A stretch of 40,724 nucleotides of DNA from NCBI GenBank assembly GCA_029549715.1, contig JAKPIQ010000136.1:1-40724 (forward strand), read 5' to 3'. Positions 1 to 40,724 of this stretch are shown here, piece by piece. Position 1 is the first letter of the stretch, and each line of letters opens with the position of its first letter. Source of the DNA: Candidatus Atribacteria bacterium. Lineage in GTDB: Bacteria > Atribacterota > Atribacteria > Atribacterales > Caldatribacteriaceae. Position numbers and translations under genes: made by a program. The notes beneath the pieces were generated by a model. That model worked only from the letters and a program-made list of their open reading frames with translations. It was not told the DNA's origin and ran no database searches.

Positions 1-158
1 CAGTTCAAGTTCTGAATGGTAGCAATAAAAAACTTTACAGAAACTGCGCAAAACCAGGACAGCCAGCCCAACAAATATATATTGGAACTAACTCTGGTAC
101 GTCTATTCCAAAACAGAATAGGCAGAATTCCAGCTATAAAATAAGCTGCGGGAAGCAT
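1..158 (-). CDS. Possible partial membrane protein running off the left edge
   Basis: Minus-strand open frame from an ATG at 156-158 reads MLPAAYFIAGILPILFWNRRTRVSSNIYLLGWLSWFCAVSVKFFIATIQNLN..., hydrophobic and open to the window edge. An AGGAGG lies upstream but too far from this ATG, so the start is unsure. Confidence 0.35.
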   Translation of the reverse strand, partial: MLPAAYFIAGILPILFWNRRTRVSSNIYLLGWLSWFCAVSVKFFIATIQNLN

Positions 159-365
159 AAGGTATATGGCTTGTACAGGTAGCCACCTCCTTTTTATCCT
201 TGTTTTGTTCCCTCTGAAACTGATAGCTAAAACGACGCCTCGCCTTATTGTACTACTTCTTCAACGATATTGCCGCCGCTATACCTGCTTTAGCAAAATT
301 AAATTGCCTCATCTGTTAACCTATCCCGGGCAAGACTAAACATACCCTGTCAAGCAATATTTTCA

Positions 366-524
366 CTATCTTCTACCACTCTGGCGATTATACTCCCAGA
401 TTGCTAAGTCCACCTCTTGAGGTAACCATCCCAGCTCAACAGCAAGTTCGTAATCCTTATTCTCGTGCAAGATATTAAAAGAGTCTGTCAAGTTTTTAGC
501 CGAAAATATTTGAGTGGCTCTCAT
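366..524 (-). CDS. Small hypothetical protein, 52 aa (below the ORF-track cutoff)
   Basis: ATG at 522-524 preceded by GGGAGGAG; reads MRATQIFSAKNLTDSFNILHENKDYELAVELGWLPQEVDLAIWEYNRQSGRR*. Good RBS and plausible composition, but the family is not recognised. Confidence 0.45.
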   Translation of the reverse strand: MRATQIFSAKNLTDSFNILHENKDYELAVELGWLPQEVDLAIWEYNRQSGRR

Positions 525-1050
525 CAAACTCCTCCCTTATACTACTAGCAGGGCAGCTTCCGTATTTTCTTCCTCTGCTACCTCCATATTCTTGACTACC
601 TCTAGAATCAAAGCATATCTCTTAGCTCTCCTGATAGCTCCTCTCTTTCTATGTATATAATTGTTTCTACTATCATTCTGCCTAATTCCTTCATCAAGAT
701 ATCAAATCCCTGTTTATCAGTTGCCAGTATCCGGTACATCTGATCTACGATCTCTTCTTTTCCCTACAGTGCCTTTTTCACCCTCCTATTGACTTGTTCT
801 TCTTCTTGGCGTTTTCCTTAATAGTGGCTCTTTTCTTAAGTGCTTTTTTTCTCTATTCGCGGATTATCCCACGAGAAGCCACTCTTTTCAATTTCAACTA
901 AAAATAGCATAGCTTTAACAAAGTTCCAGGAATAAAACACTTCTTGCACCTTTTATCCTCAAATAATCCTCCATAGTAGACGCCTCAGCAGCTTCTTGGT
1001 TTCTACTGTTACCCTCTACGCCCTCCTCGCTCTTTTCCTCACAATGCCGC

Positions 1051-1323
1051 TCACTGGCGCAGCTTTCTCATGCTCTCCGCTTTTAAGTCTTCTCCGGTTA
1101 GCGCTAAATATCTTTTAGCCATATTTAAATCAGTGTGCCCAAGAGTGCGCTGTAAGGTAAAGACATTGCCACCATTGCGCAAATATAGGAGAGCGAAAGA
1201 ATGGCGTAAATCGTAAGGAGTTATTTTATAGCCAATTTTGCAAGAGTATTCATTAAGCCTGCGGCTAAAAGAAGCTGTAGAAAGCTCTTTTCCTTCAAAG
1301 CTACAAAAGACAGTAGCATCTCG
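1051..1323 (-). pseudogene. Tyrosine recombinase/integrase C-terminal remnant
   Basis: Minus-strand frame open from 1323 to the stop at 1051-1053 reads RDATVFCSFEGKELSTASFSRRLNEYSCKIGYKITPYDLRHSFALLYLRNGGNVFTLQRTLGHTDLNMAKRYLALTGEDLKAESMRKLRQ*. It carries the tyrosine recombinase signatures TPxDLRHsFA, LGH and the terminal Y. An in-frame TGA at 1324-1326 and loss of the N-terminal part indicate a pseudogene. Confidence 0.8.
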
Positions 1324-1518
1324 TCACTCAAGCGGTTGTAGAGAGATTCAGCTTTCTTTCCAAAAAGAAATAACCCTAAAAGGTTTTCTCGGCTGTCAGA
1401 TTGAGGAAGTTTTACTACTTTCCCCATAAAAAACACCTCTCTGGAAGTCAATTTATAGTCGTCGGACTCGTGATTTTAGAGAAAGTGGAGAAGTTACAGA
1501 AATGGCTCTACAGGCTTT

Positions 1519-1593
1519 TGGTGGCCCAACGGGGAATTGAACCCCGGCTTGCGGATTGAGAGCCCGCCGAACTAACCACTATTCGATTGGGCC
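1519..1593 (-). tRNA. tRNA-Glu (anticodon CTC), CCA encoded
   Basis: The minus strand folds as a cloverleaf: acceptor GGCCCAA/TTGGGCC, anticodon arm GCGGG-CTCTCAA-TCCGC (CTC), T arm CGGGG-TTCAATT-CCCCG, discriminator A, then CCA. Confidence 0.93.
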
Positions 1594-1601
1594 ACATGTT
1601 T

Positions 1602-1630
1602 ATTATATTTCCTGTAGAATGTACTGTCAA
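1602..1630 (-). promoter_or_regulatory. Sigma-70/A-type promoter of tRNA-Glu
   Basis: Minus strand TTGACA (1625-1630), 17-nt spacer, TATAAT (1602-1607); both hexamers match consensus exactly. Confidence 0.88.
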
Positions 1631-1643
1631 TGTCCATTCTACA
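1613..1643. repeat. 9-bp perfect inverted repeat flanking the tRNA promoter -35
   Basis: TGTAGAATG (1613-1621) and CATTCTACA (1635-1643), 13-nt spacer containing the -35 hexamer. Confidence 0.6.
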
Positions 1644-1865
1644 TTTCTCTCTAAAAGTTCCAAGTCCGATAGCCACAAATCACTTGCAAAAATAGGCGGG
1701 GTATTTATGGAAGAATAGTGAGACTCTCCCAACTCGATGACTGGAAAAATCTTTTACAGCCGTTCCTGTTTGAGGGGAAAGCATAAAGTAAAGCCACCCT
1801 CCGGGCTCCCTATTCCCAGAATAAAGCCCGTACTACTTCTTTTCTCAAGCAAGATATCTATATTT

Positions 1866-2771
1866 TTATAAAATCATACTAATAAGATTTCTCAAGTCTT
1901 GAGGAAGAGAAGCAGCAAAGGAAACCCATTCCCCAGAGGGATGATAAAAAGAAAGAGTAAAAGCATGCAAGGCTGGACGAGAAAAAAATTCTCCTCCTCT
2001 TTTACTTCCATAAACTGTATCTCCCACTATAGGGTACCCCTGAGAGGCAAGATGAACCCGGATTTGGTGGGTTCTTCCTGTTTTAGGTTTTACCAGCAAC
2101 AGAGAAAGCTCTTCTCCTTCTTCCACCACCTCTATCTCAGTATAAGCTTCCCTACCTCCCCTTTTTCTGACCTCCATTCTACAAGGATTACGAGCACTTC
2201 TCCCCAGGGGAAGTTCGATAGTTCTTTCTCCTTTCCATCTTCCTTCTACCACCGCCAGATATTCCTTCTCTACCCGGCGAACCCTAAACTCTCCTATCAT
2301 ATGAAGGTAAGCCGGATCGGACTTTGCTACTACCATCACTCCAGAGGTATTTTTATCCAAGCGGTGAACAATGCCAGGCCGCAGAGGAAAACCATATTGA
2401 GAAAGAGAGATCTGGTAATAAAAAAGGGCATTGACTAAAGTTCCTCCCTCCCAAGGAGAAACAGGGTGGACAGTAACTCCAGCCCTTTTATTCACCACCA
2501 GGATATCTTTATCCTCATAAATCACATCTAAAGGTAAATTTTGAGGAGGAGGATGAGAAATGTCTTCCACCGGCCAGCAAATCTCCAGTATATCTCCAGG
2601 ACGCACTACTTTGCTGGCCTTAGTGATAGTTTCTCCATTCCATTTTATTTTTCCTTCTCTAATTAATTTAATTATCAGGGAGCGGGAAACTTCCGGAAAG
2701 TGGCGATGCAACCAAATATCTATCCGACAAAAAGCCGGCTCATAAACTTGAATTCTCTCTTTTTTCATCAA
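1866..2771 (-). CDS. rluD: RluA/RluD-family 23S rRNA pseudouridine synthase with S4 domain
   Basis: HRLDKNTSGVMVVAKS catalytic motif, N-terminal S4-like region, GRTHQIRVHLASQGYPIVGDTVYG. Confidence 0.9.
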   Translation of the reverse strand: MMKKERIQVYEPAFCRIDIWLHRHFPEVSRSLIIKLIREGKIKWNGETITKASKVVRPGDILEICWPVEDISHPPPQNLPLDVIYEDKDILVVNKRAGVTVHPVSPWEGGTLVNALFYYQISLSQYGFPLRPGIVHRLDKNTSGVMVVAKSDPAYLHMIGEFRVRRVEKEYLAVVEGRWKGERTIELPLGRSARNPCRMEVRKRGGREAYTEIEVVEEGEELSLLLVKPKTGRTHQIRVHLASQGYPIVGDTVYGSKRGGEFFSRPALHAFTLSFYHPSGEWVSFAASLPQDLRNLISMIL

Positions 2772-3213
2772 ACCATAAACTCAAGAATATCAAAATAATT
2801 CCTGCTACAATGAAAACATCGGCCAGGTTAAAAGTAGCCCAAAAAGAAGGATCTACAAAGTCTATTACATATCCAAAACGCCAGCGATCTAAAAGATTGC
2901 CCCAGGCACCGGCCAAAAAAGGGGAAACCCCCCTAAGATAGGTGACCTTCCCAAAAAGCCAGAGAAACACAATAGTGATGAAGACAGTAATTAAAATAAG
3001 CCCCTCTTTATTTATTATTTTCCAACCAAAAGCGCTACCAAAATTATAGCGCAGAGTAAGGTTAAGAATTCCCGGAATGAGAATCAGTGAATCTTGAGTT
3101 AAATTTTTTATAGCCCATTGTTTGGTCAGTTGATCCGCAGCCAGACCTATGGCAAAAAACAGAGAAAACCAAAGCCATCTTATAGCTTTTTTCTCCTCAA
3201 ATCCAGAACTCAC
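2740..3213 (-). CDS. lspA: Prolipoprotein signal peptidase (signal peptidase II)
   Basis: DQLTKQW, NFGSAFGW, GAWGNLLDRWRFGYVIDFVD and FNLADVFI motifs with four hydrophobic segments. Confidence 0.92.
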   Translation of the reverse strand: MSSGFEEKKAIRWLWFSLFFAIGLAADQLTKQWAIKNLTQDSLILIPGILNLTLRYNFGSAFGWKIINKEGLILITVFITIVFLWLFGKVTYLRGVSPFLAGAWGNLLDRWRFGYVIDFVDPSFWATFNLADVFIVAGIILIFLSLWFDEKRENSSL

Positions 3214-3224
3214 GGTTCCCCCGC

Positions 3225-3779
3225 TTAAAAATCATCCTGAAAATCTCGGAAAGAAAAACGAGATATTTCTCCTCCCTCTTCTTCTTTGTTTTCTTCTTCC
3301 TCTTCTCCCGTCAGAGCTTTGGTATTCCAATCTTTCTCTTTCCATTCTAAACTATCCATAAAAGTTTGTAATAGAGATCTAAAACGAATCTGGAAAAGAC
3401 GATATTGCTCTAAAAGAGCCTGATGCTGCTTCTCTATTTCTTTTTTTCTCTCCAGAGCTTCTTCGATAATTTTTTGTGCTCTAATTTCTGCCTCTTTTAA
3501 AACCATCTGCGACTCTTTTTTGACTATTTCTCTCTCTACTTCTGCTTGCTTTTCCCATTTTCTCATCCGATCCTCCATCTTTACTAATTCTTCTTCTTTC
3601 TCTCCCAGCATTTGCCTAAGCTCCCGGTTCTCCCGCAAAATTTTTTCTCTTTCTGCTATCATGCCCTCCAGTTGAGAAGCCAATTCTTCCAAAAATTCTC
3701 GCACCTCATATTCATTATAGCCCCGCAAGGAGCGATTAAAATCTATTTCCCGCACATCTTCCGGTCTCCACCAAGTCAT
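3225..3779 (-). CDS. divIVA: DivIVA-domain coiled-coil protein
   Basis: N-terminal PEDVREIDFNRSLRGYNEYEVREFLEELASQLE, then a long coiled coil and acidic tail. Confidence 0.85.
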   Translation of the reverse strand: MTWWRPEDVREIDFNRSLRGYNEYEVREFLEELASQLEGMIAEREKILRENRELRQMLGEKEEELVKMEDRMRKWEKQAEVEREIVKKESQMVLKEAEIRAQKIIEEALERKKEIEKQHQALLEQYRLFQIRFRSLLQTFMDSLEWKEKDWNTKALTGEEEEENKEEEGGEISRFSFRDFQDDF

Positions 3780-3791
3780 CTCACTTCCTCC

Positions 3792-4607
3792 TTACTTCCC
3801 TACATTCTTAGCTCTCTTGTACGCTTCCTCCACTGCCTCCATCACCAATCCCCTAAAGGCTCCCTCCTCCAGTTTCTTTATACCAGAAATAGTAGTACCT
3901 CCCGGAGAAGCCACCCAATTTTTTAGCTGAGCCGGGTGCATACCTCGAGCTTTTAAGAGAGATGCCCCACCTGCTACCGTTTGAACAGACACTTTCAGGC
4001 TCTTCTCCCAGGGAATACCTATCTTTACTCCTCCGTCAGCCAAAGCCTCTATAAAAAGAGCTACAAAACCTGGACCACTACCGCTGAGAGCAGTAAAAAG
4101 GTCTAATTCTTCCTCTTGCGCTTCAAAAACCCACCCCAAGGAAGAAAGGAGAAAAAGGAGATCCTCTCGTTCTTCAACTTTTACCCTCGGCGAAAAACAT
4201 ACTGGAACCACACCTTCTCCCACTTCTACACATAAATTGGGCATAACTCGCACTATTGCTCCCTGAGGAGCAAATTCTTCCAAATCTTGGATTTTTGCTC
4301 CCGCCACTGTTGATATAAAAACCGCCGGAGATAAATCGCGGAGAGAAAGAAGAGCCTCTCTCACATCCCCAGGTTTTACAGCTAAAAATATAAAACGAGG
4401 AGCTTCTAAATTACTCAAATCTTCTACCCATTCCAGACCCAAAGAAGAAGCAAGACTTTTTGCTTTTTCTAACACCTGGTCGAAGAGAAAAAACCGAAAC
4501 TTTTTATGCCAATTGTCTCGACACAAACCCCGAACCAGAGCACTTCCCATGTTCCCACAACCGACAAAAAGCATACTGTCTTCCACTTCATTCACTCCTC
4601 TCTCCAA
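3792..4607 (-). CDS. proC: Pyrroline-5-carboxylate reductase
   Basis: GCGNMGSALVRG, MPNLCVEVGEGV, ALSGSGPGFVALFIEALADGGVKIG, WVASPGGTTISGI. Confidence 0.93.
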   Translation of the reverse strand: MERGVNEVEDSMLFVGCGNMGSALVRGLCRDNWHKKFRFFLFDQVLEKAKSLASSLGLEWVEDLSNLEAPRFIFLAVKPGDVREALLSLRDLSPAVFISTVAGAKIQDLEEFAPQGAIVRVMPNLCVEVGEGVVPVCFSPRVKVEEREDLLFLLSSLGWVFEAQEEELDLFTALSGSGPGFVALFIEALADGGVKIGIPWEKSLKVSVQTVAGGASLLKARGMHPAQLKNWVASPGGTTISGIKKLEEGAFRGLVMEAVEEAYKRAKNVGK

Positions 4608-5325
4608 ATATGGCTCGACCTAAACGTAGTATAGTAGCTCCTTCTAAAATAGCCCATGGAAAGTCATCGCTCATCCCCATAGATAACTCCTGAAAACTGG
4701 TAATCTGGGGCATTTCGCGATTCACTTCTTCTTTAAGTTCTCGTAGACGGGAGAAAATCTCCCTTACTTCTTGTTCTTCTCCTCCAACAGGACCAATAGT
4801 CATAAGACCTCTCAGTTCTAAATGAGAAAGCTGAGCAACATGATAAACCAAAGATAACAATTCTTCTTCCCTCACTCCTCCTTGAGTTTCTCGACCGGTA
4901 AGATTAACCTGAATCAAAACCGGAAATTTTTTATTTAAATCCCTTGCTCTTTTTTCCAGCTCCTCTCCTTTATCTATACTATCTAAAGAATGAAGACACT
5001 GGAAAAATTTTACCACTTTTTTCGCTTTATTTCTCTGCAATCGACCCACAAAGTGCCATTCTACTTCTTCAGGTAAAAGAGGCATCTTCTTCAGCGCTTC
5101 TTGAACCCTATTTTCTCCCAGAGAAACCAAGCCCAGGGAAATCGCATCTTCAATTTTACTTATTTCTACTCCTTTGGTTACTGCTACTACTTTTATATCT
5201 TCGGGCTTTCTCCTTGCTTTCTGAGAAAAAAGGACTATCTTTTCTTTAACTATTTCCCAATTTTCCCCTACCCCATATCCACCACCTGCCAGGGTTTTAC
5301 TTCTCCCCAGGGGGAGCGTATCCAT
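4588..5325 (-). CDS. yggS: YggS-family pyridoxal phosphate homeostasis protein
   Basis: LVSLGENRVQEALKK, WHFVGRLQRNKAKKVV, LIQVNLTGRETQGGV, LSMGMSDDFPWAILEGATILRLGRAIFG. The exact start is uncertain. Confidence 0.92.
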   Translation of the reverse strand: MDTLPLGRSKTLAGGGYGVGENWEIVKEKIVLFSQKARRKPEDIKVVAVTKGVEISKIEDAISLGLVSLGENRVQEALKKMPLLPEEVEWHFVGRLQRNKAKKVVKFFQCLHSLDSIDKGEELEKRARDLNKKFPVLIQVNLTGRETQGGVREEELLSLVYHVAQLSHLELRGLMTIGPVGGEEQEVREIFSRLRELKEEVNREMPQITSFQELSMGMSDDFPWAILEGATILRLGRAIFGERSE

Positions 5326-6830
5326 TCTTCATCTCTATTTAACTCCCCCAATAAATCTCGCCAGGCCCTCCGCGACCAGGGGTGAGGATGAAACAATAAC
5401 TGAGGAACTTTTTCTCCTATCAGCCGATCTCCCCGAGCAAGAAGTAATTGAATCCAAGCCAAGCGAGGACTTTCTCCAGAAAAGGGAACATTCAATTTAA
5501 TTAATCCTCTTTCCCAGATTCTTTTTTCTCTCTTCCAATCCCGAAGAGAAGGAGTCTTCCAGTCGGCAAGAGGAGTATGAGGCTTGGGCACCAGAAAACT
5601 ATAAGAAACTAAAATTCTCTGGGGATTCTTTATCCGAGCAATCAACTTTGACAAAAATTCCAAATCCTCTTCTACTCCTCCCCCTGGTTTACCTAACATA
5701 AAATAGAGTTTCACCCTTTTTATCCCTCTCTCCAGGAGTTCTTCTATCAGCTCTATCCATTCCTGGTTAGAAAGCCCTTTCCCCAGCTTACTTCGAGCAG
5801 AAAAGCTTCCACTTTCTGGAGCAAGGGTCAAGGTTTCTATCCCTCCTTGCGAAAGCAAATCCCACAGCCACTCTTTCTCCACTAAGGAAACAGCAGGAAG
5901 AGAAGAAAGAGTAAATTTTTTACCTCTGCAGAGCAGATATCTCAGTATCTCCCCCACAGCGGGATGAGATAGTAAATCTACTCCCACCAGGCCTACCTTG
6001 GGAGACCAGGGGGAAACATGGTCAATCATTTTCTCTACCAATTCTAAAGACCTGTTGCGTAAAGGATGGTATATATTTCTACCAGCACAGAAAGAACAAT
6101 GATATCTGCAACCCCTGCTTACCTCTACCAGAGAGGCACCCTGAAAATAAGAAAAAGGGGTATAAATAAAAGTGCGAGTTTCAAACTTCTCTATATCAAC
6201 CCACTGTCTTTGTACTGGAAAAGAGAACTCTTTTTCTTTTTCAAAGCCTTGGAGCTCACCTTTGTGATAAATAGGATGAACTCCACTCGGGACATATACT
6301 CCGGGAACTTCTCCCAGAATCTTCTTCATCTCTTCCCTGTTTTTGTCCCTCTCTGCTCCTTCCCTCCACAAGGCAAGAATCAGAGGAAAAATTTCTTCTG
6401 CTTCTCCTATCACTATAAAATCCATAAATGGAGCAATGATTTCTGGATTGAGAGTAGCAGCAGGTCCACCACTTATCACCCAAGGATCTTTCTCTTTTCT
6501 ATCCCGGGAAAAAAGAGGGATCCCCCCTTCTTGCAATAAACATAGAAGGTTAAGAATGTCTAATTCGAAAGAAAAGTGAAACCCTATGACATCAAAAGAA
6601 TTAAGAGGCAAACCACTTTCCAGTGACCGCGGTCCTCGGTCACAGAAAAACCTCTCTCCTCGCCACTCGGGGGCTTCAAAAAGGAGGCGGATGATAGATT
6701 GATAGCCTAGGTTGGCCATCCCCAAAGAATAGTCTCCCGGGAAGCAAAGGGCAAACAGAAACTTACCCACTTTAGTGGAAAGGAAAATTCCCTGCTCTTC
6801 CTTTCCGTAAACTTTTATACCTTCGGCCAT
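5268..6830 (-). CDS. Radical SAM protein with B12-binding-like N-terminal region
   Basis: SRGCRYHCSFCAGRNIYHPLR (CxxxCxxC). N-terminal FALCFPGDYSLGMANLGYQSI, ISGGPAATLNPEIIAPFMDFIVIGEAEE resembles uncharacterised B12-binding-domain radical SAM proteins. Confidence 0.85.
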   Translation of the reverse strand: MAEGIKVYGKEEQGIFLSTKVGKFLFALCFPGDYSLGMANLGYQSIIRLLFEAPEWRGERFFCDRGPRSLESGLPLNSFDVIGFHFSFELDILNLLCLLQEGGIPLFSRDRKEKDPWVISGGPAATLNPEIIAPFMDFIVIGEAEEIFPLILALWREGAERDKNREEMKKILGEVPGVYVPSGVHPIYHKGELQGFEKEKEFSFPVQRQWVDIEKFETRTFIYTPFSYFQGASLVEVSRGCRYHCSFCAGRNIYHPLRNRSLELVEKMIDHVSPWSPKVGLVGVDLLSHPAVGEILRYLLCRGKKFTLSSLPAVSLVEKEWLWDLLSQGGIETLTLAPESGSFSARSKLGKGLSNQEWIELIEELLERGIKRVKLYFMLGKPGGGVEEDLEFLSKLIARIKNPQRILVSYSFLVPKPHTPLADWKTPSLRDWKREKRIWERGLIKLNVPFSGESPRLAWIQLLLARGDRLIGEKVPQLLFHPHPWSRRAWRDLLGELNRDEEWIRSPWGEVKPWQVVDMG

Positions 6831-6834
6831 TAAC

Positions 6835-7884
6835 TTATTTTTTTCTCAAAAAAGCAGGAATATCCAGGTCATCAAAAGAAAAGGAATCAGAAATCTCGCC
6901 TACTTCCTCCTCCCCCTTCTTTTCTTCATTCTGATCAAATCCCGTAGCAATAACAGTAATTTCTATCTCATCTTTCATTTTCTCGTCAACTATTGCCCCA
7001 AAAATGATGTTAGCTTCTTCTGAGGCAGCCTGGGTGATTATTTCTGCTACCTGGTTTACATCCCAGATACTAAGGTTAGACCCCCCGGTGACATTAAACA
7101 GTATTCCTTTAGCACCAGAAAAAGGAGTCTCTAACAGGGGACTATTTACCGCAAGATGTGCCGCTTCCTTAGCTTTATTTTCACCACCAGCTCTACCGAT
7201 ACCCATAAGAGATGTTCCTGCCCCCTCCATTATGGCTCTAACATCAGCAAAATCTAGATTAACTATTCCTGGAATATTAATAAGATCAGAAATGCTTTTC
7301 ACTCCCTGTAAAAGAATGCTATCTGCCATCTCAAAAGCTTCCCTTACCGAAGTAGAAGAATCAGCAATCTGCAAAAGACGGTCGTTGGGAACCACGATTA
7401 AGCTATCTACTTGCTCCCGCAAAAGTGCAATCCCTTCTTCTGCCTGTTGCATCCTCTTTTTCCCCTCAAAACTAAAAGGTTTGGTAACTACAGCTACGGT
7501 CAAAGCACCTAATTCTTTAGCCAAAGCAGCCACTATCGGTGATGCCCCAGTGCCTGTCCCCCCTCCCATGCCAGCAGTGATGAATATCATATCTGCTCCT
7601 TCCAAAATTTCAAAAATCTTCTCTTTGTCTTCTGCTGCTGCTTTCCGACCTACTTCCGGATCGGCACCTGCTCCCAATCCTCGGGTCAGCCTGGCTCCAA
7701 TTTGTAATCGAATATCAGCTAAAGATTGCTCTAAAACTTGAGTATCAGTATTCATGGCTACAAAAGTAACTCCCTTAAGACCAATTCGGACCATGCGATT
7801 AACCGCATTTCCTCCTCCACCACCTACACCGATGACTTTTATATTAACTTTTCCGTTACGAAGCCCTCGAGAACCCGAATGCAT
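6835..7884 (-). CDS. ftsZ: Cell division protein FtsZ
   Basis: [13 protein letters not shown], tubulin signature [14 protein letters not shown]-terminal [11 protein letters not shown]. Confidence 0.98.
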
Positions 7885-7902
7885 AATTATCGCCCTCCAC
7901 TT

Positions 7903-9168
7903 TCACTCCAACATAAAAAAGTCTTTAAACCAATCTATAATTTTAGATCCCCGATCCTCTAATTCGAGAACCAGCGATTTTTTGCCCCTTCTCTCTGTGA
8001 TGTCTTCCAGACCAAATTGCAACAAACCACAAGCAGTAGAAAACATGGGGTGGGATACAGTCTGAATCATCCCCACATGGTCTTTGCTCTCTGGAGAGCC
8101 CACCCTCACCGGCAATTCTAAAATAGAAGAACCCAACTCTGCTATGCCCTCTAAAAGAGCACTTCCTCCCGTTAAAACTGCTCCTCCTCGCAAAAAAGGA
8201 TAAAAACCCGAAGATTTAATCATCCGGCGGCTCAACAGAAATAGTTCCTTTACTCGAGCTTCTATTATCTCACAAGCATATTTCCTCTTTACCGTTTGTA
8301 GAGAGGAAAGCCCCAAATCTTTGACTTCAATAACTTCATCATCAGGAATATGCCGGCTAAAAGCACAACCATGATGCAGTTTAATTCTTTCCGCTTCATC
8401 CCGGGAAGTCCGTAAACCCACAGCCAAATCGGAGGTAATATTTTCTCCTCCTAAAGGAACCACTCCCGAATAGCGAATGGATCCTCCATAAAATATGGCT
8501 ATATCCGCCGTACCTCCTCCTATATCTATTAAAGCAATTCCCATCTCCTCCTCCATGGGATGCAGAACAGCCAAAGCAGAAGCAAGAGGCTGAAAAATCA
8601 ACCGGTGAACCTCCAAGCCTGCCTGTTGAAAACTCTTAGAAAAATTATGAAACTGGCTATCTTCTATAGTGATCAGGTGGGTTTTCACTCGAAGCCGAGA
8701 ACCAATCATACCCACAGGATCAGCTATTCCCGCCTGATCATCCACTATATATTCCTGAGGTAAAAGATGTAATATCTTTTTCCCTTCTAAATTTACTTCT
8801 GCTTTGGAACCTTCCAGAGCCTTGTCCACATCTCGAGAGTTAATCTCTCGTCCTCCTTTATTCAGAAAAACTTCATTCTCCAGGTTAAAAGAAGATACAC
8901 CATCACCAGCCACTCCAGCATATATCAAATCAGGCATAACATGAGCAATTTCCAGAGCCAAAGAAAATGACTCTCGAACCGCCCCTGCTGCTTTGTTAAT
9001 GTCTATTATCTTCCCTCTCCTGATACCCCGGGCACTACTTAGCCCCACTCCCAAAACTTCAATGGTATTGTTTTTTTTCCGCCCGATCAGGGTACAAACC
9101 TTACTGGTTCCTATATCCACTGCTCCCAAAACAGGAGAATAACTGTTCGAGTATCGCCAATTCTTCAA
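7903..9168 (-). CDS. ftsA: Cell division protein FtsA
   Basis: VLGAVDIGTSKVCTLIG, ALIDIGGGTADIAIF, VLTGGSALLEGI, C-terminal amphipathic WFKDFFMLE. Confidence 0.96.
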   Translation of the reverse strand: MKNWRYSNSYSPVLGAVDIGTSKVCTLIGRKKNNTIEVLGVGLSSARGIRRGKIIDINKAAGAVRESFSLALEIAHVMPDLIYAGVAGDGVSSFNLENEVFLNKGGREINSRDVDKALEGSKAEVNLEGKKILHLLPQEYIVDDQAGIADPVGMIGSRLRVKTHLITIEDSQFHNFSKSFQQAGLEVHRLIFQPLASALAVLHPMEEEMGIALIDIGGGTADIAIFYGGSIRYSGVVPLGGENITSDLAVGLRTSRDEAERIKLHHGCAFSRHIPDDEVIEVKDLGLSSLQTVKRKYACEIIEARVKELFLLSRRMIKSSGFYPFLRGGAVLTGGSALLEGIAELGSSILELPVRVGSPESKDHVGMIQTVSHPMFSTACGLLQFGLEDITERRGKKSLVLELEDRGSKIIDWFKDFFMLE

Positions 9169-9812
9169 GAAAGATCCTCCCTGGCCGGCACTATGATCAA
9201 ATCATCCCCTACCCGAATATCAAACCCTCCTACCTCCAGATATCTCACTGATACGTCTCTCAAGTAGGGCTTAAGAATAGCCGACTTTTTCTTCAAATTA
9301 TTAACTCCCTCACACTTTATAAATATACCATTTTGCAGCTCCAAAATAAATAACTTATCACTCTCCACCACTATCGCTGAAAGAGGAATTTCAAACTCTC
9401 TTTTCCACTCTTTAATTAGACTCAAAGCTTCCAGTAACAAGCTTTTTTGGTTTTCTGGTAAATAAACCCTCACCAAATCGGAAGAGGAAGCAGGAATTTC
9501 TACCCCTTCCTCATCTACACAAAAAACCCTATCTCCTATTTCTATCCAGGCCTCCGGCTGACGTTCTTCTATTTCTATCCGTACCAGATAGGGAAAAACC
9601 TTGCTTACTTTTGCTTCCTTTACTTCAGGAAGCCCCTCCAGTCTTTTTTCAATCTCCCAGGAGCGAAGAGCAAAAATGTTACCACCCAGAGGAATGTCAG
9701 CCATATCTAATAGCTCCTCTTCTGGTAATCGTTGGTTACCGCTTATCTCTACTGCTTTCACTTTAAACAAGCCTGTCCGGAAAACCAGACTGAATAAAGC
9801 AAAAGAGACCAC
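9165..9812 (-). CDS. ftsQ: FtsQ/DivIB cell division protein (POTRA domain)
   Basis: N-terminal hydrophobic segment, POTRA-like VKAVEISGNQRLPEEELLDMADIPLGGNIFAL, position between murB and ftsA. Confidence 0.85.
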   Translation of the reverse strand: MVSFALFSLVFRTGLFKVKAVEISGNQRLPEEELLDMADIPLGGNIFALRSWEIEKRLEGLPEVKEAKVSKVFPYLVRIEIEERQPEAWIEIGDRVFCVDEEGVEIPASSSDLVRVYLPENQKSLLLEALSLIKEWKREFEIPLSAIVVESDKLFILELQNGIFIKCEGVNNLKKKSAILKPYLRDVSVRYLEVGGFDIRVGDDLIIVPAREDLS

Positions 9813-9867
9813 CCCTAAAATAAAGTAAAAAAAAAGATCTGCCCAAAAAGCTTAGTTTTTTTCCACA

Positions 9868-10803
9868 CTAAGGCCATAATTCTACTTCTCTTTCTAACCA
9901 CATATTTTTATTCATATATACCTCTTTTTGTATCCAATTCATAAGATATTCTATTTCCCAGGATTTTGCTCCCCCTAAATTGACAATAAAATTAGAATGC
10001 TTGGAGGAAACTTGAGCTTTTCCCACTCGCAAACCCTTAAGCCCCATTTCTTCTATTATTCGAGCAGCACTATCTCCGGGGGGGTTGCGAAATACACTAC
10101 CCGCAGAAGGCCACTCGAGAGGCTGTCTCTCTCGGCGCAAATAACAAAATCTCTTAATTTTTTCCCGAGAGACCTTCTGGTCCTCGGGAAAAAGGTGGAA
10201 AGCAGATCTCAAAATAACTGTTCCCTCTCCTTGTTTTAAATTAGAGTCCCGATAAGAAAAAGTTAAACAGCTTCTTGTCAACCATTCTTTTTTCCCACTC
10301 TTCCAGCGGACCTTCACCCTCTCTACCAAAGAACCAATTTCTTTCCCAAAACATCCGGCATTAATTCTAACAGCTCCCCCTACAGTTCCCGGTATCCCCA
10401 CCAAAAACTCACTTCCTCCCAAACCTTCCTGGAGAGCAAAACTAACCAGCTGGAAAAGAGAGGCACCTCCTCCCCCTTCTACGGTATTGCCCTCTCTTTT
10501 GAGTTCACAAAAATTCCCCTTCAGCCGAATTACCACCCCCGGAAACCCCTCGTCTTTTACTAAAATATTAGAACCGTGCCCTAAAATTTTCCATCTTATT
10601 CCTTCTTTTTCACAGAGAAAAATAACTTGATCCAGCTCCTCCTCATCTTTTACCTCGACCAGAGCGAGAGCTCTCCCTCCCACTTTCCAGGTAGTAAAGT
10701 CTCTCATTTCCGGCTGGACAATGATAGACAAGCCGGTAGTGTTCTCCAGCTCGCTCCTTATTTTCCCCCATTTGGGGAGCAAAGAATCAGCCCCACCTTC
10801 CAT
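9868..10803 (-). CDS. murB: UDP-N-acetylenolpyruvoylglucosamine reductase
   Basis: TTWKVGGRA, LGHGSNILVKDEGFPGVVIRL, GIPGTVGGAVRINAGCFG, SAGSVFRNP. I place the start at the ATG 10801-10803 (upstream GCAGGAGACGT), not at 10860. Confidence 0.93.
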   Translation of the reverse strand: MEGGADSLLPKWGKIRSELENTTGLSIIVQPEMRDFTTWKVGGRALALVEVKDEEELDQVIFLCEKEGIRWKILGHGSNILVKDEGFPGVVIRLKGNFCELKREGNTVEGGGGASLFQLVSFALQEGLGGSEFLVGIPGTVGGAVRINAGCFGKEIGSLVERVKVRWKSGKKEWLTRSCLTFSYRDSNLKQGEGTVILRSAFHLFPEDQKVSREKIKRFCYLRRERQPLEWPSAGSVFRNPPGDSAARIIEEMGLKGLRVGKAQVSSKHSNFIVNLGGAKSWEIEYLMNWIQKEVYMNKNMWLEREVELWP

Positions 10804-12143
10804 ACGTCTCCTGCACCCATCGTAACAACTAAGTCTTCCGGTTTCAATATCTTCAAGCACTCCTGAGCCGCTTCTTCCGGGCTCTCCACTAACTGAACTT
10901 TTTCAAATCCATTTTTCCTCATTTCCCGGTAAATCAATTCTGCAGAAATACCAGGAATAGGCTTTTCTCCTGCTGAGTAAACAGGTAAAATGAAAACCTG
11001 ATGAAATTTTTCTAAAACTCTGGCCATCTCTCGATATAGCTGTTTAGTTCTAGTATAACGGTGAGGCTGAAATATGACTACTAAACTTCCCTCCGCATAA
11101 TCTAGAGCAGTTTGCCACACAGTTAGCATTTCTGTAGGATGGTGGGCATAATCATCTATCACCAGTGCTCCTTTTACTCTCCCTATTTTCTCGAAACGCC
11201 TTTTCACTCCTCGAAAGGAAGAAATAGCTTCTTTCAAATGATTTATCCCTATCCCTACCTTCAATCCCACCGCTATAGAGGCCAAAGCATTATTTACGTT
11301 GTGTAGCCCGGGCACTCGTAATTCAAAATCAGCCAATTTTTTACCCTTCCAGTCTACCTGAAAAAGGAAACCATTTTTCTTTTTTTCTTTAATTCTCCCC
11401 CTTATATCTCCTCCTTCTCTACCATAAGTCACAATTTCTAAAGAGGAAAGATAAGGCAATATGGAACGAACGGTGGGGTGGTCCTGGCAAACTACTCCAA
11501 AACCACCTTCCTTTATCTGATGCAAAAAACGGACGAAAGCCTCTTTCTCCTTTTCCATATCTCCATAAAAACTCAGATGGTCGTCTTCAATATTTGTAAC
11601 TACAGCGCAAAAAGGATTGAGCTTCAAAAAAGAACCATCGCTTTCATCTGCTTCAGCTATAAAAAATCCTCCCTTCCCGGCTTTGGCATTACCCCCTATA
11701 TCTTCCAACTCTCCCCCCACCGAAACCGTAGGATCCAAACCCGCTATTTCGAAAAGTAGAGAAATCATGGAGGTAGTAGTGGTTTTACCGTGAGTCCCAG
11801 CCACAACGATACCTTTTTTATCATTCACCAAAGATGCCAGCATATCTCCCCTAAGAATAATGGGAAGATTCAGCCTCTTAGCCTCTTTTAATTCCTCATT
11901 CTCTTCAGGTATAGCTGAAGAAACAATCACTGCTTCTGCTCCCCAGACCTGTTCCAGACGATGACCTAAAAAAACTTTTACTCCTCTTGCCTTTAGGCGT
12001 GCTATAGCTTCATTCTCTATGATATCAGAACCACTAACCACATATCCCTGTTCATGGGCTATTAGAGCTAAGCCACTCATCCCTACTCCTCCGATACCAA
12101 TAAAGTGGAGATTACGGGGTAATAGATAACCTGTTTCGTCCAA
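10758..12143 (-). CDS. murC: UDP-N-acetylmuramate--L-alanine ligase
   Basis: LHFIGIGGVGMSGLALIA, VAGTHGKTTTTSMI, DDYAHHPTEM, FQPHRYTRT. Confidence 0.96.
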   Translation of the reverse strand: MDETGYLLPRNLHFIGIGGVGMSGLALIAHEQGYVVSGSDIIENEAIARLKARGVKVFLGHRLEQVWGAEAVIVSSAIPEENEELKEAKRLNLPIILRGDMLASLVNDKKGIVVAGTHGKTTTTSMISLLFEIAGLDPTVSVGGELEDIGGNAKAGKGGFFIAEADESDGSFLKLNPFCAVVTNIEDDHLSFYGDMEKEKEAFVRFLHQIKEGGFGVVCQDHPTVRSILPYLSSLEIVTYGREGGDIRGRIKEKKKNGFLFQVDWKGKKLADFELRVPGLHNVNNALASIAVGLKVGIGINHLKEAISSFRGVKRRFEKIGRVKGALVIDDYAHHPTEMLTVWQTALDYAEGSLVVIFQPHRYTRTKQLYREMARVLEKFHQVFILPVYSAGEKPIPGISAELIYREMRKNGFEKVQLVESPEEAAQECLKILKPEDLVVTMGAGDVWKVGLILCSPNGGK

Positions 12144-13239
12144 TTCGTTTCCTCCCTCTTAGTTCCTCGATTATGGTCTGCGCAATTCGGGAAGCTGCCT
12201 CTTGCATATATTCTCCCTTTAAATTGGAAAAAACACAAGGGGGAGAAATCAAAATCTTTTCCATCTCTTCTGTAAGCAGAGAAGAGGTCAAGTCCTTTTC
12301 CTTTATAACTCGGGCCAAACCTTGCTTCTCCAGCCACTGAGCATTATACAATTGATGGTCATCGGTGGCTTCCCCATAGGGGATGAGGATGGCTGGTAAC
12401 TCAAACCAGAAAAGCTCAAAAACAGTATTAGCTCCCGCCCGGGCAATAGCTAGATCTGCTGCTGCATACGCTACTCCTGGCTGGGGTAAAAATTTATAAA
12501 CCAAATAAGGAAAAGGGAATTTTTCCGCCATTTCTTTGGTACGTTGAAAACCTTCCTCACCAGTAATATGAATTACCTGCAACCCTTTTTTCCCTAGCCA
12601 ATCTCTAGTTCCTAAGAAATTGACGTTAATTATTTCTGAACCCCGACTTCCTCCCATAACTAAGATAGTTTCTCGGTCTTTCTCCAATCCCAATTTTTGC
12701 CGAGCTTCCTCTCTTTTGCCCTTCCAATTCACTACTTCTTCCCGCAAGGGATTACCTGTTATCTCAATCCTCATCTCTTTATCCTTCCAGTAAGAAATAG
12801 TCTCCGGAGCAGAAACAAAGATCTTCTTGGCCCAGCGAGATACCACTCGGTTAGATAGGCCGGGATAAATATTCTGTTCATGAAGGTAAATGGGAACACC
12901 TAAAATTCTAGCCCACAGAGCACTCAGAAGAGAAAGATAACTTCCCATGCCCAATAAAGCCTGCGGACGATAGCGAAGAAAGTAAAAACCGGTCTGGAAA
13001 AAACCCACTAAATTATCCCCCAGCATAGATAAAAAAGAAAGACCCCACTTTCTATCCCAGCCTCGAGCTCGAATAAAAAGAAGTGAAAAACCAGCTTCCT
13101 TAACTAACTTTTCTTCCATTCCTCGCTTAGTTCCCAAAAATACTACTTGCAGGTTTTCCTTTTTCATTTCTTGAGCGATACAAAGAGAAGGGAAAATATG
13201 CCCTCCTGTTCCCCCACCGGCAATAAAAATCGTTTCCAC
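12112..13239 (-). CDS. murG: UDP-GlcNAc:undecaprenyl-PP-MurNAc-pentapeptide GlcNAc transferase
   Basis: IAGGGTGGHIFPSLCIAQE, LHEQNIYPGLSNRVV, MGGSRGSEIIN, ARAGANTVFE, IPYGEATDDHQLYNA. Confidence 0.96.
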   Translation of the reverse strand: METIFIAGGGTGGHIFPSLCIAQEMKKENLQVVFLGTKRGMEEKLVKEAGFSLLFIRARGWDRKWGLSFLSMLGDNLVGFFQTGFYFLRYRPQALLGMGSYLSLLSALWARILGVPIYLHEQNIYPGLSNRVVSRWAKKIFVSAPETISYWKDKEMRIEITGNPLREEVVNWKGKREEARQKLGLEKDRETILVMGGSRGSEIINVNFLGTRDWLGKKGLQVIHITGEEGFQRTKEMAEKFPFPYLVYKFLPQPGVAYAAADLAIARAGANTVFELFWFELPAILIPYGEATDDHQLYNAQWLEKQGLARVIKEKDLTSSLLTEEMEKILISPPCVFSNLKGEYMQEAASRIAQTIIEELRGRKRIGRNRLSITP

Positions 13240-14397
13240 CTATTCTCTCCCTCGAGCAATATTAAATAGAATCCCCAACTCGCTAAGAGTAACAATCAGA
13301 GAAGAATTACCATAACTCACCAAAGGCAGAGTTACCCCTGTAACGGGAATAAGCTTTAACACCGCACCCATATTAATAAAAACCTGCAACATGATGCTAA
13401 TGGTGATACCCATAGCCAAAAGCCCTAAAAACTCATCCTGGGCTTCTTGAGCAATTTTCCAGCCTCGCCACAGTATAATAGCAAATAATACCACCACCAG
13501 AGAGGTTCCTACAAATCCCAATTCTTCTCCTATAATAGCGAAAATGAAATCGGTATGGCGGTCAGGAAGGAAAAAAAATTTCTGACGACTTTCTCCCAAC
13601 CCTCGCCCCACCACTCCTCCCGAACCCAGGGCTATAAGAGATTGGATAGTGTGAAATCCTGTTCCCAGAGGGTCTTTCCACGGATCCCAAAAAGCCAGAA
13701 TCCGTTCTTGCCAGTATTCTTTTCCTCCAAAAAAAATGAGAAAAATACCACTGGGTATTAAAACTATCAAAATTAAAAGGAGGTGCTGCAATTTACTTCC
13801 ACCCAAAAATAGCATAACAAAAGCAATAAGAAACAGAAAAAAAGCGGTGCTTAAGTCTGGCTCAATCAATACCAAAAGACATATCAATCCCACTAAAATC
13901 AAAAAAGGCACAATTCCCCGTCGGAAATCCTCTACTCTCTCTTTATAGTTTGCTAAAGCGTCAGCTAAATATAAAATTATGCTCAATTTAGCCAGCTCTG
14001 AAGGTTGAAAGCTAAAAACTCCCAAATTTATCCACCGGTAGGAACCTCCACTCACTTTTCCTATTCCGGGTATAAAAACCAAAATTAAACAGACAAAGGT
14101 AGCTAAAAGTAAAAAATGGTTTAGACCCCGCAACCGTTCCAGGGAAATAAAAGTAAATATAGTTAAAAAAATAAAACCTATTCCTATCCCTAAAAGATGT
14201 CTTTTTAAGAAATAAAAAACATCGCCATAGGCATACAAAGCAGTAGTCATACTGGCACTAAAAACCATGAGAATTCCTAAAAGCAGGAGCAAAGACATGG
14301 ACCAGAAAAGATAAGGATCGATATTCCACCATCTTGATTCTCTTTTTCCCAAAAATGTTTGATTAATAGCGGGAAATTCCGCTTCGTTCCAATTCAT
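13240..14397 (-). CDS. ftsW: FtsW/RodA/SpoVE-family peptidoglycan polymerase
   Basis: Polytopic SEDS protein: SGGSYRWINLGVFSFQPSELAKL, VRGLGESRQKFFFLPDRHTDFIFAIIGEELGF-type segment, VTGVTLPLVSYGNSSLI. Likely start MNWNEAEF at 14397; the ORF track extends to 14484. Confidence 0.93.
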   Translation of the reverse strand: MNWNEAEFPAINQTFLGKRESRWWNIDPYLFWSMSLLLLLGILMVFSASMTTALYAYGDVFYFLKRHLLGIGIGFIFLTIFTFISLERLRGLNHFLLLATFVCLILVFIPGIGKVSGGSYRWINLGVFSFQPSELAKLSIILYLADALANYKERVEDFRRGIVPFLILVGLICLLVLIEPDLSTAFFLFLIAFVMLFLGGSKLQHLLLILIVLIPSGIFLIFFGGKEYWQERILAFWDPWKDPLGTGFHTIQSLIALGSGGVVGRGLGESRQKFFFLPDRHTDFIFAIIGEELGFVGTSLVVVLFAIILWRGWKIAQEAQDEFLGLLAMGITISIMLQVFINMGAVLKLIPVTGVTLPLVSYGNSSLIVTLSELGILFNIARGRE

Positions 14398-15712
14398 AGA
14401 CCAATTGACGGAAGTGCTCCCCCCTTTCTTCAAAACTACGATATTGATCCCAGCTGGTACAGGCCGGAGAAAGAAGTACGGCATCTCCCTCCCCCGCTAA
14501 GCTTTTTGCTTTCTTTACCGCTTCCTCAAGAGAAAAAACCAGATGCCGCTCTAAATGAGGAGGAATAAATTTCTCTATTAGATTTCGAGATTCCCCATAA
14601 ACCACTACTGCCTTAACTTTACCACTTTGGAAGGTAGTGGTAAGCTCACTAAAGTCATCGATTTTTGCTTTTCCCCCCAATATCAGAATAACAGGACAAG
14701 ATAAAGACTCTACAGCCACTCTGGTCGAAGAAGGAGTAGTAGACTTAGAATCGTTAAAGTAATCTATCCCCCCCCAGCTTCCTACTTTTTCTAAGCGATG
14801 AGGTAGAGAAGAAAGAGAGGCTATGGCTTCCTCTGCTACTTTTTTCTCTACTCCTGCGAGTAGAGCTATAGACAGAGCCACCAGCAGATTTTCTTGCTGG
14901 TGCTTCCCGGGTAAGGAAAAATGGGAAAGAGAGAAAAGGGGCTCCTTCCCCCGAAAAACTTTATTATCCCAGATATAAAAACCTTCCGACAGTTTCTTAT
15001 CTCGGGCCACCGGTATTAATTGAGACTTAACCAACCGAGAAAAACGAGCCGACCAACAACTGGAAGAAAAATTAATCACGGCAAAATCAGTTCTTTTCTG
15101 GTTCTCCAGAATGCGAGCCTTGGCCCAAAAATAATTTTCCGTGGTAGAGTGGTAATCTAGATGATTGGGAAATAAGTTGAGCACCACAGCCACTGAAAAG
15201 CGAGCCTTATCAATGTGGGCTAACTGAAAGCTACTCAGTTCTACCACCCCCCAATCAAATTTTTCAGGAGCGGAGAGGCTTTCTATCAAAGGACAGCCCC
15301 AGTTTCCCCCTAAAAAAACTGACCAACCAGCTCTTTCTAAAATTTGTTTGGTCCAAAAAACAGTAGTACTTTTTCCGCAAGAACCAGTAACACCAATAAG
15401 GGGAAAAGAAATAAATCGAGTAGCTAGCTCTATCTCACTAATCACCGGTATTTTGCGTTCTTTTGAAGCTCGTAAAACCGGATGAGTTAGTGGTATACCA
15501 GGGCTAGTTATGACCTCTGAGATAGAAGGAAAATCAGCTTTCATCAGAAAATCTGCCGGGGAACAAAACTCAAACCTTTCATCTTCTTTTATATCTTGAG
15601 GTATGTGCTCTTCTTCAAGATAGTCATCCATAGCTAAAACTTTTTCTTTCTGCCTCAACAGGAACCGGGCAGCTGCTATCCCTGTTCTCCCCAGGCCCAA
15701 AACTACTCGCAC
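14363..15712 (-). CDS. murD: UDP-N-acetylmuramoylalanine--D-glutamate ligase
   Basis: VLGLGRTGIAAARFL, ITSPGIPLTHP, GVTGSCGKSTTV, NLFPNHLDYHSTTENYFWAK, NDSKSTTPSST. Confidence 0.95.
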   Translation of the reverse strand: MRVVLGLGRTGIAAARFLLRQKEKVLAMDDYLEEEHIPQDIKEDERFEFCSPADFLMKADFPSISEVITSPGIPLTHPVLRASKERKIPVISEIELATRFISFPLIGVTGSCGKSTTVFWTKQILERAGWSVFLGGNWGCPLIESLSAPEKFDWGVVELSSFQLAHIDKARFSVAVVLNLFPNHLDYHSTTENYFWAKARILENQKRTDFAVINFSSSCWSARFSRLVKSQLIPVARDKKLSEGFYIWDNKVFRGKEPLFSLSHFSLPGKHQQENLLVALSIALLAGVEKKVAEEAIASLSSLPHRLEKVGSWGGIDYFNDSKSTTPSSTRVAVESLSCPVILILGGKAKIDDFSELTTTFQSGKVKAVVVYGESRNLIEKFIPPHLERHLVFSLEEAVKKAKSLAGEGDAVLLSPACTSWDQYRSFEERGEHFRQLVYELERSGISRY

Positions 15713-15716
15713 TTTT

Positions 15717-16694
15717 TCATCCCCCTACCATACTTAAAAGCGCCACTACCACTGCCACTGCCTGAATAATCCAGAACCTCACCGTAATTTTACTCTCTTT
15801 CTCCCCCCGGAGTTCAAAATGATGATGGAGAGGACTCATAAGAAATATTCTTTTTCCAAACACCCGGAAGGAAAACACCTGAAGAATCACCGAAAGAGTA
15901 TCCAGAACATAAACTATACCAACCAGGGCCAATAACCAGGAATAACCAGAAAAAAGAGCCAGAACTCCCATAAGAGCCCCTAACGATAAGGAACCACAAT
16001 CCCCCATGAAAATCCGGGTAGGCCAGAAATTAAACCATAGAAAAGAAAGCAGTGCTCCGCTGAAGATAACTGCCACCTGAGCTAAAGAGTAATCTCCCTG
16101 TAATAGAAAAACTACCATCCAAAAACTAAAAGTCAAAATCCCACAACCTGCTGACAATCCATCCAAACCATCGGCAATATTAAAAGCGTTGGCAGAGGCC
16201 AGAATTAAAAACAAACTATAGAGAAAGAAAGGGATACTTCCCAGCTCTATAACTCTGCCCCCCCGGGAAATAGCCAGGTGGTGAGGAAAAAGAGGAAATG
16301 CTATTGCTAAAATAAAAACGGCTAACACTAGCTGCAAAAGGAATTTGTGGCGGGCTTTCAGGCTCCAAGGCTCCCCCCTAAAACATTTAAAGTAGTCATC
16401 TAATAGCCCTAACCCACCAAAAGATAATAAAGTTATCAGTATAATCCCCATCTGCGGGGTAAACTTCTGGAAAAGAGAAAGCACCAATAATCCAGAGAGA
16501 ACAATGATCATTCCTCCCATACTGGGAGTGTTTTCTTTGTAAAGGTGCAGATTGGGACCTTCCTTTTTTATTTTCTGACCTATATGGTTTTTTTCCTGCC
16601 AGCCAATGAAAAAAGGAAATAAAAACAAAGCCAAAGCAAAAACTCCCAGAAAAGAAAAAATTAAATTTCTAATCTCACTCATTGCTCTCTCCAT
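15717..16694 (-). CDS. mraY: Phospho-N-acetylmuramoyl-pentapeptide transferase
   Basis: TPSMGGMI, LLDDYFK, NAFNIADGLDGLSAG, FMGDCGSLSLGALMG, MSPLHHHFELRGEKESKI. Confidence 0.96.
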   Translation of the reverse strand: MERAMSEIRNLIFSFLGVFALALFLFPFFIGWQEKNHIGQKIKKEGPNLHLYKENTPSMGGMIIVLSGLLVLSLFQKFTPQMGIILITLLSFGGLGLLDDYFKCFRGEPWSLKARHKFLLQLVLAVFILAIAFPLFPHHLAISRGGRVIELGSIPFFLYSLFLILASANAFNIADGLDGLSAGCGILTFSFWMVVFLLQGDYSLAQVAVIFSGALLSFLWFNFWPTRIFMGDCGSLSLGALMGVLALFSGYSWLLALVGIVYVLDTLSVILQVFSFRVFGKRIFLMSPLHHHFELRGEKESKITVRFWIIQAVAVVVALLSMVGG

Positions 16695-18070
16695 TCCGGA
16701 GGAATGGCTCTCTCCAGTTCTACTTTTCTCGACCCTTTAAAAAGTATCGCCCACTGCTTTCCCCGAGGGGGGTGGTGAGCAAGAAATTCCTGTGCCTCAG
16801 GGGAGGTAGAAAATAGTAAAAATCGACCTTCCTGTATTTCCTTTTTAGCTATGGCTTCCGCTGCTTTCTTCATTTCTTCTCCTACCAACAGGGCCCGAGA
16901 AAGAGAAGATTCCTTTAATTCTCTCAAAAATTCTTGATGAGCCTGGGAAGTAATGCTCCCCAATTCTAACATATCTCCCCACACTCCCCAGACTTCAAAT
17001 CCCAAAGAAGCGAGAGAGTTCAAAAACCGTAAAGATTTATGAGCAGAAAGGGGATTAGCGTTATAAGAGTCGTCGATTACGATTCCTCTCTCATGAAAAA
17101 AGAAGTTTCCTCTTCCCGGGGGAGGTTGCCAATCTTTTAAACTCTCCGCTACTTCTTCTACTTTTATATTCAATTCCCGAACCAGGTGGAAAGCAGGCAA
17201 CAACATGACCGCTATCTCAGGGAAAAGAAAAGGAGCATAAAAACAAAAATCATCTCTCCCCATTCGTACTTCTACTTTAGCTTCCCAGGTCAGAGGATTG
17301 AGTGAAAAACTTTTTAAGCAGATATGATTAGTAGGGGAAAGACCAAAAGATATAATCTTTTTCTCTCTCAGTTCTTCTCTTTCCTCCACTAATTTACTCC
17401 ACTCCTGGTCGGTGTTGAGGTAAATTATCTCCGTTTTCTCCCTTATCAGTTTAATTTTTTCCTCTACTACTTCTTCTACGCTACCTAAGCCTTCTAAGTG
17501 CCCCTCTCCAAAAGAGGTAAAAACCACCATTTGAGGATCGATCATTTCTGCCAGCTTTTCCATTTCTTTTCTTTGATTTATGCCCGCCTCTATTATTAAA
17601 TAATCATTATCTTCTCTAAAATTAACTAAGGAACTAGCCACCCCTATTATGGTATTAAAGCTCTGAGGAGTTGCCTCTACCAAAAAACGCCTGGATAGTA
17701 AAGAATCAAAAAAACTTTTACAGGTAGTTTTGCCTACTGTACCGGTAATAGCAATCTTATACCCCCCTAATTTACGAGAAGCTCCTTTTCCCAATTGATA
17801 AAGAGCTAAAAGAGTATCCGGTACCTGGAAAACATAAACTTCCCCAACACCGCTCTCCACAGAGCTCACCAGGACTCCTGGCGCACCTTTCCTTACTGCT
17901 TCCTCTACAAATAAATGTCCATCAGTCTTCTCGCCTTTAAGCGCTATAAAAAGCTGCCCTCTTTTCAAGGAGCGACTATCAATAGCCACTCCTTGAAAAG
18001 AGGAAACATTACCTATTTTTTGTATTTCAGCTTGAGTAATTTCTGCTATTTCCTGCGGTGAAAATCTCAT
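16679..18070 (-). CDS. murF: UDP-N-acetylmuramoyl-tripeptide--D-alanyl-D-alanine ligase
   Basis: DSRSLKRGQLFIALKGEKTDGHLF, ITGTVGKTTCK, DDSYNANPLS, VWGDMLELG. Confidence 0.94.
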   Translation of the reverse strand: MRFSPQEIAEITQAEIQKIGNVSSFQGVAIDSRSLKRGQLFIALKGEKTDGHLFVEEAVRKGAPGVLVSSVESGVGEVYVFQVPDTLLALYQLGKGASRKLGGYKIAITGTVGKTTCKSFFDSLLSRRFLVEATPQSFNTIIGVASSLVNFREDNDYLIIEAGINQRKEMEKLAEMIDPQMVVFTSFGEGHLEGLGSVEEVVEEKIKLIREKTEIIYLNTDQEWSKLVEEREELREKKIISFGLSPTNHICLKSFSLNPLTWEAKVEVRMGRDDFCFYAPFLFPEIAVMLLPAFHLVRELNIKVEEVAESLKDWQPPPGRGNFFFHERGIVIDDSYNANPLSAHKSLRFLNSLASLGFEVWGVWGDMLELGSITSQAHQEFLRELKESSLSRALLVGEEMKKAAEAIAKKEIQEGRFLLFSTSPEAQEFLAHHPPRGKQWAILFKGSRKVELERAIPPEWREQ

Positions 18071-19559
18071 TTTCCTTCTCTTTCAATAGTTTCCAGGCTA
18101 CGTAATGATCGTTATGAGGAACTATCTTCCCTTTGTACACCTGAAACCTCTCTGGACCTTTCCCCGCCAAAAAAACCGTATCTTCCTTTTGAGCTAACTC
18201 CAAAGCCCGCCGGATGGCATCTGCTCGGTCTAAGATCACTTCAAAAAACAATTTCTTGTTTGATGCCACCTTTTTTACCCCCTCCAGAGCATCCAGGGCG
18301 GTTTGCTCCGGTGCCTCTCCTCGAGGGTTGTCAGTAGTAACAATACATACGTCACTAAAGCGAGCTACCGTTTCTCCAATGAAGGGCCTTTTCCCTCTAT
18401 CTCTTTCCCCTCCACAACCAAATACGGTAATTACTTTTCCGGGAGTCAGTTCCCGAATAATAGAGAGGCTTTTTTCTAATCCATGCCAGTTATGAGCAAA
18501 ATCTACTATCACGGTAAAATCTTGACCTGCTTCCACAAACTCCCACCGACCGGGAACATGACGAATCCGAAACAGAGACTCCTGAATGCTACTTGTATCC
18601 AAACCATAAAAAAGAGCCAAAGAAATGGCAGCAAGAGCATTATACACATTATGAACTCCGGGAAAGTGAATCACTATCTCCATTTTTCCCCACGGACTTC
18701 TAACTAAAAAAGAGCTGTGGCGGAGGGAATAATTAATCTCTTCCCCCCTCACCTCCGCCTCCCGGTTCAAGCCATAAGTGAGAAAAGGAACTCCTATACT
18801 TTTTATCATCCGCAGACAACCTTCGTCATCTCCGTTTACCGCTACTACTCGAGGATGATTCTTAACCAGATTTTCCTCTACCATTTGTAGAAGCTTCTTT
18901 TTACTTGCAAAATAATGTTCGAAACTACGGTGAAACTCCATATGTTCAGAAATTAAGTTGGTAACCAAAGCAGAATCAAATTTTACCCCCTCTACTCTCC
19001 CCAGCGCCAGAGCATGGGAAGAGACCTCTACCACTGCATCTTTTATACTCATTTTTCGCATCTGATAAAGATGGCGGCAAAAAGAAAGGGATTCTTCGGT
19101 AGTATTCACCGCTTCTTCTTCCCAAGGGCCTATAATGTTCCGTGCGGTGGTGAGAAGACCACAGGGAAAGCCACTCCCCTCCCAAATGGAGCGGAGGAAA
19201 AAACAAGTGGTAGTTTTTCCATTGGTACCTGTTACTCCCATAATCCTCAGAGCAGAAGAAGGGTCATCATAGAAAAAGGAAGAGGCCAAAGCCAGCGCTC
19301 TTCTCCCTTCAGAAACTAAAACCCAGGACCCCTTAGAAGGGGCAAATTCTTTTTTTTCTAAAACTACTAAAATCGCTCCTCTTTCTACAGCTTCCTGGAT
19401 ATAAAAGTGACCATCAGTATTAGATCCGGGAAGGGCAAAAAAAACATAACCAGGCTGCACTCGACGAGAATCAAAGGTCAAACCTCTGACCTCTTCCTGG
19501 AAATTTTCAATTCTTCCCTCTTCAAAAGAAAATGAAGACAAAAATTGATCTATAGTCAA
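18027..19559 (-). CDS. murE: UDP-N-acetylmuramoyl-L-alanyl-D-glutamate ligase (tripeptide synthase)
   Basis: MGVTGTNGKTTTCFFL, VEVSSHALALGRVEGVKFD, VIVDFAHNWHGLEKSL, TTDNPRGEAPE, FLAGKGPERFQ. Confidence 0.95.
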   Translation of the reverse strand: MTIDQFLSSFSFEEGRIENFQEEVRGLTFDSRRVQPGYVFFALPGSNTDGHFYIQEAVERGAILVVLEKKEFAPSKGSWVLVSEGRRALALASSFFYDDPSSALRIMGVTGTNGKTTTCFFLRSIWEGSGFPCGLLTTARNIIGPWEEEAVNTTEESLSFCRHLYQMRKMSIKDAVVEVSSHALALGRVEGVKFDSALVTNLISEHMEFHRSFEHYFASKKKLLQMVEENLVKNHPRVVAVNGDDEGCLRMIKSIGVPFLTYGLNREAEVRGEEINYSLRHSSFLVRSPWGKMEIVIHFPGVHNVYNALAAISLALFYGLDTSSIQESLFRIRHVPGRWEFVEAGQDFTVIVDFAHNWHGLEKSLSIIRELTPGKVITVFGCGGERDRGKRPFIGETVARFSDVCIVTTDNPRGEAPEQTALDALEGVKKVASNKKLFFEVILDRADAIRRALELAQKEDTVFLAGKGPERFQVYKGKIVPHNDHYVAWKLLKEKENEIFTAGNSRNYSS

Positions 19560-21247
19560 AATAGTCCTACCTCCGCTTTATTTGACATTATACCAGCATA
19601 ATTAATAATACCTTGAGCAATCTCTCTAAAAACGGGAGCAGCAGTGTCTCCACCATAGTACTCTCCCTGGGGTTCATCCAGAACTACAATAACTCCAAAG
19701 CGAGGCTCGGGGACAGGGAAAAATCCTACAAAGGAAGAATAAAACTTATGAGGGTCATAGCGACCGTGAGAGCCTACTTTTTGGCCAGTTCCTGTCTTTC
19801 CTGCTATGCGATATCCCTCTATATAAGCTTTCTTCCCCGTTCCCTCTCTTACTGCTTTTTCCATCATTTCCAGAACTAAAGACGCCGTTCTCTCCGATAC
19901 TACTTCTCCTGAAATAGAAGGAGGGAAACTTTTTACTACCTCTCCTCGAGGAGAGGTTATTTCACTCACCAGACGGGGTTGCATAACCACTCCCCCATTA
20001 GCCAAAGCAGAAAGAGCTCTTAAAAGCTGCAGGGGAGTAACCATCATCTCCTGACCAATGGGAATAGCACCTATAGAAAGCAAAGACCACTCCCGAGGAG
20101 GCCGTAAAAGACCCTGCTCTTCTCCCGGCAATCCTACCTCACATTTTTCCCCCAATCCAAAATTTTTCAAATAATAAAATAGTTTATCTTTACCTAATCT
20201 TTCAGCCAAGGTGATAATTCCCACATTACAAGAATTAATCAATAAATCTTCCAGTTTTTCTTCACCATGAGCCTTAATATCTCGCACTCGATGATTATAT
20301 ACCATAATGAAACCAGGACAAAAGAATTTATCCTGGAGAAAAGTTTTTTCTTCTTCTAAAGCTGCAGCCATCACCAACGGCTTTACTGTGGAGCCCGGTT
20401 CAAAAACCATATTGGTAGCCAAATTCTTCCAGGATTCAGGAGGAAAAGCTTGAAAGTTGCGATTATCAAAGGAAGGACGACTGGCCAGAGCCAAAATATC
20501 CCCATTCTGGGGATTGTTAACTATCACCACTCCCCCAAGAGCTTTGGTTCTTTCCATAGCTTGATCCAGAGCTTCTTCAACAAAAAACTGAATAGTGCTA
20601 TCTACAGTTAAACGAAGGTCGTTGCCGTTTTGAGGCGGTAGATACTTAGTGGTAAGGGGAATTTCCCGCCCCAGTGCGTCCTTTTCATAAAATGAATAAC
20701 CTGTTTTACCCGAAAGGTAGGAATCAAAAGCAAACTCTAAACCTTCCAGCCCTCGCCCATCTTTTCCTACAAAACCCAAGAGATTGCTAAACAGGGGAGC
20801 TTGAGGATAAAAACGAGTGGGCTTCTCTTGCCAGCTTATTCCTTTCAGTTTTTTCTCTCCTAAAATTTCTTTTAAATATAGTGGTGCCTGGTCGGCTATC
20901 TCTATCCAAGATTGTCCACTGCGGAACTTTTCCTGTAGTTCCAGCGGAGAAAGGGAAAGAAGCCGGGATAACTCCTCTACCACCTCTTCTAAATCATCGA
21001 TCTGGGGAAGATAGGCAGTGATAGAGAGCACTCCCACATCTTCAGCCAGTATTCTACCATCGCGGTCTCGAATAGAGCCTCGTTGAGGTGGAAGTTCTCC
21101 CAATACTAAGCGAGACAAAGCTTCGTCTCGGTAAAACTTACCTCGCACTATTTGAACAGAAAAAACGCGAATTATAATAATTCCCAAAAGAAATAAAGTT
21201 AAAAAGAACAGAAAATTTGCCCGCCGGGCAAATTTTCTGGAAATCAT
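19556..21247 (-). CDS. ftsI: Class B penicillin-binding protein (FtsI/PBP2B/SpoVD-like), no PASTA extension seen
   Basis: RGSIRDRDGRILA, FEPGSTVKPLVMAAAL (SxxK), SCNVGI (SxN), GKTGTGQK (KTG); one N-terminal TM segment. Confidence 0.94.
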   Translation of the reverse strand: MISRKFARRANFLFFLTLFLLGIIIIRVFSVQIVRGKFYRDEALSRLVLGELPPQRGSIRDRDGRILAEDVGVLSITAYLPQIDDLEEVVEELSRLLSLSPLELQEKFRSGQSWIEIADQAPLYLKEILGEKKLKGISWQEKPTRFYPQAPLFSNLLGFVGKDGRGLEGLEFAFDSYLSGKTGYSFYEKDALGREIPLTTKYLPPQNGNDLRLTVDSTIQFFVEEALDQAMERTKALGGVVIVNNPQNGDILALASRPSFDNRNFQAFPPESWKNLATNMVFEPGSTVKPLVMAAALEEEKTFLQDKFFCPGFIMVYNHRVRDIKAHGEEKLEDLLINSCNVGIITLAERLGKDKLFYYLKNFGLGEKCEVGLPGEEQGLLRPPREWSLLSIGAIPIGQEMMVTPLQLLRALSALANGGVVMQPRLVSEITSPRGEVVKSFPPSISGEVVSERTASLVLEMMEKAVREGTGKKAYIEGYRIAGKTGTGQKVGSHGRYDPHKFYSSFVGFFPVPEPRFGVIVVLDEPQGEYYGGDTAAPVFREIAQGIINYAGIMSNKAEVGLF

Positions 21248-21582
21248 TCTCCTTGCGTCTCCTTTGGCGTTTCTACTTTTAGAACCAGCTCTCCTTTCCC
21301 ACCTCCTAAAGCAGAGCTGGACACCATATAAACAGTTTTATCCGGATAAATCATGCCCAGCTGGTTTATGGCTACTTCTTTTATTCTCTCCAGAGAAGAC
21401 AATTGAGCGATTTCCATTTTTAGTTTATCCTTGGTGGCCAGTAAATTATCAACATCCTCCCTTTTTTGCTCCACCAAAAAACTTTTTTCTAAAAGCATGG
21501 CTTGTAAGGTAACATAAAGAAAAGACAGAGAAAAAACAAAAAATAAACCAAATACCAACCAGGACTTAGCTTTCTTCATCAC
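21244..21582 (-). CDS. ftsL: FtsL-like septum formation initiator
   Basis: Small protein with one TM segment and a coiled coil (LLATKDKLKMEIAQLSSLERIKEVAINQLGMIYPDKTVYM) between rsmH and ftsI. Confidence 0.8.
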   Translation of the reverse strand: MMKKAKSWLVFGLFFVFSLSFLYVTLQAMLLEKSFLVEQKREDVDNLLATKDKLKMEIAQLSSLERIKEVAINQLGMIYPDKTVYMVSSSALGGGKGELVLKVETPKETQGE

Positions 21583-21600
21583 TATCCCTCCTTATTTTTC

Positions 21601-22482
21601 TCATCCCCGCCTTTTTGCTGCTCTCAACCGGCCACTGCGAGCCCGAGGATTATCTTTCACCTCCTGGGGAGTGGGACGAACAGGTTTTTTGGTCAATATT
21701 TCCCACTCTTCCCTGTGTCGAAAAAAACTTTTTACTATCCGATCCTCCAGAGAGTGATAACTAATTACCACTACTCTCCCCCCCTCCTCTACCATAGAAG
21801 AAACTTTCTCCAGGGCCTCTTCTATCTCCTTTAATTCCTCATTTACAAAAATGCGTAAAGCCATAAAAGTACGAGTGGCGGGGTGGATTTTCTCCCGCTG
21901 AGGAACCACTCTTTCTATAATCTGAGCCAGCTCTCGAGTGGTAGCTATAGGTTTTCGCTCCCGCTCTCTCACTATTGCCTGAGCAATTTTTCGAGAAAAC
22001 CTTTCTTCCCCGTAATAATAAATGAGATCGGCCAGCTCCTTTTCTGATAATTTATTTACTACCTGGTAAGCATCCTGTTTCTGCGATAAATCCATCCTCA
22101 TATCCAGAGGCCCTTCTTTCTGGAAGCTAAACCCCCTTTCTGCCTCATCCAGCTGCCAGGAAGATACCCCCAGATCAAACAATATTCCCGAAACTTGCTC
22201 TGTGCCCAGAGAAAGAAGAATTTGGTCAATCTGAGAAAAGTTTCCCCGCACCAGATAAACTGGAAGAGGAGAATGTTGCAGAGTTTTTTCTGCCATTTTT
22301 ATGGCTTCTTCATCTCGATCTATTCCTATCAGCACAGCTCCTTCCTCAAGCTGGGATAAAAGAGAAAGAGCATGCCCTCCTCCTCCCACGGTGGCATCTA
22401 CATAAACTCCATCTTTTCTCCAGAGAAGATAATAGAGAACTTCTTTCTCCATCACTGGTTGATGAAAAAGATAAGTATTCAT
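21601..22482 (-). CDS. rsmH: 16S rRNA (cytosine(1402)-N4)-methyltransferase
   Basis: HQPVMEKEVLYYL, YVDATVGGGGHALSLL, LFDLGVSSWQLDEAERGFSF, HPATRTFMALRIFVNEEL, ISYHSLEDRIVK. Confidence 0.96.
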   Translation of the reverse strand: MNTYLFHQPVMEKEVLYYLLWRKDGVYVDATVGGGGHALSLLSQLEEGAVLIGIDRDEEAIKMAEKTLQHSPLPVYLVRGNFSQIDQILLSLGTEQVSGILFDLGVSSWQLDEAERGFSFQKEGPLDMRMDLSQKQDAYQVVNKLSEKELADLIYYYGEERFSRKIAQAIVRERERKPIATTRELAQIIERVVPQREKIHPATRTFMALRIFVNEELKEIEEALEKVSSMVEEGGRVVVISYHSLEDRIVKSFFRHREEWEILTKKPVRPTPQEVKDNPRARSGRLRAAKRRG

Positions 22483-22484
22483 GA

Positions 22485-22916
22485 TTAAATCCCCGTGTCC
22501 ACTATCTGTTCGGTGATCTCGCTAAACTTTTTTTCCATCTCTTCATGATATGGTTTCCAAATTTCTTCCGCCCAAATCTCCAGGCGTTCCCCTACTCCCA
22601 CCCAGACCACTTGTCGGTTTATTTCCGCATAGTTTTTTAAGTAATCAGGAAGAACAATCCTTCCCTGCCCATCAAGATCGAGGTAAATGGCATTAGCCAG
22701 AAAAAAGCGGGAAAACTCTCGAGTTTCTTTGCGAGTGAGAGAAAGAGTGGAAATCTTTTGATAAAGTTTGTTCCAAAGTTCTTCAGGATAAAGAAATATG
22801 CACTTTTCCATCCCTTGAGTAAGATAAACTTTTCCGGTGATTTCTTCTCTAAAGGAGCTAGGAATTACCACTCGATTCTTTTCATCTACAGTGTGGTAAT
22901 AATGGCCCAGAAACAT
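22485..22916 (-). CDS. mraZ: Transcriptional regulator MraZ
   Basis: MFLGHYYHTVDEKNRVVIPSSFREEI, second AbrB-like repeat DGQGRIVLPDYLKNYAEI. I prefer the ATG start at 22914-22916 over the GTG at 22943 in the track. Confidence 0.95.
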   Translation of the reverse strand: MFLGHYYHTVDEKNRVVIPSSFREEITGKVYLTQGMEKCIFLYPEELWNKLYQKISTLSLTRKETREFSRFFLANAIYLDLDGQGRIVLPDYLKNYAEINRQVVWVGVGERLEIWAEEIWKPYHEEMEKKFSEITEQIVDTGI

Positions 22917-22919
22917 CTT

Positions 22920-22953
22920 CCACTTCCTCCCACCTTCTACCACTATACACCAC
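22920..22953 (-). promoter_or_regulatory. Probable MraZ operator: four GTGG repeats at 10-bp spacing
   Basis: Plus-strand CCAC (minus GTGG) starts at exactly 22920, 22930, 22940 and 22950, directly upstream of the mraZ ATG. Confidence 0.8.
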
Positions 22954-23032
22954 TTAGCATAAACTAACAGGGAGGAAATATAAATAGAACACCTGTTTCA
23001 AATGAGAAAATTTTTTACTGGAAGAGAAAACT

Positions 23033-23749
23033 CTAGGTAAGGATTTGTTTAAATTCCCCCCAGCTGGGGAAAGAAGAAAACATAAAAGAAGTAGTAGCTG
23101 AGCCGATTTGAGAAAGAGAATGGGCATCGGAAAAGCGAAGGAATCGAAAACCCTCTAAGCCTAACTCATTTACTGCTATTTCCGGGGAACAGTGGCTCGA
23201 TAACTCCACCACCTTTATTTCCAGATCTGGAGGGATAAAACCAAGTTGAGAAATTATACTGTAACTCCGGCGATCCACATGGGCAGGAATAACTATCCCC
23301 CCTCTATTCCTTACTCTATCCACCACTTGCTCCACGGATAAATCCAGAGGATGAACCAGAAGATTCCTTTTTTTTTCTTTTATTTCTCCCTCTTCACTTA
23401 TTATCCACTCTTCCCCCCATACTTCTTCTTGCAGAGGAATGAAAGGAAGGAACTTTTCTATTTCCTGATTGAAGTCATAAAGTTGGGATAAAGAAGGAAA
23501 GAAGGAAAGAAGGTGCACTTCCTCCCGAGTCTCTACTTCTAATCCTGGTATCACCCAGATACCAAACTTTTCCCCCAAAGTTACGGTTACTTCCACATTA
23601 TTACAGGCATTGTGATCAGTTACCGCAATCAAGCCGATATTTTTCTCCCAGGCTTCCAAAACAATGCACTGAGGCAACATATCTCGATCGGCACAGGGGG
23701 ACAAAACACTGTGAATGTGAAGATCGGCCAAAAAAGCTCCTTTAGCCAT
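23033..23749 (-). CDS. PHP-domain metal-dependent phosphoesterase-like protein
   Basis: DLHIHSVLSPC, VTDHNACNN, PGLEVET, PAHVDR, FSDAHSL. Confidence 0.88.
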   Translation of the reverse strand: MAKGAFLADLHIHSVLSPCADRDMLPQCIVLEAWEKNIGLIAVTDHNACNNVEVTVTLGEKFGIWVIPGLEVETREEVHLLSFFPSLSQLYDFNQEIEKFLPFIPLQEEVWGEEWIISEEGEIKEKKRNLLVHPLDLSVEQVVDRVRNRGGIVIPAHVDRRSYSIISQLGFIPPDLEIKVVELSSHCSPEIAVNELGLEGFRFLRFSDAHSLSQIGSATTSFMFSSFPSWGEFKQILT

Positions 23750-24095
23750 GCCTTTTGGTGCCCGGTATCCCCAGAGAAGAAAGAACGCTAACTGCCTGGT
23801 AGCTGGTCAAAGAAGTGCGTAAAATGGTTATCCCTTCTTTTTGAGCCCTCTTCGTGGTTTCTTCATTAACTTCTTGATAATTACAAATCACTATACAGGG
23901 CATACCCACCAACACTGCCACCGCCACCACATTAGGATGAGACTGAATGGTAACCCAAATACTTCCTTCTTTAGCATTGGCGATACAATCACTGAGAAGG
24001 TCTCCACAGTATCCTCCTGCTATATCCTGTTCTGCTATTTTTTCTCCCACTACTATTTCCGCTTTCAGCGGTTCAACAATTTGAGTCACTTTCAA
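23742..24095 (-). CDS. DRTGG-domain-like protein
   Basis: GGYCGDLLSDCIANAKEGSIWVTIQSHPNVVAVAVLVGMPCIVICN...; similar layout to the ORF at 25874-26224 and to DRTGG-type domains. Confidence 0.65.
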   Translation of the reverse strand: MKVTQIVEPLKAEIVVGEKIAEQDIAGGYCGDLLSDCIANAKEGSIWVTIQSHPNVVAVAVLVGMPCIVICNYQEVNEETTKRAQKEGITILRTSLTSYQAVSVLSSLGIPGTKRHG

Positions 24096-24101
24096 GATTC
24101 T

Positions 24102-25424
24102 TTATTCCTCCTTTTTGGCCATGGTTTGCGGAACCTTACTGGCCAAAGCATGAACCTCTCGCACTAAAGCACGTAACTGCTCCTGTAGCATAAAAGGACA
24201 ATCTACTTCCTCTGCCTTTTCCCTTACTATATCCTCAGCCAAGGCTCTGCAGGTAGGGGAACCGCAAGCTCCACAATCCAGACCGGGAAGTCTTTCTAAA
24301 AGTTTTTCAATCATCTGATATTTTTCCAAAGCTCGTTTAAAATCTTTGTCCAGTTTTAAGACTTCCTTAGCCTGATAAATCTCCTTTCTCTCAAATACTC
24401 CTTTTCTACGCCACTCTTCCATTTCTTCCTCTTTTATGGGTCGAAATTCAGTATATCTCTTAAGTAGATGATTGATGCCTACTTTAGCAATGAAAGGATT
24501 CTGTACTGCCAGCACTCCTCCAATGCATCCTCCTACACAGGCTTGAGCCTCACAGTAAACCACATTTCTCAATTCTCCCATCTCGATTTTTTCCAGTACT
24601 GAAATAACTTGATGGATACCATCTACAGCCATATATTCCCCTTCTTCTAGCGAGTCCTGCTCTCCTCCCGAGCGAGCCCAGCCAATACCTCGAAAACTAG
24701 CTAAAGACAAAGAAGGAGGTTCTTCCAGCTCTCCTACTATATTAACCAAGCGAGAATAAATATTGGCTACAGAGATAGCTCCATCTATGCTTCCCAAACC
24801 ATCCCCACTTTGCCTGGATTCGGTTACCTTAGCCGGACAAGGAGTAATAAAAAAGACCCCGATCTCCTCGGGGCGATATCCTTTTTCCATAGCTTGCATT
24901 CTTGCTAATTTGGCTGCTACTCCCAGGGGAGAATCCAAAGGCAATAAATTTTCTATTAAAGAAGGAAACCTAACCTCTATCAGTCTTACCACTGCAGGAC
25001 AAGCGGAGGAAATTACTGGAGTGGCTATCCATCTCTTTTTTAAATAACGATTGATCTCTTCTGCTAAAATTTCTGCCCCTCGAGCTACTTCAAAAACTTC
25101 CTGAAAACCTAAATGTAAAAGACCTTGAAGCATTTTGCCCAACGAAATACCCACTTTAAATTGAGCATAAAAAGCAGGGGCAGGAAGAGCTATAGCACAG
25201 GAAAAATTTTTTATCACTTCTAAAGAATCAGCCTGAGCGTATTTAGCATGATTAGGGCAAATCCGAATGCATTCTCCACAATCGATGCATCTTTCCTCGT
25301 CAATTCGGGCCTTTCCTTGTTTCACCCGAATGGCCTCAGTGGGGCAGTGGCGAATACAATGAGTACAACCTTTGCATTTCTCTTCATCCAGACGAACAGA
25401 ATGAAATATCTCTTCGTTTATCAT
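24102..25424 (-). CDS. [FeFe]-hydrogenase large-subunit-like protein, putative sensory type
   Basis: N-terminal 2x[4Fe-4S] (CKGCTHCIRHCP, CIDCGECIRICP); H-cluster motifs VISSACPAV, TPCPAKVTE, CEAQACVGGCIGG; C-terminal Fe-S motif LDCGACGSPTCRALAEDIV. Confidence 0.88.
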   Translation of the reverse strand: MINEEIFHSVRLDEEKCKGCTHCIRHCPTEAIRVKQGKARIDEERCIDCGECIRICPNHAKYAQADSLEVIKNFSCAIALPAPAFYAQFKVGISLGKMLQGLLHLGFQEVFEVARGAEILAEEINRYLKKRWIATPVISSACPAVVRLIEVRFPSLIENLLPLDSPLGVAAKLARMQAMEKGYRPEEIGVFFITPCPAKVTESRQSGDGLGSIDGAISVANIYSRLVNIVGELEEPPSLSLASFRGIGWARSGGEQDSLEEGEYMAVDGIHQVISVLEKIEMGELRNVVYCEAQACVGGCIGGVLAVQNPFIAKVGINHLLKRYTEFRPIKEEEMEEWRRKGVFERKEIYQAKEVLKLDKDFKRALEKYQMIEKLLERLPGLDCGACGSPTCRALAEDIVREKAEEVDCPFMLQEQLRALVREVHALASKVPQTMAKKEE

Positions 25425-25429
25425 AGTAT

Positions 25430-25873
25430 CTATTTCTCCGGATTAAGAAAAAAATCCATGACCACTTTAGTTCCCTCTCCTATCCGGGTGTCAATTTCCA
25501 GGTGATCAGAGCATTTTTTCATATTAGAAAGACCGTATCCCGCTCCAAAACCCATTTCTCTTATATGAGGAGGAGCGGTAGAATAACCTTCTTGAAAGGC
25601 CAACTCCAGATCCGGTATACCTGGGCCCTGGTCATCTACTTCAATATGCACCCGGTCTTCATAAATCTCAGTAGCAAAAATCCCTCGATAAGCATGGATT
25701 ACTACATTCATTTCTGCTTCATAGGCAGCAATCACTACTCGACGATTAAAAGAAGGAGGAAAGCCTACTTGTTGAAGAACTTTTTTCAACTCACCAGATA
25801 CATCACCAGCACTCTGAAAATCTCCCCCCACAATTTCTCGCTCTATTTCTACTAAGACTTTATCTTCCTCCAC
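25430..25873 (-). CDS. RsbW-like HATPase (anti-sigma-factor-type ATP-binding protein)
   Basis: AYEAEMNVVIHAYRG (N box), EVDDQGPGIPDLE (G1), MGFGAGYGLSNMKKCSD (G2). Confidence 0.85.
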   Translation of the reverse strand: MEEDKVLVEIEREIVGGDFQSAGDVSGELKKVLQQVGFPPSFNRRVVIAAYEAEMNVVIHAYRGIFATEIYEDRVHIEVDDQGPGIPDLELAFQEGYSTAPPHIREMGFGAGYGLSNMKKCSDHLEIDTRIGEGTKVVMDFFLNPEK

Positions 25874-26224
25874 CTATACTTCACTACAACCCTTCAGTCC
25901 CTGTAGATAAAGCTTCCCGCAAGATTCATACATAGGCAAATGAGTAGCTAAAAGGGGAATTTTCTTGATGGTAGCTAATTCAACAGTGTAATTATCAGGT
26001 TTTTTTCCTCGTACAAAAATAATTCCTATTATGTCACTCATCTCTGCAGTACGAATCACTTGAGGATTAGTTAGACCAGTAAGGAGCACAGAGTTTTCCT
26101 TAGTAAAAGCTAAAACATCACTTAAAAGGTCACTGCCACAAGCACAAGATGGTTGTCGATCCAAGAATTCTTCCCCTGCCAGCACCTGGGCTTGTAATAT
26201 TTCTTTTATTTCTCGCAAAGTCAT
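25874..26224 (-). CDS. DRTGG-domain-like protein
   Basis: CACGSDLLSDVLAFTKENSVLLTGLTNPQVIRTAEMSDIIGIIFVRGK...; paralogue-like to 23742-24095. Confidence 0.65.
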   Translation of the reverse strand: MTLREIKEILQAQVLAGEEFLDRQPSCACGSDLLSDVLAFTKENSVLLTGLTNPQVIRTAEMSDIIGIIFVRGKKPDNYTVELATIKKIPLLATHLPMYESCGKLYLQGLKGCSEV

Positions 26225-26236
26225 GTAATCTTTCCC

Positions 26237-26842
26237 TCATTTCCCCACAAAAGCCTCTATTCCCTGGCCTTTTAATTTGTTAGCTACCTTTTGAGCTTCA
26301 TCACTACTTTGAAAACCATATATCCTCACTCGATGTAATCCTGAAACAGGTTCAGAAACGGCTTGATATCCAAACCCCTTCAAAAGGTCCACCATCTTTT
26401 GAGCGTTGGCTGGTTGAGAAAAAGCCCCGCACTGGACAAAAAATCCTCCGGAAGGAGCTTCAGCTACCTTTGGAGGAGGAGACGATGGAGCTGCAGGTTT
26501 TGCAGGAGGTTCCACTTTTTTCTCTTCTGGAGGAGCACTTGCTGCTATCTGAGTAGAAGGAGCTACCTCTTCAGAGGGAATCTCCTCTTGCGAGGGTAAA
26601 CCTTCAACAGACTCTTCTTGATGCTCAAATTCTTCTTCCACCCAAGCATAAGTAGAAGGAGAAACTTCTTTTACTTCCACTTTCTCTTCAAAAATATTGC
26701 CAGTGAGTAGGTATTCGGTATAATAGTCCAGGTCTCCTCGAGCCATGAAAAAAGCAAAAACCACCACCAGTAACCCCCCTAAGAGGATTATAATTGTTTC
26801 TACCGGATCTTGTCTTTTTAAAAAAGCAAAAGGATTGCTCAT
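26237..26842 (-). CDS. Membrane-anchored SPOR-domain protein
   Basis: One TM segment (TIIILLGGLLVVVFAFFMA), Pro/Ala/Glu linker, C-terminal FFVQCGAFSQPANAQKMVDLLKGFGY...HRVRIYGFQSSDEAQKVANKL. Confidence 0.85.
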   Translation of the reverse strand: MSNPFAFLKRQDPVETIIILLGGLLVVVFAFFMARGDLDYYTEYLLTGNIFEEKVEVKEVSPSTYAWVEEEFEHQEESVEGLPSQEEIPSEEVAPSTQIAASAPPEEKKVEPPAKPAAPSSPPPKVAEAPSGGFFVQCGAFSQPANAQKMVDLLKGFGYQAVSEPVSGLHRVRIYGFQSSDEAQKVANKLKGQGIEAFVGK

Positions 26843-29490
26843 CAGATATCCTCAAGTAAAGTCTCTAATTTTTCTTCCTCTTTGACCAGCTCTGCAAAAC
26901 GTCTCTTTTCCTTTTCTACTATCTCCTCTGGAGCCCGATGCAGGAAATTCAAGTCATTAAGACGCTTTTTAAGTCTCTCCTCTTCCTTTTGAAGACGAGA
27001 GAGTTTCTTATTCAAACGCTCCACCTCCTTATTGAGGTCAATCATGCCTCCCACTAAAAGATAAATATCTGCTCCTCGTACTCTTCCCGTAGCCACCGAT
27101 TCCGGTTTTTCCAAATTACAACCCATCTCCATTATCGAACACTTAGCTAAACTTTCTACGTAAGAACGGTTACCTTCCATATATCTGTAGTAATTCTCAC
27201 CAGAAAAATTGAGTATAACTTGACATTCTTCTTTAGGAGGAATACTTAGTTCCGCTCGTAAATAGCGGATTTCTCTTATCACGTCCTGTAGAAAGGAAAT
27301 AGTCTTTTCTGCTTCCTCATCCAACCATCTTTCTTCTTTGTAAGGCCAGGAAGCAATCATAATGCTCTCTGTTTCCTTTGCAGGGAGTTTTTGCCAGATT
27401 TCCTCGGTAATGAAGGGGACCACAGGATGCAAAAGTTTTAAAATCCCTGAAAGTAAATAAATGAGGAGATTTTGAGCTTTTCTTTTTTCTCTCTCTCCTC
27501 CCTGGTAAAGGTCTACTTTACTCCATTCCACATACCAATCACAGTATTCTCCCCATACAAAATCGTAAAGAAGCTGGACATACCTGCTAAAATCTAAATT
27601 ATTTAGCGCTTCCTCTACCTCACCCAATAAGCGATGAAAACGAGAAACAATCCAGCGGTCTTTAATATCGAGAACAATATGCTCCTCACAAGCTGAAAAA
27701 TCTTCCTCATTCATTAACACGAAGCGAGAAACATTCCACAATTTATTCATAAAATTGCGGGAAGCCTCTATTCTCTCCCAAGAAAGGTTAATGTCTCTAT
27801 CTTGAACTGTAAGCCAGGCGAGAGCAAAGCGCAAAGCATCCGCTCCATACTGGTCTATTATTTCCAAAGGATCAATAGCGTTACCCAGAGATTTACTCAT
27901 TTTTTTTCCCTGAGCATCACGCACTAAGGGGGTGATATAAACTTTTCGGAAGGGGACATCTCCCACAAACTTAAGACCCATCATGATCATACGTGCCACC
28001 CAGAAGAAAATTATATCAAAAGCAGTAATCAAAACCGATGTAGGATAAAAAGTTCTCAGGTCTTCGGTATCTTCTGGCCATCCGAACACCGAAAAAGGCC
28101 ACAGAGCAGAACTGAACCAGGTATCCAGGACGTCTTCATCCTGTTTCACTGCCCCCCCACAGCGGGGGCAACTATCCGGGGTATCTCGGTGAGCAAAAAC
28201 ATAATCACAATCTTGACAATAAAAAACAGGAATCCGATGTCCCCACCACAACTGACGTGATATACACCAATCTTTGATATTATCCATCCATTCAAAGTAC
28301 ACTTTCTCCCAGCGCTCAGGAATAAACTCTATCTTCTTTTCTTTAACCACCTCTATGGCTGGCTGGGCCAGGTCCTTCACTCGAATAAACCATTGATTAG
28401 AAACTAAAGGCTCTACTACCGTGGAGCACCGATAGCAATGCCCCACTGAATGATAATAATCCTCTATTTTTTCTAAGTATCTCCCCTCTTTTAATTTTTC
28501 CACTACTCTTTCCCGGGCTTCTTCCCGAGAAAGACCAGAAAATTGAAGGGCTTCTTCACTCATAAAACCTCGCTCATCGATAACCTTGACCAGAGGTAGC
28601 CCATGTTTTCTTCCCAATTCGAAATCATAGGGGTCATGAGCAGGGGTAACCTTAAGTACTCCTGTTCCAAAATCAACGTCCACGTATTCATCGGCAATGA
28701 TGGGAAGTTCCCTTCCCACAAGCGGCAGAATAGCTACTTTTCCCACGAGGTCCTGATAGCGCTCATCCCGAGGATTTACCGCTAAAGCTACATCTCCCAG
28801 CATAGTCTCCGGCCTTGTAGTGGCCACTACTAAATAATTATCCTCATCCCGAAGATAGTACTTCACATAATAAAGGTGAGCAGAAACCTCAGCATATTCT
28901 ACTTCAATGTCAGCCAATGCTGTCTCACAACGCGGACACCAGTTTACAATGTATTCGTCTCTATAAATCAAGCCTTCTTCAAAAAGGCGGACAAAAGCCT
29001 CCCGCACTGCCCGAGATAAACCTTCATCCAGGGTGAAGCGCTCTCTCGTCCAATCACAAGAAGCTCCTATTTTTTTCAATTGTTTTACAATTCTCTCATG
29101 ATAGTGCTCTTTCCATTCCCAGACTTTTTCCAGGAACTTTTCTCTTCCCAGGTCATGGCGGCTTAATCCCTCTCGAGACAGTTGCTTCTCCACCACATTT
29201 TGAGTAGCGATGCCCGCATGGTCAGTTCCCGGCACCCAGAGAGCTCGATAACCCTGCATCCTCCGGTAACGAATCAATATATCCTGAAGAGTGAGATTTA
29301 AAGCATGACCCATATGGAGATGGCCGGTAACATTAGGGGGAGGAATTACCATAGAAAAAGGAGGAGCCTCTGAGGAAGGAGGAGTAAAATAACCCTTCTT
29401 CTCCCAGAATTCATACCACTTTTCTTCCACCGAAGAAGGGTCAAAAACCGAAGATAGAGTAGTTCGCTCACTCATGTCTGTTCCCCTCAT
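26842..29490 (-). CDS. valS: Valyl-tRNA synthetase
   Basis: [16 protein letters not shown] (HIGH), [16 protein letters not shown] (KMSKS), [11 protein letters not shown]-terminal coiled coil. Confidence 0.97.
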
Positions 29491-30743
29491 GCTGATTGTT
29501 CTTCTTTAGTTCCTCCCTTTTCTAACAAAGGAAGGAGAGCATTATTTTTCACTACCTCCTCATCAATCACCAACTTTTTAATATCCCGGCGAGAAGGTAA
29601 CTCAAACATCAGCTCCACCATTAACTTTTCCATAATAGCACGTAGCCCTCTGGCTCCTGTACCTTTGACCATAGCTTCTTGGGCAATGAGGCGCAATGCC
29701 TCTTCGGTAAAAACCAGCTCCACTCCCTCCATCTTTAACAAACTCTGATACTGTTTAACCAGGCTATTGCGAGGCTCAATAAGAATACGCACCAGGTCTT
29801 CTTTCCGCAAGGGCTCAAGAGCACAAACCACTGGAATACGTCCTACAAATTCAGGAATCATGCCATACTTCATCAAATCCTCTGGTTGAACTTCACTCAA
29901 AGGATTCAACAATTCCACATCAGAAGAAAGGCCCTCCCGAGCCCCAAAACCAATCTTGCGGTCTTTTAAGCGATTCTCAATTATCTTATCTAAGCCTACA
30001 AATGCACCTCCACAAATAAACAGAATGTTTTCGGTGTTAATCTGAAGGAGGTCCTGATGAGGGTGTTTTCTTCCTCCCTGAGGAGGAACACTGGCCATGG
30101 TTCCTTCCAGAATTTTTAACAAAGCTTGCTGCACTCCCTCACCTGATACATCTCGGGTAATAGAAGGACTTTCTCCTTTCCGGGCAATTTTATCTATCTC
30201 GTCTATGTACACGATTCCCTTCTCTGCTTTTTTAATATCAAAATTAGCATTCTGAATCAGGCGAAGTAGAACATTCTCTACGTCTTCTCCTACGTAGCCA
30301 GCTTCAGTTAAAGTGGTAGCATCGGCAATAGCAAAAGGAACATCTAACAGCAAAGAAAGAGTACGAGCCAAAAGAGTTTTGCCACTCCCCGTGGGACCAA
30401 TAAGTAAAATATTACTTTTTTCTATTTCTACTTCTTCCTCCGAACTGTGAGCAATTCGTTTATAATGATTGTAGACTGCCACAGCAAGTACTTTTTTAGC
30501 TCTTTCTTGTCCTATCACATATTGATCCAGAAAAGCTTTTATTTCTTTAGGAGAAGGTAGATTTTCTAGAGCAAAATCTGATTTCCGGTTTTTATCGTCT
30601 TCTCTGATGATTCCATTACACAACTCTACACACTCATCACAAATATAGACTCCCGGACCAACAATGAGTTTCTTAACTTCTGATTGACTCTTACCACAGA
30701 AGGAACAGCGTAATTTCAATTTTTCCTCCTCATACTTAGGCAT
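29487..30743 (-). CDS. clpX: ATP-dependent Clp protease ATP-binding subunit ClpX
   Basis: Zinc finger [70 protein letters not shown]. Confidence 0.98.
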
Positions 30744-30749
30744 TATTAT

Positions 30750-31376
30750 TTACTTCTCCTTTTTATTTTTTTCTTCTGGATAAAGAACTCTATCTATTAA
30801 CCCATATTCTCGCGCTTCCTCAGGAGACATAAAGTAGTCTCTTTCTGTATCGTTTTTAATCTTTTCTACCGGCTTTCCAGTGTGATGAGCTAATATTTCA
30901 TTCAACTTTTCTCTGATTTTAATCATCTCTCGAGTATGAATCTCAATATCAGACACCTGTCCCTGTGCCCCACCCAAAGGCTGGTGAATCATTACCCGAG
31001 AATTAGGTAAGGCCATTCTTTTACCTTGAGCTCCAGCGGCTAAAATTACTGCCGCACCGCTAGCCGCCTGTCCAATACAGATAGTGGCTATATCTGGCTT
31101 TACATACTGAATAGTATCATAGATAGCCAAAGTGGAAGAGACTGTGCCACCGGGACTGTTGATGTAAAGATTAATGTCCTTTTCCTTATTGACTGCCTCT
31201 AAAAAAAGTAGCTGAGCAATAATCAAGTTAGCTACCGTATCATTTATTTCCGTTCCCAAAAAAACAATTCTATCTTGTAAAAGACGAGAGTAAATATCAT
31301 AAGCTCTCTCCCCATGGGGAGTTTGCTCCACCACCATGGGTACTAAATAATTACTCATCCGCAGGAAGTTTTTCAT
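30750..31376 (-). CDS. clpP: ATP-dependent Clp protease proteolytic subunit
   Basis: [61 protein letters not shown]. Start at 31376 overlaps the tig stop (ATGA). Confidence 0.97.
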
Positions 31377-32680
31377 CCTATCGCCTCCTCTTCCGGGTCC
31401 TCCAGAGCTCTCCATTGATCTAAATTGATAGGCTCCTCCAGCTCCTTAACTCTAACTTTTTGAGCCAAGTCTTTAAGGGCTTTCTTTTCTTTTATATTAT
31501 ATTTTACTTCGTTTATTCTGTCATTCTCTTCCAAAATTCTTTTCACTTCTTCCTTAGTTCTACCAGTTCTTTTTGCTATTTCCTCATACTCTGCCGCTAA
31601 GTCCTCTTCCGTAACTGAAATTGCACTTTCTTCAGCATATTTTTCCAAAACAAAGAATCTCCGAAATTCCCACCGGGCTAAATCCCGTAAATTCTTTTCT
31701 AAAGTGGCAAAATCCATGTCTATTAACTCTAAATAGCGGTCTAGAGTTAGACCATCTTCTTCTAAATCCTCCCTCAGTTGGTCTATCCGCCGGCGAACAT
31801 CAATATCTAATAGAGCTTCAGGAATATAGACTTCAGATTCTCGACATAGGGCCACTACTGCTTCTTTTTCTAATCTTTCTTCCACCATTTCTTGAGCCAC
31901 AGCTTCTAACCTTTCTCTAACTTTGGCTTTTAAATCTTCTATGGAATTTAAACCCTCTTCTAAGCTGGATAGAAACTCCTGGTTTACTTCTGGCCTTTCT
32001 TTTCCCATTATCCCACTTACTGAAAACTCCACACTGGGTTTTTCTTCCCCTTCTCCCCGGGGTATTTTCCCCTTATCCCCTACTTTCATACCTAACACTT
32101 CTCGGGTAAGAGACTTATCTTTATCCAGAGAAGCCTCCGCCACTACGGCATAATCTTCATCTTCTATTTTTATCATAACCAAATCCCCTTCTCTTGCTGG
32201 TTCATCTTCTCCCTTATCTTTCCAGGTGCTATGGGAATCTATTAATTTCTCTACTTCTTTTTCTACATCTGACTCTCTGATCTCTAAGCGATATTTTCTT
32301 ACTTCTAACTCCCGGGGGTCAGCTAACTTTACTTCTGGCTCTTCTACTACTTGAAGACGAAAAACTAACGGTTCACCTTCTTCTGCCTGTATTACCTCCA
32401 GCTCCGGCTCGCCAATCACTTTAAGATTCTCCTGGGTTAACACCTCCCGAGTTACTTGAGGAATTAAATCTTGAGCCACAGTATCCATAATAAAATCCTC
32501 CCCCGCATAACTGCGCAACATAGCCCGAGGAGCTTTTCCTCTTCTAAAACCCGGTACATTCACTCTATAGCTGAGTTCTCGATAAACTTTATCCAGCGCC
32601 TCGTCTACCCGTTCTTTTTCTACCGTGATCTCCATTTCTATTACATTTCTTTCCTTTTCTTCTTTTTTAACTTCTACCAT
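31373..32680 (-). CDS. tig: Trigger factor
   Basis: [16 protein letters not shown], degenerate FKBP-like middle region, long helical C-terminal domain; adjacent clpP-clpX. Confidence 0.93.
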
Positions 32681-32736
32681 TTATGCATATTCCACCTTTC
32701 CCGATCAAAATGATTAAATTCATATAAAACAAAAAA

Positions 32737-32768
32737 TTATACCCCATATCTTTTTCATTGGGGTATAA
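32737..32768 (-). terminator. Terminator-like hairpin with U-tract between the metallophosphoesterase and tig
   Basis: Minus strand TTATACCCCA-ATGAAAAAGATA-TGGGGTATAA followed by TTTTTTGTTTTAT: perfect 10-bp stem plus T-rich tract. Confidence 0.75.
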
Positions 32769-32786
32769 CCCACTTCGTCTGGTTTT

Positions 32787-32814
32787 ATTTTACTATAATC
32801 TCTCTGGCAGTCAA
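32787..32814 (-). promoter_or_regulatory. Candidate promoter upstream of the tig leader hairpin
   Basis: Minus strand TTGACT (32809-32814), 16-nt spacer, TAAAAT (32787-32792). Confidence 0.5.
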
Positions 32815-33012
32815 GAAATTTACTTACATCGGATATGTTCCTTATTTTAAGTGGTGAGCCACCTCCTCAAACTACAGAATACCTCTGATTTTTGATGAGA
32901 AAACTTAGCGCAGAGTAAACGTCCTTCCAACACCAAGAAAGGGCAAATATAACCCGGGTCACTACATTAGAAGAACCTATCTTTCGATCTTGTTCTTGCA
33001 TTAATCAATGTT

Positions 33013-33050
33013 TCTCTTAATCTAAGAGACACCAGGTTGACCAAATCAAC
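33013..33050. repeat. Two adjacent small palindromes in the non-coding gap
   Basis: TCTCTTA-ATC-TAAGAGA (33013-33029) and GTTGA-CCAAA-TCAAC (33036-33050). Confidence 0.5.
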
Positions 33051-33085
33051 TCCGCCGGATGATTCCTATAGATTCGACTGCAGGG

Positions 33086-33817
33086 CTATCTCCCCAGCTC
33101 TAACCGGTAAGCCAAATATTCAGGAAGCCCACTACGCAAAATTTTTAAAGAAGCAGAAGAAATATCATAATCCACTCTTTTTACCTCCACTACTTTCTTT
33201 TCTGTATCAAAAATAGCAAAGCTAGCCTGCGGATTATCATCCCGGGGTTGCCCTACACTACCACAGTTTATTAAATATCTACTATCCGGGAGTATCCCTA
33301 ATTTTCCCCCTTCTCGAAAAGAGATTCTCTCCACTCTTCCGCTCTTCTCCAGGACATAAGCTTCAGCTTGATGAGTGTGCCCGAAAAAACAGAGGGAGAA
33401 AGGAGAACTTTCAAAGACTTCTCGAGCTACAAAGGGATGGTCAATATACTCTTCTATGGGCTGGCGAGGACTTCCATGGACCCACAGAGCCTGGAGAAAA
33501 TCAGAAATAACAAGGGGTAGAGACTGAATAAATCGGATAGCAAAAGAGCTCAGGTGCTCTTGAGTCCAGAGCAAGGCTTTTGCAGCCCGGGGATTAAACC
33601 AGGAAAGAGATAGCTCACCAGTACAAGCAGCTTCATGATTACCCAGAACTGCCTTAGCTTTTTTCTTTACCACCCATCTAACGCACTCCTCTGGCTCTGC
33701 TCCATAACCGATGATGTCTCCCAGAACCACAACGTCTTCTACTTTCTCTACTTCCTCCGATACCCTCTCCAAGGCATCAAAGTTGCCATGAATATCAGCG
33801 AGAATAGCAACTTTCAA
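33086..33817 (-). CDS. Calcineurin-like metallophosphoesterase (YfcE/MJ0936-like), TTG start
   Basis: LADIHGNFDALE, VVLGDIIGYGAEPEEC, VLGNHEAA, FFGHTHQAE, NCGSVGQPRD. Confidence 0.9.
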   Translation of the reverse strand: MKVAILADIHGNFDALERVSEEVEKVEDVVVLGDIIGYGAEPEECVRWVVKKKAKAVLGNHEAACTGELSLSWFNPRAAKALLWTQEHLSSFAIRFIQSLPLVISDFLQALWVHGSPRQPIEEYIDHPFVAREVFESSPFSLCFFGHTHQAEAYVLEKSGRVERISFREGGKLGILPDSRYLINCGSVGQPRDDNPQASFAIFDTEKKVVEVKRVDYDISSASLKILRSGLPEYLAYRLELGR

Positions 33818-33818
33818 C

Positions 33819-34433
33819 TCATCTCGTCGATCCTTTAATTCTCATAATGCTTACCACTGAAGAGCGCGCTAATTCATCCAGCTTAAGAGTAATATACTTT
33901 ATAGTCTCCTGTAAATTGGGAATTAAGACATACTCTAAAGCATTAACCCGCCGGCGAGTTTTTTGTATCTCCACCGCCAGGAGCTCAATGGTTTTTTCCG
34001 CTTCTGCTAATTTGACCATCAAGGGAAAAACCTGGAAAAAAGAGCTGAAAGCTTCGTCCATCTCTGCCGGAGTATTTATTAAACTATAAGTATAAGGGTC
34101 TCCTTCTACTTTTACCTCAAAATGAGGAACTTTTACTCCGGTGATATGGCGAACTTGAACCTCGAGGCCCAGTCGCTCCCCCGGAAAAACGGTGATCAAC
34201 TTTTTATCTTCCTCAGAAAGCAAAAGAGAAGCTTTACTCTGGGCTTCAAAAGCTTTAACGATTTCTTCTTCAATTTCTTGACGTAGGTGGCGATTTTCTC
34301 TCACCGTGCGAATAAAATCCTGCATCAGAGCATCTAATTTATCTTTTAAAAGCTTATGACCTCGCTCTGCCATGCTCAGGCGACTTTTGAGCTTCATAAG
34401 CTCCATACGATTGGGATTAACATTCAATCTCAA
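33819..34433 (-). CDS. ntpD: V/A-type ATP synthase subunit D
   Basis: NPNRMELMKLKSRLSMAERGHKLLKDKLDALM and RRRVNALEYVLIPNLQETIKYI. Confidence 0.95.
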   Translation of the reverse strand: MRLNVNPNRMELMKLKSRLSMAERGHKLLKDKLDALMQDFIRTVRENRHLRQEIEEEIVKAFEAQSKASLLLSEEDKKLITVFPGERLGLEVQVRHITGVKVPHFEVKVEGDPYTYSLINTPAEMDEAFSSFFQVFPLMVKLAEAEKTIELLAVEIQKTRRRVNALEYVLIPNLQETIKYITLKLDELARSSVVSIMRIKGSTR

Positions 34434-34444
34434 GGGAAATCCTC

Positions 34445-35848
34445 CTATTCCTCAGAAGAAGAACTCTGATTATTATCGTAAAAGAGTTCCAGATGAATAT
34501 CTTGAATCCGCTTCAGTTCCTCTCGAGGCAACATGCGCAATAAATTCCAGCCTCGAGAAAGGGTGTTTTCGATACTGCGGTCCTCATACTCTCCCTGCTG
34601 AATGAATGTTTCTTCGAACTCTTTAGCAAACTTTATATACAAGCGGTCAAGGTCGGTAAGAGAAGCCTCTCCCAAAATGGTAGCCAGCTCTTCTGCCTCT
34701 CTTCCTCGAGCATAAGCAGCAAACAACTGGTTAGCCACATCGGGATGGTCTTCTCGAGTTTTACCTTCACCAATTCCTTTATCTCTAAGCCGGGAAAGAG
34801 AAGGCAAAACGTCAATGGGAGGATAAATGCCTTTATGTTGTAACTGTCGATTTAAAATTATCTGCCCTTCGGTAATGTAGCCGGTAAGGTCAGGGATAGG
34901 ATGTGTTTTATCATCTTCAGGCATAGTGAGAATGGGAATCTGAGTGATAGAGCCTTTTTTGCCCTGGATTCTACCTGCCCGCTCGTACATAGTAGCCAGG
35001 TCAGTATAAAGATACCCGGGATATCCTCGTCTTCCCGGAATTTCTCTTCTAGCCGCAGAAACCTCTCGCAAAGCTTCACAGTAGTTAGTCATATCCGTTA
35101 ATATTACTAAAACCTGCATATCCATTTCAAAAGCTAAAAACTCTGCTGCAGTAAGGGCCATGCGAGGAGTAATAATTCGCTCTACCACCGGATCATCAGC
35201 CAGATTAACAAAGATAACCGACCGCTCAATAGCTCCGGTGTTACGCAGCTCAGATATGAAATAGTTAGCTTCTTCAAAAGTAATACCTAGAGCTCCAAAA
35301 ACTACGGCAAATTTTTCTTCTTCTCCTAATACTTTAGCTTGACGAGCAATCTGAGCAGCCAGACGAGCATGAGGCAGACCAGAGGCAGAAAAAATAGGAA
35401 GCTTCTGTCCTCTTACCAGAGTATTCAAACCATCAATAGCTGAAATCCCGGTTTGAATAAAGTCGATAGGATAGTCTCGGGCTACAGGATTGATGGGGCT
35501 ACCGTTAATATCCAGACGAGCGTCAGGAACAATTCCCGGACCACCATCAATAGGAACTCCCGAACCATTAAAAACTCTTCCCAGAATATCGGGAGAAACA
35601 GGGAGTTCCATCACCCTTCCTAAAAACTTAACTTTACTTTGCCCCACACCTATCCCTTCTGTCCCTTCAAAAACCTGCACCAGTGCTTCACCTTTGCTGG
35701 TCATAAGTACCTGGCCCCGCCGGCGTGAGCCATCCTGTAACTCTATTTCCACAATCTCCATATATCGAGCATCTTCCACTTCTTCTACAGTAAGCAAAGA
35801 ACCAGCCACTTCGGAAATGGTAGTAAATTCTTTATACATTACTTTCAA
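34445..35848 (-). CDS. ntpB: V/A-type ATP synthase subunit B
   Basis: [89 protein letters not shown]. Confidence 0.97.
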
Positions 35849-37622
35849 CCTCGCCCTTCAGTTTATTGGCTATTTCCTCTTGAACTTCTTCTATGAGTTC
35901 TTCCAGGGTCTCAATTTTCTCTTCAGGAATGTATTTCGCCCTCCCTATTTTCTCCCGAGCAGGAATAGAGAGAATATCTCTCAAAGATAGACCTCTCTCT
36001 AAAGCCTTTAAGCCTTCCTGATAATAAGTAATAATAAGTTTCAGCATCAAGTATTGCTTGCGTAAAGAACTAAAAGTATCTACCTCCTGGAAAGCACTCT
36101 GTTGAAGAAAATCTTCCCGGATAGATCTAGCTATTTCCAGCACAAATCTCTCCCGAAAAGATAGTGATTCCACTCCCACCAAACGGACTATTTCTTCTAA
36201 CTCCGCTTCCTGTTGCAAAATTTGCATAGCCAGATTTCGATTGGCAGAAAAATCAGGAGCTACATTTTCCCTCCAGAACTTTTCCAGATGAGGAAGATAA
36301 AGAGAATAGCTAATCAGCCAGTTAATAGCTGGAAAATGGCGTTGATAAGCCAGCCTATCTTCTAATCCCCAAAATACTTGCACTACTCGCAGAGTGTTTT
36401 GAGTCACAGGTTCGGATAAGTCACCACCAGGAGGTGATACTGAACCAACCACAGTCAAGGAGCCAGTTCTATCTTCTTTTCCTAAAGCAATAACTTTCCC
36501 GGCTCGTTCATAAAAACTGGCTATCCGGCTCCCCAGATAAGCAGGGAACCCTTCCTCTCCAGGCATTTCTTCCAGACGACCAGAAATCTCTCGCATAGCC
36601 TCTGCCCAGCGAGAAGTAGAATCAGCCATAAGAGCCACTCTGTAGCCCATATCCCGGAAATATTCAGCTATAGTAATTCCAGTGTAAACCGAAGCCTCGC
36701 GCGCGGCCACTGGCATATTAGAAGTATTGGCAATTAAAACAGTCCTCTTCATCAGAGGCTCCCCGGTGTAAGGATCGACCAATTCGGGAAACTCCATCAA
36801 TACATCGGTCATTTCGTTGCCTCGCTCTCCGCAACCGATAAAGACGATAACATCAGCATCCGACCATTTAGCCAGCTGGTGTTGCACCACTGTTTTTCCA
36901 CTCCCAAAAGGACCGGGAATGCAAGCTACTCCACCTTTAGCTATGGGAAAAAATGTATCAATAACTCGCTGTCCAGTAATTAAAGGCTCATCCAAGTTAA
37001 CCTTTCTTTTATAGGGACGAGGAGTCCTGACCGGCCAGCGCTGCATTAAAGTTAGGGGTCTTTCTTCTCCTCCCTGGTCAACTATGGCAATCACTTCTTC
37101 TACAGTGAAAGAACCTTCTTTTATTTCTCTTATTTTTCCTCGAACATCGGGAGGAACCATAACCCGGTGAGAGATGGCAGTAGTTTCAGGTACTTCTCCC
37201 AATATATCTCCTGGCTCTACCTCTTCTCCCACTTCAACTAAGGGATGAAAATCCCATTTTTTAGAGCGATCCAGGGCAGGCACTTCCACTCCTCGAGCAA
37301 TAAAATCGCCAGAAATTTCCCGAATAACTTCCAGAGGTCTTTGCGTTCCATCAAAAATACTGCCTATCAACCCCGGACCTAGCTCCACACTCAGCGGTTC
37401 ATAAGTTGATTCTACCGGCTCCCCGGGTCGGATTCCCGCTGTTTCCTCGTAAACTTGAATAGTGGCTTTATCCTGGCTAAGGCCAATAATTTCTCCCACC
37501 AGTTTATCTTCTCCCACTTTTACCAGATCATACATCTTTGCCCCGGGAAGTCCTATCGCTACGACCACTGGCCCATTAACGCTCAAAATTACACCTTTAG
37601 TGCTTCCCTCCAACATTATCAT
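35832..37622 (-). CDS. ntpA: V/A-type ATP synthase catalytic subunit A
   Basis: Walker [80 protein letters not shown]. Confidence 0.98.
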
Positions 37623-37630
37623 TCCTCTCT

Positions 37631-37948
37631 CTATAAAGTTATATCACTCCCAGCTGCTACCCGCACTAACTCCCTTATAAACTCGGACCCTTTTCCTATT
37701 TCTTCCTTTCGGGTGGGAATTCCTAAAATAGCTGGCAAGGCCTCGGAGCGCTGGTCTTCAAAATGATCTTTAATCAAAGAATAAAACTTCCACTCGGTGA
37801 AAATCAGGGCGTAATTACTTCTCCGCAACAGAGGCAAGAACTCTTTTGCTTCTTCTGCGGAATAAGCTACATAAACATCAAATCCCATGCCTCGAAAACA
37901 GAGGCTATTTTCTTCTCCTCCTACAAAAGCTAAACGACTATCACTCAT
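37631..37948 (-). CDS. ntpF: V/A-type ATP synthase subunit F
   Basis: ~105 aa, operon position between C and [22 protein letters not shown]-type N terminus. Confidence 0.85.
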
Positions 37949-38975
37949 AATAGCACTCTCGTAATTTATTTTTTATTTTTTCACTCTCTAAACCAAAATA
38001 TTTTCCTTCCAAAACCAAACGTAAATTCTTGACGTCCATGCCTTGCGCCCAGAGAAATCCAAAAACCGGCTCTGGGCCAAAAGTTTCCCACCGATAAGAA
38101 CGAATAAAACCTAAAAGATAATTATCCATATTTTTCTCTATTTCTGCTAAATAAGAAGGATCATCCCGGAAAATTCCTTTTTCAGGAAGAAGAAAATCGA
38201 AACCAAAATTACCAATTTCTTCCGCCACTCTCTCTGCAGGGACACCCAGCATTTCTAAAAGTTTTTCTTCGGGAAAAAGCGGCTGAGAAAAATAAAGGAG
38301 GTGAACTATTTCCGCTTTCCTTTCCTGATAGCGAGCCCGGAAAACTGCTCGAAAATAGGCAAAAGTTACAAAGACTAAAAACCAGTTCTTGAGAGCTTTA
38401 CTTTTGGTCTTTTGAGCTAAGAGATAAACCTGTTCTAAATAATACCGGTCCAGAACCAGTTCTACTACCTGAATAAGTCGATGGTTTTCATAGGCTTCTA
38501 AGCTATCTGTTATAGCCTCGCCCCAAAAATCGGGAAGATATTCTCCCGATTCCCCTCCTAAAAACTTATCAACTTTCCCTAAATCTAAGGTAGTGGGATA
38601 AGTCTCCTCTAGAGTTCTCCCTGCTAACCAATACTTTAAGACTAACTTTACCTGGTTAAAGTCAAACAATAGGTTAAAAAAATGGGCAACTCTGTCTCCC
38701 GGGGGATAATTACCTATCTCCTGTATGGTTTGCCAGTAGTGAGTCATCAAAGTTTTATCAATATCATAAATACGAGGAGGGACATTCTGGAAAACCTCAC
38801 CCCAGTAGGGAATTTCCATTACCCCTCGCAGAGCCTGGTCTAAGCTCTCTGAACGAAGCAAACTCTCCAGGGTTCTCTGAGTCAAGAGACCTCGCTCCAG
38901 CGCCCTAACTCTCCCTATTAAGTAGGCATAACTAGTGTCTTCACTGCTTTTAGGTTTTTCCAGGTCTACATTCAT
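37941..38975 (-). CDS. ntpC: V/A-type ATP synthase subunit C
   Basis: YLIGRVRALERGLLT, FNLLFDFNQVKLVLKYW, GFLWAQGMDVKNLRLVLEGKYFGL. Confidence 0.92.
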   Translation of the reverse strand: MNVDLEKPKSSEDTSYAYLIGRVRALERGLLTQRTLESLLRSESLDQALRGVMEIPYWGEVFQNVPPRIYDIDKTLMTHYWQTIQEIGNYPPGDRVAHFFNLLFDFNQVKLVLKYWLAGRTLEETYPTTLDLGKVDKFLGGESGEYLPDFWGEAITDSLEAYENHRLIQVVELVLDRYYLEQVYLLAQKTKSKALKNWFLVFVTFAYFRAVFRARYQERKAEIVHLLYFSQPLFPEEKLLEMLGVPAERVAEEIGNFGFDFLLPEKGIFRDDPSYLAEIEKNMDNYLLGFIRSYRWETFGPEPVFGFLWAQGMDVKNLRLVLEGKYFGLESEKIKNKLRECYYE

Positions 38976-38978
38976 TGG

Positions 38979-39569
38979 TTATTCCTCAAAAAGTAAGGCA
39001 GAAATTCTTCCTTCGTTCTTTCTAATGTAGCCTTCTACCACAGAAATAAAACTCAAATCTACCACCATACCTCCCCGCCTCAGGAGAAAACCTCGCTCTA
39101 TATCCTTTGCTATTCCCCCAAAGCGCAAAGATAAGTTCTTCTCTTCATTTATCTCCTCCACAAAACCACTACCCCAAATTTCTGCTTCTCGAGGGGCCAT
39201 CCACACCTCTTCATCTCCACTAACCACATACTGGGTAAGGAACTCTTTACACCATTCCCTACCTTCTGCCTCTACCTTTTCCACAAAAGCTGTCACTAAA
39301 TTCCCCTGTAGTTTCTCCCAGGCCTGATGCTTAACTTTACCCACCTCATTTTTTCCTGCTAATCTTGCCTGAGCAAGCCTACGCTGTACCTCCAGCTCTA
39401 TCTCTTTTCTGCGCTCTGCTAATAATCGATCGGCTTCTTCTTCTAATTCCTTTTGAGCTCTTTCTAACTGAGCGCTAGCTTTAGTCCGGGCTTCTTCTAA
39501 AATTCTCCTTTTTCTGAGCTCTGCTTCTTCCTCAATTTTCCTCAAAATATCTTCTAAAGGCATGCCCAA
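38979..39569 (-). CDS. ntpE: V/A-type ATP synthase subunit E
   Basis: Long N-terminal charged helix with AQARLAGKNEVGKVKHQAWEKL and globular C-terminal GGMVVDLSFISVVEGYIRKNEGRISALLF. Confidence 0.9.
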   Translation of the reverse strand: MGMPLEDILRKIEEEAELRKRRILEEARTKASAQLERAQKELEEEADRLLAERRKEIELEVQRRLAQARLAGKNEVGKVKHQAWEKLQGNLVTAFVEKVEAEGREWCKEFLTQYVVSGDEEVWMAPREAEIWGSGFVEEINEEKNLSLRFGGIAKDIERGFLLRRGGMVVDLSFISVVEGYIRKNEGRISALLFEE

Positions 39570-39575
39570 CCTCTA

Positions 39576-40052
<477 letters not shown>

Positions 40053-40066
40053 CTACAAAACCTCCT

Positions 40067-40724
40067 TCAACTTATTTTTATGTACTTGGCCCTGTGTCCA
40101 AAAGGTTTAAAATCTCTACCACCATTTTCATAAAATTTAGTAAAAAACTCTACATACTGCAACCGAGCTGAGTGGACAAAAGCGCCTAATCCGCTCATCA
40201 ACAAATTAAAAAGGTGAAAAGCTAAAGCCACCAATAAAGCAATGAGCCATCCAATATAAGGAGAACCACCAAAAAGAGAAGCCAAAGTGCGAGCTAACAT
40301 GGCAATAATACCACTAGAAAGACCTAGAGCAAAAAGACGAGAATAAGAAAGAGTATCCCCCAGATAAGAAACCAAATCGTAAAGACTCAAAAGACCAGAT
40401 AGGAACTTCATAATGACATTTTTTTGATGTCTACCTTGAGTAGCTACTAAAAAAATAACACTCCCTATTATAAGGGGTAAAGCCACTGAAGCTAAAAGAG
40501 GAGAAGCGGTAATACCTACTATGTACATTACTATGGAAATCAAAAACACAAACCAGCTCAGGTGATCCATGATAGCCACAGCATAATTACCTCTCCTCCA
40601 CTCTTTCACGACCGCAAGCATTATACCCACTAAAATCTGCACTATACCTACTCCTAAGGAAAAGATGAGCATGGTAAGAGGATCATTTAAAGGGTCGACA
40701 ACTGCTAAGCTATTTTTCAAATTA
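40067..40724 (-). CDS. ntpI: V/A-type ATP synthase subunit I, C-terminal part (truncated by window)
   Basis: LVSYLGDTLSYSRLFALGLSSGIIAMLARTLASLFGG and LGAFVHSARLQYVEFFTKFYENGGRDFKPF; frame open to the edge. Confidence 0.92.
   Translation of the reverse strand, partial: NLKNSLAVVDPLNDPLTMLIFSLGVGIVQILVGIMLAVVKEWRRGNYAVAIMDHLSWFVFLISIVMYIVGITASPLLASVALPLIIGSVIFLVATQGRHQKNVIMKFLSGLLSLYDLVSYLGDTLSYSRLFALGLSSGIIAMLARTLASLFGGSPYIGWLIALLVALAFHLFNLLMSGLGAFVHSARLQYVEFFTKFYENGGRDFKPFGHRAKYIKIS

Follow-up and report, generated by a model that had tools for sequence, protein, structure and literature searches.

The locus examined here raises the question of whether five closely packed genes form a signalling module and, if so, which signal such a module would receive and what it would control. 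The genes are located in a contig (JAKPIQ010000136.1, assembly GCA_029549715.1) of a Candidatus Atribacteria bacterium, and the window denotes the whole stretch of 40,724 nucleotides that was analysed. An earlier note, made from the sequence alone, had read the genes as a cassette for H2 or redox sensing.

Organization of the locus

The cassette spans positions 23033–26224 of the minus strand and comprises five ORFs, coding for DRTGG1, a SpoIIAB/RsbW-like HATPase, an [FeFe]-hydrogenase-like protein (HydS), DRTGG2 and a PHP protein. The exact ORF coordinates agree with the earlier description of five packed minus-strand genes between a SPOR-domain gene and the dcw cluster. Neighbouring genes of the cassette overlap by up to 8 bases or are separated by up to 6, and the gap between DRTGG1 and the upstream SPOR gene, which is accompanied by valS (valyl-tRNA synthetase), is 12 bases. 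On the other side, mraZ starts 89 bases downstream of the cassette. The features are as follows:

26237..26842, minus strand: SPOR-domain gene, conserved upstream neighbour, not claimed as a module member
25874..26224, minus strand: DRTGG1, stand-alone DRTGG-domain protein, 116 aa, subfamily motif DLLSD (Ser35)
25430..25873, minus strand: HATPase, SpoIIAB/RsbW-like, 147 aa, likely a kinase or ATP-driven switch
24102..25424, minus strand: HydS, group D (M2e) putative sensory [FeFe]-hydrogenase, 440 aa; diagnostic residues as in PMC10407848 and PMC8163306
25257..25376, minus strand: HydS, cysteines C17–C56 of the two N-terminal [4Fe-4S] motifs (alignment; coordinates computed from the ORF)
24996..25010, minus strand: HydS, H-cluster motif L1, SSACP (alignment with the group A HydA of the same genome)
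24828..24842, minus strand: HydS, H-cluster motif L2, PCPAK, with Thr194 just before it (alignment)
24516..24551, minus strand: HydS, H-cluster motif L3, E292...C296-x3-C300...G303 (alignment)
24198..24275, minus strand: HydS, C-terminal [4Fe-4S] domain, Cx2Cx4Cx16C (C384, C387, C392, C409; Pfam FeS PF04060, 3.1e-13)
23742..24095, minus strand: DRTGG2, second DRTGG-domain protein, 117 aa (Pfam)
23033..23749, minus strand: PHP, predicted PHP-family metallo-phosphoesterase, 238 aa, conserved metal-site residues
22485..22943, minus strand: mraZ, first gene of the dcw cluster, downstream neighbour outside the module

Cassettes of other phyla likewise have a SPOR gene upstream. The position of the cassette looks inherited because SPOR, valS and folC are also found upstream in Bacillota, and mraZ is not (none in the Bacillota cassette stretches examined). 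A link to cell division through the SPOR and mraZ neighbours was considered and is not favoured, given this shared upstream context.

The five genes are conserved as a set

Of 50 Atribacterota genomes, 25 carry HydS, and in every one of these the group D locus contains all five genes in unchanged order, if contig ends and a single duplicate whose HATPase gene is broken are set aside. The cassette is absent from the other 25 genomes, in which HydF was not found either. At 62 sampled Bacillota loci, DRTGG1 is present in 55, the HATPase in 59, DRTGG2 in 60 and PHP in 55, and 51 contain all five genes. Group D HydS occurs in 160 of 399 sampled genomes, which are of the anaerobic Clostridia type, and DRTGG1 is found in 157 of these 160, as against 14 of the 239 genomes that lack HydS (counts that ignore shared ancestry). 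Pairwise protein distances, uncorrected for shared ancestry, correlate for all pairs (r 0.60–0.81). Several members are also fused: DRTGG1 to the HATPase in several relatives, HydS to DRTGG2 at one locus and PHP to a second HATPase (HATPase2) at three. Four lineages contain only part of the set, three others lack the PHP gene and keep the rest, and HydS can decay, as observed at two loci. Chance adjacency of the five genes was rejected, as the same order is kept in two phyla. Thus, the five genes form a real, conserved functional module; a lack of co-occurrence in other genomes had been named in advance as the result that would speak against it, and set and order were found to recur in both Atribacterota and Bacillota.

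HydS has the features of group D hydrogenases

The Pfam profiles Fe_hyd_lg_C and the C-terminal FeS domain match HydS with 111 and 49.6 bits, respectively. The protein is composed of two N-terminal [4Fe-4S] motifs, an H-domain and a C-terminal Cx2Cx4Cx16C domain and has no PAS domain, which is the architecture that defines group D (PMC8163306). In motif L1, Ala141 replaces the proton-transfer cysteine of group A and is followed by the expected ligand Cys142, while the group A HydA of the same genome has TSCCP. In line with group D, all H-cluster ligand cysteines (C142, C196, C296 and C300) are conserved, and Thr194 provides the hydroxyl residue, Ser or Thr, at the M353 position, which is occupied by Met in group A. 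E292, C296 and C300 are invariant in 72 alignment rows, as are the four cysteines of the C-terminal domain in the homologue alignment. The residues of the group D pathway, E255, E292, S252 and D268, correspond with a constant offset of 3 to E252, E289, S249 and D265 of TamHydS, a correspondence by numbering, with TamHydS itself outside the alignment; E255, E292 and D268 are 96–100% conserved. Group D enzymes are encoded beside a kinase-like ATPase and bifurcating HydABC; the window HydS adjoins a HATPase, and HydABC is on other contigs of the genome. On all the sequence features examined, the window hydrogenase is assigned to the same putative sensory family as TamHydS, group D (M2e). The earlier label of hydrogenase-like is thereby refined, and its placement among the putative sensory hydrogenases is borne out; the sensory role of such enzymes is itself termed putative (PMC8924675).

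The HATPase, DRTGG and PHP proteins

The HATPase matches HATPase_c_2 with 47.5 bits and aligns with SpoIIAB in solved structures, its invariant residues E52 and N56 lying opposite the SpoIIAB N-box Glu and Asn. It scores 53 of the 135 bits of the SpoIIAB equivalog cut-off and 28 of the 145 bits for RsbW, far below both, so that it is nearer to SpoIIAB than to RsbW, after which it had been named. The normal substrate of SpoIIAB and RsbW is an STAS protein. No STAS, PP2C or sigma factor was found by Pfam among the cassette genes, which confirms the reported lack of a local STAS or PP2C partner, and no STAS match was present at E ≤ 1e-3 in the genome (a 92% complete assembly).

The two DRTGG proteins score 31.6 and 29.8 bits with the Pfam DRTGG profile (PF07085), both above the gathering cut-off of 25.2. 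Their local profiles overlap after iteration, and they were distinguished by position relative to HydS. The predicted model of DRTGG2 (pLDDT 87.7) has AF1212 DRTGG as its best fold match, with a TM score of 0.79. The N-terminal half of this subfamily, which carries the invariant DLLSD motif, does not align to other DRTGG proteins; Ser35 of the motif in DRTGG1 is identical in 65 of 65 homologues.

The PHP protein scores 23.1 bits with PF02811, below the gathering cut-off of 26.4. Despite this score, the fold and the metal-ligand residues are those of PHP proteins: the best matches of the model (pLDDT 83) are PHP enzymes, with Endonuclease Q at the top, and H11, H13, H46, E71, H79, H157, D208 and H210 are at least 98% conserved. 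An SPCA motif with an invariant Cys19 is located just after the HxH motif.

Linkage to HydABC and possible replacement of HydS

Bacillota cassettes are usually found beside the genes of an electron-bifurcating hydrogenase, hydCBA, with HydC at 55, HydB at 52 and HydA at 47 of the same 62 loci. HydABC is absent within and beside the window cassette. Contigs C114 and C102 of the genome carry two group A HydABC sets, and a matching operon, HydC-HATPase2-2Fe2S-HydB...HydA, lies away from the cassette. The best reading is that the ancestral partner of the cassette was the bifurcating hydrogenase HydABC, from which it became separated in Atribacterota. Eight loci without HydS retain DRTGG1 and a HATPase that carries two CBS domains, as if one sensor had been swapped for another; six of them also retain DRTGG2-PHP-HATPase2, and in most (five) hydABC is not nearby. 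The earlier note had the hydrogenase report through the HATPase, and the DRTGG and PHP proteins handle a nucleotide or phospho-ligand, a role that these two may have. Physical linkage and these CBS-HATPase variants indicate that the HATPase is likely the partner of HydS; the direction of the signal belongs to the model below.

Proposed mechanism and alternatives

We favour, with a probability of about 0.6, a reading of the cassette as an H2/redox-responsive phospho-signalling module with a modular core and HydS as its input. HydS would read H2 or the redox state at a slow H-cluster and relay its state to the SpoIIAB-like HATPase, probably via DRTGG2. Acting as a kinase or as a switch driven by ATP, the HATPase may work together with DRTGG1, its fusion partner in some species, with the invariant Ser35 as a possible phosphosite, and PHP could reverse the signal as a phosphatase or remove a phospho-ligand. 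The ancestral site would have been between valS-folC-SPOR (sometimes rex) and the hydC-HATPase2-Fd-hydB-hydA operon. The output would most likely be control of HydABC expression or activity, because the module ancestrally adjoined its operon; in Atribacterota, it would have lost its place beside HydABC and is now adjacent to the dcw cluster. Tentatively, the core of DRTGG1, SpoIIAB-like kinase, DRTGG2, PHP and second HATPase might constitute a new signalling system, ancestrally tied to the electron-bifurcating hydrogenase, in which DRTGG replaces STAS as phospho-acceptor, PHP replaces PP2C as phosphatase and the inputs are exchangeable, H2 or redox state being read by a group D [FeFe]-hydrogenase and adenylates by two CBS domains. 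If the favoured reading is right, one shared core would also link H2 sensing and CBS input in a large proportion of anaerobic Clostridia-type genomes. For a group D 'sensory' hydrogenase without PAS, the gene set, fusions and CBS variants name candidate signal partners and their order of contact, and the question of signal relay is therefore testable with purified proteins from thermophiles.

An unlikely alternative is that the core senses a small nucleotide, such as a dinucleoside polyphosphate, which DRTGG would bind and PHP degrade, HydS or the CBS pair only biasing the HATPase. The CBS domains in copies without HydS would fit, as would the nearest solved relatives, which include nucleotide-regulated pyrophosphatases combining DRTGG with CBS, and the action of PHP relatives on nucleic acids and nucleotides. 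However, this DRTGG subfamily is without a known ligand and has a distinctive DLLSD-bearing half, and the rest of the set persists at the three loci that lack the PHP gene.

It is less probable still that HydS is no sensor but assists HydABC in assembly, protection or electron transfer, with the HATPase, DRTGG and PHP proteins as maturation or repair factors for that enzyme. The strong hydCBA linkage in Bacillota and the extra Fe-S clusters of HydS would be expected in that case, but the Atribacterota cassette is kept as a unit away from HydABC, most CBS copies have no hydABC nearby, and the HATPase and DRTGG folds are of the signalling type.

The maturation genes bear on whether the window HydS might be an Fe-S redox sensor or a relic with an unassembled H-cluster, so that the module senses redox state and not H2, which we regard as improbable. 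Of the hydEFG genes whose presence had been proposed as a check, HydG is present, and HydE and HydF were not found in the incomplete assembly (92% complete, 217 contigs), so an intact H-cluster is uncertain here; the decay of HydS elsewhere points the same way. Yet all H-cluster cysteines are conserved, the two group A HydABC sets of the genome need maturation, and full-length HydF was found in 16 of the 25 Atribacterota genomes with HydS, while a further genome, of the same genus as the window, has a partial copy.

Classical partner switching, with the HATPase as an anti-sigma factor and an alternative sigma factor as output, is very improbable: although the anti-sigma F factor SpoIIAB is the nearest solved relative, the HATPase scores far under both equivalog cut-offs, no STAS protein was found in the genome, and the cassette itself lacks genes for STAS, PP2C and sigma factors.

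Comparison with known systems

The HATPase shares with SpoIIAB/RsbW kinases the fold, the N-box Glu/Asn and the G1 and G2 glycines, but its cassette has no STAS substrate, PP2C or sigma factor, and a DRTGG protein occupies the neighbouring place. The DRTGG fold is common to the regulatory region of CBS-DRTGG pyrophosphatase and to stand-alone AF1212, whereas the cassette proteins are single-domain, paired, located beside a HATPase and have their own DLLSD motif. Endonuclease Q, RNase AM and 3',5'-nucleoside bisphosphate phosphatase have the same PHP fold and metal-site residues; the cassette protein differs in SPCA/Cys19 and in gene neighbours that are unrelated to DNA/RNA repair.

The closest characterized system is TamHydS of Thermoanaerobacter mathranii (group D; PMC8163306, PMC10407848, PMC13104023), which also has two N-terminal [4Fe-4S] motifs, an H-domain and a C-terminal Cx2Cx4Cx16C without PAS, Ala in place of the proton-transfer Cys, the alternative Glu/Glu/Ser/Asp pathway and a HATPase neighbour. 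TamHydS is slow, and its structure changes with H2 (PMC10407848, PMC13104023); a 2026 study reports that H2 does not reduce the group D C-terminal cluster and describes what is known of the native partners as limited (PMC13104023). The neighbours named for TamHydS are a HATPase and an AraC regulator, with no mention of DRTGG/PHP partners (PMC8163306, PMC10407848, PMC13104023). Earlier work had already proposed that the enzyme, encoded near a kinase and HydABC, has a sensory role, and the DRTGG/PHP partners, the fusions and the CBS swap, of which the open-access literature searched contained no description, are new relative to that literature. Unlike TamHydS, the window HydS is not upstream of HydABC. 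Group C (M2f) sensory [FeFe]-hydrogenases, such as TmHydS and a copy on contig C114 of the same genome, resemble HydS in their H-domain, C-terminal Fe-S domain and adjoining HydCBA and signalling genes, but contain the PAS domain that the window HydS lacks. The C114 copy is 32% identical to the window HydS and adjoins a SpoIIE-type PP2C instead of the HATPase, DRTGG and PHP genes.

Cassette layout and hydrogenase class

The genome that carries the window is that of an uncultured member of Atribacterota (1.45 Mb in 217 contigs, completeness 92%), with Atribacteria and Caldatribacterium as its nearest named relatives. The cassette comprises five open reading frames:

23033-26224, minus strand: DRTGG1, SpoIIAB/RsbW-like HATPase, [FeFe]-hydrogenase-like protein (HydS), DRTGG2, PHP protein

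Neighbouring genes overlap by up to 8 bases or are separated by at most 6. The valS gene and a SPOR-domain gene lie on the upstream side, and mraZ, the start of the dcw cluster, is located 89 bases downstream. The gene names proposed in an earlier note from sequence alone agreed with Pfam and NCBIfam profile matches, the Pfam score of the PHP protein being slightly under the cut-off. The predicted structure of this protein has a PHP fold, with Endonuclease Q as the top structural match, and the homologue alignment shows conservation of the histidines, Glu, and Asp of its metal site. Residues 17–20 of the PHP protein (23033-23749) form an invariant SPC(A) motif, with Cys19 directly after the HxH motif, possibly marking an altered metal site.

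Judged from its sequence, the cassette hydrogenase belongs to group D. It is composed of two N-terminal [4Fe-4S] motifs, the H-domain, and a C-terminal Cx2Cx4Cx16C cluster; domain profiles and alignment detected no PAS domain in it. Every H-cluster cysteine is retained in the alignment, and Ala141 occupies the position of the proton-transfer Cys of group A. In TamHydS of Thermoanaerobacter mathranii, an alternative pathway is formed by E252, E289, S249, and D265, which are exclusive to group D except for the second Glu (PMC10407848). These residues are matched at a constant offset by E255, E292, S252, and D268 of the window protein.

The earlier note had proposed a search for hydEFG maturases elsewhere in the genome. 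HydG is encoded on contig C141; HydE and HydF gave no match above cut-offs in the 217-contig, 92% complete assembly. Of the 25 Atribacterota genomes with HydS, 16 encode a full-length HydF, and one same-genus genome has a partial HydF, cut at a contig end. Since two group A HydABC (electron-bifurcating hydrogenase) sets in the window's genome also need these maturases, assembly gaps are likelier than true absence, although HydF was not found in three of the four genomes of this genus.

Conservation of the cassette

The five genes form a module, as the earlier note had suggested. Group D HydS is present in 25 of 50 Atribacterota genomes, and all 25 have the order DRTGG1-HATPase-HydS-DRTGG2-PHP after the SPOR gene, allowing for contigs that break off and for one duplicate in which the HATPase is broken. 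In a Caldatribacterium genome, the HATPase gene is partly duplicated upstream of HydS (L024, 1-565, and L067). The phylum survey matched neither group D HydS nor HydF in the remaining 25 genomes, which belong to other families (f5-f7, G025-G049). A group A3 [FeFe]-hydrogenase has been reported in class Phoenicimicrobiia (JS1) (PMC11227167).

In the phylum of Tepidanaerobacter (termed Bacillota here on the basis of a named record), group D HydS occurs in 160 of 399 sampled genomes. We inspected 62 loci in stretches of up to 16 kb (60 HydS matches hand-picked across the score range and two earlier finds), and 51 contained all five genes (DRTGG1 in 55, HATPase in 59, DRTGG2 in 60, PHP in 55). HATPase2, of a different type from the cassette HATPase, is present in 54 of the 62, as are HydC in 55, HydB in 52, and HydA in 47. 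DRTGG1 was detected in 157/160 HydS-plus versus 14/239 HydS-minus genomes, a comparison that ignores shared ancestry and uses a profile that can pick up DRTGG2 too.

Some copies deviate from this arrangement. A lone second group D HydS in Tepidanaerobacter (L025, 7986-9308) has a Fur-like regulator and MinD/NifX-like genes as neighbours and none of the other cassette genes beside it. A divergent HydS (L170, 7040-8347) has altered H-cluster motifs (SAGCP, PCTAE) and retains only the HATPase beside it; the cassette of this genome (G420) is split, with rex-DRTGG1-DRTGG2-PHP-HATPase2 on another contig, at a valS-folC locus (L192). At L176 (8571-10028), HydS and PHP appear only in pieces, spread over several reading frames, with rex-DRTGG1 on one side and DRTGG2/HydC on the other, reflecting either a decaying copy or sequencing errors.

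Fusions and apparent alternative inputs

Single-frame fusions join DRTGG1 to HATPase at nine loci (e.g. L082, L114, L121, and L168), HydS to DRTGG2 at L123, and PHP to HATPase2 at L162, L163, and L171. They suggest, without proving it, that the joined proteins are in contact. Among the several HydS-minus genomes opened for locus inspection, G202, G169, and G373 (L177-L179) retain DRTGG1, HATPase, DRTGG2, PHP, and HATPase2, and two CBS domains have been added at the N terminus of their HATPase. The same CBS-HATPase adjoins DRTGG1 without HydS at five further loci (L182, L183, L184, L186, and L189), three of which also keep DRTGG2, PHP, and HATPase2; L182 additionally carries HydCBA. HydS and the CBS pair therefore appear to be alternative inputs to the same HATPase.

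Origin of the locus

Among 65 Bacillota loci, the upstream part of the stretches contains valS in 15, folC in 17, and the SPOR gene in 19, and the window retains the valS-SPOR-cassette order. Contig C102 of the same genome carries a partly duplicated bifurcating-hydrogenase operon (HydC-HATPase2-2Fe2S-HydB, then HydC, HydB, and HydA), the start of which has the same order as the region downstream of the cassette in Bacillota. On this contig (L175/L010), HydB is fused to a long GltD/NfnB-like part in a 1033-aa frame. These gene orders are most simply read as descending from one ancestral locus, valS-folC-SPOR-cassette-HydABC, which was broken apart in Atribacterota; the position of the cassette near the dcw cluster is therefore unlikely to have a functional meaning. 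In the HydS tree, the rooting of which is weak because of long outgroups, Bacillota lie on one side of a branch (support 91/100) and Atribacterota on the other.

Proposed mechanism and relation to known systems

In the alignment of the HATPase with SpoIIAB, E52 and N56, which are invariant in 69 homologues, fall opposite the N-box Glu and Asn. A profile search recognized no STAS protein in the genome (assembly 92% complete), and the usual SpoIIAB-type substrate is therefore missing. In both DRTGG proteins, Ser35 of a DLLSD motif is invariant (65/65 and 70/70 homologues); in the predicted structure of DRTGG2, this residue is placed at the start of a helix. A DRTGG protein may be the phosphorylation target of the HATPase; HydS would gate this reaction on H2 or redox state via DRTGG2, and the PHP protein would undo it. 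The strongest alternative is that the cassette handles a nucleotide ligand, because CBS-DRTGG pyrophosphatase regions are among the close relatives of the DRTGG proteins with solved structures and the relatives of the PHP protein act on nucleotides or nucleic acids.

A group C HydS is present in the window's genome in addition to the group D enzyme. A second putative sensory set on contig C114 (L009, 4114-11734) comprises a 2Fe-2S protein, a group C HydS with PAS, and a SpoIIE-type PP2C, followed by HydC-HydB-HydA. We did not find the DRTGG/PHP partners, fusions, CBS variants, or Atribacterota relocation in the open-access literature and make no claim of priority. The proposal that group D enzymes are sensory, together with the nearby kinase and the link to the bifurcating hydrogenase HydABC, has already been published (PMC8163306, PMC3561251).
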